Below are positions 1 to 64,000 of a DNA stretch of 64,000 nt, one piece after another (position 1 is the first letter of the stretch; each line of letters starts with the position of its first letter). This DNA comes from an uncultured Pelagibacteraceae bacterium (GTDB lineage Bacteria > Pseudomonadota > Alphaproteobacteria > Pelagibacterales > Pelagibacteraceae): positions 124,001 through 188,000 of the forward strand of contig CACNQD010000001.1 of assembly GCA_902622545.1 (NCBI GenBank), written 5' to 3'. The notes under the pieces were generated by a model. That model searched no databases. It saw only the letters and a program-made list of their open reading frames with translations, and was not told where the DNA came from. Made by a program: the position numbers and the translations under genes.

Positions 1-672
1 TAAATTAGCAAATTTTTTTCCATTTTCAGTTGGCACCATTTTATCAAGTGCTCCAAAAATAAGGATTGTTGGACACTCAATACTTGTCGATGCATCTTTT
101 CCGTTTTTATAATTATTACAAGCTTTAAGATCTACAGATAAAATTTCCTTAACTTCTCTTGATGAGTTGATAATTTTTTCTACCGGGTTTCCGCCAATAA
201 ATTTTTTTGATCCCTCGTAACCCCATTTCATCATCAGATGAACTGCTTTTTTATCGCCAGACTCTGCTAAATCAATCAAATCTTGATTGACTGGCATTTT
301 ATAAGACCCAGCCAACAATACTAATTTAGAAATATGTTTTTTATATTTTGAACCATATTCTATCGCCTCAAGGCACCCTTGCGAATGACCAATTATTGAT
401 ACTTTTTCAACATTTATTTCATTTCTTACATTTTCTAACCAGTCTGCAATTTTTTCTATGCTCGTTAGACATGGGCCATCTGATTTTCCATGGCCAGGTA
501 AATCGATTGCTAAAATATTAAAATTTTTGTTTGACAAATACTGTTCGGTTAATGACCAAACAATATGCGTTAACCCACTACCATGAAGCAAAAAAATTGT
601 TTCTTTATTTTTGTCAAAATCTTTACCTGCATCGGAGGCAAAGACCTGCTTATTATCTACTTTAAGAATCAA
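1..672 (-). CDS. alpha/beta hydrolase, partial (C-terminus beyond window start)
   Basis: Reverse-strand reading from TTG at 670-672 gives LILKVDNKQVFASDAGKDFDKNKETIFLLHGSGLTHIVWSL...NILAIDLPGHGKSDGPC..., with an HG oxyanion motif and GHS-like nucleophile region. Open to the window edge. Confidence 0.8.
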   Translation of the reverse strand, partial: MILKVDNKQVFASDAGKDFDKNKETIFLLHGSGLTHIVWSLTEQYLSNKNFNILAIDLPGHGKSDGPCLTSIEKIADWLENVRNEINVEKVSIIGHSQGCLEAIEYGSKYKKHISKLVLLAGSYKMPVNQDLIDLAESGDKKAVHLMMKWGYEGSKKFIGGNPVEKIINSSREVKEILSVDLKACNNYKNGKDASTSIECPTILIFGALDKMVPTENGKKFANL

Positions 673-2297
673 GTAAGTTCCTTGGCTTTTTTTCTTAGCT
701 CAAATTTTTGAATTTTTCCTGTTGAAGTTTTTGGTAATTCACAAAATGCTACTTTTTTTGGTATTTTAAAACCAGCTAGAGTCTCTCTACAAAAATCAAT
801 TAATTCTTTTTCTGATACATCTTTATCTTGCACTTTCTCAATAAATGCACAAGGAACCTCTCCCCATTTTTCATCCGGTTTTGCAACTACTGCAGCTATC
901 GAAACAGATGGATGTTTTGCTAAGGTATTTTCAATTTCTATAGATGAAATATTTTCTCCTCCTGAAATAATTATATCCTTAGATCTATCTTTAATTTTAA
1001 TATATCCATCAGGATTAACTACAGCCAAATCCCCAGAGTGAAACCAACCATGTGACATTGCTTTATCTGTTGCATCTTTATCTTTAAAGTAACCTTTCAT
1101 AACTACGTTACCTTTAATCATTATCTCACCAATGGTTTTTGCATCTTTAGGAACAGGTTTCATAGACTCGGGGTCCATTACCATTACATCCTCTGTATTA
1201 GGATATCTAACACCTTGTCTTGCTTTAATCTCATTTTTCTTGTCTTCATCAAAAGAATTCCAATTCTCATTCCATGCACATTGTAAAATATGTCCGTATG
1301 TTTCTGTTAGTCCATAAACATGCATTACTTCAAAACCAAGTGATTCCATTTTTTTAAATATAATACTTGGTGGTGGTGCCCCAGCTGTAAGAACATAAAC
1401 CTTATGTGTAAGTTTTTTTCTATCACTTTCTGATGCACCAGTTATCATATTTAATACTATTGGTGCTCCACCAAAATGTGTAATTTCATGCTTAATAATT
1501 AACTCAAAGATTTTTTTTATATCAATGGCTCTTAAACAAATTGTTCTGCCGTTTAGCATCGGGATTGTCCAGGGATATCCCCAACCATTACAGTGAAACA
1601 TTGGTACGACTGTTAAAAAATTTAATCTATTTGGCATGTTCCATGCAATTGCACTTCCTGTAGACATTAAATAAGAACCTCTATGATGATACACAACTCC
1701 TTTTGGATTTCCTGTCGTGCCTGAAGTATAACTTAAAGATATTGCTTGCCATTCATCTTTTGGTCTCTTCCAGATGAATGTTTCATCACCAGTATTCAGG
1801 AATTCTTCATATTCTTTTTCGCCAATTTTTTTTAATAAAGATTGGTCAGCAAATTTATCATGAATATCAATTATTAAAGGTTTATTTTTGGATAATTCCA
1901 ATGCTTTTTTTAAAACTGAATGTAGTTGTCGATCAACAATTAATACTTTTGCTTCGCTATGATCAATAATATATGCAACTGTCTTAGCATCTAATCTTGT
2001 GTTTATAGTATTTAGAACTGCTCCAGTCATTGGTACAGAATAATGTGCCTCAAAAATTTCAGGTGTATTAAAAGCCATGACTGAAACTGTATCCCCCTCC
2101 TTAATACCAATTTTTTCAAGTGCACTCGCAAATTTGATGCATCTCTTATAAATTTGTTCCCAGGTGTAAGACCTATCTTCATAAATTAAAGCTTCATAAT
2201 CTGGATAGATATCTTTTGCTCTTTCGAGGAAACTTAATGGAGTTAATGGAACAAAATTTGCGTTATTTTTGTCTAAGTTATTATCGTAATGACTCAT
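669..2297 (-). CDS. AMP-dependent acyl-CoA synthetase/ligase (possibly DmdB-like methylmercaptopropionate-CoA ligase)
   Basis: AMP-binding motif SYTSGTTGNPKGVVYHHRG and C-terminal PKTSTGKIQKFELR; paired with an acyl-CoA dehydrogenase. Confidence 0.9.
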   Translation of the reverse strand: MSHYDNNLDKNNANFVPLTPLSFLERAKDIYPDYEALIYEDRSYTWEQIYKRCIKFASALEKIGIKEGDTVSVMAFNTPEIFEAHYSVPMTGAVLNTINTRLDAKTVAYIIDHSEAKVLIVDRQLHSVLKKALELSKNKPLIIDIHDKFADQSLLKKIGEKEYEEFLNTGDETFIWKRPKDEWQAISLSYTSGTTGNPKGVVYHHRGSYLMSTGSAIAWNMPNRLNFLTVVPMFHCNGWGYPWTIPMLNGRTICLRAIDIKKIFELIIKHEITHFGGAPIVLNMITGASESDRKKLTHKVYVLTAGAPPPSIIFKKMESLGFEVMHVYGLTETYGHILQCAWNENWNSFDEDKKNEIKARQGVRYPNTEDVMVMDPESMKPVPKDAKTIGEIMIKGNVVMKGYFKDKDATDKAMSHGWFHSGDLAVVNPDGYIKIKDRSKDIIISGGENISSIEIENTLAKHPSVSIAAVVAKPDEKWGEVPCAFIEKVQDKDVSEKELIDFCRETLAGFKIPKKVAFCELPKTSTGKIQKFELRKKAKELT

Positions 2298-2298
2298 T

Positions 2299-4065
2299 TC
2301 AGTTAAAATTAAAATTCATAATATTTGAACTTCCTGAAATAGCAGATTTATAGTGTTGTTCAGCCCTAGGTAATACTTTTTCAAAATAAAATTTAGCAGT
2401 ATTTATTTTGTCATCATAGAATTTCTTATTTTCTTCGTAATCTTTAAAACTTACTTGAAGTGTTTTAATCCAAGCAAAGGCCAAAGAAATATAACCAAGT
2501 GTTTTCAAATAATCATTTGCTGCTGCGCTTACATCATCTCTATTAGTCTCAGATCTATCAATTGTCCATTCACTGAATTTTTTAAGGATTTCTAGATAAT
2601 TATTAAATTCTTTAACAAACGGTTTAATTTTTTCGTTATTTGAATTAGTTTCAGATTTAATAAGATCTAAGAATTTATTAATTATGTTTCCATTTTTATT
2701 TGATAATTTTCTAAAAACTAAATCAGCAGCCTGCACTGAATTGGTCCCTTCGTAAATAGGTGTTATTCTATTATCTCTGTATAATTGCTCTATACCTTGA
2801 TCTTTTGTATACCCGTATCCTCCATATATTTGCATTGCATCACTAGTAATTTCCATACCTAAATCTGAAAATAAAGATTTTACAACTGGTGTCATTAATG
2901 AAACCATATCTGAAGCATCTTGTTTAATTTTCTGATCACTATGATTCAAGCTAACTTCAGTTTGTTGTGACAACCAAAAACACAATGCTCTTTCTCCCTC
3001 AATTATTGATTTCATGTTTAATAATGATTTTCTTATATCTGCATGTTCAATAATTAAATCTGCATTTCCATTTTGAGATTTGTTATTATTGCTTTTACCT
3101 TGTTTTCTCTCTTTAGCATAACTTAATGAATTCTGGTAAGCGATTTCTGAAATCCCTAAACCTTGAATTCCAACGACAATTCTCTCTAGGTTCATCATAG
3201 TAAACATTTGACTTAATCCTTTATTTTTAGGACCAATCATAAATCCAGTTGCGTCATCAAAATTTAAAACACAAGTTGCTGAACCTTTGATGCCCATTTT
3301 TGTTTCTATAGATCCTGTTGAAATTCCATTTCTTGCACCAATTGTTCCATCATTTTTTACAACAAATTTTGGAACTAAAAATAAACTTATTCCTTTAGTT
3401 CCTTTAGGTGAGTCTGTTGCTCTCGCAATTACTAAATGGATTATATTTTCAGTAAGATCATGGTCTCCAGATGTAATAAATATTTTTTGACCTGTAATTT
3501 TATAAGTTCCATCTTGTTGTTCTACTGCTTTTGTTTTTAATAAACCTAAATCTGTTCCACAGACTGGCTCTGTTAAACACATTGTACCACTCCATTTACC
3601 CTCAACCATTTTGGGAAGATATTTATCTTTAATTTCATCTGAGGCGTGATGATGAATACAGTTATAAGCACCGAGAGTTAATTCACTATAAAGTTTAAAC
3701 GCCAAACTAGCAGATGATATCATCTCATCAAAAAAAGCACTAACAGTTCTAGGCATTCCCTGTCCACCATATTTTGGATCGCAGGATAATGAAGTCCATC
3801 CATCCTCGATATATTTTTGATAAACTTCTTTATATCCAGGCGGTGTTCTTACTACGCCATTTTCTAGAACTGCAGGATTATCGTCTCCAGCTTTTGCAAG
3901 TGGTAAAATTAAATTTTCATTTATTTTTGCTGCTTCTTCTAAAATGTTTTTAACGAGATCTGGACTGACTTCTTTATACTTTTCTAAGTCATTATAATTT
4001 TTATTGTCTCTTAATTTCTCAAAAAGAAACATCATATCTTCAACAGGTGCTGTATAAGTTGTCAT
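2299..4065 (-). CDS. acyl-CoA dehydrogenase, ~590-aa class (DmdC/AidB-like)
   Basis: Motifs MCLTEPVCGTDLG, ITSGDHD, QIYGGYGYTKDQGIEQLYRDNRITPIYEGTNSVQA. Confidence 0.9.
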   Translation of the reverse strand: MTTYTAPVEDMMFLFEKLRDNKNYNDLEKYKEVSPDLVKNILEEAAKINENLILPLAKAGDDNPAVLENGVVRTPPGYKEVYQKYIEDGWTSLSCDPKYGGQGMPRTVSAFFDEMISSASLAFKLYSELTLGAYNCIHHHASDEIKDKYLPKMVEGKWSGTMCLTEPVCGTDLGLLKTKAVEQQDGTYKITGQKIFITSGDHDLTENIIHLVIARATDSPKGTKGISLFLVPKFVVKNDGTIGARNGISTGSIETKMGIKGSATCVLNFDDATGFMIGPKNKGLSQMFTMMNLERIVVGIQGLGISEIAYQNSLSYAKERKQGKSNNNKSQNGNADLIIEHADIRKSLLNMKSIIEGERALCFWLSQQTEVSLNHSDQKIKQDASDMVSLMTPVVKSLFSDLGMEITSDAMQIYGGYGYTKDQGIEQLYRDNRITPIYEGTNSVQAADLVFRKLSNKNGNIINKFLDLIKSETNSNNEKIKPFVKEFNNYLEILKKFSEWTIDRSETNRDDVSAAANDYLKTLGYISLAFAWIKTLQVSFKDYEENKKFYDDKINTAKFYFEKVLPRAEQHYKSAISGSSNIMNFNFN

Positions 4066-4098
4066 TTTTTTTACTATACTTAAATTAAGATAATTTAA

Positions 4099-5208
4099 TT
4101 ATTTTTGCAAACACGCAATAATCGCATCCCCCATCATAGAGGTGGAAACTTCTTTTTTTCCTTTAGAAACAATGTCTTTTGTCCTTAATCCATCGTCTAA
4201 AACTTTCTGAACTGCATTGTCCAATTCAGTGGACTCTTTATCTAAGTTTAAAGAATATTTTAAAGCCATTGAAAAACTTAAAATTGTTGCAATTGGATTA
4301 GCAATACCTCTGCCTGCGATATCTGGAGCAGAACCATGCACAGGTTCATACATTGATCTTAAATTTCCATCTTTATCTTTTGCACCAAGTGAGGCTGAAG
4401 GTAGTAATCCTAATGAACCTGTAAGCATTGCTGCTTCATCAGAAAGTATATCTCCAAACAAATTATCAGTTACTATTACATCGAATTGTTTTGGATTTCT
4501 TAATAACTGCATAGCACAGTTATCCGCAAGCATGTGTTCTAAATTTACGTCTTTATAGTCTTTTTTGTGAAGAGTTGTTACCTCCTCTTTCCACAGTTGA
4601 CCAGCTTCCATAACATTTGATTTTTCACAAGAAGTAACTTTATTATTTCTTTTTTTGGCTAATTCAAAAGCAACTCTTGCAACTCTTTCAATTTCTTTGG
4701 ATGTATATGTATGAGTATTAATTCCTTTTCTTTCTCCATTATCGATGGGCTTTATACCTCTTGGTTCACCAAAATAAATTCCTCCAGTCAATTCCCTTAC
4801 AATCATTATATCAAGTCCTGATACTATTTCGGGTTTTAAACTAGAAGCCTCAACTAACTGTTTAAAACAAATAGCAGGTCTTAAATTTGCAAAAAGTTTA
4901 AGTTCTTTTCTTAATTTTAGTAATGCTCTTTCTGGTTTTTTAGAAAAATCTAAGTTATCCCATTTAGGGCCTCCTACAGCGCCTAAAATTACTGCTTCAC
5001 ATTCTAAGGCTTTAAAAAATACTTCGTCGGTAATGGGAGTTTTAAATTTATCATACGCAGCCCCACCTACTAAATCTTGATCTACTTCGAAATCAAGCGA
5101 TCTATTTTTATTAAACCATTCAATTATTTTTTTTACCTCTTTGATTACTTCAGGACCAATACCATCCCCAGGTAAAAGTAAAATTTTTCTTTTTTTTACT
5201 TTAATCAT
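4099..5208 (-). CDS. leuB: 3-isopropylmalate dehydrogenase
   Basis: [78 protein letters not shown]. Confidence 0.97.
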
Positions 5209-5806
5209 TAAAAATCCAAGGCTTCGATGACTTTATTTTGCTTTCATAAGCTGAAATCTTTGAAGACTGGGCTAACGAAAGAGAGATATCATCTAAACCT
5301 TCTAGAAGGCATTTTTTTTTAAATTCATCAATTTCAAACTTAATTTCATTATTCCCAAATTTTATAGACTGGTCCTCCAAGTTTATAGATATTTCTTCTT
5401 TCCTTGTAGAATATTCAGATAATTCTTTTATTACTTCCTCTTTGATAGTTATTGGTAAGATGCCATTTTTGAAACAATTATTGTAAAATATATCTGCATA
5501 ACTAGAACTTATTACACAAGTAATACCAAAGTCTAAAAGTGCCCAAGGTGCATGTTCTCTCGATGAGCCACATCCAAAATTTTTACCAGTGATTAATATT
5601 TTTGATTGATTGTAAGGTTCATTATTTAGAACAAAGTCAGAAATTTCTTTACCTTCATCATCATATCTCATCTCGAAAAAAAGATTTTTTCCTAAACCTG
5701 TCCTTTTAATAGTTTTTAAAAATTGTTTAGGAATTATCATATCCGTATCGATATTAACTATTGGTATGTATGCAGGAATGCTTTTTAATTTATTAAACTT
5801 TTTCAT
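5201..5806 (-). CDS. leuD: 3-isopropylmalate dehydratase small subunit
   Basis: [33 protein letters not shown]; adjacent to leuC and leuB. Confidence 0.97.
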
Positions 5807-7209
5807 TAATGTTTATACTTTCTTACATCATCAAAATTTCCAGAAATTGCTGCAGCTGCTGCCATAGCTGGGCTAACTAAATGTGTTCTACCACCTCTAC
5901 CCTGTCTACCCTCAAAATTTCTGTTAGATGTCGATGCGCATCTTTCCTCTGGTTTAAGTTTATCAGCATTCATTGCTAAACACATGGAACATCCCGGTTC
6001 TCTCCACTCAAATCCAGAATTTAAAAATATTTTATCTAAACCCTCTTGTTCAGCTTGTTCTTTTACTAACCCTGATCCTGGAACGACCATGGCTTTTACA
6101 TGAGATGCAATTTTCTTATCCTTTAGAATTTTTGCAGCATCTCTTAAATCTTCAATTCTACCATTTGTACAGCTACCTATGAAAACTTTGTCAATTTTTA
6201 TATCTTTAATTAATGTATTTGGTTTAAGACCCATATATTTTAAAGATCTTTCAATCGAGTTTCTTCTGTCATTATCTTTTTCATCAGACGGATTAGGGAC
6301 TTTTCCATCTATTGTAATAACATCTTGTGGTGATGTACCCCAAGTAACCATTGGCTGTATGTCTTCTCCTTTAAGTGTAACTTCTTTATCAAAATTAGCG
6401 TTATTATCTGAATTAAGTTTACTCCAATATTCAACAGCTTTATCCCAGATTTCATTTTTTGGTGCCATCGGTTTACCTTTTAAATATTTAAATATCTTCT
6501 CGTCAGGAGCTATCAATCCTGCTCTTGCACCGCCTTCGATTGTCATGTTGCAAATTGTCATTCTATTTTCCACTGTCAATGATGAGATAACATCTCCAGC
6601 ATATTCAATGACATAACCTGTACCGCCAGCAGTTCCAATTTTTCCTATTATTTGTAAAATTACATCTTTAGATGTTACTCCGATTGGTAATTTACCATTA
6701 ACGCTTATTCTTAAATTTTTTGATTTTTTTTGAACTAACGTTTGGGTTGCCAATACATGCTCAACTTCTGAAGTACCTATTCCAAAAGCTAATGCGCCAA
6801 AAGCTCCATGGGTTGCTGTGTGACTATCTCCACAAACAATTATGTTCCCAGGCTGTGTAAATCCTTGCTCTGGCCCAATAATATGTACTATACCCTGTCT
6901 TTTGTCAGACATTCCAAAAAGTTTAATTCCAAACTCCTTACAATTCCTACCTAGTGTATCAACTTGGATTTTAGACTCCTCATCTGCAATACCTTTAGAT
7001 CTATCTGTAGTTGGAACATTATGATCTGCAACAGCAAGTGTTAATTCGGGATTTCTAACTTTCCTGTTAGAATTTCTTAAACCTTCAAAAGCTTGGGGAC
7101 TAGTAACCTCATGTATTAAATGTCTATCGACAAATAACAGAGATGTACCATCTTCTTGCTGATGTACTAAATGTTCTTCCCAGATTTTATCGTATAAAGT
7201 TTTTGACAT
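5806..7209 (-). CDS. leuC: 3-isopropylmalate dehydratase large subunit
   Basis: Aconitase-family motifs [57 protein letters not shown]. Confidence 0.97.
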
Positions 7210-7225
7210 TTAAAAAAGTTTAATT

Positions 7226-7765
7226 TTATTTAGCCTTTTTAGTGCTATCTTCTTTAAGACTCTCATCTTTTTTTAAAGACGGAGATTTATCATCCTCAGG
7301 AGTTTCTACTTTATCATCTTTTGTTGTCTGTTTAACAACATTTTCCTCTGTTACTCCCTCAGGTTTTGTCTCTATATCAATACCGATTTTCTTTTTAATT
7401 TTTTCAGCAATTTTTGCTGATTTCCCTGTTCTGTCTCTTAAGTAGTATAATTTAGCTCTTCTTACTTTTCCAGATCTTATGACTTTAATAGTATCAACAA
7501 TTGGACTAAAGAGTGCAAATGTTCTTTCAACTCCTTCGCCAAATGATATTTTTCTTACGGTAAATGAAGAGTTAATGTCTCTATTTTTTTTTGCTATACA
7601 AACGCCCTCAAAATATTGAATTCTTTCTCTCTTTCCTTCTGTAATTCTAACACCAACTTTAATAATATCTCCAGGAAAGAAATCTGGTAATTTTTTTTCT
7701 GCTGAGATTTTCTTTACGTTCTCTCTATTTATTTCTTCAATATTTTTCATTTGTATGTTTATCAA
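7226..7765 (-). CDS. rplS: 50S ribosomal protein L19 with charged C-terminal tail
   Basis: [34 protein letters not shown]...[23 protein letters not shown] core, then an Asp/Glu/Lys-rich tail. Confidence 0.96.
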
Positions 7766-7766
7766 T

Positions 7767-8453
7767 TTAATTCTTTTTATATTTTTGCCACAAGTCTGGT
7801 CTTCGGTGGCGTGTTATAGCCTCTGATTGAGATAAACGCCAGTCTTTAATTTTGCTATGATCTCCTGATAAAAGCACCTCAGGAACTGGTGTTTTTTCCC
7901 ATATTTGTGGTTTTGTATACTGAGGATACTCCAATAAACCATTTTCAAAACTTTCGTCTTTGTACGAATTTTCATTTCCTAGAACACCCGGCACAAGTCT
8001 TAATATGCTATCCAAAATTACGTATGCAGCTGTCTCACCACCTGACAAAATGTAGTCCCCAATACTTATCTCTTCAATACCTCTAGACTCTATGACTCTT
8101 TGGTCAATTCCTTCAAAATGACCACAAAGAATATTTATTTTTTTTTCGTTCAAAAATTTTTTTGCTTTATTTTGGTCAAAAGTCTTTCCTTTAGGTGTTA
8201 AATAAATAATTTTTTCATTTTTTTTTAAATTTTGATCTAGTGCTTTTGCAACTACATCAGGTTTTAAAACCATTCCTTCACCACCTCCGTATGGAGTATC
8301 ATCTACTGTTTTATGCTTATCCTTTGCGTAGTCTCTAATATTGATTACATCCAACTTCCACAAACTTTTCTCAATTGCTCTTCCATAGATACCTTTGCTT
8401 AGAATTCCTGGAAAAAAGTCTGGATATAAAGTGAATATTTTTACTTGAAACAT
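7767..8453 (-). CDS. trmD: tRNA (guanine-N1)-methyltransferase
   Basis: [68 protein letters not shown]. Confidence 0.97.
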
Positions 8454-8914
8454 TATTTTTTATTTTCCTCTGCCTTTGGAGCATCTTTTGGAGCATCAGC
8501 TTTTTTCTCTTCTGCCTTTGGAGCATCTTTTGGAGCTTCAGCTTTTTTCTCTTCTGCCTTTGGAGCATCAGCTTTTTTATCCTCTTTTTTTTCAGCACCT
8601 GCGTCTTGTTTTTTTCTATCTTTTTTTGGAATAGCCTTGTTGGGATTATTACCAGCTGCAGGCATTTCAATTAATTTATTCTCCCCTAAAATTCTTGCAA
8701 CTCTAGTAGTTGGTTTTGCTCCTTGACTTAACCAATATTTAATTCTCTCGGATTCAAGACCTACTCTATCTTTTTTGTCTTTTGGTAACAGTGGATTGAA
8801 ATATCCTAGTTTTTCTATAAATCTTCCATCTCTTGGAAATCTGCTGTCTGCTACAACTATCTTATATACTGGTCTTTTTTTTGTACCGCCCATTGATAAT
8901 CTAAGTTTTAACAT
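8453..8914 (-). CDS. rpsP: 30S ribosomal protein S16 with repetitive C-terminal tail
   Basis: [42 protein letters not shown] core; Lys/Ala/Glu/Pro repeat tail. Confidence 0.95.
8466..8583 (-). repeat. in-frame tandem repeat, ~42-bp (14-aa) period, within the rpsP tail
   Basis: The string tgcctttggagcatc recurs at about 8471, 8513 and 8555 (42-bp spacing). Encodes APKAEEKKA(E/D)APKD-type units. Confidence 0.8.
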
Positions 8915-8927
8915 TTTTTCTCCTTTA

Positions 8928-10286
8928 TTATTTTAATTGATTGAAGAGTTCTGGTGGCAATCCTTTATCCATTAACCCTTTTGTGTTTCCTTTTGACATT
9001 TTTTTCATCATGTCAGACATCATTTTAAATTGTTTTAACAATTTATTGATAGTGGCAATATCTGTACCAGAGCCATTAGCAATTCTTTTTTTTCTTGATC
9101 CATTTATTATTTTAGGATTATCTCTTTCTTGTTTTGTCATTGACAATATTACTGCCTCATTTTGAGTTATAATTTTTTCATCAACTCCTGCTTGATCCAT
9201 TTGTGATTTTAATTTTGAGACACCTGGTAAAAAAGACATTACTCCCTCTATACCACCCATTTTTTTCATTTGTCTTAATTGTGTTAAATAATCATCTAGT
9301 GAAAATTGTCCTTTTTTTAAAGTTTCTTCAGCTTCTTTTAATTTTTCTTCGTCGATGTCTTGTGCTGCTTTCTCAACTAGGGAAACGATATCTCCCATAC
9401 CTAAAATTCTATTTGCAATCCTGTCAGGGTGAAAAATTTCTAGATTTTCAATTTTTTCTCCTATTCCTAAAAATTTGATTGGCACATTAGCAACATGTTT
9501 CATACTAAGTGCTGCACCACCTCTTCCATCTCCATCAGCACGTGTTAAAATTATTCCTGTAAGTTTTACTGTATTTCCAAATTCCTTTGCCACATTAGCA
9601 GCTACTTGACCAGTAAGTGAATCAGCGACCAGTATTGTTTCAGTTGGTTTTATGACTTCCTCTATTTGTTTTATTTCACTCATCATCTGTAAATCGATTT
9701 GTGTTCTTCCAGCGGTATCAAAAATAATAACATCTGAGCCATTAAGGTTTGCAGCCGTTAAGGCTCTTCTGCAAATATCCGTGGGTGTTTGACCTTCTAT
9801 TATTGGCAGTGTTTGAATATTATTTTGCTCACCAAGAACTTTTAATTGGTCTTGAGCAGCAGGACGATAGATATCTAAACTTGCCATCATGATCTTTTTT
9901 TTGTTATTTTTTTCTAAAAATTTAGATAATTTTGCGGTACTAGTTGTCTTACCAGATCCTTGGAGTCCTACCATCATAATTGAAATTGGTGGATTAGATT
10001 TTAAATTAATTTCTTGATTTTTATCACCTAAGAAATTTACAAGCTCGTCATAGACAATTTTTACAACCATCTGCCCAGGAGCTGTTGATCTTAGAATTTC
10101 TTTCCCTAAAACTTTCGGTTTAACATTATTAATAAATTCTTTTGCGACGTCTAAAGAAACATCTGCTTCTAATAGAGCTTGTCTTATTAATCTTAAACCA
10201 TCATCAACCTGACCTTCATCAAGTGATGGTGATTTTTTAAATTTTTCGAGTATACCCTCGAATTTATTTGTTAAATTTTCAAACAT
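8928..10286 (-). CDS. ffh: signal recognition particle protein Ffh
   Basis: [55 protein letters not shown]-terminal M domain MTKQERDNP...KKRIANGSG. Confidence 0.97.
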
Positions 10287-10289
10287 ATT

Positions 10290-10410
10290 TTAATCCAGCA
10301 GTCATCGCACCAGTGGGCGAACCCTCGCTGACTGGTGTCGATCTCTTTGTTTCCAAAGACACCGCAAAATGCTGTTTTTTTGCGGAAGTGGTGAGAAACT
10401 ATAATAGAGG
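10290..10410 (-). ncRNA. candidate structured 5' leader RNA of ffh
   Basis: Nested inverted repeats immediately upstream of ffh: caccagt(10308-10314)/actggtg(10331-10337); ggtgtc(10334-10339)/gacacc(10358-10363) with inner ctttg/caaag; ccgcaaaa(10362-10369)/ttttgcgg(10378-10385). Noticeably more GC-rich than other spacers. Confidence 0.65.
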
Positions 10411-10445
10411 TTCAAAAAGTCAATAAATAAGTTAAGTATAAATAT

Positions 10446-11258
10446 ATGGATTTTAAAGCATATAAAATGGATGGTTTAGGAAATGACTTTGTTATTATCG
10501 ATCAAAGAGATAGTGACTTTGAATTAAATAAGTCTCAAATAAAAAGTATTTGTGACAGAAAAAAAATTGGTTGCGATCAACTGATTTTAGTTAAAAAAAG
10601 TGAAAAAGTTGATGCTTATTTAATTTTTAAAAATTCTGATGGATCCGACTCAGCAGCTTGTGGTAACGGTACGAGATGTGTAGCAAGTCTTTTGTCAAAA
10701 GAAAATGCTAAAAGTGAAATCACATTTGAAACAGAGAGCGGTATTCTAAAATCTAAAATCTTAAATGAGAATAATATCCAAACTAATATTGGAATTCCTA
10801 AAACAAATTGGAATGAAATACCTTTAGCAAAAGAAGTAGATACAAAGAATGTTGAAATTAAGATAGATAATCTTAATCTTTCAGGGACAGCAGTGAATGT
10901 TGGAAATCCGCATATAATTTTTTTTACTGAAGATTTAGATAAAATTCAAATAAAAGATATAGGGCCTAAAATTGAAAGTAATTCTTTGTTTCCAGAAAAA
11001 GTAAACGTGACATTTGCAAAAAAAATTAATGATAAACATTTTAAGGTTTTACATTGGGAAAGAGGGGCGGGCTTGACTAAAGCTTGTGGTACTGCAGCGT
11101 GTGCTACAGCAATTGCAGGTGAAATAAATAAAGTTTCAATTTATCCTACTGAAATTGAATTTAAATTAGGAAAGATCAAAATAAATAAGGACGTTGATGG
11201 AAATATCCTTATGGAAGGAAATGTATCTAATATAGAAAAAATTCATTTAAACCTATGA
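10446..11258 (+). CDS. dapF: diaminopimelate epimerase
   Basis: MDGLGNDFVIID, DGSDSAACGNGTRC, HWERGAGLTKACGTAACATA. Confidence 0.97.
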   Translation: MDFKAYKMDGLGNDFVIIDQRDSDFELNKSQIKSICDRKKIGCDQLILVKKSEKVDAYLIFKNSDGSDSAACGNGTRCVASLLSKENAKSEITFETESGILKSKILNENNIQTNIGIPKTNWNEIPLAKEVDTKNVEIKIDNLNLSGTAVNVGNPHIIFFTEDLDKIQIKDIGPKIESNSLFPEKVNVTFAKKINDKHFKVLHWERGAGLTKACGTAACATAIAGEINKVSIYPTEIEFKLGKIKINKDVDGNILMEGNVSNIEKIHLNL

Positions 11259-12175
11259 TAAATATTTTTAAAAAATTTAAAGACGGTTTAAAAAAAACTA
11301 CTTCAAATTTTTCTAAAGGTATTAAAGAAATCATAATTAACAAAGAAATTGGTGATAAAGAATTAGAAAAAATTGAAGAATTTTTGATCCAATCAGATGT
11401 AGGGGTAAAAGCATCTTCTGAAATTAGAGAGGAAATTTCTAACCGTAAAATTGATCCAAGTAAAAACGAACTTGAAGAGATTCAAAATATTATAAATAAT
11501 TACATAAACTCTTTATTGAAACCTTTAGAAAACAAAAATTTTTTTAGTAAAACTGAAGCGAGAAAAGCAGTTCTTATCTCTGGAGTAAATGGTGTAGGCA
11601 AAACCACAACAATTGCAAAAATGTCAAAACTTTATAAATCAAATCATAATGAAGTAATTTTTGCAGCTTGTGACACATTTAGAGCAGCAGCAATTGATCA
11701 GCTGGAGAGATGGTCAAAAAAATTAAATTGCGAAATAATTAAGTCCGAACCAGGAAGTGATCCTGCATCCGTTGCCTATAAGGCTATGGAGTTTGCAAAG
11801 AACAATAATATAGATATTACTTTAATAGATACAGCGGGTAGATTGCAAAATAAAAAAAATTTAATGGATGAATTTAAAAAAATTGGAAATGTAATAAAAA
11901 AAATAGATGAGAAAGCGCCACAAGATGTAATTTTAGTCTTAGACGCTACATCTGGTCAAAACGCAATAAATCAAGTCGAAGAATTCAATAAGATTATACC
12001 AATCACTGGGTTAATTATGACCAAACTTGATGGTACAGCAAAAGGTGGTATTTTAATTGCAGTTTCTAAAAAATTTCAGTTACCGATTATCGCTTTGGGG
12101 TTTGGTGAAAAAGAGGATGATCTTCAAATCTTTGATAGTGAAAGTTTTTCTAAAAATTTCATTAATTTTAATTAA
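11255..12175 (+). CDS. ftsY: SRP receptor FtsY
   Basis: ISGVNGVGKTTTIAKMSKL, AACDTFRAAAIDQLERW, DTAGRLQNKKNLMDE, TKLDGTAKGGIL. Confidence 0.96.
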   Translation: MINIFKKFKDGLKKTTSNFSKGIKEIIINKEIGDKELEKIEEFLIQSDVGVKASSEIREEISNRKIDPSKNELEEIQNIINNYINSLLKPLENKNFFSKTEARKAVLISGVNGVGKTTTIAKMSKLYKSNHNEVIFAACDTFRAAAIDQLERWSKKLNCEIIKSEPGSDPASVAYKAMEFAKNNNIDITLIDTAGRLQNKKNLMDEFKKIGNVIKKIDEKAPQDVILVLDATSGQNAINQVEEFNKIIPITGLIMTKLDGTAKGGILIAVSKKFQLPIIALGFGEKEDDLQIFDSESFSKNFINFN

Positions 12176-12178
12176 TCA

Positions 12179-12988
12179 CTATATAATTTTTAAAAAATTT
12201 TTAATTTTTTCTAACAACTCTTCATCAAATTCCATCATGTGGTCATCATCTTTTCTAAAATAACTTAACTTGGGTTCAGAAAACTTTTCGAACATTTCTT
12301 TCCCCATGCTGAAAGGGACAATTTTATCTTTGTCACCATGCATTACCATTTTAGGAAAATTTATTTTATCAATTTTTTTTATCGATTCGTATTTATCTTT
12401 CAAAAGTATTTTTACTGGCAAATATGGATAATATATTTTTGATAATTTAACCATTGATGTAAAAGGCGACTCTAAAATTATTCCTGCAAAATTATGTTTT
12501 GATGCTAAATCAACAGCCACTGCAGTTCCTAACGACTCACCGTATAAAATTATGTCTTTGTCAGATACACCAATATTATTTAGCCATTTTTTTGCTGCCT
12601 CAGAATCTTTGTAAAGACCGATTTCATTTGGCTCACCTTTATTACCACTAAATCCTCTGTAAGCTATAATCAAATAGTTTAAATCAAGTTTTGAAATATC
12701 GTTTAATTTATAAATTCTATTTTGAAGATTTCCTGCATTACCATGAAAAAAGAGCAATGTTTTAAATTTTTTATTTTTTACATGATGCCAGCCTAAAAGT
12801 TTAAAATCTGAATTTATATAAACTTTTTCAATTTTATGATTTAATTGATTTTCCTCAAGATAGTTATTTTCATTAGGGTGATACATTAATTTTCGCTGCG
12901 AAAGAAAAATAACGATTACAACCACTAGATAAATGACTGTTAAAGCTATAGCTGAATTTAAAATTATCATTGAAATTTTCTTATACAT
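12179..12988 (-). CDS. alpha/beta hydrolase (BEM46-like), membrane-anchored
   Basis: LLFFHGNAGNLQNR, IAYRGFSGNKGEPNE, LYGESLGTAVAVDLA, MHGDKDKIVP; N-terminal TM helix. Confidence 0.88.
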   Translation of the reverse strand: MYKKISMIILNSAIALTVIYLVVVIVIFLSQRKLMYHPNENNYLEENQLNHKIEKVYINSDFKLLGWHHVKNKKFKTLLFFHGNAGNLQNRIYKLNDISKLDLNYLIIAYRGFSGNKGEPNEIGLYKDSEAAKKWLNNIGVSDKDIILYGESLGTAVAVDLASKHNFAGIILESPFTSMVKLSKIYYPYLPVKILLKDKYESIKKIDKINFPKMVMHGDKDKIVPFSMGKEMFEKFSEPKLSYFRKDDDHMMEFDEELLEKIKNFLKII

Positions 12989-13874
12989 TTTTTTTTTTAT
13001 ATTTTACTAAATAAACACCTAAAAATACTAATATTGTTCCATATACATGGAAAGTTTTTAAATTTTCACCAAAAAACAAAATTCCATAAAAAGCACCATA
13101 CACAGTAAAAAGATATAAAGTGAAACCAGTTGTAGTTGCTCCTAAATATCTTTGAGCATAGGTATACAAGGAAAATGCAATTAACCCTGGTGAGACTGCA
13201 GCAAATATTACCCAAATTATAAAGTTTGTATCAAACGTAGTACTTTTTACAAAAATTTCTTCAGTCAGATAAAAAGGTAATAAACTTAAAGCACCAAATA
13301 AAGATATTAGTGTAAAACGTTCAAATACTTTAAGCGATGACTTCCAATAAAATAGAAATATAGAGTATAAAGCCCAACCAATTGATGCTCCTAACATCCA
13401 GAGATCACCTTTAGTAAACATTAGTTCAATTAATGCTAAATAATCTCCTTTGATAATAATAATTATAACTCCCAATAAACACGATATTAGTCCTATTATT
13501 TTAAGTAAATTCATTTTTTCTTTAAAAAAAAAATAGCTTATTAAAATTATAAAAATTGGAGAAGAAGTATAAATTATACCCATATTTATTATTGTCGTAG
13601 TTTGACCTGCAATAAATGGAAAAGCTCCGCAAACTCCGCATCCCATAAAACCCAAAAAAAACAATTTCTTATATTCTTTAAGTATAATTTTTTTTTTAGA
13701 AAAAATTGTGTAATTAAAAATTAGAAGAATTAAAAAGACTGTTAACCACCGCCAAAAAGCAAGAGATATTGGCGGTATGTATTCAACACCACCTCTTGCA
13801 ACTACAAGATTGCTTGCCATAAATATTGGTTGAATTACTAATAAAGAATAAGCTAGAAGCTCTTTTTTAATCAC
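12981..13874 (-). CDS. DMT superfamily (EamA) transporter
   Basis: About ten hydrophobic helices; EamA-type repeats such as LAFWRWLTVFLILL and TTGFTLYLFTVYGAFYGILFFGENL. Confidence 0.85.
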   Translation of the reverse strand: MIKKELLAYSLLVIQPIFMASNLVVARGGVEYIPPISLAFWRWLTVFLILLIFNYTIFSKKKIILKEYKKLFFLGFMGCGVCGAFPFIAGQTTTIINMGIIYTSSPIFIILISYFFFKEKMNLLKIIGLISCLLGVIIIIIKGDYLALIELMFTKGDLWMLGASIGWALYSIFLFYWKSSLKVFERFTLISLFGALSLLPFYLTEEIFVKSTTFDTNFIIWVIFAAVSPGLIAFSLYTYAQRYLGATTTGFTLYLFTVYGAFYGILFFGENLKTFHVYGTILVFLGVYLVKYKKKNV

Positions 13875-13882
13875 GAAACGTG

Positions 13883-14059
13883 TTATGATTTATCGAAAAA
13901 AGATTCGTATATCATCATTACTATCGCTATACCCATTAAGATATATACTGGCAAAACATCCAAAAAACCAATCATCATGGATCTTGTTAGTGTTGTTGCG
14001 AGTCCAACTAAAAAAAATATTGCAAAACTTAGACCAATAATAACTGTGATTTTATTCAT
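13883..14059 (-). CDS. small (58 aa) two-TM membrane protein, unknown function
   Basis: Manual reverse-strand reading: MNKITVIIGLSFAIFFLVGLATTLTRSMMIGFLDVLPVYILMGIAIVMMIYESFFDKS*. Start overlaps the amidase stop; not in the supplied ORF track (below the length cutoff). Confidence 0.6.
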   Translation of the reverse strand: MNKITVIIGLSFAIFFLVGLATTLTRSMMIGFLDVLPVYILMGIAIVMMIYESFFDKS

Positions 14060-15389
14060 TAAATTTTTTGCTCTCCTTTTCCAGCCAGTTAGCTACACCT
14101 AAAAATCTGTTATCGTCATGCCTGTCGCCAACTAATTGGACACCTAATGGTAAATTATTTTCTCCTTGAAGTAAAGGTAGAGAAATTGCTGGTGTATGCA
14201 TATACGACCATACTCTATTAAAATCAGCACTTCCTGTACTTTTTAAACCTTTATCAGCTACACCAGTACTACATGGACTTAACACTCCATGATAATCTTC
14301 GAATACCTCTTTATAAGACTCATAACTCCTCTCCATAAAGTCAACGGCATCTAAATATTCTTTAGCAGAATGCTTCATACCTTTTGAAATAGCTGATTGC
14401 ATTTCCTTTGAAAGTTTTGATTTTGATTTTTTGTAATAAACTTGAAAGTTATTAGCTAAATCAGTTTCATGTATTAATCTGTGGTATTTGTCTATATCCT
14501 TAAAGTATGAAGGAGTATCAAATACTTCAATATTTTTTTTAAAAGATTTTATAAAATATTCAAATGCCTCTCTGGATTTTTTATCAATTTTCTTCCAACT
14601 ATCTGTCTTATAAAAAATAAACTTTGGATCAAACATAGGTCCTTTTTTACACTCGTCTAACATAAATTCTGAGGAATAATGTATGGTCGCTTTGTCGTAA
14701 GAATCTTTTTTGATTAACACTTTTGCAAGTAAAGCAACATCTTCTACGGTCCTTCCAAAAACTCCTATATGGTCAAGATTATACGAAGTTCTTAAAACTC
14801 CATTACGTGAAATTAATCCATAACTCGGTTTGTAACCAACGACACCACAGTAAGACGCTGGTCTAATCACTGAACCTCCTGTTTGAGAACCAATTGATAA
14901 AGGCGCCATATGAGATGCTATAACAGCTGCCGACCCACTAGAGGATCCACCTGGAGTTCTTGAATAATCGTGAGGATTTGTTGTTTTAGGTGGAGCAAGA
15001 TAAGCCAATTCAGAAGTATTTGTTTTTCCCATGATTAACGCCCCTGCTGATTTAAGTAAATCTACTATCTCTGCATTTTGTGACTCTGTTTTTCCTTTTC
15101 TTAAAACAGTTCCACACTCAGTAGGCATATCATAAGTTCCTATTATATCTTTTAGTGCTACTGGAATTCCGTGTAGAGGGCCTACGGGTTTGCCCGACCT
15201 TCTATGATTGTCTGCCTCTTCTGCCTTTTCTAGAAGAAGTTTTTTATCAAAATGGGCCCAAGCTTTTACATCTTTTTCAAATTTATCTATTTGCTCAATG
15301 TATGATTTACACAAATCAACAGAGTTTAGATCAGATTTTTTTATTTTTTCTGCTATTTCAGAGACAGTTAATTGAAATATATTGGACAT
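14052..15389 (-). CDS. amidase signature family enzyme
   Basis: GPLHGIPVALKDIIGT, TPGGSSSGSAAVIASHMAPLSIGSQTGGSVIRPASYCGVVGYKPSYG. Confidence 0.93.
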   Translation of the reverse strand: MSNIFQLTVSEIAEKIKKSDLNSVDLCKSYIEQIDKFEKDVKAWAHFDKKLLLEKAEEADNHRRSGKPVGPLHGIPVALKDIIGTYDMPTECGTVLRKGKTESQNAEIVDLLKSAGALIMGKTNTSELAYLAPPKTTNPHDYSRTPGGSSSGSAAVIASHMAPLSIGSQTGGSVIRPASYCGVVGYKPSYGLISRNGVLRTSYNLDHIGVFGRTVEDVALLAKVLIKKDSYDKATIHYSSEFMLDECKKGPMFDPKFIFYKTDSWKKIDKKSREAFEYFIKSFKKNIEVFDTPSYFKDIDKYHRLIHETDLANNFQVYYKKSKSKLSKEMQSAISKGMKHSAKEYLDAVDFMERSYESYKEVFEDYHGVLSPCSTGVADKGLKSTGSADFNRVWSYMHTPAISLPLLQGENNLPLGVQLVGDRHDDNRFLGVANWLEKESKKFNE

Positions 15390-15395
15390 TAAAAT

Positions 15396-16757
15396 TTATT
15401 CTGCGAATAAAACGTCTGGTAACCATAAAGCAATACCAGGAAACATATACATTAAAACCATTGCAAATATTACTATTCCAAGAAAAGGCATTATGCCTCT
15501 AAAGATTTGCATTAATTCAACGTTTCTACTTTGCACACCCTTTAAATAATAAGCCGACATTGCCATCGGTGGAGTTAGAAAAGATGTTTGTAAATTTAAA
15601 GCTATTAACATTGCAAAAAAATACGGGTTTACTCCAAAAAATTCTACTAGCGGTAAAAATATTGGGACAAATATAATTAAAATTTCAGTCCACTCTAATG
15701 GCCAACCAAGTAAAAATATTATTATTTGTGTGATAACTAAAAATTGCCAAGGTTGAATATCCATTGATTTAAAAAATTCTTCAAAAACTTCGTGGCCGCC
15801 TAAATATGAGAAAACAGATGCAAATGTCCAAGATCCAACAAATAACCACATAATCATTGCGCTGGTTTTGGCAGTTAGGAAAACAGATTCTTTAAAATTC
15901 TTCCATTTTAATGACTTATAAAAGAAAGATAAAATTAAAGCTCCAAATGCTCCTACTGCAGCCGCCTCTGCTGGAGTAGCTAATCCACCTAAAATTGTAC
16001 CTAAAACTAAAATTATTAATGAGAACAATGGAACAAAAGAAACTAGAACCTCTTTTAAAATTACTGATCTTGGAGGAATTTCCTCAGCTGCAGGCTTAGG
16101 TGCTAAAGACGGATTGAAGTATGCTCTTATAATTACATATAAAATATAAAGGCCTGCTAACATTAAGCCAGGAAATATAGCGGCAGCAAAAAGTCTTAGT
16201 GGAGATAATTGAGCTATTACTGCATATACAATTAACATAATACTTGGAGGTATTAAAATTCCCAAACATCCTCCTGAACATATAACTCCGGATGCAAATT
16301 TTTTATCATATCCTGCTCTTATCATTGCCGGCCAAGCTAAAAGGCCCATTAAAGTTACAACTGCTCCAATTATTCCTGTTGCTGTAGAAAATAATGCACA
16401 TGTTACAAGTGCTGCAACAGCCATTGAGGCTGGTAGTCTATGGGAAGCAAGTCTTATAGCAAAAAACAATTTTGCTACTATCCCAGCTCTTTCAACTAAG
16501 TAACCCATAAATAAAAATAAAGGCACTGCAGTTAAAACTGTATTATCCATTATGGTGTAAGTATTTTGGACTAATAAAGAAAATATCCGATTATCAAGCA
16601 GATGATCCATCCTAGTTGGATCAAAATAAGCGTAATATCCAAACCCAACACCCATAGCTAGTAGAGTGAATGCAATTGGGAAACCTAAAAGAACTGCAAA
16701 TAAAAATAAGCTCATCATTAATATTGCAATTTCTGGATTTGTTAATTCAAATAACAT
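15396..16757 (-). CDS. TRAP transporter large permease (DctM family)
   Basis: Multi-TM DctM-type protein; FSTATGIIGAVVTLMGLLAWPAMIRAGYDKKFASGVICSGGCLGILIPPSIMLIVYA. Confidence 0.95.
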   Translation of the reverse strand: MLFELTNPEIAILMMSLFLFAVLLGFPIAFTLLAMGVGFGYYAYFDPTRMDHLLDNRIFSLLVQNTYTIMDNTVLTAVPLFLFMGYLVERAGIVAKLFFAIRLASHRLPASMAVAALVTCALFSTATGIIGAVVTLMGLLAWPAMIRAGYDKKFASGVICSGGCLGILIPPSIMLIVYAVIAQLSPLRLFAAAIFPGLMLAGLYILYVIIRAYFNPSLAPKPAAEEIPPRSVILKEVLVSFVPLFSLIILVLGTILGGLATPAEAAAVGAFGALILSFFYKSLKWKNFKESVFLTAKTSAMIMWLFVGSWTFASVFSYLGGHEVFEEFFKSMDIQPWQFLVITQIIIFLLGWPLEWTEILIIFVPIFLPLVEFFGVNPYFFAMLIALNLQTSFLTPPMAMSAYYLKGVQSRNVELMQIFRGIMPFLGIVIFAMVLMYMFPGIALWLPDVLFAE

Positions 16758-17334
16758 CAGCTTTTTCGTCTTTCTGAGATGTTCTCATTAATATTTTTTC
16801 AGTTTCTTCAGCACCTGCTGACATTCTCTCTGGCCAATGACCTGTTTTAATACAAATGATCGCTCTACAAACTTCACTAATTCCTTGGATCGTTAATAAA
16901 AGTCCTGACAGTGGAATTATAGATTTTGCCATATAAATTTGTATTTGTGCTGGACTGTTCCAACTAGTTTCTTTAATTTTCCATGCTAACGCTGCATATT
17001 CGTATCCATAAAATACTAGAGCCAAAATTCCAGGAAAGAAAAAAATAAAATATAAAATTAAATCAATCCAGCCCTGAACTTTTGTAGGAAACAATCTATA
17101 AATAACATCCCCTCTAACATGTGCCTCTGTTGACAAACAATAAGCACCTGCCATCATAAAAATTGCACCATACATTTGTAAACTAAAGTCAAAATTCCAA
17201 AGTGTAGGGCTATTAAAAGCGTAAGCCATTATTACTTCATAGCAAGTTCCACCCATAAGTATAACTATGCACCATGAAAAAGCTTTACCCATTGATGCAC
17301 TTAGTGTGTCTGCAAATTTTATGAAAGATTTCAT
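16747..17334 (-). CDS. TRAP transporter small permease (DctQ family)
   Basis: Four TM helices; GAIFMMAGAYCLSTEAHVRGDVIYRLFP; upstream of the DctM-family gene. Confidence 0.92.
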   Translation of the reverse strand: MKSFIKFADTLSASMGKAFSWCIVILMGGTCYEVIMAYAFNSPTLWNFDFSLQMYGAIFMMAGAYCLSTEAHVRGDVIYRLFPTKVQGWIDLILYFIFFFPGILALVFYGYEYAALAWKIKETSWNSPAQIQIYMAKSIIPLSGLLLTIQGISEVCRAIICIKTGHWPERMSAGAEETEKILMRTSQKDEKADVI

Positions 17335-17372
17335 AATATCACTTTACGTTAAATTCTATCTATTAATCAAAC

Positions 17373-17399
17373 AAAAAAAAGGGGGCCATTGGCCCCCTT
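17373..17399 (-). terminator. intrinsic terminator between dctP-type and dctQ-type genes
   Basis: Reverse strand: AAGGGGGCCAATGGCCCCCTTTTTTTT; stem gggggcc/ggccccc with a 3-nt loop, followed by a U tract. Confidence 0.85.
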
Positions 17400-17418
17400 A
17401 ATTAAGATTATATCTTGA

Positions 17419-18573
17419 TTATATTTTTACTTTAGCAATTGGTCCAAACTCATTTTCATATGCTAGTTTGTAATTAGGCTGATTCATCAGCAAGTATTTC
17501 ATTACTCTCTTAGCGTATGCTTTTTGAGAATCGACGATTTTCTTAAAGAAAGGATCTTTCTTATTGAAATCACCGATAACTTTATCCCAACCTTTTAACT
17601 GTTGAGCTAAAATTTCATCTGAAGTTTGGTAAACATTTACTTTATGTTGATTCATTAATTTAGATAAATCAGCTGAATATCTAACTAATGCTTTAAAGTA
17701 GTTATCTGTGTTTGCAGCGTAAGCAGCATTTTTCAATATTGCTTTGTTTGCTGGTGACAGACTATTAAATGTTTTATTGTTAATTGGTATTTCAAACATC
17801 TCTTGAGATTGGTGGAAGCTTCCTAAGTGATAATGCTTAGAAACATCTTGCATACCAAACTGAGAGTCTGAAGTTGGGTTGTTAAACTCAGCTGCTTCAA
17901 TCAAACCAGTTTTCATAGCTGGTTGAATTTCACCACCTGGTAACTGTCTTACGACCATTCCCATTGCAGTAAGAACGTTAGTAGCAAGACCAACTGTTCT
18001 GTACTTCATACCTTTAACGTCAGATACTTTTGTTACGTTCTTTTTAAACCAACCAAAAGGTTGTGCTGGCATAGGCATGTGGAATACACCTGTGTAATCG
18101 AAACCAACTTTTGCAAGTGTTTCTTCATACAGTTTTCTTCCGCCACCGTACTCCATCCATCCCATTACTTCTTGAGATGACATACCGTATGATGGTCCAG
18201 TACCAAATAATGATGCTGCTGGATTTTTACCATACCAATAAGCAGTTACCCAGTGTCCCATATCAACAGCACCTGAACTTACCGCTTGACCGATCTCACT
18301 AGTCTTCACAACTGCTCCAACTGGTTGAAGATCGATTTTTAAAGAACCGCCAGACATGTCGCTAACCATTTTGCAATAGTCTCCTGCCATTTCAAAAAAG
18401 ATGTTAGCACCACTTGGCCATGCAGCTTGCATTTTTAGAGTTTGTGGAGCTCCGAATGCAATGTTTGGCATTGCTACTGCTGCTGTTGCTGCTGCACCAG
18501 TTGCCGCCGCTGCCTTAAAGAACTTTCGTCTTGAAGGAATTTTTCCCTTCAATGATTTTTTTTCTTTAATCAT
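17419..18573 (-). CDS. TRAP transporter substrate-binding protein (TakP-like), twin-arginine signal
   Basis: Tat motif SRRKFFKAAAATGAAATAAVA; KMQAAWPSGANIFFEMAGDYCKMVSDMSGG; KGMKYRTVG; GLIEAAEFNNPTSD resembles the TakP segment. Confidence 0.93.
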   Translation of the reverse strand: MIKEKKSLKGKIPSRRKFFKAAAATGAAATAAVAMPNIAFGAPQTLKMQAAWPSGANIFFEMAGDYCKMVSDMSGGSLKIDLQPVGAVVKTSEIGQAVSSGAVDMGHWVTAYWYGKNPAASLFGTGPSYGMSSQEVMGWMEYGGGRKLYEETLAKVGFDYTGVFHMPMPAQPFGWFKKNVTKVSDVKGMKYRTVGLATNVLTAMGMVVRQLPGGEIQPAMKTGLIEAAEFNNPTSDSQFGMQDVSKHYHLGSFHQSQEMFEIPINNKTFNSLSPANKAILKNAAYAANTDNYFKALVRYSADLSKLMNQHKVNVYQTSDEILAQQLKGWDKVIGDFNKKDPFFKKIVDSQKAYAKRVMKYLLMNQPNYKLAYENEFGPIAKVKI

Positions 18574-18691
18574 TTATTTCTCCTCTATTAGTTAATTAAC
18601 TTGATAATATTAAAGCACAAAATGAACTTGGAGTCTTAGGTTAAAATTGTTCTAAACTTAATTATTTACAACTATTGGTAGTATAAATTTA

Positions 18692-19645
18692 TCAATTTAC
18701 CTTATTTTTGCAGCTACCCGTTTTGAAAAATTCCTCAATGTTATCGATAGCAAGATTAGCCATGGCTGTTCTAGTTTCTTTAGTGGCACTTCCAAGATGA
18801 GGTAGTATGAAAACACTTTTATGTTTAAGATATCCTGGGTTTAAATTAGGTTCATTTTTATAAACATCTAAACCAGCTGCATAAACTTTTCTTCTATCTA
18901 ATGCATCCAGTAAAGCTTCATCGTCTACTATATCTCCTCTAGCTACATTAGTTACTACTGAACCCTTTGGTAAATACTCCAAAGTTTCTTTATTTATAAG
19001 ATTAATTGTTTCTTTTGAGGCTGGGCAACATACAGATAATACATCTGACACTTCCATTAAACTTTTTAGATTATCATGATAAGTAGCCCCTTGTTCTTTA
19101 TCAGAGCTCAATTTAGATCTATTGTGATAATGTATTATCATTCCAAGCGACTTTGCTATCTTAGCAATTTTTTGACCAATACGTCCCATCCCTAAAATAC
19201 CTAACCTTGAGCCAGTTAATTGTTTACCAATCAAATAGTCTGCTGACCATTTCCAATTAGATTCTTTTGCGGCTTGAATACCTTCGCTTGCTCTTCTGCA
19301 AGCTCCTAGAATTAACAATATTCCTATTTCAGCTGTTGCATCTGTTAAGACATCTGGTGTGTTTGTCACTGCTATATTTCTTTTTTTAGCAGCTACTAAA
19401 TCAATATTACCAAATCCTACCGCAAAATTTGATAAAATTTTTATGCTCTCTGGTAATTTATTGATAGTTGCCTCATCCATTTTATCAGTTAGTGATGTTA
19501 ATATTCCATCACAACCTTGGCTTAATTCCACTAATTTAGATTGAGAATAAAGTTCATCATTTAAATTAAGTTTAGCCTCCCATAACTTTGAGGCTTTTTC
19601 CTCATTTGATCTTAGAAGTTTTCTGGTAATTAAAATTTTTTTCAT
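18692..19645 (-). CDS. D-isomer-specific 2-hydroxyacid dehydrogenase (glyoxylate/hydroxypyruvate reductase-like)
   Basis: GSRLGILGMGRIGQKIAKIAK, VTNVARGDIVDDEALLDAL, LPHLGSATKETR. Confidence 0.93.
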   Translation of the reverse strand: MKKILITRKLLRSNEEKASKLWEAKLNLNDELYSQSKLVELSQGCDGILTSLTDKMDEATINKLPESIKILSNFAVGFGNIDLVAAKKRNIAVTNTPDVLTDATAEIGILLILGACRRASEGIQAAKESNWKWSADYLIGKQLTGSRLGILGMGRIGQKIAKIAKSLGMIIHYHNRSKLSSDKEQGATYHDNLKSLMEVSDVLSVCCPASKETINLINKETLEYLPKGSVVTNVARGDIVDDEALLDALDRRKVYAAGLDVYKNEPNLNPGYLKHKSVFILPHLGSATKETRTAMANLAIDNIEEFFKTGSCKNKVN

Positions 19646-19653
19646 TCAACTTA

Positions 19654-21027
19654 TTAATTTAAGTCAAAAATCTTACCAGGATTCATTATATTGTTTGGGT
19701 CAATTGTTCTTTTTATAGACTTCATAACAGGTAAATTATCGCCATGTTCTTTAAGAAGGTAATCTTTTTTATGAAGCCCAACTCCATGTTCTCCAGTAAT
19801 TGTACCTTCTAATTCCAATGTTTTTTCTATAAGAATATCACTAAATTTTCGTATTTTTTGATAGGTCTCTTTTTTTTCTGGATCATAAGGTAGTAAAACA
19901 TGGAAATTACCATCACCAAGGTGACCAACCATTGGGGCTCTTAAACCAAATTTTTTAGCTTCTGCATCAGCAAAGTTTACACACTCAGTTATTTTAGAAA
20001 TTGGTAAACAAACATCAGTTGAATAAACTCTGCCATTATTAATTTGTGCTTTAACAGAATAATAGACGTCGTGTCTTGCCTTCCATAGCTTATTTCTATC
20101 CGTTAAATCTTTTGCCCATTTAAAGGAGCTTCCATTATTATTTTTCGATATTTCTTCGACAATATCGATTGACTCTTTATTAGAAGTTTCTGATCCATGG
20201 AATTCAAAAAATAAAGTCGGTGTAGCTTCTACATCTTTTAATTTAGAGTATTCTATACTAATTTCCATTTGATCTTTGTTAAGCATTTCAATTCTTGCAA
20301 TTGGAATACCATACTGAATTACCTCTTGTGCAGTTTTAACTGCATCCTCTAGAGTTTTAAAGTGACATACAGCACTCATAATACTTTCTGGGATTGGTGA
20401 CAATCTTAGCTGGATCTCCGTAATAACTCCGAGAGTACCCTCGGAACCAATAAATAAATTGGTTAAATTATATCCAGCTGAAGTTTTTTTTGTTCTACTC
20501 CCAGTTTTTATTATATCTCCATTTGGTAAAACAACTGTTAATCCGGTTATAACAGTTTTCATAGTTCCATATTTAACTGCCATTGTTCCTGACGCTGAAG
20601 TAGAAGCCATTCCACCTATTGCTGCATTTGCACCTGGATCGATTGGAAAAAATACCCCATCTTCCCTTAAATAGTCATTCAATTGTTCTCTAGTTACACA
20701 TGCCTGAACTTTACAATCAAAATCTTCTACATTTACACTTAATACTTTATTCATCTTTTCGAGAGAAATTGTAATCCCTTGATCGTTCCCAACCACATTG
20801 CCTTCTAAAGAGGTCCCTGTTCCAAACGGAACAACAGGTATTTTATGTTGATTGCATAATTTTAATATCTTGGAAACTTCTTCATTAGTCTCTGGAAATA
20901 CTACAGCTTTAGACAAAATTGGATCATATGTGTCTTCGCCTCTTGCATAATTCAATCTTGTTGATTCTGACTCAGAAAATCTAGAATTTAGTATTTTTTT
21001 TAGTTCAGACTGAAGTTCGCTATTCAT
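19654..21027 (-). CDS. FAD-binding oxidase, GlcD/D-lactate dehydrogenase family
   Basis: VPFGTGTSLEGNVVGNDQGITISLEKMN, GGMASTSASGTMAVKYGTMK, HLGDGNFHVLLPYDP, GEHGVGLHKKDYL. Confidence 0.94.
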   Translation of the reverse strand: MNSELQSELKKILNSRFSESESTRLNYARGEDTYDPILSKAVVFPETNEEVSKILKLCNQHKIPVVPFGTGTSLEGNVVGNDQGITISLEKMNKVLSVNVEDFDCKVQACVTREQLNDYLREDGVFFPIDPGANAAIGGMASTSASGTMAVKYGTMKTVITGLTVVLPNGDIIKTGSRTKKTSAGYNLTNLFIGSEGTLGVITEIQLRLSPIPESIMSAVCHFKTLEDAVKTAQEVIQYGIPIARIEMLNKDQMEISIEYSKLKDVEATPTLFFEFHGSETSNKESIDIVEEISKNNNGSSFKWAKDLTDRNKLWKARHDVYYSVKAQINNGRVYSTDVCLPISKITECVNFADAEAKKFGLRAPMVGHLGDGNFHVLLPYDPEKKETYQKIRKFSDILIEKTLELEGTITGEHGVGLHKKDYLLKEHGDNLPVMKSIKRTIDPNNIMNPGKIFDLN

Positions 21028-21070
21028 AAATTGATGATACTATATAAATCTTACAAAAAAAATACTTAAA

Positions 21071-22234
21071 TTATTTAAGCATTTTTTTTATGTTTTCTAA
21101 TGCTTGAGAAATGTTGTCTCTTGATGCTGCGAAACTAAATCTCACGTAATCTTGACAAGTTTGACCAAATGCTGTCCCTGGTACAATTGCAACTCCAGCT
21201 TCGTGCATAGCTTTTTTACAAAATTCTTTTCCATTCATTCCAGTCCCTTTAACTTTTGGAAAAGCATAAAATGCACCACCAGGTAAACTGCATTCAACAC
21301 CTGGCAGATCATTTAGACCCTTATGAATAAGATCTCTTCTTGCCGTAAATTTTTCCATCATTTCATGTATTGAGTCGTCTGGTCCATCTAATGCAGCAAT
21401 ACCAGCATATTGAGCAGCAGCATTCACACAAGAAACACTATTTATTAATAGTTTATTAACATGTTCAACTAAATGCTCTGGCCAAAAACTCCAACCTAAT
21501 CTCCATCCAGTCATAGAATAGGCTTTACTCCATCCCTCTAATACAATGAGTCTCTCTCTTAATTTAGGGTAATTGAAAAAGGTTGGCATTTCTTTTCCAT
21601 CAAAAATTTGTCTACTATAAATCTCATCACTTAAAATTGTTACATGTGGGTGTTGCTCTAAACCTTTAGCAAGTTTATCAATTTCAGATTTTTCTACAAA
21701 ACTTCCTGTTGGGTTATTAGGATTAATCAAAATTAATAATCTTGTTTTGTCAGTTATTAAAGACAATATTTCCTCTGCATTAAACTTTAGATCTTTATCT
21801 TTAGTAAGATCGTACGGAACCGGAGTAGATCCAGTATAGTTAATCATAGACTCATAAATAGGAAAAGCTGGTGTTGGATGAATTATTTCTACACCTGGTT
21901 CTCCAAAACACTGGATCGCATAGTGCATTGTTGGTTTACCACCTGGCATTATGATAATTCTCTCTGGATCAACATCTTGATTGTAAAGAGTTTTAATTTT
22001 TCTTGAAACTGCTTGTCTACATTCTAGAATTCCATTTGATAAAACATAACCGTGATGACCATCATCTAAAGCTTTTTTTGCAGCGTCAACTACATGCTTT
22101 GGAGTTTTAAAATCTGGTTGACCTAATCCAAGATGTATCATTGGTTTTCCTGATGCCTCTAGTTTTTTTGCTTCCGCTAAAACTGAGAATGCAGTCTCTG
22201 TTCCTAATCTATCTAAACTTTTTGCCAGTTTCAT
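21071..22234 (-). CDS. class I/II PLP-dependent aminotransferase
   Basis: HLGLGQPDFKTPKHVVDAA, INPNNPTGSF, SDEIYSRQIFDG, EGWSKAYSMTGWRLGW. Confidence 0.95.
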   Translation of the reverse strand: MKLAKSLDRLGTETAFSVLAEAKKLEASGKPMIHLGLGQPDFKTPKHVVDAAKKALDDGHHGYVLSNGILECRQAVSRKIKTLYNQDVDPERIIIMPGGKPTMHYAIQCFGEPGVEIIHPTPAFPIYESMINYTGSTPVPYDLTKDKDLKFNAEEILSLITDKTRLLILINPNNPTGSFVEKSEIDKLAKGLEQHPHVTILSDEIYSRQIFDGKEMPTFFNYPKLRERLIVLEGWSKAYSMTGWRLGWSFWPEHLVEHVNKLLINSVSCVNAAAQYAGIAALDGPDDSIHEMMEKFTARRDLIHKGLNDLPGVECSLPGGAFYAFPKVKGTGMNGKEFCKKAMHEAGVAIVPGTAFGQTCQDYVRFSFAASRDNISQALENIKKMLK

Positions 22235-22245
22235 AATTTTTATAA

Positions 22246-23403
22246 TTATTTAATATTTCTATAAATTAATTTTGAACTATTCAACTCTTTTAAATTTTTG
22301 CAACCCATTAAAACCATATTTCTTTTAATTTCATCATGCATTGTCTTCAATAAATGCTCAACTCCTTGCTGACCACCTGCGGCTAAAGAGAACAAAAACA
22401 TTTTACCAAAACTACAAGCTTTAGCTCCAGCGGCTATTGCTTTTAAGACATGAGAACCTCTTCTAATCCCACCATCCAAAATAATTTCCAGTTTATCACC
22501 AACAGCATCGGATATCGCTTTAATTTGGTCAAAGGGTGATCTTGAACCATCTAGTTGTCGACCACCATGATTAGATATCATTATAGCTGAGCACCCAATA
22601 TCAATCGCTCTTTTTGCATCCTCAACTGATATAACTCCTTTTAGAGCAAAAGGACCATTCCATTTTTTTACACAATACTCTGCATCTTTCCAATTCATAG
22701 CTGGATCATACTGCTCATTAATGTAGTCTATAACTGATTTAGCAATATTAGTTCCTTTGTCAGTTTTTGTTGCAACATTTGCTAATTTAAATTTTTCATG
22801 AATTAAATAATTAAATACCCAAGTTGGGTGCACGGCAAAACTCAAAAGGCTTTTTAAAGTTAATTTTGGTGGTGTAGTAAAACCTGTTCTGTGGTCTCTT
22901 TCTCTGTTCCCTGCAACAAGAGTATCTACAGTTAGACACATTCCATCAAATCCTGATCTTTTACACCGATCAATCAAATCATTTGTTATTGATTTATCTT
23001 TATGAACATAAAGCTGAAATAATTTAGGGCCACTAGATAAGTTAGAAATTTCCTCAATTGTATTATTTGCCATTGTAGACATGCTATAAAATGTTCCAAA
23101 TTTATTAGCAGCTTTTGCGGAGGCTTTATCACCATCGTGGTGATATAATCTTTGCATAGCACATGGGGATAAGAAAATTGGCATATCAATTTTTCTTCCA
23201 AATATGTTTGTAGATAAGTCTGGTTTACCTACGCTAGCCAAAACATTTGGTATTAGATCACAATCGTTAAAGGCCTCTGTATTTCTTTTAAGAGTAGTTT
23301 CATCATCTGAGCCACCATCAATATAATGGAAAATTGGAGAAGGTAATTTTTTTTTTGCTAATTTCCTGAAGTCCTCAAAATTATAACAGTCTTTAAGGCT
23401 CAT
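22246..23403 (-). CDS. FMN-dependent alpha-hydroxy-acid dehydrogenase/oxidase (LldD/GOX family), paralog 1
   Basis: FHYIDGGSDDE, FQLYVHKD, LTVDTLVAGNRERDHRTGF, ISNHGGRQLDGSRSPFDQI, DGGIRRGSHVLKAIAAGA. Confidence 0.94.
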   Translation of the reverse strand: MSLKDCYNFEDFRKLAKKKLPSPIFHYIDGGSDDETTLKRNTEAFNDCDLIPNVLASVGKPDLSTNIFGRKIDMPIFLSPCAMQRLYHHDGDKASAKAANKFGTFYSMSTMANNTIEEISNLSSGPKLFQLYVHKDKSITNDLIDRCKRSGFDGMCLTVDTLVAGNRERDHRTGFTTPPKLTLKSLLSFAVHPTWVFNYLIHEKFKLANVATKTDKGTNIAKSVIDYINEQYDPAMNWKDAEYCVKKWNGPFALKGVISVEDAKRAIDIGCSAIMISNHGGRQLDGSRSPFDQIKAISDAVGDKLEIILDGGIRRGSHVLKAIAAGAKACSFGKMFLFSLAAGGQQGVEHLLKTMHDEIKRNMVLMGCKNLKELNSSKLIYRNIK

Positions 23404-23412
23404 AGAATTTTT

Positions 23413-24567
23413 TTAAGTATATCTAAATCTTAAATTATTTCTATTGAGGTCGCTAATCTTAGTACATCCCATTAATTTCATATCTCGTTCTAATTCAGCT
23501 TTGTATTGCCCTAATGCTCTCTCTACTCCTGCTTGTCCCGCCGCAGCTAAAGCATAGAGATACAATCTTCCTCCAGCGCAAGCCTTTGCGCCTAAAGATA
23601 AAGCTTTGAGCATGTGTGTTCCTCTTTGAAATCCACCTTCACAAATAACATCAATTTTGTCACCTACAGCATCAACTATTTCTGCTAGTTGATCAAATGG
23701 TGATCTTGATCCATCAAGCTGTCTACCTCCATGATTAGAAACCATTATTCCAGTGCACCCAATATCAACTGCTTTTTTTGCATCTTCAACGCTCATAATT
23801 CCTTTGAGGGCAAAATGACCACCCCACTTAGAACATAACTTTTCAGCATCGTTCCAATTCATGGATTGATCCAGCATAGTAGAAAAATAATTACCAATTG
23901 ATGAGTTCGTGCTTGTACCTTCTTTTACAAAATCTTGTAAATGCGGTAATTCAAATTTTCCTTTTGTTAGATAATTTATCCCCCACATTGGTTTTGTGGC
24001 AAAACTAAATAAGCTTGATAAAGTAAGCTTAGGTGGTGACGTAAAACCTGTTCTTAAATCTCTTTCACGATTTCCACCTGTTATCGTATCAACAGTTAAA
24101 GCCATTACATCAAAATTGGCTGCTTTCGCTCTTTCCAAACAAGAATCATTTAATCCTCTGTCTTTGTGAAAATAGAATTGAAACATTTTTGGTGTATCAA
24201 TTAAAGACGAGATTTCTTCCACACTTACAGTAGCTAAAGCTGAAACACCAAACATTGTATTAAATTTTTTAGCTGCTTTTCCTACTGCTCTTTCTCCATC
24301 ATAATGAAACAATCTTTGTAAGGCAGTTGGAGAACAGTAAAAAGGTAAATCAATTTTTTTTCCAAAAATTGTTGTAGACAAGTCTACACTTTCAACACCT
24401 CTCAATACATTAGGTACAAGATCTACGTCATTAAATGCAGATGTATTTCGATTATATGTAATTTCATCATCTGCTGCACCATCAATGTAATGAAAAATTG
24501 GTGACGGTAATTTTTTTTTTGCTAAAATTCTAAAGTCACTAAAATTATGGCAATCTTTTAAATTCAT
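23413..24567 (-). CDS. FMN-dependent alpha-hydroxy-acid dehydrogenase/oxidase (LldD/GOX family), paralog 2
   Basis: FHYIDGAADDE, LTVDTITGGNRERDLRTGF, VSNHGGRQLDGSRSPFDQL; adjacent tandem paralog. Confidence 0.94.
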   Translation of the reverse strand: MNLKDCHNFSDFRILAKKKLPSPIFHYIDGAADDEITYNRNTSAFNDVDLVPNVLRGVESVDLSTTIFGKKIDLPFYCSPTALQRLFHYDGERAVGKAAKKFNTMFGVSALATVSVEEISSLIDTPKMFQFYFHKDRGLNDSCLERAKAANFDVMALTVDTITGGNRERDLRTGFTSPPKLTLSSLFSFATKPMWGINYLTKGKFELPHLQDFVKEGTSTNSSIGNYFSTMLDQSMNWNDAEKLCSKWGGHFALKGIMSVEDAKKAVDIGCTGIMVSNHGGRQLDGSRSPFDQLAEIVDAVGDKIDVICEGGFQRGTHMLKALSLGAKACAGGRLYLYALAAAGQAGVERALGQYKAELERDMKLMGCTKISDLNRNNLRFRYT

Positions 24568-24576
24568 AATGTCAAC

Positions 24577-25095
24577 TTAAAAGCTTTTAAAGAAATTAAA
24601 CATATAACTATTTGCCCCAGGATTTTTTTCTCCTAAACTAGCATTAGATATATGATTATATGAAAAACCAAATTCTGTACTTGGTGATAAATCTAGTGAT
24701 AATTGAAGCTCACTTTTAAATTCGACCAAATGACCGAGGTCTTTTCCATCTCCCTCATGATATAAACCTGGCGTAAAACTTGGTGTCAAATTTAATCTTC
24801 CAATATTATACTCAGCTTGAATTCCTGTATAAAGATATGAGGCTGAGTCAGCAGTTAACATAAAACCAGTAATAGGTTTAATTGTACCTATTAAGCTATC
24901 TCTGAAAAGATTATCATTTAAGTGTTGAATTCCAATAATTTGAGATTTTTTTCCATTGTCACTGAAATCAAACATTCCGGTATAAATATTATATTTATGA
25001 CCGGTATCCATTTTTTGTTTTTCTTCCGCGTATAACTTTTCAGAAGTTATAAAAGTGCAAAAGATTAATAATAAAATTTTAAAAAAATTTTTCAT
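24577..25095 (-). CDS. PagL-like acyloxyacyl hydrolase / lipid A 3-O-deacylase family outer-membrane protein
   Basis: Signal peptide; beta-strand-like alternation; C-terminal FGFSYNHISNASLGEKNPGANSYMFNFFKSF resembles the PagL H-x-S-N...NPG signature. Confidence 0.7.
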   Translation of the reverse strand: MKNFFKILLLIFCTFITSEKLYAEEKQKMDTGHKYNIYTGMFDFSDNGKKSQIIGIQHLNDNLFRDSLIGTIKPITGFMLTADSASYLYTGIQAEYNIGRLNLTPSFTPGLYHEGDGKDLGHLVEFKSELQLSLDLSPSTEFGFSYNHISNASLGEKNPGANSYMFNFFKSF

Positions 25096-25472
25096 ATTTT
25101 TTTACTCTTATATATTCTTAAATATATTATTGCACCACCTAATAAAAAAAACAATATTGGTATAAACCACAATAAAAAGGTTTTTTTGGAATATCCAGGA
25201 TCATAGACAATCCATTGACCATATTTTTTGACTAACATATTATAAATTTGATCTTTTGAGTGACCTCTGTCTATTTGATCTTTAATATAGATTCTCATAC
25301 TTAATGCAAATTCAGAATTAGAGTCGTATATAGATTGACCTTGGCAAATCAGACATCTTAAATTTTTTGCTATATCATTTTCAAGTTTAGAATAAGGTTC
25401 TGTCTCAGAATAACAGTTTCCAAAAAAGTTAATAAATAAAAATAAAAAGACCAAAAATTTTTTTTTAACCAT
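25092..25472 (-). CDS. ccmH: cytochrome c maturation protein CcmH
   Basis: LRCLICQGQSIYDSNSEFALSMRIYIKDQIDRG...YGQWIVYDP; LRCxxCQ motif. Confidence 0.94.
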   Translation of the reverse strand: MVKKKFLVFLFLFINFFGNCYSETEPYSKLENDIAKNLRCLICQGQSIYDSNSEFALSMRIYIKDQIDRGHSKDQIYNMLVKKYGQWIVYDPGYSKKTFLLWFIPILFFLLGGAIIYLRIYKSKKI

Positions 25473-26022
25473 TTACAATCTCTCTAATATGTTTAACATC
25501 ATTGTCATTTATTGGTCCTATAATCTTTAATAAAATTTTTCTATTTTTATTAATTAAGAAAGTTTCTGGAACACCATAAGCACCTAAGTTTATTGACTCT
25601 GTTCCATCTTTATCTACTAAATTATATATAAATGGGTTTCCATAATCATTTAAAAATTTTATAGAATTTTTTTTTCTATCTTTATAATTTATGCCGATAA
25701 TTTGCAGTGAGCTAAGACTGCTTAAACTCTTGAGAAGATCATTTTCCTCTCTACACGGTACACACCATGATGCCCAGATGTTAACTATGGAAAAATCCTC
25801 GTTTTCAATAACCTCGCTTAATTTTATATAATTAGATGAATATAATTCAGGTAAACTAAAATCTGTTAGGTAAGTTGTTTTCTCATTTTTAAATTCTGGA
25901 GAATATATTTTATCCTTAATCAATGCTTTATTAAAAACTAAAAAGCAAAAAACAAAAAAAACTAATATTAAGAAACTATAAGTAATTTTTTTTTTTACTA
26001 AAAATCGCAAAAGTACCCCCAA
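25465..26022 (-). CDS. ccmG: thiol:disulfide interchange protein CcmG/DsbE
   Basis: VNIWASWCVPCREENDLL thioredoxin-like motif; YGVPETFLINKN; between ccmF and ccmH. Confidence 0.92.
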   Translation of the reverse strand: MGVLLRFLVKKKITYSFLILVFFVFCFLVFNKALIKDKIYSPEFKNEKTTYLTDFSLPELYSSNYIKLSEVIENEDFSIVNIWASWCVPCREENDLLKSLSSLSSLQIIGINYKDRKKNSIKFLNDYGNPFIYNLVDKDGTESINLGAYGVPETFLINKNRKILLKIIGPINDNDVKHIREIVNG

Positions 26023-27859
26023 AAATTATTATTAATGTAGAGATCCATATCCAGATCATAAATGGTTTATTCTGGTATCTAACATTAAATAATTGCTCAT
26101 CCTTAATTAAGTTAATTGTTATAAATCTATCTTTAAATAAAGTTGTTTTAATCGCTGCTTCACTTGTTGCAATGACGGGCTGGTTATAAACTCTGATCTC
26201 TGGATATAGTTTAATTATTTTATTTTTATTATTTTTTATTTCAAAAGTACCAATTATTGAAGAATAATTTTTTTTTTCATCAGTTTTAATATCTTCAAAA
26301 GTTATTTTTTCATTTTTTGAGATAAAACTTTCGCCAACTTTAATATTCTTTATAATCTCCGTGGAGCTAACACTATTAAATAAGATTGATAACATCAACA
26401 TAGCAAAACCTAAATGTGATAAGTTCTGTGCATGATTAGTATTATTTTTAAAAAAATTGGTAAGTGTTTTGATACTTAAAAAAACTAGAGAAAAAATTAA
26501 AATTATTAATAAAAAATCTTTTTGAGTTAAGAAATATATAGTTATTACTGTGGCAACTAAAGTTAGTAAAAAGTAATAAATATAATTCACTTTAAACTTT
26601 AAATTTGTTTTAATCCAACTCATACTTGGCCCAACAGACATAAATAGGAAAAATGGGACTAAGAATGGTATTAAAAGTTTATTATAAAATGGGGGTCCAA
26701 CGGAAATTTTTTCTGATGTAATTACATCTAAAAATATTGGGTATACCGTTCCTATTAAAACTACGCTTAAAAAGTAAATCATAAACCAGTTATTTATTAA
26801 AACTGAAGTTTCTTTGCTTAGAAAAAAAATTTCCTTTTTATTTTCCAAATTTTTGTTTTCAAAGACTAAAAAGATTACAAAAGATATGAAAATTAAAACA
26901 AACAAAAAAATTAGGATATAAATTCCTCTAGATGGATCATTTGCAAAAGTGTGAACTGAGTTGAGAATTCCAGATCTAACTAAAAATGTCCCAGTAACAC
27001 TAAACATAAAGGTTACTATACTCAATATAATTGACCAATTTTTAAAAAGGTCTCTTTTCTCAAGAGTTGAAATACAATGCAAAAGAGCAGTTAAACTCAA
27101 CCATGGTATTAAAGAAATATTTTCAACTGGATCCCAAAACCAAAAACCTCCCCATCCTAATTCATAATACGCCCAGATCGAACCTAAAAGAATACCCCCT
27201 GTTAAAAAAGTCCAAGAGATTAAAACCCATTTTTTTAAATTTTTTGCCCAAAGATTATTCACATACCCTGTTACCATTGCGGACAAAGCAGAGGCAAATA
27301 TAATTGATGTACCAACATATCCAACATATAAAATCGGTGGATGTATTGCTAGCGCAGGATCTTGGAGTATTGGATTTAATCCAAGTCCTTCGGGGGGTAT
27401 AGGAAAAAGAATATCAAATGGGTTAGAAGTTTTTAGAACAAATATAAAAAAACCAATAACAATTATTTGATGAAATATTACAGTATAAAGTCTAAAATTT
27501 TTTGGCTCGTCTTTAGAGCTGAAGAAAAAAAACAATATAAAACTTGTCAGTACTAATAACCATAATAATAAACTTCCTTCATGATTACCCCATAAACCTG
27601 TTACTTTATAAAATAAAGGTTTTGTTGAATGAGAATTGTTATAAACTGTTTCATTACTAAAATCGGAAATTATAAAAGTGTATAATAAAATAAGAAAACC
27701 TATTACAACTAAAAAAAATTGAAGAGTAAGAAGCTTATATATTTTTTTTTCTAAATTTAATAAATTTTTTTTTATATTTAGAACTGTGCATAAGAAAACA
27801 GCAAAAGAAGATAAAAGCCCTAGTGATAAAGAGAGAAAACCTGCATTAGATAATATCAT
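25976..27859 (-). CDS. ccmF: cytochrome c-type biogenesis protein CcmF
   Basis: [61 protein letters not shown]. Confidence 0.96.
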
Positions 27860-28275
27860 TTTTGCTCCATACTTTCTTTAACTTCAGGGGGCATATAATT
27901 TTCATCATGTTTTGCTAAAATTTTATCAGCAATAAATAAATTTTTATCCTCTAAAAATCCTTCTGCTACTACTCCCTTTTCTTCTTGAAATAAGTTTGGT
28001 ACGGTTCCTGCAAAAATAACATTAATTTCACTTTTAAAATCTGTGATTACAAATAAAATTTTTTCATTATCTAAAGTTATAGAATTTTTTTTAACCATCC
28101 CTCCTACTCTTATTTTTTTTGTTATATTCTCTGAGGATTGCTTGATTTCGGTTGGTGATTTAAAATATACGACATCATCCTCTAATAGTTTTAGAATAAT
28201 ATAAATACTTAAAATGATTGTAGTTAGAACAGAAATTATAAATAAAATTCTTAATCTAACTTTTTTACCATACAT
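27856..28275 (-). CDS. ccmE: cytochrome c maturation protein CcmE
   Basis: [36 protein letters not shown] (heme-binding HDENY motif). Confidence 0.95.
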
Positions 28276-28284
28276 TAATCTAAA

Positions 28285-28515
28285 TTAGATTTTGTGAGCA
28301 ACTGTTCTTACAAATGTTCTATTTGTTGATTGTTTGTGAGCTAAAATAACTTGGTCTGAATTTAAAGATTCATACTTTCTTGCAAATTTAGCTTTTTCTT
28401 TGATTAATTGCCTACTTGTTACTTTATATAAAATTAGAAAATTAAATAGTGTGAATGCGAATGCTGACCAAACATAAAGCCCGTATCCGTTCATAATAAG
28501 TAAATCTAAATTCAT
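28285..28515 (-). CDS. ccmD: heme exporter protein CcmD (short TM protein)
   Basis: Small single-TM protein MNLDLLIMNGYGLYVWSAFAFTLFNFLILY between ccmC and ccmE. Confidence 0.8.
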   Translation of the reverse strand: MNLDLLIMNGYGLYVWSAFAFTLFNFLILYKVTSRQLIKEKAKFARKYESLNSDQVILAHKQSTNRTFVRTVAHKI

Positions 28516-29255
28516 ATTCTATTTAAACCTTTGTTTTTAACTTTTATCAACTCCACATTATATTTCATCAAAAAAATTAACATAGAAAATAGTGCAAATG
28601 CCGCAGTCATCAAAAATAAAGGTATTAACATAGATGAATGAATGGTGCTTTCTGATAAAACATTTATCGATGAAGGTTGATGTAAAGTTGCCCACCAATC
28701 TACAGAATATTTGATAATTGGAACGTTAATCACACCTATAATTGAAATATATGATGAGATTTTAACTGCTTTGTTCTTTTCAAAAAGTTTCCAAGATAAT
28801 AAATATAAAAAATAGAATAAAAATAATACCAACATAGAAGTTATTCTAGGATCCCAAGCCCACCAAGTACCCCATGTTGGTTTGCCCCAAATTGAGCCTG
28901 TAACCAAGGCTATTAGGTTAAAAATAAATCCCGATGGAGCTAAACTTTTTGATATTAATACAAAGTTTTTATTTTTAGAAATTATAACTCCAAGAGATAA
29001 AAAAGCTATCATTGAAAAAATCCCAAGAGAAATCCACGCTGACGGAACGTGTACATACATAATTCTTACAGAGTCACTTTGTAGATAATCTTGAGGAGAC
29101 AATATTAACGCCTCAAATAGACCTACTGACAGAAAAATTATAAATAATATAAATATTAAATTTCTAAATTTAGGTGAAATTAATATTTTCTTTGTTTTCT
29201 CTGTGATTATAGATAACATTTTTTTATTTATATAACGTGAAAATAAACTGATCAA
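28512..29255 (-). CDS. ccmC: heme exporter protein CcmC (listed start is a TTG; ATG at 29218-29220 is an alternative)
   Basis: IMYVHVPSAWISLGIF, WGKPTWGTWWAWDPRITSMLVLFLFYFLYL, SVDWWATLHQPSSI. Confidence 0.94.
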   Translation of the reverse strand: MISLFSRYINKKMLSIITEKTKKILISPKFRNLIFILFIIFLSVGLFEALILSPQDYLQSDSVRIMYVHVPSAWISLGIFSMIAFLSLGVIISKNKNFVLISKSLAPSGFIFNLIALVTGSIWGKPTWGTWWAWDPRITSMLVLFLFYFLYLLSWKLFEKNKAVKISSYISIIGVINVPIIKYSVDWWATLHQPSSINVLSESTIHSSMLIPLFLMTAAFALFSMLIFLMKYNVELIKVKNKGLNRI

Positions 29256-29306
29256 GAATGTTGAGGGAGATAATTGAAGGGAAACGTTAACACCCTTGAT
29301 CAGTTT
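29245..29306 (-). promoter_or_regulatory. 12-bp perfect inverted repeat upstream of ccmC (possible leader hairpin)
   Basis: aaactgatcaag (29245-29256) and cttgatcagttt (29295-29306); the stem can extend through an AA/CC internal mismatch with tgtt/aaca. Confidence 0.6.
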
Positions 29307-29367
29307 GACTATTTATAGAATAATCATTTGTCTAAGTTTTGAGAGAAATGTGTTTAAAAAATGACTA

Positions 29368-29688
29368 TTAATTTGAAGGCTTGAAGTAAGTTGAGCCTTT
29401 TTTTCCTGAGAAGATCTCATTGATCAAAGGATGTTTGATAGGCTCACCTGAATCGTCTTTAATGAGGTTCTGTTCTGATACATAGGCCTCATAAGTAATA
29501 TCATCATTTTCAGCAAGTAAATGATAAAAAGGCTGATCTTTTCTAGGTCTAACATTTTTAGGTATAGATTCGTACCATTCCTCAGAATTATTAAATTCAA
29601 AATCGACGTCATAAATAACGCCTCTGAAATCAAAATGTTTATGTTTGACGACGTCGCCTATTGAGAATTTTGCTTTTTGAATAGTCAC
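29368..29688 (-). CDS. hspQ: heat shock protein HspQ
   Basis: KFSIGDVVKHKHFDFRGVIYDVDFEF, RPRKDQPFYHLLAENDD, AYVSEQNL. Confidence 0.9.
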   Translation of the reverse strand: MTIQKAKFSIGDVVKHKHFDFRGVIYDVDFEFNNSEEWYESIPKNVRPRKDQPFYHLLAENDDITYEAYVSEQNLIKDDSGEPIKHPLINEIFSGKKGSTYFKPSN

Positions 29689-29765
29689 TACTTAAATATG
29701 TGTATTCTTAAAAAAAAATCAATAAAAAAAATATTAAATTTATACATATCTGGTAGGGTATTCCT

Positions 29766-30317
29766 GTGAATAAGTCTTTAATTAAATTTATTACTGATTT
29801 TGGGCCCTTAGTAATATTTTTTGGTTTTTATTATAAAAGTGGAAAAAATCTGCAAGTAGCTATACCACCTTTGATTATTGCGACAATAATCTCTGTATTT
29901 ATAGTTTGGATATTAGAAAAAAAAATACCTTTTGTTCCTCTTTTAGGTGGTGCGTTAATAACATTTTTTGGTGGTCTAACAATTTATTTCAAAGACCCCA
30001 TCTTTATATATATGAAGCCTACAATAATAAATATAATATTTGCTCTTGCTCTGTTTTTTGGAAAATATTTTACTCGAGAACCAATTTTAAAAAAAATTTT
30101 AGGTAAAACCATGCCATTAAACGATGAGGGATGGGGGAAACTAAATACTAGGTGGATGTTTTTTTTCATTTTTTTAGCAATATTAAATGAGTTTATTTGG
30201 AGAACACAATCAGAAGAATTTTGGGTAAATTTTAAAGTATGGGGAATGTTGCCGATAACAATAATATTTACAGCATTTCAAATTCCTTTAATAAACAAAT
30301 ATAAATTAAATGAATAA
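29766..30317 (+). CDS. septation protein A / YciB family inner-membrane protein (GTG start)
   Basis: FGPLVIFFGFYY, LGGALITFFGGLTIYFKDPIFIYMKPTIIN, DEGWGKLNTRWMFFFIFLAILNEFIWR. Confidence 0.92.
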   Translation: MNKSLIKFITDFGPLVIFFGFYYKSGKNLQVAIPPLIIATIISVFIVWILEKKIPFVPLLGGALITFFGGLTIYFKDPIFIYMKPTIINIIFALALFFGKYFTREPILKKILGKTMPLNDEGWGKLNTRWMFFFIFLAILNEFIWRTQSEEFWVNFKVWGMLPITIIFTAFQIPLINKYKLNE

Positions 30318-30648
30318 AGATTTAAAACTTGTAGTCGATAATTCTTTCAAAAAAAAAGAAAATAAACTTTTTTTTGAAAAAAAAGAGTTAAAAAATATTT
30401 TGGATTTATACGCTAAAATGGTTTCAAAGGGATCTTGGAAAGATTATGGTCTTCATATTTCCTCTAAGAGGGTAAGTTTTAGCGTGTTTAGAAATGCTGC
30501 TGAAAATGCTGTTTATAATATTAGCAAAAACTTCAAGCCTTCTAATAAAAATCTTAAATATTTGATTACAGATAACAGAAACCGTATAATAAAAAATTCT
30601 GATAACTTGGAAAAATTATTAAAAGATATAGATTGGAAAAAAATTTAG
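30310..30648 (+). CDS. DUF2794-like conserved alphaproteobacterial protein
   Basis: FEKKELKNILDLYAKMVSKGSWKDYGLHISSKRVSFSVFRNAAENAVYNISK; follows yciB. Confidence 0.75.
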   Translation: MNKDLKLVVDNSFKKKENKLFFEKKELKNILDLYAKMVSKGSWKDYGLHISSKRVSFSVFRNAAENAVYNISKNFKPSNKNLKYLITDNRNRIIKNSDNLEKLLKDIDWKKI

Positions 30649-30649
30649 T

Positions 30650-31405
30650 TTATCTTCTTTGACCAAAAAGTCTCAATAACATTATAAATAGATTAATGAA
30701 ATCAAGATAAAGCGTTAAAGCTCCCATTATTGCTTTTTTGCCAGAAATTTCAATTGTATCACTTGCCGAATACATATTCTTAATTTTCTGAGTATCATAG
30801 GCGGTCAAACCTACAAATATTAAAACACCCAATATTGATACAACAAAATACATCATCGCAGATTTTAGAAATATATTAACTAATGAAGCGATAATTATTC
30901 CAATTAGACCCATCATTAAAAATGAACCTAATTTAGTTAAGTCTCTTTTAGTTGTGTATCCGTAAATACTCATTGCTCCAAACGTTGCTGATGTGATGAA
31001 GAAAACTCTTGCTACACTTACTCCTGTATAAACTAAAAGTATCCAAGACAAAGATAATCCCATTAATGAAGCAAATATCCAAAATACGGTTTGTGCCTTG
31101 GCTGAACTCATTTTGTTAATTCCAAAACTCATATAAAAAACGATACCTAATGGAGCTAACATAATTAACCATTTCAAACCTGAATTAAATATAGCGTTCC
31201 CAAAACTTGTAAGTCCTGTGATTATTCCCGCACTGTCTGTAACTACAGACATTTTAAATGATAAAAGTGAGATTATACCTGTTAAAAGAACTCCAGTTGC
31301 CATGTAGTTATAGACCTTCAACATGTAAGATCTTAAACCTGCATTCCAACCTACGTTCTTTTTAACACTTGTTGCTTCAAATATGTTTTGTCTGTTAAAA
31401 TCCAT
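30650..31405 (-). CDS. Bax inhibitor-1/YccA family membrane protein
   Basis: Seven TM helices; AYDTQKIKNMYSASD, GALTLYLDFINLFIMLLRLFGQRR. Confidence 0.93.
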   Translation of the reverse strand: MDFNRQNIFEATSVKKNVGWNAGLRSYMLKVYNYMATGVLLTGIISLLSFKMSVVTDSAGIITGLTSFGNAIFNSGLKWLIMLAPLGIVFYMSFGINKMSSAKAQTVFWIFASLMGLSLSWILLVYTGVSVARVFFITSATFGAMSIYGYTTKRDLTKLGSFLMMGLIGIIIASLVNIFLKSAMMYFVVSILGVLIFVGLTAYDTQKIKNMYSASDTIEISGKKAIMGALTLYLDFINLFIMLLRLFGQRR

Positions 31406-31471
31406 AAATATAATATAATTATTTTAAACTTATATTCAATGGTCAAAACTGGCCAGGATTATTAAAAATTT

Positions 31472-32509
31472 ATGAATTTTAAAAAACTAGGTAACACAGA
31501 CATAAATGTTAGTACAATTTGTCTCGGCACTATGACATGGGGGGAGCAAAATTCAGAAAAAGATGCATTCGAGCAGATGGATTATGCTTTTGAAAAAAAT
31601 GTAAATTTTTGGGACACTGCTGAAATATACGCGATACCGCCTAAAGAAAGCACTTATGGTAAAACAGAAGAAATAATCGGTAATTGGTTTACAAAAACAA
31701 AAAAAAGAAGCAAGGTAGTGCTTGCAACTAAAGTATCTGGCCCTGGACCAGGTTGGATTAGAGGTGGTGGAAATCAATATGATGAAAAAAATTTAAATGA
31801 AGCTGTTGATAATAGTCTTAAAAGATTAAAAACTGATTATATCGACTTATATCAATTACATTGGCCTGAAAGAAAAACAAATTTTTTTGGAAGACTAGGT
31901 TATGAACATAAAGATGATAATGATTGGAATAAATTTGAAGATATTCTCAACGCTTTAGATAAAATAATCAAAAGTGGTAAAATTAGATATATTGGCCTTT
32001 CAAATGAAACAGCATGGGGATTGTCAAAATTTTTGGAAATTTCAAAGTTAAAAAAACTTCCTCGAATGATGTCTGTTCAAAATCCGTATAGTCTTTTGAA
32101 TAGATCTTATGAGGTAGGATTAGCAGAAATTTCAGTGAGAGAAAGAAGTGGTCTTTTAGCTTATTCACCCCTTGCATTTGGTTATTTAACCGGAAAATAT
32201 AGAAATGGAGAATTGCCAAAAAATTCTAGAATGCACTTGTTCGGAGACAAGTTTTCACGGTATAAAACTGAAAATGGCCAATTAGCCATTGAAAAATACT
32301 TTAGTATTTCAAAAAAGTACAATTTAGATTTATCCCAAATGAGTTTAAAATTCTGCGAACTGCAACCGTTCATAACCAGTGTAATAATCGGTGCTACAAC
32401 AATGGAGCAGTTGAAAACTGATATAGAAAGTGTAAATATAAATCTTAATAACGAGATAATTGATGAAATTAATGAAGTACAAAAACTGTATCCAAATCCA
32501 TGTCCATAA
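31472..32509 (+). CDS. aldo/keto reductase (Tas-like)
   Basis: LGTMTWGEQNSEKDAFEQMDYAFEKNVNFWDTAEIY, DYIDLYQLHWPERKTNFFG, IIGATTMEQLKTDIES. Confidence 0.94.
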   Translation: MNFKKLGNTDINVSTICLGTMTWGEQNSEKDAFEQMDYAFEKNVNFWDTAEIYAIPPKESTYGKTEEIIGNWFTKTKKRSKVVLATKVSGPGPGWIRGGGNQYDEKNLNEAVDNSLKRLKTDYIDLYQLHWPERKTNFFGRLGYEHKDDNDWNKFEDILNALDKIIKSGKIRYIGLSNETAWGLSKFLEISKLKKLPRMMSVQNPYSLLNRSYEVGLAEISVRERSGLLAYSPLAFGYLTGKYRNGELPKNSRMHLFGDKFSRYKTENGQLAIEKYFSISKKYNLDLSQMSLKFCELQPFITSVIIGATTMEQLKTDIESVNINLNNEIIDEINEVQKLYPNPCP

Positions 32510-33006
32510 TTAAAAAAACAATTTTTCTATTAATACTTGTTCTCAGTTTTAACTCATTGAATGCACAAGAAATAAAAAAAATTGGTAAATTTAAAGATTG
32601 GGAAACAATAGTTGTAACAGATGAAGCTGCAAAATTATGTTTTGCTCAGTCTAAGCCAGTTTTACAGTCCCCCAAAAATAATGTTCGAGAGGCAAGGCTA
32701 TTTATAAGTTTTAGACCTTCAGAAAAAATTTCTGACGAAGTAAGTATTACTTCAGGTTACGAATACAATGTGCAAAATGCAATACTAGCAAAATCAGGTA
32801 AAAATAAAATCAAGTTCGACATTTCTAAAGATAATTTTGCTTGGATCGCTAACAATAAAGTTGAAAAAAAAATGATTAGTGTAATGAAAAAAGGATCACG
32901 AATTATGATCACAGGTTATAACAAGTCTGGTTCTCAAACAATTGATCACTACTCTCTAATGGGTTTTACAAAAGCATACAATAGCGCAAAAAAAAATTGT
33001 AGCTAA
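32500..33006 (+). CDS. IalB-like secreted protein
   Basis: Signal peptide followed by FKDWETIVVTDEAAKLCFAQSKP; IalB-type DW/C arrangement. Confidence 0.7.
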   Translation: MSIIKKTIFLLILVLSFNSLNAQEIKKIGKFKDWETIVVTDEAAKLCFAQSKPVLQSPKNNVREARLFISFRPSEKISDEVSITSGYEYNVQNAILAKSGKNKIKFDISKDNFAWIANNKVEKKMISVMKKGSRIMITGYNKSGSQTIDHYSLMGFTKAYNSAKKNCS

Positions 33007-33027
33007 TGAACACCAAGTAACAACCTA

Positions 33028-34203
33028 ATGAAAAAAATAGTCTTAGCTTACTCTGGTGGTTTAGATACATCTATTATTCTTAAATGGTTGCAAGAAAACT
33101 ATAAAGCTGAAGTGATTGCTTATACAGCTGATATTGGCCAGGAAATGGATAGAAAAAAGATTATTAGAAACGCAAAAAAATTAGGTGTTAAAAAAATAAT
33201 AATTAAAAATCTTAAAAATATTTTTGTAAAAGATTACGTATTTCCAATGATTAGAGGTCATGCGATTTATGAGGGAGTTTATTTGCTTGGTACATCTATT
33301 GCGAGACCATTAATTGCAAGAGATCAAATTCAAGTTGCAAAGAAATTCAAAGCATTTGCTGTTTCACATGGTGCAACGGGAAAAGGAAATGATCAAGTAA
33401 GATTTGAATTAGGATATCATTATTTTGGTCCAAAAATAAAAGTTATAGCCCCATGGAGAATTTGGAAATTAAAATCAAGAACTGATTTAATCAAATATGC
33501 AAAAAAACATAAAATTTCAATTCCAAAAGACAAAAAAGGAGCACCACCTTTTTCAGTAGATGACAATTTATTTCATACATCAACCGAGGGTAAAGTTTTA
33601 GAAAATCCAAAAAATTCAGCTCCTGAATTTATATTTCAAAGAACAACTTCGCCCGAAAAAGCACCTAATAAACCTACATATGTTTCTATTGGATTTAAAA
33701 ACGGTGATCCAATTATTGTTAATGGTAAGAAATTAACTCCAGAAAAACTGTTAGAAAAATTAAACCAGCTAGGTGGAAAAAATGGAGTTGGAAGAGTTGA
33801 CCTGGTTGAAAATAGATTTATCGGGATTAAATCAAGAGGGGTTTATGAAACTCCTGGAGGAACATTGCTTTTAATTGCTCATAGAGCAATGGAGTCTGTA
33901 ACACTAGATAAAGAAACTATGCATAAAAAAGATTCTATAATGCCAAGATATGCAGAATTAATCTATAATGGTTATTGGTTTTCAAAAGAAAGATTCAAAT
34001 TACAAAAAATTGTGGATCTAAAAAGAAATAAGGTAAATGGAAGTGTTAAGCTAAAACTTTATAAGGGAAATGTTTCAATTCATTCAAGAATGACTACTAG
34101 TGGTGCCTATTCAATGAAAAAAGTATCTTTTGAAGAAAATAAAACCTTTAATAAATCAAATGTTGAAAGATTTATTAATTTGCACAAAAAAAAATTAAAA
34201 TAA
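33028..34203 (+). CDS. argG: argininosuccinate synthase
   Basis: VLAYSGGLDTSIILKWL, HGATGKGNDQVRFELGY, HSRMTTSGAYS. Confidence 0.97.
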   Translation: MKKIVLAYSGGLDTSIILKWLQENYKAEVIAYTADIGQEMDRKKIIRNAKKLGVKKIIIKNLKNIFVKDYVFPMIRGHAIYEGVYLLGTSIARPLIARDQIQVAKKFKAFAVSHGATGKGNDQVRFELGYHYFGPKIKVIAPWRIWKLKSRTDLIKYAKKHKISIPKDKKGAPPFSVDDNLFHTSTEGKVLENPKNSAPEFIFQRTTSPEKAPNKPTYVSIGFKNGDPIIVNGKKLTPEKLLEKLNQLGGKNGVGRVDLVENRFIGIKSRGVYETPGGTLLLIAHRAMESVTLDKETMHKKDSIMPRYAELIYNGYWFSKERFKLQKIVDLKRNKVNGSVKLKLYKGNVSIHSRMTTSGAYSMKKVSFEENKTFNKSNVERFINLHKKKLK

Positions 34204-34209
34204 AGAAAT

Positions 34210-35352
34210 ATGAATTTTGAAGCATCAAGAGCGAAAGCTGTAGATAAATTAAATCAGTTTGTTGAAAAAAATCTTTCTGATTATTCAAAGCTGAGAAATT
34301 TTGATTTTGGTCCCGATAAAAGAGATAATGTTTCATGCTTATCACCTTATGTTACGCACGGTGTTCTTAATGAAATTGAAATTATAAAAAAATCACTTGA
34401 TAAATTTTCTTTTTCAAAAAATGAAAAGTTTATACAGGAAGTACTTTGGAGAACTTACTGGAAAGGATGGTTAGAGTTAAGACCTAATGTTTGGAGTGAC
34501 TATTTGATTGATTTAAGAAATATTAAAGAAAAATATAAAGATGAAAAAAATTATCAAAATGCAATAGAAGGTAAAACAAATATTGATTGTTTTAATGAAT
34601 GGGTAAATGAGTTAAAAAATTATAACTACCTCCACAATCACACTAGAATGTGGTTTGCCAGTATTTGGATTTTTACACTTGATTTACCTTGGCAGCTTGG
34701 TGCCGAATTTTTTATGCAACACCTTTTTGATGGCGATGCTGCATCAAATACTCTTGGATGGAGATGGGTTGCGGGAGTTCAAACACAAGGAAAACATTAT
34801 CTAGCAAGTGAATGGAATATTAAAAAATTCACGAGTAATAGATTTAAAAATATTAGATTAAATGAAAATGCTCCTCCAAAAATTTCTAAAAGAACTTATT
34901 CAATAATAAAACAAGATTTTAAAAATTCTGAAAATATTGAACCGGTTAATTTATTAATTTTTGATAATAATCTTTCTTTCGAATTCACAGACTTTAAAGA
35001 TAGTAAATTTAAAAAAATATATTTAGTCTCTAACAAAAATGAAAACAGATCAATCAAACTTAATGAAAAAGTATCAAAATTTAAGTACCTTCTATTTGAA
35101 GATCAAGAAAAAAGATTAAAAGAACAATCAATTGATTGCGAAATAATTGATATAAACGAAATTAAAAAGATTGATGAAAGAAATATTGGATTGTATCCGA
35201 CGGTTGGAGAAAACCTAGATTATATTAATTTAAATAATTTAAAAATAAATTTTTTATATAGAAGACTAGATCAATATTCTTGGCAATATTGTAATAAAGG
35301 TTTTTTTAATTTTAAAAATTATATTCCCAAAATTATTTCAAACTTTACTTAA
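34210..35352 (+). CDS. photolyase/cryptochrome FAD-binding domain protein with atypical C-terminal extension
   Basis: N-terminal FAD_binding_7-like segment (SCLSPYVTHGVL...FIQEVLWRTYWKGWLELRPNVW...HNHTRMWFASIWIFTLDLPWQLGAEFFMQHLFDGDAASNTLGWRWVAGVQTQGKHYLA), followed by about 150 aa of unassigned alpha/beta-like sequence. Confidence 0.85.
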   Translation: MNFEASRAKAVDKLNQFVEKNLSDYSKLRNFDFGPDKRDNVSCLSPYVTHGVLNEIEIIKKSLDKFSFSKNEKFIQEVLWRTYWKGWLELRPNVWSDYLIDLRNIKEKYKDEKNYQNAIEGKTNIDCFNEWVNELKNYNYLHNHTRMWFASIWIFTLDLPWQLGAEFFMQHLFDGDAASNTLGWRWVAGVQTQGKHYLASEWNIKKFTSNRFKNIRLNENAPPKISKRTYSIIKQDFKNSENIEPVNLLIFDNNLSFEFTDFKDSKFKKIYLVSNKNENRSIKLNEKVSKFKYLLFEDQEKRLKEQSIDCEIIDINEIKKIDERNIGLYPTVGENLDYINLNNLKINFLYRRLDQYSWQYCNKGFFNFKNYIPKIISNFT

Positions 35353-35365
35353 TTTTTGTTAATTT

Positions 35366-36055
35366 TTATCTTGCAAGTTTTATGAAGATGTCACCCATAC
35401 CAGCATCTAGTTCCTCTAGCGGTGTATTATTTCTTAGTTCACAGTATCGACCAGTAATTTGATGATTTTTGACTAAATCAATATCATCATTTTTACATCT
35501 TCTTCCATTATGTAATAATCCTATAACTATTCTATTATTAAGATTATACACTTGATCTCTATTGATTTTTTTGCCATCACAAAAATATTCTTTATTTACT
35601 CTATTTGGAAAATCACTTTTGTTGCAAGGGTTTTTAATTGTTATAACGTAGAATTCTCTTAGGCCATCTACAAATTTATATTTCATTTTTTGGACCTCTG
35701 AATACTTCATGATATCGCAAGAACAAGGTACACAGCACCTATAATAATTACCGCAAATTTTATTGTTTGTTTTATTTTCTTTTACAAACAAAAATTCTGA
35801 ATCACTCCCCGGATCAATTAATGATCCAGAAACTGCGCAATATAATTTATTAAACTCAATAAAATCTTTATAAGTAATTTTTTTATCTATGATATATTTA
35901 AAAAATTTAGGTCCAGCAGCATTTCGGTTTTTGTCAGGAAATATCCTAGACCAGTCGGTTATTAATTCTTTGTGGTAATTTTTTTCTTCTGCAACTAATT
36001 CGATTTGAAAAAAAACTGCAAAAATTAAAAAAAATTTTAGTAAAATATTTTTCAT
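35366..36055 (-). CDS. secreted Cys-rich protein of unknown function
   Basis: Signal peptide; NYYRCCVPCSCDIMKY; further Cys at GRRCKND and GRYCELRN. Confidence 0.6.
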   Translation of the reverse strand: MKNILLKFFLIFAVFFQIELVAEEKNYHKELITDWSRIFPDKNRNAAGPKFFKYIIDKKITYKDFIEFNKLYCAVSGSLIDPGSDSEFLFVKENKTNNKICGNYYRCCVPCSCDIMKYSEVQKMKYKFVDGLREFYVITIKNPCNKSDFPNRVNKEYFCDGKKINRDQVYNLNNRIVIGLLHNGRRCKNDDIDLVKNHQITGRYCELRNNTPLEELDAGMGDIFIKLAR

Positions 36056-37497
36056 TTTTGTTTTATTGTAATTGTTTGATTAAGTTTAATTTTATCTATA
36101 AAAACTTTTTTTCCATTAGTCCATTTGACTTCTACTTTAAAATCTTTTTCATTTTTTCTAATTCCATAATGTGCCACAGGTTCCATTTGGCATAAATAAC
36201 CAGATCCAGCATCAATTGTTTTTGAGTGCTTTCTTTGATTAGACATTAGCGTTACAGTTGCTCCCCTAGCAGGTGCTCCAAATTTATTTATGGGCTTGAT
36301 CCTTAAATATTTATTATTTTTTCCTACTTTTGCTTTATACAATGTCAAAGGTTGTGCTTTACTTTCGCCGTGAGAGACTAATAATTCTAAAATACCATCA
36401 TTATCAATATCAGCTACAGCTGCTCCAGTGCCAAATCCTTGAGACTCAAGCGCCGTTTTTAATTTTATTTCCTCAAATTTTCCATTTTCATTTATTTTAA
36501 ATAATTTGTTTGGTTCTGCGATATTGTTCATAAAAACTTCATCAAAACCGTCGTTGTCAAAATCAGCGGAGATAATTGTTCTTATTCTAGATGGTCTATC
36601 GAAAGCTTTGTTTCCTATGTCCTTAAATTCGTTATTTTCTAAAACGTATGCTCTATGATATCCATTCCAATTACCACTCAAAATATCTAATCTTCCTCTA
36701 TAATAGATATCAGATAATGCAGTTCCCCTTCCATTCTGTATTACATCATCAACTCTGTAATCAAAAGCAACATCCTCAAATTTACCGTTATTATTTTTTA
36801 AAAGAAAGTTTGCGCCTCTTTCATTTGCTGCAAATATGTCAGCTCTATCTGTTAATATATGTCCTGATACTACTGCTCTTCCACCAGTAACTTTATCCAA
36901 ATTTAAGGTTTTTGCTTTATCTATTATTGTTTTATTTTCAATTTCATAGAATCTAGTTGGCCCTCCATAATTAGCTACATAAATACCGTATTCACCATCA
37001 CCCTTTCTATCAACACAAACTACAGATCTACCCGCTGTTAAGTTTAAATTTTCTATATTTTTTTTTAACTCAAATAAGTCAAAAAAATTATTATTATTTT
37101 TATCAATTAGTCTATCAGAGTATTTTTTTGTTCCACTATAGGTATCTGTATTTAAAAAATAAATTTCCTCAAAACCATCTTTATCTATATCACAAGCTGC
37201 AACACCAATAGTTTTTCTATCTCGATCTAAAAAAACCTCCTCTTGGATTATGTTTTTTAATTTTCCATCAATGTAACCTAAAGCTAAGTTTGGATAACCA
37301 AAACCTGTGACTATAAACTCATTATTTCCATCTGCATTAATATCCGTAACCGAAACCCCATAACTGAGCCTGCTTTCATTAATCATTATAATATTTGAAA
37401 TATCTTTAAAAAATTCTGCACGAGAACTGTTAATTGGTAATATTAAAGAAAAAATAATTAAAAATTTATATAAATAATTTACCTTTTTGATGAACAT
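36052..37497 (-). CDS. FG-GAP/VCBS repeat protein with ASPIC/UnbV-like C-terminal domain, secreted
   Basis: Repeated D-x-D/N-x-DG-x-x-E motifs ([48 protein letters not shown]); C-terminal [19 protein letters not shown]...[15 protein letters not shown]. Confidence 0.85.
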
Positions 37498-37607
37498 TTT
37501 TTAGAGCAATATTTAACTTTTTCCCAGTTCAGCTTCCATTTTTTTCTCCATTTAAAGGGCCTTTCACAAACTGGGCACAACTTAGTTGGTAGGTTTTGTT
37601 TTTTCAT
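37479..37607 (-). CDS. DUF2256-like small zinc-ribbon protein (42 aa)
   Basis: Manual reverse-strand reading: [46 protein letters not shown]...CSKKC. Missing from the ORF track because of its length. Confidence 0.8.
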
Positions 37608-37953
37608 TAAGTTGGTGTTTGTTTTTTAAAAATAAAAAATAAGCTACAAATTCATAAGCGTAATGAAATAAGATAAACAAAGGTTTAAAACTCAAAATTT
37701 TTGCTAAAAAATTATATTTTGGTATTTTTGACCAGATAATTATAAATGCTTTAGCTCCTCCAACAACTTGTCCATTGTCAATCACATGCAATCTCCTTAG
37801 AAGTTCTTCCTTAGATTTTGATGTTAAGTCAACTGCTTGTTGATTGTTTGTAATATCAACCCATTCTAAACTCTCATCAGAATTTTTTTTGTAGTGATCA
37901 ATTTCTAGTTTACAAATATTACAAGAGTTATTAAAAAAAACTTTAACTGGCAT
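37582..37953 (-). CDS. DCC-family (DUF393) thiol-disulfide oxidoreductase-like protein
   Basis: [48 protein letters not shown]. Confidence 0.85.
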
Positions 37954-39436
37954 TAGTATTTTCCTTTATAAATTTGTCTGCTGCAGCTAGTATAACTTTT
38001 TTTCTTTGCGCATTCATCTTGTCATATATTCTTACCATCATTGATAATCTTGGATTTTTTAAAAAAAAGGATCTATTCTTATTTATAAATCTCCAGTAAA
38101 GACCATCCATAATATTGCACCATTCACCTTTTTTAAAATCCATCATTTTAAGAAAATAACTTGATCCACAAATGTAAGGTTTGGTAGCAAAAATTCCTCC
38201 ATCACTAAATAATCCCATTCCATAAACGTTTGGAGACATTACCCAATCAGATGAATCAACGAACATTTCCATAAACCATTTGTAAATATATATCGGTTTA
38301 ATTTCACAGAGATTCATAATGTTTGATAAAATCATTAATCTCTCTATGTGATGTGACCAACCATGATCATTGGCATTTTTTATCGCATAGTCTAAAGGTG
38401 GAAGTCCTGTGTTCCCTTGGTACCAAGTAGGTTTCATTTTACGATTATGTTTAAAAAAATTACCAGTTTCTAATCTGTTATAAAAATTTTGATAAATTCC
38501 TCTCATAAATTCTCGCCAGCCAATTACTTGTCTTATATAACCCTCTAAAGAATTTAATCTAATCTTTTTACTTTTATGACTATCTAAAATTTTCTCTATA
38601 ATTATTTCTGGAGTTATTAAACCCAAATTTATGTAGGGACTAAGAGCACTATGGAATAATATATTATTATTTTGATCAACAGCGTCCTCATAATCTCCAA
38701 ATAAATTAGATTTTTCTTTTATAAAAAAATCTAGTAATTTTAGAACTTCTTTATATTCAGTCGCAAACCAAAAATTTTCTGTTGAACCAGGGTGTGTTGC
38801 AAATTTTTTTTCTATAATGCTTTTCAGTTTTTTTGTGTGAACTGTCTGATTGATTTTAGGAAATGAGGGAACTTTAGTTCCTTTTGGCAGTTTCTTTCTA
38901 TTGTCTTCATCAAAGCTCCATTTACCACCAACAGGATCTTCGCCATTCATTAAGATGTTCATTTTTCTTCTCGTTTCTTTATAAAAAACTGCCATTAATG
39001 GTTTTTTTGATTTAGATAAATATTTTTTAAAATCATCTCTACTATTAAGAAACATCGGAGATGTAATTATATTGAGCTTTATTTTATTTTTCTTTGAAAA
39101 ATCTACAATTTTTTTTTCAAATGGTTTGTCTTCAATTTCAAAACACGAAATTTCATTGATTTTATTTTTTTTTAAAATTTTTTTTATTTTTAAAAGATAA
39201 TCGTCTTTAAAAGCTGAGTCCTCGATTTTAGAATAAGTAATTTTAAAGCTATTTTTTTTTAAATTTTCATAAAATGATCTCATTGATGAAAGAAATAAAA
39301 GGATTTTAAGTTTGTGATGTTTTTCATAGGTGCATAAACCGTTATCTTCTGCCATAAAAAAAAGATGGTCTTTTTTGAAGCGGTTTAGGTATTTTAATGG
39401 AAATAATTGATTTCCAAGTGTAATAAACAATTTCAT
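37943..39436 (-). CDS. cryptochrome/photolyase-related protein (FeS-BCP/PhrB-like family)
   Basis: N-terminal FITLGNQLFP...FFMAEDNGLCTYEKHHKLKILLFLSSMR; C-terminal GYIRQVIGWREFMRGIYQNFY, HHIERLMILSNIMNLCEI, WVMSPNVYGMGLFSDGGIFATKPYICGSSYFLKMMDFKKGEWCNIMDGLYWRFI. Confidence 0.92.
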   Translation of the reverse strand: MKLFITLGNQLFPLKYLNRFKKDHLFFMAEDNGLCTYEKHHKLKILLFLSSMRSFYENLKKNSFKITYSKIEDSAFKDDYLLKIKKILKKNKINEISCFEIEDKPFEKKIVDFSKKNKIKLNIITSPMFLNSRDDFKKYLSKSKKPLMAVFYKETRRKMNILMNGEDPVGGKWSFDEDNRKKLPKGTKVPSFPKINQTVHTKKLKSIIEKKFATHPGSTENFWFATEYKEVLKLLDFFIKEKSNLFGDYEDAVDQNNNILFHSALSPYINLGLITPEIIIEKILDSHKSKKIRLNSLEGYIRQVIGWREFMRGIYQNFYNRLETGNFFKHNRKMKPTWYQGNTGLPPLDYAIKNANDHGWSHHIERLMILSNIMNLCEIKPIYIYKWFMEMFVDSSDWVMSPNVYGMGLFSDGGIFATKPYICGSSYFLKMMDFKKGEWCNIMDGLYWRFINKNRSFFLKNPRLSMMVRIYDKMNAQRKKVILAAADKFIKENTNAS

Positions 39437-39464
39437 AATTTATTTATAAATACTATTATACGAT

Positions 39465-40181
39465 ATGTCAGGAAAATATTTAATTTTTGGTGCGACAGGT
39501 TCTATCGGTTCAAACTTAGCCAAATTAATGGTTGGCAAAAATCATGATGTTCAACTCATAGGTCGGGATGAAAACGGTCTAAATGCATTATCATCTGAGC
39601 TGAACTGTAAATACAGTGTCGTTGATGTTTTAGACGAACAATCTGTTAAAAATTTAAAAAACGAATTTGAGGGACAGGAAATTGCTGGTATTGCATATTG
39701 TGTTGGCTCTATTGATCTTAAACCTGTTCGAGCAGTTAAAAAAGATGATTTTATGAAATGTTTTGATTTAAATTTTTTTCCAATAGTTGAGACTGTTAAA
39801 AACTTTCAGGACAATTTAAAAAAAAATAAGGGCTCTATAGTTATGTTTTCAACAGTCGCTGTTCAAAGAGGGTTTACAAATCATAGTATAATTGCATCAG
39901 TGAAAGGTGCTATCGAAGGACTAACAGTATCTTTAGCAGCTGAGTTTGCACCTAATATTAGAGTTAATTGTATTGCTCCAAGTTTAACAAAATCGAAAAT
40001 AGCTGATCCAATATTAAAAAATAAATTAATTGCAGAGGGCGTAGCTAAAGCTCACCCAATGAAAAGAGTAGGTGAAGGAAAAGATGCTGCTGCAATGGCG
40101 CAATTTTTATTATCTGAAGATAGCTCGTGGATAACTGGTCAGATAATAGGTGTAGACGGTGGAAGATCTAAATTATCATAA
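39465..40181 (+). CDS. SDR family oxidoreductase
   Basis: IFGATGSIGSNLAKLM, GIAYCVGS, SLAAEFAPNIRVNCIAPSLTKS, SSWITGQIIGVDGG. Confidence 0.93.
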   Translation: MSGKYLIFGATGSIGSNLAKLMVGKNHDVQLIGRDENGLNALSSELNCKYSVVDVLDEQSVKNLKNEFEGQEIAGIAYCVGSIDLKPVRAVKKDDFMKCFDLNFFPIVETVKNFQDNLKKNKGSIVMFSTVAVQRGFTNHSIIASVKGAIEGLTVSLAAEFAPNIRVNCIAPSLTKSKIADPILKNKLIAEGVAKAHPMKRVGEGKDAAAMAQFLLSEDSSWITGQIIGVDGGRSKLS

Positions 40182-40228
40182 TATATTTTTATTTTTTCGT
40201 ATTAGTGTAATAATGTTCATTAACAAAC

Positions 40229-41908
40229 TTGGTCGTGAATAAAATTTCTACAGAAGAATTATTTAAAATTGCTTATAATCATTTAAAAAACAAAAATTAC
40301 TCTAAATCTATTGAACTATTTAATAAGATACTAACTCATTTTCCAGAAAATTTATCTGTTTTAAGAAATTTACTGCACGCGTATGCTTTTTCTGGAGACT
40401 TTCACAACGCAGAAAATACGATCAAAAAAGTTTTAAGATTAAATGAAAAAGAGCCTTATGTTTATCAATTTTATGCATCAATTTTGAAAAACCAGGACAA
40501 AATTGATGAGATGATTAATCTAATTGAAGAAGGTTTAAGTAAAAATTTAATGAATCCCAAGTGGAAATACCAAAAAGAATTATTGTTTCCAGTAGTTGTA
40601 AAGGATAACGATGAAATTGATAAATTTAGAACAAAAATAAGTAAATGTTATGACCAAATTTTAGAAAATAGCGAACAACTATATTATGATAATGATCAGA
40701 TAATACAGACACCTCACTATGAATCATCTTATAATCAACATGATAATCTTGAACTAAATATCAAAAGTGTAAAGGCTTTAAGAAAAATTTATAGAGAATT
40801 AAATGAAAATTGTGTTGTTGAAAAAAAAGAAAATGAAAAAATAAAAATAGGTTTTATATCTGAATTTTTTACTAATCATACAATCGGTAAATTATTTAAG
40901 AATATTATTTTTAGTCTAGACCAAGCAAAATTTAATATTTTTATGTTACATTCTAAAAAAACAAAGACCAGCAAAATTTTTAATGAATTTATTGAAAAAG
41001 AAAAAAATGGTTTTTTGAAAAATGTTAGGCTTCCAGAAAAATTGGTTGATAAAATTAATTTTTTTAAAAAGGAAAAATTCAATATTTTATTTTATCCAGA
41101 CATTGGTATGTCGGTTGAGATGTATTATTTGTCTCTAATCAGACTTGCCAAACACCAGATAATGTCATGGGGTCATCCTGAAACAACAGGTAGTGAAAGT
41201 ATAGATTTTTTTCTATGTTCTAAAAGTTTAATTACAGATGAAACTTCAAAAAGCTACTCTGAAAAACTATTGTTGATGGATCACTTGCCAATGATTTATG
41301 AATTTCCAAAAATTGAACAAAAGGTAAATGATGCAGAATTATCTAAAAATAATATTTACTCCTGTCCGCAAACAATGTTTAAGTTTCATCCTGAATTTGA
41401 TCATATTTTAGCTGAAATACTAAAAAAAGATAAAAAAGGTGTTTTATATTTAATTAAAGATATCAATAAAATTTATTTCAATAAATTAATTGATCGTTTC
41501 AAGAAAATTAAATTTTTTGATCTGGATAGAGTTATTTTTCTTGATCCGCTCAGTAGAGATAATTATGTAAATCACTTAGGAACATCGTCTGTATTATTAG
41601 ATCCATTATTTTTTGGCGCGGGTAACTCATTTCACGAATCTATGGTATATGGAACACCAACAGTTACAATGCCAACTAAGTATATAAAATCTAGAATCGT
41701 TAGTGCTGCTTATATGCAGATGGAAATTGAGAAACCACCAATAGTTAAAAATAAAAATGAATATGTAGAATTAGCTATCGAAATCGCAAATAGTGATAAT
41801 TTATTAGAAATAAAAAAATACTATCAAAAGAAAGCTATTGAAAAACTATTCAACACTACAAAAGCTGGCGAGGAATTTAATCAAATTCTTCTTAATCTAT
41901 ACCAATGA
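40229..41908 (+). CDS. TPR protein with GT41/O-GlcNAc transferase-like C-terminal domain (non-ATG start)
   Basis: N-terminal TPRs; KIKIGFISEFFTNHTIGKLFKNII; LAKHQIMSWGHPETTGSESIDFFL; HESMVYGTPTVTMP. Confidence 0.8.
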   Translation: MVVNKISTEELFKIAYNHLKNKNYSKSIELFNKILTHFPENLSVLRNLLHAYAFSGDFHNAENTIKKVLRLNEKEPYVYQFYASILKNQDKIDEMINLIEEGLSKNLMNPKWKYQKELLFPVVVKDNDEIDKFRTKISKCYDQILENSEQLYYDNDQIIQTPHYESSYNQHDNLELNIKSVKALRKIYRELNENCVVEKKENEKIKIGFISEFFTNHTIGKLFKNIIFSLDQAKFNIFMLHSKKTKTSKIFNEFIEKEKNGFLKNVRLPEKLVDKINFFKKEKFNILFYPDIGMSVEMYYLSLIRLAKHQIMSWGHPETTGSESIDFFLCSKSLITDETSKSYSEKLLLMDHLPMIYEFPKIEQKVNDAELSKNNIYSCPQTMFKFHPEFDHILAEILKKDKKGVLYLIKDINKIYFNKLIDRFKKIKFFDLDRVIFLDPLSRDNYVNHLGTSSVLLDPLFFGAGNSFHESMVYGTPTVTMPTKYIKSRIVSAAYMQMEIEKPPIVKNKNEYVELAIEIANSDNLLEIKKYYQKKAIEKLFNTTKAGEEFNQILLNLYQ

Positions 41909-42742
41909 TCTTTTAAAACACTCTATTGTATTTTTTAATAAACAAGCAATAGTCATTGGTCCAACTCCACCTGGGACTGGGGTTATTGCTTTTGCAAATT
42001 TTGAAACTTCATCGAAATCTACATCGCCAACTATTCCTTCTTCAGTTTTATTAATACCAACATCGATTACTATAGATCCTTTCTTAATCCAATCGCCCTT
42101 AACAAGTTTTGGAATTCCGACAGCAACTACTAAAATGTCTGCCTTTAAGCATTCCTCTTTTAAATTTTTTGTTTTTGAATGAGCAATTGTCACTGTACAA
42201 TTTTCCTTTAGTAAAAGTTGAGTCATTGGTTTTCCATTTAAATTAGACCTGCCTAAAACAACTGCTTTTTTTCCATTTAGATTTGGCTCTATTTTTTTAA
42301 TCAACAAATGACATCCTAGTGGTGTACAAGGAACCGAACTTTCATAACCAGACGACAAATTACCCACGTTGTTAGGATGAAAACCGTCTACATCTTTTTT
42401 TGGATCGATTGCATCTATAATTTTTTTGTTATTGATATGTTTTGGAAGTGGCAACTGGACTAAAATGCCAGAAACATTTTCATCTTTATTGAGTTCACTA
42501 ATCTTTTCTAAAACAGTTTTTTCATCTACTGATTCAGGATATTTAATAATTTCTGATTTAAGACCAATTTCTACAGCTGATTTTTCTTTATTGCGTACAT
42601 AAATTTTGCTTGGTGCATATTCACCAATAAGTATTACGGTTAAGCCTGGGACTTTATTAAATTTTTTTTTTAAAATATCTACTTCATTTTTTAAATTTGA
42701 TCTTAAATCTGCAGCAGTTTTTTTTCCGTCTATTATAATCAT
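41897..42742 (-). CDS. folD: methylenetetrahydrofolate dehydrogenase/cyclohydrolase
   Basis: SGILVQLPLPKHIN, KDVDGFHPNNVGNLS, VVLGRSNLNGKPMTQLLL, PVPGGVGPMTIACLLKNT. Confidence 0.97.
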   Translation of the reverse strand: MIIIDGKKTAADLRSNLKNEVDILKKKFNKVPGLTVILIGEYAPSKIYVRNKEKSAVEIGLKSEIIKYPESVDEKTVLEKISELNKDENVSGILVQLPLPKHINNKKIIDAIDPKKDVDGFHPNNVGNLSSGYESSVPCTPLGCHLLIKKIEPNLNGKKAVVLGRSNLNGKPMTQLLLKENCTVTIAHSKTKNLKEECLKADILVVAVGIPKLVKGDWIKKGSIVIDVGINKTEEGIVGDVDFDEVSKFAKAITPVPGGVGPMTIACLLKNTIECFKRSLV

Positions 42743-42748
42743 TCTAAA

Positions 42749-43039
42749 TCAAAAAATTAATGGTGCTATATAAAGTTTCATACACATTTCTAGAAACCAT
42801 ATCAATAAAAGAAGAATGACCGGAGATATATCGATAGCACCCAAATTAGGTAAAAAAGCTCTAATCTTTCTTAAAAAAGGCTCTGTTAGTCTATATGTAA
42901 AATCCAAAACTAAATAAACAAATCGATTTGTAGTATTTAAAACATTAAAAGCAACTAACCAGCTAATTATTACGTTAGCTATAACAACATAAGAATATAA
43001 TTTTAAAATTTGCAATGATAAATAAAATATAGCTATCAT
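42749..43039 (-). CDS. YggT family membrane protein
   Basis: VIANVIISWLVAFNVLN...LTEPFLRKIRAFLPNLGAIDISPVILLLLIWFL. Confidence 0.92.
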   Translation of the reverse strand: MIAIFYLSLQILKLYSYVVIANVIISWLVAFNVLNTTNRFVYLVLDFTYRLTEPFLRKIRAFLPNLGAIDISPVILLLLIWFLEMCMKLYIAPLIF

Positions 43040-44121
43040 TTTTTTTCGACGTAGATAGATTGACTTGGAAAAGCAAATGAGGCTTTATTTTTTTCAACTA
43101 TTTGCTTAATTTCAATGGCTAATTTTTCTTTAACTTTTAACCACTCACTCCAACTACTAGTTTTGGTGAAGCATCTTACATACATATCTATCGAACTATC
43201 TGAAAATTTATCTACTCTAACTGCAAGCCCTACTTTTTTATCGTAGTCATCGTTTTCCTTAATATGTTTTTCGATTTGATCTCTTATATTTTTTAATTGA
43301 TCAACCGTTGTGTCGTATTGCAAAGTAATTATCCAGCTTATAAGCCAGTTAGTAGTTTGGCTTACATTAATAACAGCATTTTCCGCAAACTGAAAATTAG
43401 GAATTATAGCTAATGATTTATCAAATTTTCTAATAGTTGTTGATCTAAATCCTATTTTTTCAACAATTCCTTCAATTGTGCCCTCTACTAATATCCAATC
43501 ACCCATTTTAAATCTTTTTTCTACAAGAACTAAAATCCCAGATATTAAATTTTTAAATAAGTCTTGTGCTCCTAGTGCAACAGCTACTCCAAAAAGACCT
43601 AATCCAGCAATAATTGGTCCAATTTTTATTCCCCATAATTCTAAGACAGCGGCAGCACCTAAAATAAAAATTAAAATTTTTAATGATTTGATTATCCATC
43701 CTATTAATTCTTGTGTAAGAATTTTATCTAATCCACTTAAGATATATGAAATTGGCTCTATAATTTGGTGAATAATCCAAAATAATAAAATAGTTATTAA
43801 AGTTCTATTAATAGTGTCTACAAAAGACCTGGTATCCTCGGTAAACGTCATATAATAACTTGCGAAGAAGAAACCTAAAACTATAGGTAAAAAACGTGCT
43901 GGTCCTACCATAGCTTTTACAAAAGTATCATCTAATTTGTTGGTTGTTCTTTTTGAGATAAGTTCCAGTTTTTTTATTATCAATTTACTAATCAATCCTC
44001 TAAAAATTAGAAATATTAAAAAAATTCCTAATCCAATTAGTATCTGACCGATATTAATTCCTAAAATTCCTTTATCCCAAACAGAAAGAAATAAATTTTT
44101 TAAATTAACAAAAACTTCCAT
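43036..44121 (-). CDS. MscS family mechanosensitive channel
   Basis: GLGLFGVAVALGAQDLFKNLISGILVLVEKRFKMGDWILVEGTIEGIVEKIGFRSTTIRKFDKSLAIIPN. Confidence 0.94.
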   Translation of the reverse strand: MEVFVNLKNLFLSVWDKGILGINIGQILIGLGIFLIFLIFRGLISKLIIKKLELISKRTTNKLDDTFVKAMVGPARFLPIVLGFFFASYYMTFTEDTRSFVDTINRTLITILLFWIIHQIIEPISYILSGLDKILTQELIGWIIKSLKILIFILGAAAVLELWGIKIGPIIAGLGLFGVAVALGAQDLFKNLISGILVLVEKRFKMGDWILVEGTIEGIVEKIGFRSTTIRKFDKSLAIIPNFQFAENAVINVSQTTNWLISWIITLQYDTTVDQLKNIRDQIEKHIKENDDYDKKVGLAVRVDKFSDSSIDMYVRCFTKTSSWSEWLKVKEKLAIEIKQIVEKNKASFAFPSQSIYVEKK

Positions 44122-44124
44122 ATT

Positions 44125-44823
44125 TTAAATTTTATATAATAAAAATTCCTCTTCACCAGGGTTAAATAAAAATATTTTTTTCCATTTTATCACATTTAAA
44201 ACTGATGAGGTTTTTTCACCAATGCACATTAAGTTAGTATTCATCCAATAGTCAACCAATTCATATTTTTTAATTAAATTTAAAAAGCTTTTTGCACTAT
44301 TTTCAGAATAAACATACACTAAATTTGGCATATCTCTCTTCAAAGACTTTAAAAATGATGTATCTAAATTTTTGTTATGTTTAACCGTATAATTTATTAA
44401 TCTCTTAACATTGTACCCTTCAGAAATTAGCTCTTTGTCTAAAGGAAATGATACAATATCTCCACTTACATAGAGTATCTTGTTATCTTTTATTGATAAA
44501 TTTTGTTGTACAAGTTCTTTCAAATTTCTAGCATTGCCATCAGCTGCAAATACATTTTGGAAACCATTAGACCTTGCAGTTTTTTCTGTATATGACCCAA
44601 CACAAAAACATAAAATATTTTTTTTTATATTCTTTAAATTTAAAAATTTAATTGCATTAGAACTCGTAAAAATAATTGCATTATAATTATAAATTTTTAT
44701 TTCATTATAATCCAATTTATAAATCTCTAATAAAGGTAAGTTTGAAACTTTGACTCCATTTGATGTAAACTTATAAATTAAATCTTTTGAATCTTCTAAA
44801 TTACGAGTTATTAAAACGTGCAT
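44125..44823 (-). CDS. hemD: uroporphyrinogen-III synthase
   Basis: HVLITRNLEDSKDLIYKF, IIFTSSNAIKF, LCFCVGSYTEKTARSNGF; next to hemC. Confidence 0.85.
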   Translation of the reverse strand: MHVLITRNLEDSKDLIYKFTSNGVKVSNLPLLEIYKLDYNEIKIYNYNAIIFTSSNAIKFLNLKNIKKNILCFCVGSYTEKTARSNGFQNVFAADGNARNLKELVQQNLSIKDNKILYVSGDIVSFPLDKELISEGYNVKRLINYTVKHNKNLDTSFLKSLKRDMPNLVYVYSENSAKSFLNLIKKYELVDYWMNTNLMCIGEKTSSVLNVIKWKKIFLFNPGEEEFLLYKI

Positions 44824-44824
44824 T

Positions 44825-45736
44825 TTATTTTTTATATTCGCCCTGAGAAATTTTTTTCAAATATTTTCCAACAATTACCCCAATATTTAGTGCTTTATTT
44901 AAACTATCAGAGTATTCGTAATAATATCTTTTTTTTCCATCAATTGAAAATAGTTCGGCTTTTAAAATCAAATTTTTTTTATTTATTACTGAATAAATAC
45001 CCACTGCTGTACTACAATCACCTTTCAAAATTTTTAAAACTTTTCTCTCAGCGTTTGCTCTAATTCTTGTATTTTTATGGTTAACTTTCTCTAAAAGTTT
45101 ATTAATTTTGTTATCCTCTTTTCTTGCTTGTAAAGATATTATACCTTGCCCTGCGGAAGGAATGATTTTGTTACAATCAAATTCTTGAGTTATGAAACTT
45201 GACATTTTCAAGGAATGTAAGCCTGCCTTCGCGAGTATAATTGCATCATATTTTTTTTTATTAAGTTTTTTTATTCTACTATCAACATTCCCTCTAATGA
45301 GTTTAAATTTTAAATCAGGTCTTACTAGTTTTAATTGAAATTCTCTTCTGAAAGAAGATGTTCCTATCATAGCGTTTTTTTTTAATTTATTCAGACTTAA
45401 ATTATTTCTACTTATTAGCACCTCATTTGGTGCATTTCTTTTAAGAAACGAGTTTAAAACTAGGCCACTAGTTTCTTCGTAGGGAATATCTTTTAAAGAA
45501 TGAACCGCAATATCAATTTTTTTTAAAATTAGCTCTTTCTCAATATTTTTAACAAATTCCCCTTTCCCCCCAATATCTGAGGTCCTGCGATTTAAAATTT
45601 TATCACCTTTTGTAATTATTTTTTTTAATTCAATTTTTCCACTATAAAATTTTTTTAATTCTTTAATGGCTTGCTCTGCATATTTGATAGCCAATTTACT
45701 TCCTCTTGTTCCAACAATTATTTTTTTTTTATTCAT
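44825..45736 (-). CDS. hemC: hydroxymethylbilane synthase (porphobilinogen deaminase)
   Basis: VGTRGSKLAIKYAEQ, GKGEFVKNIEKELI, DIAVHSLKDIPYE, IGTSSFRREFQL, RGNVDSRIKKL, GDCSTAVGIYS. Confidence 0.96.
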   Translation of the reverse strand: MNKKKIIVGTRGSKLAIKYAEQAIKELKKFYSGKIELKKIITKGDKILNRRTSDIGGKGEFVKNIEKELILKKIDIAVHSLKDIPYEETSGLVLNSFLKRNAPNEVLISRNNLSLNKLKKNAMIGTSSFRREFQLKLVRPDLKFKLIRGNVDSRIKKLNKKKYDAIILAKAGLHSLKMSSFITQEFDCNKIIPSAGQGIISLQARKEDNKINKLLEKVNHKNTRIRANAERKVLKILKGDCSTAVGIYSVINKKNLILKAELFSIDGKKRYYYEYSDSLNKALNIGVIVGKYLKKISQGEYKK

Positions 45737-45771
45737 AATATTTTAAATTACATATATTAATTAAATTAATT

Positions 45772-46839
45772 ATGAAAAAAAAAATACTTATATTAGGTAT
45801 AGAAACAAGTTGTGACGAGACCTCGGTTTCTATAATTCAAGATAATGGTAAAAAAACACCAAAAATATTAGCTAATGTGATTTCTAGCCAAATAAAAGTT
45901 CATAAAAAATTCGGGGGAGTAGTGCCAGAATTGGCCGCAAGAAGTCATTTAGAAAAAATTGAAATTATTACAAAAAAAGCATTAAAGAAAAGTAAAGTGA
46001 AATTAAAAGATTTAGATGCTATATCAGCTACAGCTGGACCTGGTTTAATTGTATGTTTATCAGTCGGATTCAACTTTGCAAAAGCATTGTCGATGGCTTT
46101 AAAAAAACCTTTAATAGCTGTTAACCACTTAGAAGGTCATGCTCTAAGTCCAATGTTTGAAAACAAGATAAATTTCCCTTATCTACTTTTATTAATTTCA
46201 GGGGGGCATACTCAATTTCTTGTAGTTAGAGGTTTAGGCAAATACAAAAGAATAGGCACTACAATAGATGATGCGCTTGGTGAGGCTTTTGATAAAACTG
46301 CAAAAATGTTAGGTTTTGGATTTCCGGGTGGACCTGAGATAGAAAAATACTCAAAAAAAGGTAATCCTGATAAATTTGATCTTCCTAAACCCATAATTAA
46401 CAAAGGTGGATGTAATTTCTCTTTTGCGGGATTAAAAACTGCAGTGCTAAGATATAAAAACTTTATAAAAACAAAAAAGGATAAATATGATTTAGCTGCT
46501 TCTTTCCAGGCAACAGTTTTAAAAATAATTTATAAAAAGACAAAAGTAGCTATATCGGAATTTAAAAAAGTATCAAAAGGTAGATCTTTGATAGTAGCAG
46601 GTGGTGTTGCTGCTAATAAACAAATTAGAAATATAATAAAGAAAGTTTGTTATGAGGAAAACTTTAAAATATACTTTCCAAAGAATGAATTATGTACAGA
46701 TAATGCTGCAATGATTGCAATCGCAGGATTAAAAAAATTTAAACAGAAAAAATTTAATAACTTAAATTTTTCTGTAAAACCAAGATGGCCTTTAGATAAT
46801 AAAGCAAAATTTTTAAAAGGATCTGGTGTAAAATTATAA
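45772..46839 (+). CDS. tsaD: tRNA N6-adenosine threonylcarbamoyltransferase
   Basis: LGIETSCDETSVSII, GGVVPELAARSHLE, NHLEGHALSP, LLISGGHTQF, GGVAANKQIR. Confidence 0.97.
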   Translation: MKKKILILGIETSCDETSVSIIQDNGKKTPKILANVISSQIKVHKKFGGVVPELAARSHLEKIEIITKKALKKSKVKLKDLDAISATAGPGLIVCLSVGFNFAKALSMALKKPLIAVNHLEGHALSPMFENKINFPYLLLLISGGHTQFLVVRGLGKYKRIGTTIDDALGEAFDKTAKMLGFGFPGGPEIEKYSKKGNPDKFDLPKPIINKGGCNFSFAGLKTAVLRYKNFIKTKKDKYDLAASFQATVLKIIYKKTKVAISEFKKVSKGRSLIVAGGVAANKQIRNIIKKVCYEENFKIYFPKNELCTDNAAMIAIAGLKKFKQKKFNNLNFSVKPRWPLDNKAKFLKGSGVKL

Positions 46840-48822
46840 ATAAATATCCTCAGGATTTTCTTTATTTAAATATCTATTAGAAATTATTTCATAAGCTCTT
46901 TCTAAGTTTTTGGTAAATAGTTCACTGTCAAATAATGGGTTTTTATCTTTAGAAATTTTTAATTTCTCTTTTAAGTGTTTTAAATATTTTGCATCAGAGG
47001 CAATTTTGATTGCCTTATCGATATATTCTTTATCGGAGTGAGTAATTAATTCTTCTAAGCTACTAGTCTTCAACAAACTAGATGCTACTCTGCTATGAAA
47101 TGATTTTCCCATCTTGGTTAGAACTGGCACTCCTGCCCAAATTGAGTCATTGCAAGTTGTATGTGCATTATAAGGGAAGGTATCAAGGAATAAATCTGCA
47201 AGTTTAATTCTTGCTAAATGCTCTTCGACGCTGATGGGGTGACTAAATATAATTCTATCAGACTCTATATTATTTTTTTCAAACTCTTTTTTAAAATTTG
47301 TTATAAATTTATTATTTTTTGATAAAAGCCACAATACACTTTTTGGAACTTTTTTTAAAATTTCTGCCCACAAGTTGCAAGTAGTTTTTAATATTTTTTG
47401 ATTAGAATTAAAACAGCAAAAAATAAATTTATCCTCAGGTAAATTAAATTGTTTTTTTTCAAATTTTTTATTTGATATAAATCGATTCTTTTCAGATGGT
47501 TGATAAGAATTTGGAAGATAAATAATTTTTTCAGTATAAAATTTTTTTTCATACTCCTGTATTACAGTTTTATCAGCAAGTATGTATTCAATTTTATTAG
47601 TTCCTGAAGTTCCTGGATAACCTAGAAAATTTATTTGAATTGGAGCGCATTTATTCATGAAAATCTCTATTCGATTTTCAAAACCACCCGTGTGTCCCAT
47701 TAAATCAATAGCAATGTCAATTTTTAATTCTCTAGATAAATTTACAATTTCCTCACTGCTCTTGTCAGCAACCTCATGAAACTTAAAAAAAGCCTTTTTA
47801 AGTCTTAAATAATATGGATCGTTTTCCTTGTGTCTTTTTCCAAAATAAAAACCATGCACATTATACCTTGATTTATCATGCAGCTCTATTGATCTTGATA
47901 TTAAATGTCCGACAGGATGATTCCTAAAATCAGCAGAAAAATATCCAATATTTAATTTTTTATGGTTTTCTAAATTTGAAAACTGATATTCGTTGTATTT
48001 TTCATCTTTTTTAAAATTTACCCAAATTTTTGCAGTTTCATTTTGTATTAAAGGTGAGTCAAAAATATAAGATACAAGTAATGGGTCTGATACCTCTTTC
48101 CCTTTTTTGATTTTTTTATATATGTCATCAAAGTTATTTTCGATATTATCCCATTCACAATTTTTTAGTTTTTCAAAAACAATATTTCCTAAAACATAAG
48201 GATAATCAGGATCAATTAAATAAGCACTTTTGTAAGAGTTAATTGACTCTACCTGTTTATTTAGTTGTGATAAAATTAATGCTTTTTCGTTATATAGATA
48301 TGCATCATTTGGATTGTAATTAATCATTTCATCTAAAAAAGATAGTGCTTCTTTTTTTTTATCCATTAGTCGTAAAAGCTCCAGTTTGCTTTTAATTAAA
48401 ATTGGAATATTTGGCTTTAACTTTAATGATTTATTTAAAAAAAATAATGCATCATGATGATTGTTTTTTTTTAAATATACATTACTGATCCCATATGAAG
48501 CCTCAAAATAATTAGGCTTAAGGTTTAAAGCTTCGGTAAAATATTTTAAAGATTCATCTAAATTATTCAATTTAGAGTATACGTTTCCTAGATTATTAAA
48601 TGCAAAAGCATAATCTGGTTTAATATTTATAACCTTTTTCCATAGTTTTATTGCTTCTTCGTAATTACCGAGACGGAATAAAACATAACCATGAATGTTA
48701 ATAAATTCGAAATTTTGTTCTAGATTATTTTTAATACTATCACATATGCTCTTAGCATCATTGAATTTATTATGTTTAACTAATTCTAAAATTTTGTTGA
48801 TTTTATCTTTCATAAAACACAA
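46834..48822 (-). CDS. TPR-containing O-GlcNAc transferase (SPINDLY/OGT, GT41)-like protein
   Basis: Multiple TPRs (PDYAFAFNNLGNVYSKLNNLDESLKYFTEALNLKPNY); NIGYFSADFRNHPVGHLI; IQINFLGYPGTSGTNKIEYILAD; LFLDTFPYNAHTTCNDSIWAGVPVLTKMGKSFHSRV. Confidence 0.9.
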   Translation of the reverse strand: MCFMKDKINKILELVKHNKFNDAKSICDSIKNNLEQNFEFINIHGYVLFRLGNYEEAIKLWKKVINIKPDYAFAFNNLGNVYSKLNNLDESLKYFTEALNLKPNYFEASYGISNVYLKKNNHHDALFFLNKSLKLKPNIPILIKSKLELLRLMDKKKEALSFLDEMINYNPNDAYLYNEKALILSQLNKQVESINSYKSAYLIDPDYPYVLGNIVFEKLKNCEWDNIENNFDDIYKKIKKGKEVSDPLLVSYIFDSPLIQNETAKIWVNFKKDEKYNEYQFSNLENHKKLNIGYFSADFRNHPVGHLISRSIELHDKSRYNVHGFYFGKRHKENDPYYLRLKKAFFKFHEVADKSSEEIVNLSRELKIDIAIDLMGHTGGFENRIEIFMNKCAPIQINFLGYPGTSGTNKIEYILADKTVIQEYEKKFYTEKIIYLPNSYQPSEKNRFISNKKFEKKQFNLPEDKFIFCCFNSNQKILKTTCNLWAEILKKVPKSVLWLLSKNNKFITNFKKEFEKNNIESDRIIFSHPISVEEHLARIKLADLFLDTFPYNAHTTCNDSIWAGVPVLTKMGKSFHSRVASSLLKTSSLEELITHSDKEYIDKAIKIASDAKYLKHLKEKLKISKDKNPLFDSELFTKNLERAYEIISNRYLNKENPEDIYL

Positions 48823-48889
48823 TAATAATATTAGTTTATAATAAATAAAAATAATTTTTAGTTATTTATGTAACTTGAAATAGGTTTTT

Positions 48890-49297
48890 GTGATGAAATA
48901 TTGGTTATTAAAATCAGAGCCAGACGTTTGGTCAATTGATCAGCAAATTAAGGCTGGTACTAAAGGAGTTATTTGGGATGGGGTAAGAAATTACCAAGCA
49001 GCTAATAATTTAAAAAATATGAATGTAGGTGACTTATGTTTTTTTTACCATTCAAATATTGGTAAAGAGATAGTTGGGATTGTAAAAATTATCAAAAAAG
49101 CTTTTATAGACCCTACCGATAAAAAAAGGAAGTTTGTTGCTGTAAAGGTAAAATTTCACAAAAAATTGAAAAAACCTATTAGTTTACATAAAATAAAGAA
49201 AATAAGGGATCTTCAACAATTACCTCTTATAAAACAAAGCAGATTATCAGTAATGCCTATTGACTCTAAAAGCTGGAAGATTTTAAATAGGTTATGA
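48890..49297 (+). CDS. EVE domain-containing protein
   Basis: MKYWLLKSEPDVWSIDQ, GVIWDGVRNYQAANNLKNMNVGDLCFFYHSN, QSRLSVMPI. Confidence 0.94.
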   Translation: MMKYWLLKSEPDVWSIDQQIKAGTKGVIWDGVRNYQAANNLKNMNVGDLCFFYHSNIGKEIVGIVKIIKKAFIDPTDKKRKFVAVKVKFHKKLKKPISLHKIKKIRDLQQLPLIKQSRLSVMPIDSKSWKILNRL

Positions 49298-49313
49298 AAT
49301 ATCTTAAAAAATT

Positions 49314-51380
49314 ATGGCAATGAAATTAAAAAAAAGGAAAAAGTCAAAAAGAAGAAAAAAATTATCGAAGAAATCATATAAGAAGACACGTAAAGTAAAA
49401 AAAGTTAGTGGAAAAATTAAGTTAAAGAATATAGATAACAAATCTGGAGAGAAAATTTATAAAGTTAAATCTGAATGGTTAAAAAAAGCTCTCGTCAGTA
49501 GAAAAATTTACGAAAAAAAATATAGTCATTCTTTAAAGGATAATGAAGGTTTTTGGAGAAAAGAAGGTAAAAGAATAACCTGGATTAAACCGTATACAAA
49601 AATAAAAGACGTAAAATATAGTAGTTCAGAAGTAAATATTAAATGGTACTACGATGGTACACTTAATGCCTCAGCAAATTGTATAGATAGACATTTAAAA
49701 AATAATAAAGACAAAACCGCTATCATGTGGGTTGGAGATGACCCTAAATCTCAAAAAAAAATTACCTATAAACAGTTACACAGTGAAGTTTGCAAAATTG
49801 CAAATGGTTTAAAAGAAATTGGAGTTCAAAAAGGTGATAGAGTTACAATTTATTTAACAATGATACCAGAGCTGGCTTATACAATGTTAGCTTGTGCAAG
49901 AATTGGTGCTATTCACTCCATTATTTTCGGGGGATTTTCACCTGATAGTATTGCTGGTCGTATAAATGATTGTGAGTCTGATTATATCGTAACAGCTGAT
50001 GAGGGTATAAGAGGTGGAAAAACAATACCATTAAAATCAATTACAGATGAAGCTTTATTAAGTTGCCCAAATGTAAAAAAATGTGTTGTTGTTAAAAGAA
50101 CAGGTAATGACATAAGTTGGGATAATAGCCGAGATGTATGGTATCACGATATAACAAAAAATGTTTCTTCAAATTGTGAACCAGAGGAAATGAATGCTGA
50201 AGACCCCCTATTCATTTTGTATACATCAGGGTCAACAGGAAAACCGAAAGGAGTTCTTCACACAACAGGAGGATACTTGGTTTATGCGTCAATGACGCAT
50301 CAATACATTTTTAATTACAAACCAAAAGATGTTTACTGGTGTACAGCAGATATAGGATGGGTTACTGGTCATAGTTATATAATTTATGGACCTCTGGCTA
50401 ATGGTGCTACTAGTCTAATGTTTGAGGGGATACCCACTTATCCCGATACATCTAGATGGTGGCAGATTATTGATAAATATAAAGTTAATATTTTTTATAC
50501 AGCACCAACTGCAATAAGAGCTTTAATGAGAGAAGGTGATAATCCAGTAAAAAAAACCTCTAGAAAAACCCTTAAGTTGCTTGGAACAGTTGGAGAACCA
50601 ATAAACCCTGAGGCATGGGAATGGTATTATAAGACTGTTGGTGATTCAAGATGTCCAATAGTTGATACTTGGTGGCAAACAGAGACAGGGGGAATTTTAA
50701 TTAGTCCACAAACTGGTGCAATAGATCTTAAGCCTGGATCTGCTACTAAGCCTTTCTATGGCATCAAACCTGTTATAGTTGATAAGACAGGCAAAATATT
50801 AAAAGGCGAGGCCCAAGGAAGACTTTGCATAGCACAATCTTGGCCTGGACAAATGAGAACAGTTTATGGCGATCATAATAGATTTATTGAAACTTACTTT
50901 TCTCAATTTGATGGAAAATATTTTACTGGCGATGGATGCAGGAGAGATAAAGACGGTTATTACTGGATAACAGGTAGAGTAGATGATGTAATAATTGTAT
51001 CAGGACACAATCTTGGAACAGCAGAAATTGAGAGTGCGTTCGTTGCGCACCCAAAAGTTGCTGAAGCTGCAGTGGTTGGATATCCTCATGATATAAAAGG
51101 AAATGGTCTTTATTGTTACGTGACTCTTAACGTAGGTGAAAAAGCAGATGGGGATTTGGAAAGAGAATTAAAGTTATGGGTAAGAAAACAAATTGGTCCA
51201 ATTGCAACACCTGATCTAATACATTTTTCTCCTGGATTACCAAAAACTAGATCTGGTAAAATAATGAGAAGAATTTTAAGAAAGATTGCGGCAAACGAAC
51301 ACGATCAACTTGGTGATACAACAACTTTGGCTGATCCAAGTGTAGTACAAAGTTTAGTTGATGAGAGAAAAAACATTTAA
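49314..51380 (+). CDS. acsA: acetyl-CoA synthetase with Lys/Arg-rich N-terminal extension
   Basis: [75 protein letters not shown]. Confidence 0.96.
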
Positions 51381-52003
51381 AACTTTATAAGTTTTATAAA
51401 TTCATCTTTAATGTTATCCCACTTAAGTATCATAGAATTTAGAACAATTTTTCTATCTAAAGTTTTTAATTCCTCTGCAATGGGAGCCCATTTATAGAGT
51501 GCTAGAGCACTAGGGTTAAATGGAAGAGAGCTGTGATATTTTTTCCAATCAATTTTTTCATATCTTTCAAAAAATGTTTTTTTTCCGTGGGCTGCTATGT
51601 CTTCTGGCATACCATTCTTAATTTCTTCGTCAATAATTGTTTCATAAATTCTTTTAGATTTTTCAAAATCACTAAGATTAAAATTATTATGAATATAGGA
51701 GAATGTATAAAAGGTTAAATCCTGTAGAGAAATTATATAGATGTTCCATTTTGCTAGATTAATTGAGTCAATAAAAACATCATTATCAAAATGTAAAACG
51801 TATTTGGTTCCCATTCTTGTTTTTAAATAATTGTACAAAGTTACTTGGGTAACCCATGCAGATTTTTTTTGGATGAATTGTTCGAGATCTAAAAAATTTT
51901 TAATTTTTTTTTTTGGTAATATTCCCTTAAACATTGCCAATAAATAGACCTTGAAATCCTCCAATTTTATATCTTTGAGATTGAATCTATATTTTAAGGC
52001 CAT
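51377..52003 (-). CDS. conserved hypothetical protein
   Basis: Intact 208-aa ORF between acsA and the symporter genes; no family recognised. Confidence 0.6.
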
Positions 52004-52120
52004 ATGTATACTAAAAGTTGTAATATATTATAAAATAACAAAAAATACGAGAATTTTAGGGGTTCCAATATTTTTCATAATGAGTAATCTTTCGTCTTTT
52101 AACCTATAGGGAGGGAAAAA

Positions 52121-52384
52121 ATGTCAAAACAAGCACAACATTGGGAAAAGACTAGAGGCCTGCTTTTTGTAACGCTAGCTATCTGGTTCGTTTTCTCTAT
52201 TGGCATCTTCCTCTTCGGTGCCGAAATGGAAGCATCATCTATTAGACCTTTTGGATATCCATTGTCATATTATATGACATGTCAAGGTTCTCTTGGAATT
52301 TTTGTAATACTAATTTTTTGGTTTGCGGGAAGACAAGAAAAGATTGATGAAGAGTTCGGCTTTTCTGAAAGAGAGGATGGCTAA
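52121..52384 (+). CDS. DUF4212 small subunit of a solute:sodium symporter
   Basis: HWEKTRGLLFVTLAIWFVFSIGIFLFGAEMEASSIRPFGYPLSYYMTCQGSLGIFVILIFWFA; GGAGGG ribosome-binding site upstream; overlaps the symporter start. Confidence 0.9.
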   Translation: MSKQAQHWEKTRGLLFVTLAIWFVFSIGIFLFGAEMEASSIRPFGYPLSYYMTCQGSLGIFVILIFWFAGRQEKIDEEFGFSEREDG

Positions 52385-54204
52385 TGTTTAAGGGTAATTT
52401 TATAAACAATCTCCCCAAGATTTATGGAACATACACCGGTGGTTTCATAGTTTTCATAATCTTGATGGCGATTGGAGAACAAGCTGGAATGTCTGCAAAA
52501 GTAATTGGTATTTGCTTTGTGGCCTTTACAGTTTTAATTTATGCACTAATTGGTTACCTATCTCGTACAATTCAAGTTGATGCATATTACTTAGCTGGAA
52601 GGCAAGTTCCAACAGTGTTCAACGGTATGGCTACAGCAGCAGACTGGATGTCTGGTGCTTCATTCGTTGCTATGGCTGGAGGAATTTACTTCAAAGGTTA
52701 TGGTTATATGGCACTACTTGTTGGTTGGACGGGTGGATACGTACTAGTTGCTTCGCTACTAGCACCATATTTAAGAAAATTTGGTTGTTACACAGTTCCA
52801 GATTTCATTGGAACTAGATATGGCGGAAACTTAGCTAGACTATCTGCGGTAATAGTCTTAACAGTTGCATCATTCACTTATGTGACAGCGCAGATTAATG
52901 CTACAGGAACAATTGCATCAGTTGCACTTGATATTCCTTTTAACATTGCTGTTTACGTAGGATTAGCAAGTATATTGATGTGTTCAATGCTTGGTGGAAT
53001 GAGAGCGGTTACATGGACGCAAGTAGCACAATACATTGTATTGATTATAGCTTACTTGATACCTGTATTCTGGATCAGTAACAAAATGGGTGCTGGAGTA
53101 TTTCCACACTTAATGTTAGCAGATGAAGTTGCTAGAATCGCTGAGTTAGAATCTCAGTTTGGTCTTGGCAGTGTTAAAAATTCTGCAGCTGATTTAAAAC
53201 AGGTTCCTAAAGGACTTTCAGGTATAACCAAAGCGCACGCTGAAGTTAACACTACACCTTGGAAATTTATTTCATTAGCGGTTTGTATGATGGCTGGAAC
53301 AGCTTCATTACCACACGTTATGATGAGATATTTCACTACTCCAAGTGTAAAAGCTGCTAGAAGATCAGTAGGTTGGTCACTATTCTTTATATTCCTACTT
53401 TATTCATCAGCTCCAATGTTAGCTACATTATCTAAACTATCGTTAATGGATCCAAACTTAGCAACAGGAATTATTGGTAAGTCAATTTCTGAAGTTCAAG
53501 CAATTGACTGGTATCAAAACTGGAACCAAGCAAACTTAATGTTTGTAAGCGACTTTAACGGAAATGGAACGCTCGAATTAAACGAGTTCTTCATGGGTGG
53601 TAAAGCCGTTGTATTGGCAACTCCTGAGATAGCAGGATTACCATATGTAATTTCTGGTTTAGTTGCTGCTGGAGGTATGGCTGCTGCCATGTCAACAGCT
53701 GACGGATTAGTGTTAGCGATATCTAATGCATTATCTCACGACATTTACTACAAGATGATTAACCCTAAAGCGGAAACAGCTAAAAGATTGTTAATCGCAA
53801 GGGTATTACTTGTATTAATTGGTTTCGCTGGAGCAACAATTGCAGCTCTTGAAATTCAAGGTATCTTAGGTTCGGTCATCTGGGCTTTTGACTTTGCGAT
53901 GTCAGGATTATTCTTCCCACTTGTACTAGGAGTATGGTGGAAGAGAGCAAATGCTCAAGGAGCAGTCGCAGGAATGCTAGGAGGACTAGCCGCTGGAACA
54001 GCATACTTAATAGCTGTAAGAAGTGGTTACCCTGGTTTCTTAGATATTACTCAGTTAACATTTGGTATAGTTGGATCAGTAGTAAGCTTAGTACTTATGG
54101 TCGTAGTCAGCTTGGCAACTAAAGCGCCAGACGCTGCTACTCAGAAAATGGTAGACGAAGTTCGTGTACCAAGTGGTAAAGCGATACTAGGAAGACAACA
54201 CTAA
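52384..54204 (+). CDS. sodium:solute symporter (VC_2705/ActP-like, probable acetate/monocarboxylate)
   Basis: SSS-family TM protein; YYLAGRQVPTVFNGMATAADWMSGASFVAMAGGIYFKGYGYMALLVGWTGGYVL; AMSTADGLVLAISNALSHDIYYK. Confidence 0.92.
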   Translation: MFKGNFINNLPKIYGTYTGGFIVFIILMAIGEQAGMSAKVIGICFVAFTVLIYALIGYLSRTIQVDAYYLAGRQVPTVFNGMATAADWMSGASFVAMAGGIYFKGYGYMALLVGWTGGYVLVASLLAPYLRKFGCYTVPDFIGTRYGGNLARLSAVIVLTVASFTYVTAQINATGTIASVALDIPFNIAVYVGLASILMCSMLGGMRAVTWTQVAQYIVLIIAYLIPVFWISNKMGAGVFPHLMLADEVARIAELESQFGLGSVKNSAADLKQVPKGLSGITKAHAEVNTTPWKFISLAVCMMAGTASLPHVMMRYFTTPSVKAARRSVGWSLFFIFLLYSSAPMLATLSKLSLMDPNLATGIIGKSISEVQAIDWYQNWNQANLMFVSDFNGNGTLELNEFFMGGKAVVLATPEIAGLPYVISGLVAAGGMAAAMSTADGLVLAISNALSHDIYYKMINPKAETAKRLLIARVLLVLIGFAGATIAALEIQGILGSVIWAFDFAMSGLFFPLVLGVWWKRANAQGAVAGMLGGLAAGTAYLIAVRSGYPGFLDITQLTFGIVGSVVSLVLMVVVSLATKAPDAATQKMVDEVRVPSGKAILGRQH

Positions 54205-54215
54205 ATATTTAATTT

Positions 54216-54254
54216 TTAAGGGGCGAGAATTTATCGCCCCTTAACTTTTTTTTC
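54216..54254 (+). terminator. intrinsic terminator downstream of the symporter gene
   Basis: ttaaggggcga (54216-54226) pairs with tcgccccttaa (54234-54244), followed by cttttttttt. Confidence 0.88.
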
Positions 54255-54262
54255 ACACAGAC

Positions 54263-54613
54263 ATGTACGCAAACTTTCACCCAATGATTTACCTAATTGA
54301 TTACGTAATGGGTATGATCATGTGGACTTTAATTGGTAGAGTTGCAATGAACATATTTCAGAGGGAAGACTCTAGTTTCTTCTTTATGAAAGTTTTCGTT
54401 AAATTGACAGATCCTTTTATAACAATGTTTAGGTTTATAACCCCGTCCTTTATCATAAAACCTCTGGTTCCTTTATATGTTGCATGGTTTTTCTATATGT
54501 TCAGATTTTATCTTATGCCTTACTTAATGGGTTATTCAGTAATGGGTATGCTTTCTTTTCCATTGGAAAGTGAAATTGCGTCTCAAATTTATCAAATATT
54601 TGGTAAAAAATAA
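54263..54613 (+). CDS. YggT-like membrane protein
   Basis: WTLIGRVAMNIFQRED...VKLTDPFITMFRFITPSFIIKPLVPLYVAWFFYMFRFYLMP. Confidence 0.65.
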   Translation: MYANFHPMIYLIDYVMGMIMWTLIGRVAMNIFQREDSSFFFMKVFVKLTDPFITMFRFITPSFIIKPLVPLYVAWFFYMFRFYLMPYLMGYSVMGMLSFPLESEIASQIYQIFGKK

Positions 54614-54655
54614 TTCAAAAAAAAAACAAAAATTGATACTAGTAAATAAGTATCA

Positions 54656-55315
54656 ATGAAAAAAATAAAAATATCACCATCTATTTTGTCTGCTGACTTT
54701 AGCCAGCTTGGACAAGAAATTAAAAATTTAGAGAATAGCGGGGCTGATATGATTCATGTTGACGTTATGGATGGTCACTTTGTACCAAATCTAACTATAG
54801 GTCCTCCTGTAATAAAAGCGTTGAGGAAATATACCAATATTCCATTTGATGTACATTTGATGATCAATCCAGTGCATAAGTATATAAAAGATTATGCGGA
54901 AAGTGGTGCTGATATAATTACAATACATCCAGAAGCAACTAATTCATTGCAAGAGACTATCGATGAAATAAAAAAATATAAAAAAAAGGTGGGTCTATCA
55001 TTAAATCCAGATACAAAAATTGAAGTAATAGAAAAATATCTAGATCAAATAGATTTAGTTTTACTAATGAGTGTTTTTCCAGGATTCGGAGGTCAAAAAT
55101 TTATAAAAGATGTTCTAAAAAAAATTGAAAGAATAAATGAAATTAAAGATAAACATAATTTTAAATTTGATATTGAAGTTGATGGTGGAATAAATTTCTC
55201 AAATTTTAAAGAAGTTCTTGAAGCTGGTGCAAACGTTTTAGTTTCAGGTACAACAATTTTTAAAGAAAATAATGGAGATATAAAAAAAAATATTAATTTT
55301 TTAAAATCAATTTAG
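54656..55315 (+). CDS. rpe: ribulose-phosphate 3-epimerase
   Basis: ISPSILSADFSQLGQEI, MIHVDVMDGHFVPNLTIGPPVI, LLMSVFPGFGGQKFI, EVDGGINFSN. Confidence 0.97.
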   Translation: MKKIKISPSILSADFSQLGQEIKNLENSGADMIHVDVMDGHFVPNLTIGPPVIKALRKYTNIPFDVHLMINPVHKYIKDYAESGADIITIHPEATNSLQETIDEIKKYKKKVGLSLNPDTKIEVIEKYLDQIDLVLLMSVFPGFGGQKFIKDVLKKIERINEIKDKHNFKFDIEVDGGINFSNFKEVLEAGANVLVSGTTIFKENNGDIKKNINFLKSI

Positions 55316-55322
55316 ATATTGC

Positions 55323-56948
55323 ATGGGTTATAAAGAAAATTCTACAACTAATCCTTTTTTATATATTTCAAAACAATTTAGAAAAATTTATTTAAACTCA
55401 AGTATTTATAACACCAAGATTTCAAAAGTTTTCGATGGAGGATTTGAATATGTTCCGCATCTGAAGATATTCGATTGTATTATAAAAGTTAAAGATAGAA
55501 GAAATAGAATTGAAGATTACAACATAGAAAATATTTGGGAAAATCAAAATTTGTCAGAAAAAGATTTTAAAAAGCTTCATAGCTTTTTTTGGCTATTTAC
55601 TATTGATTTAAAATCCTCAAAAAAAATTACAAGATCTGTGATCTATAGTTGGGTAAATTTTAATCAAAACTACAGTTTCAATAGTTGGGAACTAAACACA
55701 CTTTCAAAAAGAATTATTTCTTGGATAGCGAATAGTAATAGCTTCTACCATGAAGGTGATGAAAATTTTAAAATAAGTTTTACAAAAGTTTTAAAAAAAC
55801 AATTAAATCATTTAACTAATGAAATAGGAAATGCTGAATTTGTTAATGACAAAATGGTTGGGTGTTCCGCAATTATTATGGGTGGATTGTGTTTTAAACG
55901 TCAGTTTCATTATTTAAATACTGGATTTCAATTGTTAAAAAAAATAATTAATACAATTTTTGACAATGATGGTTTTCCAAAATCTAGAAATCCTAGACAA
56001 GTAATTTTTTATTTAAAGCATTTTGTTTTTATAAGAGAATTATTAAGAGACTCTAATACTGATATACCAGAGTATTTAAATGAAATTATATTCTATCTTG
56101 GCCAATCTTTTGATTTTTATTTTGGAGAAAACGATGGTGCCTGTTTATTTAACGGTAACCACATTTTAAATGTAACCGGACTTAAAAAATATCTCAAAGA
56201 ATATGGATATAAATTTAAAAATAAATTAAATAGTTTGGGCGGTTATACAATAATTAGGAATAAAAAAGATAAAATCATATTTGATTTTGGACCAACGCCA
56301 GAAAAGAGATACTCCGCTGACTATCAATCTGGTGCCTTATCGTTTGAGATTTTTCATGAAAAGGAAAAATTGATAACAAATTGTGGTTATTTCCAAAATT
56401 ATAACCATAAATTAAATATTCTATCTAAATCAACAGCCGCACATTCTACACTCTCAATTGATGATAGATCTTCGTGCAAATTTAAAAAAGACAAATTAGG
56501 TTACTTTATTTTGGAAAATACTTTGAAAGTATCAAACAAAAAAACTTATCATGATGATGAAATGTGGGAAATACAAGGGGTCCATGATGGTTATTTAAAA
56601 GAATATGGTATTTTGCATAAAAGAAATATTAAATTTTTTCCGAAAGAATTTAAGTATGTCGGCGAAGACATAATTACCTGCAAAAAAAATTATCGGGGAG
56701 TTGGTTTTGATATAAGGTTTCATTTAGAGCCAGAAACTAATGCAATAAAGACACAGGATAAACAGTCTATTTTATTAAAACTTAAAAAAACTGGTTGGAA
56801 ATTCATTTGTAATCACAAAAATTTTGGTATCGAAACAGGGTTATATTTTGGAAAAAAAGACTCGTATATTGAAAATAAAAATATTTATGTAAATGGAGAA
56901 ATTACAAAAGAAGAAGAAATAATCAAATGGGAAATTAAGAGAATATGA
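55323..56948 (+). CDS. heparinase II/III family protein
   Basis: WVNFNQNYSFNSWELNTLSKRIISWIANS, GGYTIIRNKKDKIIFDFGPTPEKRYSADYQSGALSFEIF, AAHSTLSIDDRSSCKF; upstream of purH, as in many alphaproteobacteria. Confidence 0.88.
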   Translation: MGYKENSTTNPFLYISKQFRKIYLNSSIYNTKISKVFDGGFEYVPHLKIFDCIIKVKDRRNRIEDYNIENIWENQNLSEKDFKKLHSFFWLFTIDLKSSKKITRSVIYSWVNFNQNYSFNSWELNTLSKRIISWIANSNSFYHEGDENFKISFTKVLKKQLNHLTNEIGNAEFVNDKMVGCSAIIMGGLCFKRQFHYLNTGFQLLKKIINTIFDNDGFPKSRNPRQVIFYLKHFVFIRELLRDSNTDIPEYLNEIIFYLGQSFDFYFGENDGACLFNGNHILNVTGLKKYLKEYGYKFKNKLNSLGGYTIIRNKKDKIIFDFGPTPEKRYSADYQSGALSFEIFHEKEKLITNCGYFQNYNHKLNILSKSTAAHSTLSIDDRSSCKFKKDKLGYFILENTLKVSNKKTYHDDEMWEIQGVHDGYLKEYGILHKRNIKFFPKEFKYVGEDIITCKKNYRGVGFDIRFHLEPETNAIKTQDKQSILLKLKKTGWKFICNHKNFGIETGLYFGKKDSYIENKNIYVNGEITKEEEIIKWEIKRI

Positions 56949-58483
56949 ATAGAAAAATTAAAAGAGCTCTTATATCGGTTTCTGATAAGACTCAACTTAT
57001 TAAGATCTTGCCAACTTTAAAAAAATTGAAAATTGAAATTTTAAGTTCTGGAGGTACCTACAAATATATTAAACAATGCGGTTTTCAATGCGTTGAGGTA
57101 AGTGAGTTTACAAATTTTAAGGAAATTCTAGACGGAAGAGTAAAAACTCTTCATCCAAAAATACATTCTGGAATACTATTTAAAAGAGAGAACAAAAAAC
57201 ATTTAAGTCAAATGAAAGTTCAAAATTTTAAAAATATAGATCTTGTTATCGTTAATTTTTACCCTTTTGAAAAAGCAGTTCTTGAAAATAAAAATGAAAA
57301 TAAAATTATCGAAAACATTGATATAGGTGGTCCAGCACTTGTTAGATCAGCGGCAAAAAACTTCGGTGATGTAGTTGTGATAACATCAAATTGTCAATTT
57401 AAAGATTTAATTCATGAGATGAATATTAATAAAGGCGCTACATCCCTAAAATTCAGAAAGAAATTATCACAAGAAGCTTTTAATGAAACTGCTTATTACG
57501 ATTCTAACATTTCAAAGTATTTTAATAAAATTATCAACAACAAATTCCCTAAAAAAATAACTATTAATGGAACATTAGTTAGCAAGTTAAGATATGGAGA
57601 AAATCCACATCAATTAGGAGCATTTTATTCAAGAGATAATTTAAATGAGTTAGAAAAATTAAATGGTAAAGAATTAAGTTATAATAATTATAACGATATT
57701 TATTATGGTCTTGATATTGTAAATAGCCTACCAAAGGGTATTGGCACTATTATAATTAAGCACGCTAATCCATCAGGAGTATCCATTAATAAAAAACAAT
57801 TATTGAGCTTTAAACAAGCATTTAATTGTGATCCTATAAGTGCTTTTGGTGGGGTTATAATTTGCAATTATGAAATTAATTACGAAACTGCTAAGGAGAT
57901 AAATAAGAAATTTTTTGAAGTTATAGTTGCAAAAGATTTTAGTTATAAAGCTTTATCAATATTAAAAAAAAAAAAGAACTTAAGAATTATTAAAGATAAT
58001 CAAAAATATGAGTCCAGTGAGATTACAGCAAATACACTTTCAAAAAACTTAATTCTACAAAATTCTGATAATGAAATTTTCAATAAAAATAACTTTAAAG
58101 TAGTATCAAAAAAGAAACCTAGTAAAAAAATGTTAAATGATCTTATGTTTGCTTTCAATATATGTAGATTTGTAAAATCAAATGCAATTGTATTAACAAA
58201 TAATTGTTCGACAGTAGGTATTGGTTCAGGACAGCCCAGCCGACTAGATAGTTGTGAAATTGCTGTGGATAAGGTTCGAAAATTTAATCACAAAACACAA
58301 AATCTTGTTGCAGCTTCAGATGCTTTTTTTCCTTTTGTTGATGGAATTGAATTACTTATTCAATCCGGGGTAAAGGGAGTCATTCAACCTTATGGATCTA
58401 TAAGAGATAAAGAAATTATAAAATTTGCCAACAATACAAACACTGTGCTAGTTTTTTCAAAAACTAGACACTTTAGACATTAA
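56945..58483 (+). CDS. purH: bifunctional AICAR transformylase/IMP cyclohydrolase
   Basis: RALISVSDKTQLIKILPTL, ILSSGGTYKYI, LDGRVKTLHPKIHSGILFKR, RYGENPHQLGAFY, KHANPSGVSI. Confidence 0.96.
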   Translation: MNRKIKRALISVSDKTQLIKILPTLKKLKIEILSSGGTYKYIKQCGFQCVEVSEFTNFKEILDGRVKTLHPKIHSGILFKRENKKHLSQMKVQNFKNIDLVIVNFYPFEKAVLENKNENKIIENIDIGGPALVRSAAKNFGDVVVITSNCQFKDLIHEMNINKGATSLKFRKKLSQEAFNETAYYDSNISKYFNKIINNKFPKKITINGTLVSKLRYGENPHQLGAFYSRDNLNELEKLNGKELSYNNYNDIYYGLDIVNSLPKGIGTIIIKHANPSGVSINKKQLLSFKQAFNCDPISAFGGVIICNYEINYETAKEINKKFFEVIVAKDFSYKALSILKKKKNLRIIKDNQKYESSEITANTLSKNLILQNSDNEIFNKNNFKVVSKKKPSKKMLNDLMFAFNICRFVKSNAIVLTNNCSTVGIGSGQPSRLDSCEIAVDKVRKFNHKTQNLVAASDAFFPFVDGIELLIQSGVKGVIQPYGSIRDKEIIKFANNTNTVLVFSKTRHFRH

Positions 58484-58818
58484 ATAATTTTATCAATTTT
58501 AGCAGCAAGGATGAAATCACTCTCTGCTAGGCCATTTATGGCATGGGTAAATATTTTTATTTTTGCATATCCCCAGCCAAACCATATATCTGGATGATGT
58601 CCTTCTGTTTCAGCAATCTCTCCAACTTTATTAACAAAGTTTTGAGCATTTACAAAATTTTCAAACTTAAATTCTTTTAATAAATAAAAATTCTCATTTT
58701 CATTTTTTTTAACATCCCACCCATCGACTTTTTTCAAATATTTATGAATTTCACTTAAATTAAAGGATGGTATTCCACCCTCACACGGTACACATTTTTT
58801 TTTTGATAAATCTTCCAT
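58480..58818 (-). CDS. 4a-hydroxytetrahydrobiopterin dehydratase (PCD/PhhB)
   Basis: CVPCEGGIPSFNLSEIHKYL...GWDV...FVNKVGEIAETEGHHPDIWFGWGYAKIKIFTHAINGLAESDFILAAKID. Start set to MEDLSKKK because the longer ORF runs into the tRNA. Confidence 0.93.
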   Translation of the reverse strand: MEDLSKKKCVPCEGGIPSFNLSEIHKYLKKVDGWDVKKNENENFYLLKEFKFENFVNAQNFVNKVGEIAETEGHHPDIWFGWGYAKIKIFTHAINGLAESDFILAAKIDKII

Positions 58819-58826
58819 ATACTTTT

Positions 58827-58901
58827 TGGAGCGGGCAATGGGACTTGAACCCACGACCTTCTCGTTGGCAACGAGACGCTCTACCACTGAGCTACGCCCG
58901 C
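58827..58901 (-). tRNA. tRNA-Gly(GCC), CCA encoded
   Basis: Reverse strand: GCGGGCGTAGCTCAGTGGTAGAGCGTCTCGTTGCCAACGAGAAGGTCGTGGGTTCAAGTCCCATTGCCCGCTCCA; cloverleaf with anticodon GCC. Confidence 0.96.
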
Positions 58902-58957
58902 GTAAAAATTTAACTTTAAAATTAAAGGCTTTTTACAAATTAAGCAATAGACTTTTT

Positions 58958-60403
58958 TTACTGAAAATTATCAAGAAATTCTTTGTAAGGTAAAAACTTA
59001 GAATTATCATATTTAAAAATTTTTTCTCTTATTTGTATATTGCTTGCTGTACTGCATATAAGGTCTTTTCTCTTGTAGTATTTAAGAACCTTTTCAGACC
59101 AATTCAGTTTACAAAAAGACATTATTTCTTTTGAAACATCCTCTGGAAATTCTGTTAGTTTTCTTAATTCAACGGTTAGTATATTTTTATGATAGATTTT
59201 TTTTAAATTCTTTAATTTTGAATTATATATAGAAATATATTTTTTAATATCTTTAATATTGTGGGACCAAGGTAAATTATTTAAACATTGTTGATAAATT
59301 GCAACAAGATTATGAAAACTATCCCTTTTACAATTTATAATTTTGGCATTAGGAAATACTTCTAATAAAATCTCTGCAAAGTAAAAATTTGTCATTGTTC
59401 TATCAATAAAAGTAAATTTTTCAGACTGAATAGAAAATATTTCCATATAATTATTAATAATTTTTTTTCTTAAAAAATCAGTATCTACTTTGATAGACTC
59501 TTCTTTCTCATATATTTTTTTATTCTTTTGTAAATTTTGAAAAGCTTTTTGTAAAATAAAATTTTCCCCTGCATTATAAATTTTTTTTTCTCCAGAAGTA
59601 ATTATTGTTTCTACCAAAGTAGTTCCTGATCTTGGGATTCCAAAGATAAAGATTGGATGAATATTACTGAATTTAATTTTATTTTGTTCAGTGTCTTTAA
59701 AAGAAAATTTTTTATTTATCATTGCTGGAACTGTGTCCAGCCAATATTTAACTGCAAATTTATTCATTGGATTCGAATTAAAAAAAATTTTATGACCTTC
59801 AGATAATTCTTTTATCTCTTTATATATTTCATTTTTTTTTCTGTGATTTTTTGCAAGTATGAAATGACCATATGCAATATTTTTGTCTTTTAAATTATGC
59901 TTAATTTTCAGTTGATTTTTTATTTTTTTAATTGTGTCATCTGAAATCAAACTATCGTCAAGTCTTTGTAAATTAAAGTATGCTGCATAGTTTTTATTAT
60001 CAACTTCAATAACCTTCAAATAAAATTTTTTTGCAAGCTTTAATTCACCTTTATCCTCATAAAGTGATGCTAAATTAAAATATCCAGGAACAAAATTTTT
60101 ATCACAAGAAATTGACTTTTTAAAAAATATTTCCGCATTAGTGTAATTTTTTTCAATCTTATATAGATCACCTAAAGAATTAATAGCAAATAAGTTTTTT
60201 TTATCATAATTAAGAATTTTATTTAGAGCTATTTTTGCATTTTTTATATCATTTTTTTTTATAAGAATTATAGAAATTAATTTTAATGTATTTAAATTTT
60301 TTTTTTTAATTTTTACGAGAAAATTTAATGAGTCCTCTAATTGGTTTTTTTTGTAATATTCTAAACCCTTGGTAAATAAACTTTCATCATTTAAATTATT
60401 CAT
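58958..60403 (-). CDS. TPR-containing sulfotransferase family protein
   Basis: N-terminal TPRs; FIFGIPRSGTTLVETIITSG (PAPS-binding-like loop); FIDRTMTNFYFAEILLEVFPNAKIINCKRDSFHNLVAIYQQ. Confidence 0.9.
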   Translation of the reverse strand: MNNLNDESLFTKGLEYYKKNQLEDSLNFLVKIKKKNLNTLKLISIILIKKNDIKNAKIALNKILNYDKKNLFAINSLGDLYKIEKNYTNAEIFFKKSISCDKNFVPGYFNLASLYEDKGELKLAKKFYLKVIEVDNKNYAAYFNLQRLDDSLISDDTIKKIKNQLKIKHNLKDKNIAYGHFILAKNHRKKNEIYKEIKELSEGHKIFFNSNPMNKFAVKYWLDTVPAMINKKFSFKDTEQNKIKFSNIHPIFIFGIPRSGTTLVETIITSGEKKIYNAGENFILQKAFQNLQKNKKIYEKEESIKVDTDFLRKKIINNYMEIFSIQSEKFTFIDRTMTNFYFAEILLEVFPNAKIINCKRDSFHNLVAIYQQCLNNLPWSHNIKDIKKYISIYNSKLKNLKKIYHKNILTVELRKLTEFPEDVSKEIMSFCKLNWSEKVLKYYKRKDLICSTASNIQIREKIFKYDNSKFLPYKEFLDNFQ

Positions 60404-60503
60404 AAAATTAAGTTTTTTTTAACAATAAAAATCCCATTTTAATATAATAATGCAACAATATGTACATAGATCTTTTAATAATAATTTGTTAATTTTTTTC
60501 TAG

Positions 60504-61148
60504 ATGAATAAAATTAACGATTTACCCGACAGCATACCAGTATTTCCACTTTCAAATTTTATATTTTTCCCTAACACCTCTGCTCCCCTGAATATTTTTG
60601 AACCAAGATATATTCAAATGATTAATCAAAGCATAAAGTCTAACCGGATGATTGGTATGATACAGCCGAAAGGATTAACAAATTCATTAAAGCCTGATGT
60701 TTTTAAAGTTGGAAGTCTAGGCAAAATATCTAGTTTTAATGAAACAGATGATGGCAGATATGTAATAGTTCTTAATGGAATAACTAGGTTTAACATCGTT
60801 AAAGAGATAAATAATGAAAAACCTTTTAGAGAATTTAAAATAAACTACGAAGGATTTGAAAATGATATAAAAAATAAAGAAGAGGACATAAATTTTTCTG
60901 ACCTAAATCTTATCTTTCAAGATCTTAAAAATATTTTTGAAAAGCAAGGTTACATTATTAATTGGAATGAACTTGAAAAACAAAGTATAGATCAAACAAT
61001 AAACACGCTCTCAATGGCCTCCCCATTTTCGAAAGAGGAAAAACAAATGCTTTTGGAGGCTAAGGATTTGAGATTTAGGAAAAAGAAATTAGAGCAAATT
61101 ATCAAATTATATCTGTCAGATAATTTTAGTAACAAGACTTTACAATAA
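60504..61148 (+). CDS. LON N-terminal substrate-binding domain protein (LON peptidase substrate-binding family)
   Basis: IPVFPLSNFIFFPNTSAPLNIFEPRYIQMINQSIKSNRMIGMIQP, GSLGKISSFNETDDGRYVIVLNGITRF. Confidence 0.93.
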   Translation: MNKINDLPDSIPVFPLSNFIFFPNTSAPLNIFEPRYIQMINQSIKSNRMIGMIQPKGLTNSLKPDVFKVGSLGKISSFNETDDGRYVIVLNGITRFNIVKEINNEKPFREFKINYEGFENDIKNKEEDINFSDLNLIFQDLKNIFEKQGYIINWNELEKQSIDQTINTLSMASPFSKEEKQMLLEAKDLRFRKKKLEQIIKLYLSDNFSNKTLQ

Positions 61149-62282
61149 TTAGAAAATCAATCCTTTATCAGCAAAGTTTTCTATTTTATTTTTTATAAAT
61201 AAATTTTTGTTCATAAATTTAAAAATGTAATCAATGGATTTCATATTATACCTATTATTAAATTTAAAAAATTCATATAAAAAGTCGACTCCCATAGCAA
61301 AAACTAAATTTGGATTTTTTCTTTTAGCCTCAAACTTCTCTAAAACGGTATCTAAACTTAATCCAAGATCTAAGTTTTTTTTGATTAATTGAGTCAAAAT
61401 TTTCGAATCTCTAAGGGTCATATTAAATCCTTGTCCTGCTAAAGGGTGTATCCTATGTAAAGCATCTCCAAATGATAAAATATTTTTATGAAAATAATTA
61501 CGTGAGAGGGATAAATTTATAGGAAATTGTTTTAATGCATTAATTTTCTTTATTTTATATATTCGGTTATAGTGTCTAATTAATTCTAAAATTTTAGAAT
61601 TATTTTTTATGAGGTCTTTCTCGAATACTGAAAAAACAACCGAAGTTTTAGTATTTGAAATAGGTAAAAAGGCTAAAGGTCCGAATTTTGTAAAATACTG
61701 TTCTGCTATATTATTTTCTACTTTATCATGATCAATAATAGTAGTAAAGGCAGTGCTTTTATAATTTTTTCTAATTTGTTTACTAAAATATTTTTTAAAT
61801 AAGTAATTGTTTGTGTCTCCAAGAATAATGATCTCATAATTCTTTTTAAGTATCTTAAAGAGGGATTTTTGACTTCTTTCTCTCTTAAATTTAATTAACT
61901 TATTTTTTTTAATGGAAACTTCTAAAGACTTATAAAAATTATTATATGAAGCTATAAAAAAACTATTTTTTTTTGAGTCAAAATTTAAAAAACTTTTAAA
62001 ACTTTCGTCCTTATACAAATTAATTCTTTTTATACCCCAACATTTTTTTTTAAACAGTATTTTCTGACTCTCTAAAAATTCAATACTGTCATTGGACAAT
62101 CCTATTGTTCTTGAGATTGTATTTGTCAAATTCTTTGATATATTATTATCTAGATAATACAAATCCACATTAATACCTTTATTAATTAAAATTTTTGATA
62201 ATACTAATGTTGTTAAATTTTTTCCTATTAAACAAATAGTCATAATTTTTTTAATTTTAACAACAAATATTAAATGATACAA
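61149..62282 (-). CDS. FAD-dependent ubiquinone biosynthesis hydroxylase (UbiH/UbiF family)
   Basis: ISRTIGLSNDSIEFL; NILSFGDALHRIHPLAGQGFNMTLRDSKIL (UbiH-type FAD motif). Confidence 0.85.
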   Translation of the reverse strand: MYHLIFVVKIKKIMTICLIGKNLTTLVLSKILINKGINVDLYYLDNNISKNLTNTISRTIGLSNDSIEFLESQKILFKKKCWGIKRINLYKDESFKSFLNFDSKKNSFFIASYNNFYKSLEVSIKKNKLIKFKRERSQKSLFKILKKNYEIIILGDTNNYLFKKYFSKQIRKNYKSTAFTTIIDHDKVENNIAEQYFTKFGPLAFLPISNTKTSVVFSVFEKDLIKNNSKILELIRHYNRIYKIKKINALKQFPINLSLSRNYFHKNILSFGDALHRIHPLAGQGFNMTLRDSKILTQLIKKNLDLGLSLDTVLEKFEAKRKNPNLVFAMGVDFLYEFFKFNNRYNMKSIDYIFKFMNKNLFIKNKIENFADKGLIF

Positions 62283-62302
62283 AGTGATAAATTTGATTCT
62301 TT

Positions 62303-64000
62303 ATGAATTTTAAAAATAATGTTGAAAAAGTTAAAGATTTTGCCTTAAGGAGATTGATTGAATTCATTGGAATTTTTATACTTTTTTTTTCGGTTCTTAT
62401 ATTGGTGGCATTAATTAGCTATAGCCCTAATGATCCAAACTTTATTTATCCAAAAAACTTGGAAATTAGTAATTTTTTAGGTGTAAGAGGAAGTATTGGG
62501 GCTGATTTTTTATTACAGTCGATTGGTTTAGTTTCTTATTTTTTACCTATAACATTAATCTTCTTATCAATATCAATAATTTATCAAAAAAGGTTAACAC
62601 AAATTATTAACAGTTTATTTTACGTAGTTTGTTATTCTGTTACTGGAACAATTTTTCTAACACAATTTTATAACGAGGCCTTTTTTCTTGTAATAAATGG
62701 AAATGGTGGTTTTGTAGGAAACTACTTTTACAATAAAATATTTTTTAAAATTGCAAATTTAAATACTGAATTTACATATTATTCTCAATTATTGCTATTC
62801 CTAACATTTTTTTTAATAAGTATAAATTTTAGATTATTATGGTTTATAAGACTCGCAAAAACTTTTAAAAATAAAAAAATAATTAGTTCTATTGAAACTA
62901 CAAAATTTGAGAAAAAAGATTCTATAAAAATAGATGATGTTCAAGAAACATTTTCTTTTGATAATAAGATAGAAAAAACAAATTTGAATAAAAGGATTTT
63001 TCATTTACCAAAACTCGAATTATTAGAACAGCTAAAATTAAAAAATAAAAAAAACAATATGAGAAGTGATATAAATGAGGAATTTCTTGAAAAAATACTT
63101 TTAGATTTTGGAGTTGAAGGCAAAATTAGAAAAATTAGTTCAGGACCAGTTGTTACTTTAAATGAATTTGAACCTGCGGCTGGTGTAAAAGTTTCTAAGA
63201 TAATAAACTTATCTGATGATATAGCTAGAAACACAAGTTCGGAATCTGCAAGAATATCTATTATCCCAGGCTCAAGTTCAATCGGCATTGAGTTGCCAAA
63301 TTTAGAAAGGGATAACGTTTCATTAAGAGAAATATTAAGTAGTCCTAAGTTCAATAATAAAGATTTGATTTTGCCTGTAGCGCTTGGGAAAAGTATATCT
63401 GGACAACCTGTAATCGGTGACTTGTCAACCATGCCTCATTTGCTCATTGCAGGTACGACAGGTTCGGGAAAGTCAGTATGTATAAATACAATTCTCTTAT
63501 CACTTTTATACAGACACAAACCAAATCTTTGTAAATTTATATTAATAGATCCAAAGATGCTTGAACTTTCAACTTATGAAGGAATTCCACATCTTTTATG
63601 TCCGGTGATTACCGAAGCAAAAAAAGCTGCAACAGTTTTGGGTTGGGTAGTTAAAGAAATGGAAAATAGATATAAATTAATGACAAAAGTTGGTGTAAGA
63701 AATATTGGAGGATATAATTCCAAACATAAATTAGCTATGCCTTATATTATTGTCATAGTTGATGAGATGTCAGATTTAATGTTAGTTGCAGGTAAAGAAA
63801 TTGAGAATTACATCCAAAAACTTTCGCAAATGGCTAGGGCGGCAGGAATACATATTATAATGGCTACCCAAAGACCGAGTGTTGATGTTATTACTGGTAC
63901 TATTAAAGCCAATTTTCCAACAAGAGTGTCTTTTCAAGTTTCTTCAAAAATAGATAGTAGAACTATATTAGGTGAACAAGGTGCAGAACAACTTTTGGGA
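62303..64000 (+). CDS. ftsK: DNA translocase FtsK, partial (3' end beyond window)
   Basis: Translation from ATG 62303: MNFKNNVEKVKDFALRRLIEFIGIFILFFSVLILVALISYSPNDPNF...; downstream HLLIAGTTGSGKSVCINTILLSLLYRHKP, LIDPKMLELSTYEGIPHLLCPVITEAKKA, MARAAGIHIIMATQRPSVDVITG. Confidence 0.95.
   Translation, partial: MNFKNNVEKVKDFALRRLIEFIGIFILFFSVLILVALISYSPNDPNFIYPKNLEISNFLGVRGSIGADFLLQSIGLVSYFLPITLIFLSISIIYQKRLTQIINSLFYVVCYSVTGTIFLTQFYNEAFFLVINGNGGFVGNYFYNKIFFKIANLNTEFTYYSQLLLFLTFFLISINFRLLWFIRLAKTFKNKKIISSIETTKFEKKDSIKIDDVQETFSFDNKIEKTNLNKRIFHLPKLELLEQLKLKNKKNNMRSDINEEFLEKILLDFGVEGKIRKISSGPVVTLNEFEPAAGVKVSKIINLSDDIARNTSSESARISIIPGSSSIGIELPNLERDNVSLREILSSPKFNNKDLILPVALGKSISGQPVIGDLSTMPHLLIAGTTGSGKSVCINTILLSLLYRHKPNLCKFILIDPKMLELSTYEGIPHLLCPVITEAKKAATVLGWVVKEMENRYKLMTKVGVRNIGGYNSKHKLAMPYIIVIVDEMSDLMLVAGKEIENYIQKLSQMARAAGIHIIMATQRPSVDVITGTIKANFPTRVSFQVSSKIDSRTILGEQGAEQLLG

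Follow-up and report, generated by a model that had tools for sequence, protein, structure and literature searches.

We tentatively read the RNA element RF01793, on the evidence of sequence comparison, as a leader of the ribosomal-protein type that belongs to the (ffh-)rpsP-(rimM-)trmD-rplS operon, with ribosomal protein S16 as its likeliest regulator, which would act at the hairpin P2 and at a pause-/terminator-like tail behind it. In the window, by which we mean the whole stretch of 64,000 nucleotides of Pelagibacteraceae DNA that was analysed, the element lies upstream of ffh (Table 1). It has a defined architecture that covaries among relatives, a distribution across Alphaproteobacteria and an association with this operon, and in one lineage it is independent of Ffh. 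The element itself is already known, and its assignment and full architecture appear to be new; the name 'ffh' is probably a misnomer for what is probably a ribosomal-protein operon leader RNA instead. An orphan RNA family known since 2009 gains a concrete, testable partner, and the full RNA unit, P0-P1-P2-tail, is defined. If S16 is the ligand, one leader would tie together ribosome synthesis and, in most species, SRP synthesis across Alphaproteobacteria.

Table 1. Features of the leader and of its operon in the window
Feature	Positions	Strand	Details
Probable promoter of the ffh-rpsP-trmD-rplS operon	10396-10423	-	TTGACT 10423-10418 with TATAGT 10403-10398 or TAGTTT 10401-10396
P0, 5'-terminal hairpin	10362-10385	-	CCGCAAAA...TTTTGCGG; changes on both sides at 2 of 4 GC-rich pairs
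P1	10339-10364	-	CGGU-G-UCUUUG[GAAA]CAAAGA-G-AUCG; 10 pairs; 3' end one nt from P2
P2, the Rfam RF01793 hairpin	10308-10337	-	C•C mismatch 10330/10315, A•C 10329/10316
Tail	10295-10307	-	CGATGACTGCTGG; conserved signal YUKG about 10-13 nt after P2
ffh	8928-10286	-	TIGR00959, 564.8 bits
rpsP, ribosomal protein S16 (best candidate regulator)	8453-8914	-	TIGR00002
trmD	7767-8453	-	TIGR00088
rplS, ribosomal protein L19	7226-7765	-	TIGR01024

A cmscan search against Rfam placed RF01793 ('ffh') at 10299-10352 on the reverse strand with 54 bits and an E value of 1.8e-7, so that the leader belongs to the family by covariance-model score (gathering score 35 bits); the match occurs as a single copy across the host genome, and no second Rfam family was found in the leader at loose thresholds. 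The leader also has the described form of the family, a bulged hairpin with two conserved cytosines and a covarying stem upstream of ffh, with 21 nt between P2 and the ffh start. An earlier note, made from the letters of this DNA, had described the spacer as unusually GC-rich, and its GC fraction is indeed about 0.40 against 0.25-0.35 in the flanks. The complementary strands that it quoted are all present: caccagt (10308-10314) with actggtg (10331-10337), ggtgtc (10334-10339) with gacacc (10358-10363), and ccgcaaaa (10362-10369) with ttttgcgg (10378-10385). Read on the ffh strand, the leader folds at -36.4 kcal/mol, compared with -23.9 +/- 3.7 kcal/mol in 200 dinucleotide shuffles (z -3.41), none of which was as stable as the native sequence; the view of the note that it is a structured, probably regulatory leader is borne out. 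The published Pelagibacter motif that the note mentioned is the 'ffh motif' that Meyer et al. (2009, PMC2704228) described upstream of ffh: one bulged hairpin in which two cytosines are conserved, and whose function they left open. Our P2 is the same hairpin in the same genomic place, but the unit defined here includes P0, P1 and the tail as well, the 'bulge' becomes one C•C mismatch and one covarying position, the distribution is wider, and one family has the leader before rpsP without ffh.

An alignment of SAR11 upstream regions, which the note had named among the checks on its claim, shows that the three-hairpin structure covaries. The SAR11 comparison set consisted of 19 non-redundant leaders, and the other leaders were drawn from the whole class Alphaproteobacteria. 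Across the 19 leaders 97.6% of the cells were paired, and changes on both sides of a pair were seen in 38 cells, compared with 11.4 in shuffles. The register of P0 is shared between SAR11 and many other alphaproteobacteria. P1 was paired in 100% of the cells, with changes on both sides at seven of its ten pairs, and its covariation score was 0.445 vs 0.228 in shuffles; its base pairs CGGU with AUCG, its upper stem is variable, and in most SAR11 it contains a G•G mismatch. Outside SAR11 the letters of P1 differ, with the 3' end still near one nucleotide from P2, and the mean hairpin energy at the P1 register was -11.2 kcal/mol vs -5.0 kcal/mol in shuffles (in SAR11, -11.1 vs -1.9 kcal/mol). When four contiguous bottom pairs were demanded, P1 was present in 46 of 67 distinct leaders and in 51 of 258 shuffles. 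A further helix, closing the 5' end on the tail, was considered and dropped, as in SAR11 its own pairs did not outperform swapped ones (p 0.24) and elsewhere the signal was weak (p 0.013).

The strand 10362-10364 is common to the 3' side of P0 and the 5' side of P1, reading CGG here and UGG in other genera, and the hairpin energy peaks at exactly this overlap register both within SAR11 and outside. Both pairings of the shared strand covary, C or U in it being matched by G or A in each of the two partner strands, which may amount to one evolutionary event. The earlier note had proposed two mutually exclusive helices. Mutually exclusive pairing does hold between the 3' strand of P0 and the 5' strand of P1, but not for the pair that the note had chosen: GGTGTC/GACACC has one of its pairs broken in 11 of the 19 relatives, has no pair changed on both sides to compensate, and its covariation did not exceed that of shuffles. 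A small-molecule riboswitch, or the two-state switch in the form first suggested, could draw on the competition of P0 and the P1 base for one strand with both pairings covarying; nevertheless, the alignment holds no large conserved single-stranded pocket and the proposed alternative helix lacks compensation, and we consider either kind of switch highly improbable. Pseudoknots from hairpin loops to the region of the ffh start, also proposed in the note, find no counterpart in the alignment, where the CAGCA loop is not conserved and the loop letters of P0 vary freely.

Most pairs of P2 vary, yet 73 of 74 distinct sequences have C•C at its mismatch; this relaxed count over all loci is the frequency to be used, because most leaders were chosen by Rfam matches and the non-redundant set was chosen by a pattern that fixes C and C at the mismatch. 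The position beside it, which Rfam treats as part of the bulge, reads AC, CG, GU, GC or UA, as expected of a pair or a wobble. Both the C•C (10330/10315) and the adjacent A•C (10329/10316) of the window are protonation-prone, and they are conserved in most leaders. No convincing look-alike of P2 was found in E. coli 16S or 23S rRNA. Behind P2, conservation of YUKG is anchored on the hairpin while the start codon follows P2 by as few as 17 or as many as 121 nt. Because that gap varies and the spacing of YUKG is fixed, YUKG is part of the element rather than of the ribosome site. A T-run (at least five T in eight) follows P2 in 45% of the leaders outside SAR11 vs 10% at random positions, and the same signal is weak in SAR11 (47% vs 28%). 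In some AT-rich alphaproteobacteria (loci L278, L279 and L290) P2 is followed by runs of at least five T, which resembles a full intrinsic terminator before ffh. A boxA-like GCTCTTT was found in 0 of 136 leaders.

These features also bear on a rival explanation, that the leader binds no ligand and that a 5'-terminal stem, stable hairpins and a pause-/terminator-like tail merely set mRNA stability and basal read-through. All 19 non-redundant SAR11 leaders have a -35-like TTGAC(T) at 38-41 nt before P0, and a TTGACT at such a fixed distance suggests that the transcript starts at P0, so that the helices should lie within the mRNA. P0 at the putative 5' end and the U-rich tail after P2 in many alphaproteobacteria are what a ligand-free leader would have; on the other hand, a near-invariant C•C amid changing pairs, together with fixed spacings, resembles recognition rather than mere stability. 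We regard the ligand-free explanation as unlikely, although it deserves serious weight.

Matches to RF01793 were obtained in 273 of 298 SAR11 genomes. Of the 25 misses, 20 were inspected, and all of them lack the 5' end of ffh in the assembly owing to contig breaks; thus, the idea that some SAR11 genomes truly lack the leader was abandoned. Across the class Alphaproteobacteria 112 of 387 genomes had a match. A plain descriptor of P2 with its C•C found the hairpin upstream of ffh in 12 of 20 genomes without an RF01793 match, and the same descriptor gave 0 of 86 hits in genes and 0 of 430 in shuffles. Since these 12 Rfam-negative genomes carry P2, the Rfam model is too narrow, probably because it fixes the position beside the C•C as A•C (loci L273-L290). 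Carriers of the core pattern include Pelagibacteraceae, Rhodobacteraceae, Sphingomonadaceae, Kordiimonas, Caedimonas and Hyphomicrobiales.

The genes that follow the leader are more constant than its name suggests. At all 62 loci where the gene order was read, rpsP and trmD lie downstream; rimM is absent in SAR11, including the window, and in one further genome, ffh is absent in one family, and rplS was not seen at four loci, two of which are cut by contig ends. In the other motif-bearing genomes of the class, rpsP follows the motif on its own strand whenever a single contig carries both, with one exception in which rpsP was not found. As ffh and rimM are variably absent while rpsP and trmD are always kept, the common denominator is S16, TrmD and mostly L19, not Ffh or RimM. 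Nearly all alphaproteobacteria have ffh as the first gene, some of them with rpsP 3.4-5.1 kb downstream, and a leader that stands before ffh in most species must act on ffh there as well. Three genomes have ffh and rpsP at separate places, and no leader was found at either gene there. The SAR11 operon (7226-8914 in the window) lacks rimM, which lies between rpsP and trmD in most other alphaproteobacteria, and trmD overlaps the end of rpsP, both touching 8453.

Rfam types the family as 'sRNA', and the element could be a stand-alone, trans-acting small RNA that is transcribed from the operon promoter and terminated after P2. A short leader RNA has been reported among Bartonella small RNAs, candidate sm5 of S. 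meliloti is a predicted sRNA of about 120 nt, and in Mesorhizobium it is listed as an intergenic transcript. However, in the loci read the element always stands immediately upstream of the same operon, even after ffh loss, and its conserved letters are paired or anchored on hairpins, with no conserved free seed seen. We give an independent small RNA very little credence.

From the geometry of the leader the earlier note had proposed autoregulation of SRP synthesis. On such a reading Ffh, or Ffh free of 4.5S RNA, would bind the leader and repress its own synthesis. Nearly all genomes do have the leader before ffh, and among SAR11 assemblies that include the 5' end of ffh there is effectively no exception. 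Against this stands an alphaproteobacterial family of ten genomes in three genera (1.0-1.4 Mb, 82-97% complete; loci L368-L380). The domain PF00448 (SRP54 domain: Ffh, FtsY, FlhF) was found in 0 of these 10 genomes and in 14 of 14 controls, and with the Ffh of the window as query neither Ffh nor FtsY was found in five of them. To our knowledge, SRP is usually held to be universal. The loss of ffh was probably a single event in a single lineage. Eight of the ten genomes carry the leader, in all eight directly upstream of rpsP, which begins 34-41 nt after P2. P2 is fully paired in this family, with changes on both sides at two pairs, and P1 covaries (CGGU/AUCG, CAGU/AUUG, CAAU/AUUG). One genome reads dapF / leader / rpsP-rimM-trmD-rplS-leuC, that is, the neighbourhood of the window minus ffh and plus rimM. 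This natural deletion of ffh counters the SRP-feedback hypothesis and narrows the candidates to S16, TrmD and L19; because the leader stays with the rpsP operon after ffh is gone, control of ribosomal-protein synthesis rather than SRP sensing is probable. Retention after ffh loss would also be expected of a leader without a ligand.

Resemblance to SRP RNA does not help the SRP proposal either. The only likeness to bacterial SRP RNA (RF00169) is that the first downstream gene encodes the partner of SRP RNA, whereas the helix-8 signature CAGG...GNRA...AGCA, sought as a sign of mimicry, occurs in 0 of 136 leaders, and the host has a normal SRP RNA elsewhere in its genome that carries it. Meyer et al. 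(PMC2704228) likewise describe their motif as unlike the Ffh site of 4.5S RNA. Taken with the family that lacks an SRP GTPase gene, this makes SRP autoregulation improbable.

As a rule, the leader of a ribosomal-protein operon is bound by one of the proteins that the operon encodes. In Flavobacteria S16 has been proposed as the ligand of an r-leader (PMC7247131), which likewise is a structured leader upstream of rpsP(-rimM), although it belongs to another phylum and is likened to ours by context and proposed ligand, not by motif structure. According to a recent review (PMC10931766), the trmD operon is rare among ribosomal-protein operons in having no known regulation. These three points lead us to favour S16 at P1-P2. 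As in an r-leader, the element forms a structured 5' leader, the operon behind it encodes ribosomal proteins (rpsP and rplS), and the secondary structure of the leader is conserved and covarying. It resembles the autoregulatory leaders of ribosomal proteins (L4 attenuation, S15, L20) in its operon-first position, covarying hairpins, conserved mismatch and possible pause or terminator nearby, but differs in having a candidate ligand only and no recognised rRNA look-alike, a trait that is common though not required among r-leaders.

For the ligand, the sign of regulation, the pausing or termination and the strand exchange we infer the following course. Transcription would begin at P0, after which P1 and then P2 would fold in order, and P2, in which the C•C mismatch hardly ever varies, would serve as the recognition element, with that mismatch as a key contact. 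An operon-encoded protein in excess (S16 is the likeliest, ahead of L19 and TrmD) would bind the P1-P2 unit and lower operon expression. The bound protein would probably stabilise a polymerase pause, or else premature termination, at the YUKG tail, which is U-rich outside SAR11; the step from P2 to YUKG is about the distance typical of a hairpin-stabilised pause. Short RNAs from the leader, reported in Bartonella and in metatranscriptomes cited by Meyer et al. (PMC2704228) and predicted in S. meliloti, are in line with this course. In SAR11, with the start codon about 20-30 nt away, ribosome access may also be blocked, and P0/P1 strand exchange may couple the structure of the 5' end to the bound state. 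The most specific version, an alphaproteobacterial S16 autoregulatory leader in which S16 recognises the C•C of P2 and causes RNA polymerase to pause or terminate at YUKG, P0/P1 exchange sets the threshold, and a class-wide regulator of the trmD operon has outlived the loss of the SRP GTPase pair in one lineage, is doubtful in all its parts together.

Two further observations concern S16 and the promoter. In the family without ffh, S16 (L368, 5222-5737) has a long C-terminal extension rich in alanine, proline and glutamate with repeats, and in four assemblies of the family the contig ends no more than about 300 nt past the S16 domain, perhaps at the repeat of this extension. The probable operon promoter at 10396-10423 was not flagged by a plain sigma-70 scan. 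A TATAAT on the forward strand (10400-10405), upstream of the divergent dapF (then ftsY), overlaps it, and the strip 10396-10423 is strongly conserved within the genus; together, this conservation and the TATAAT overlap suggest overlapping divergent promoters.
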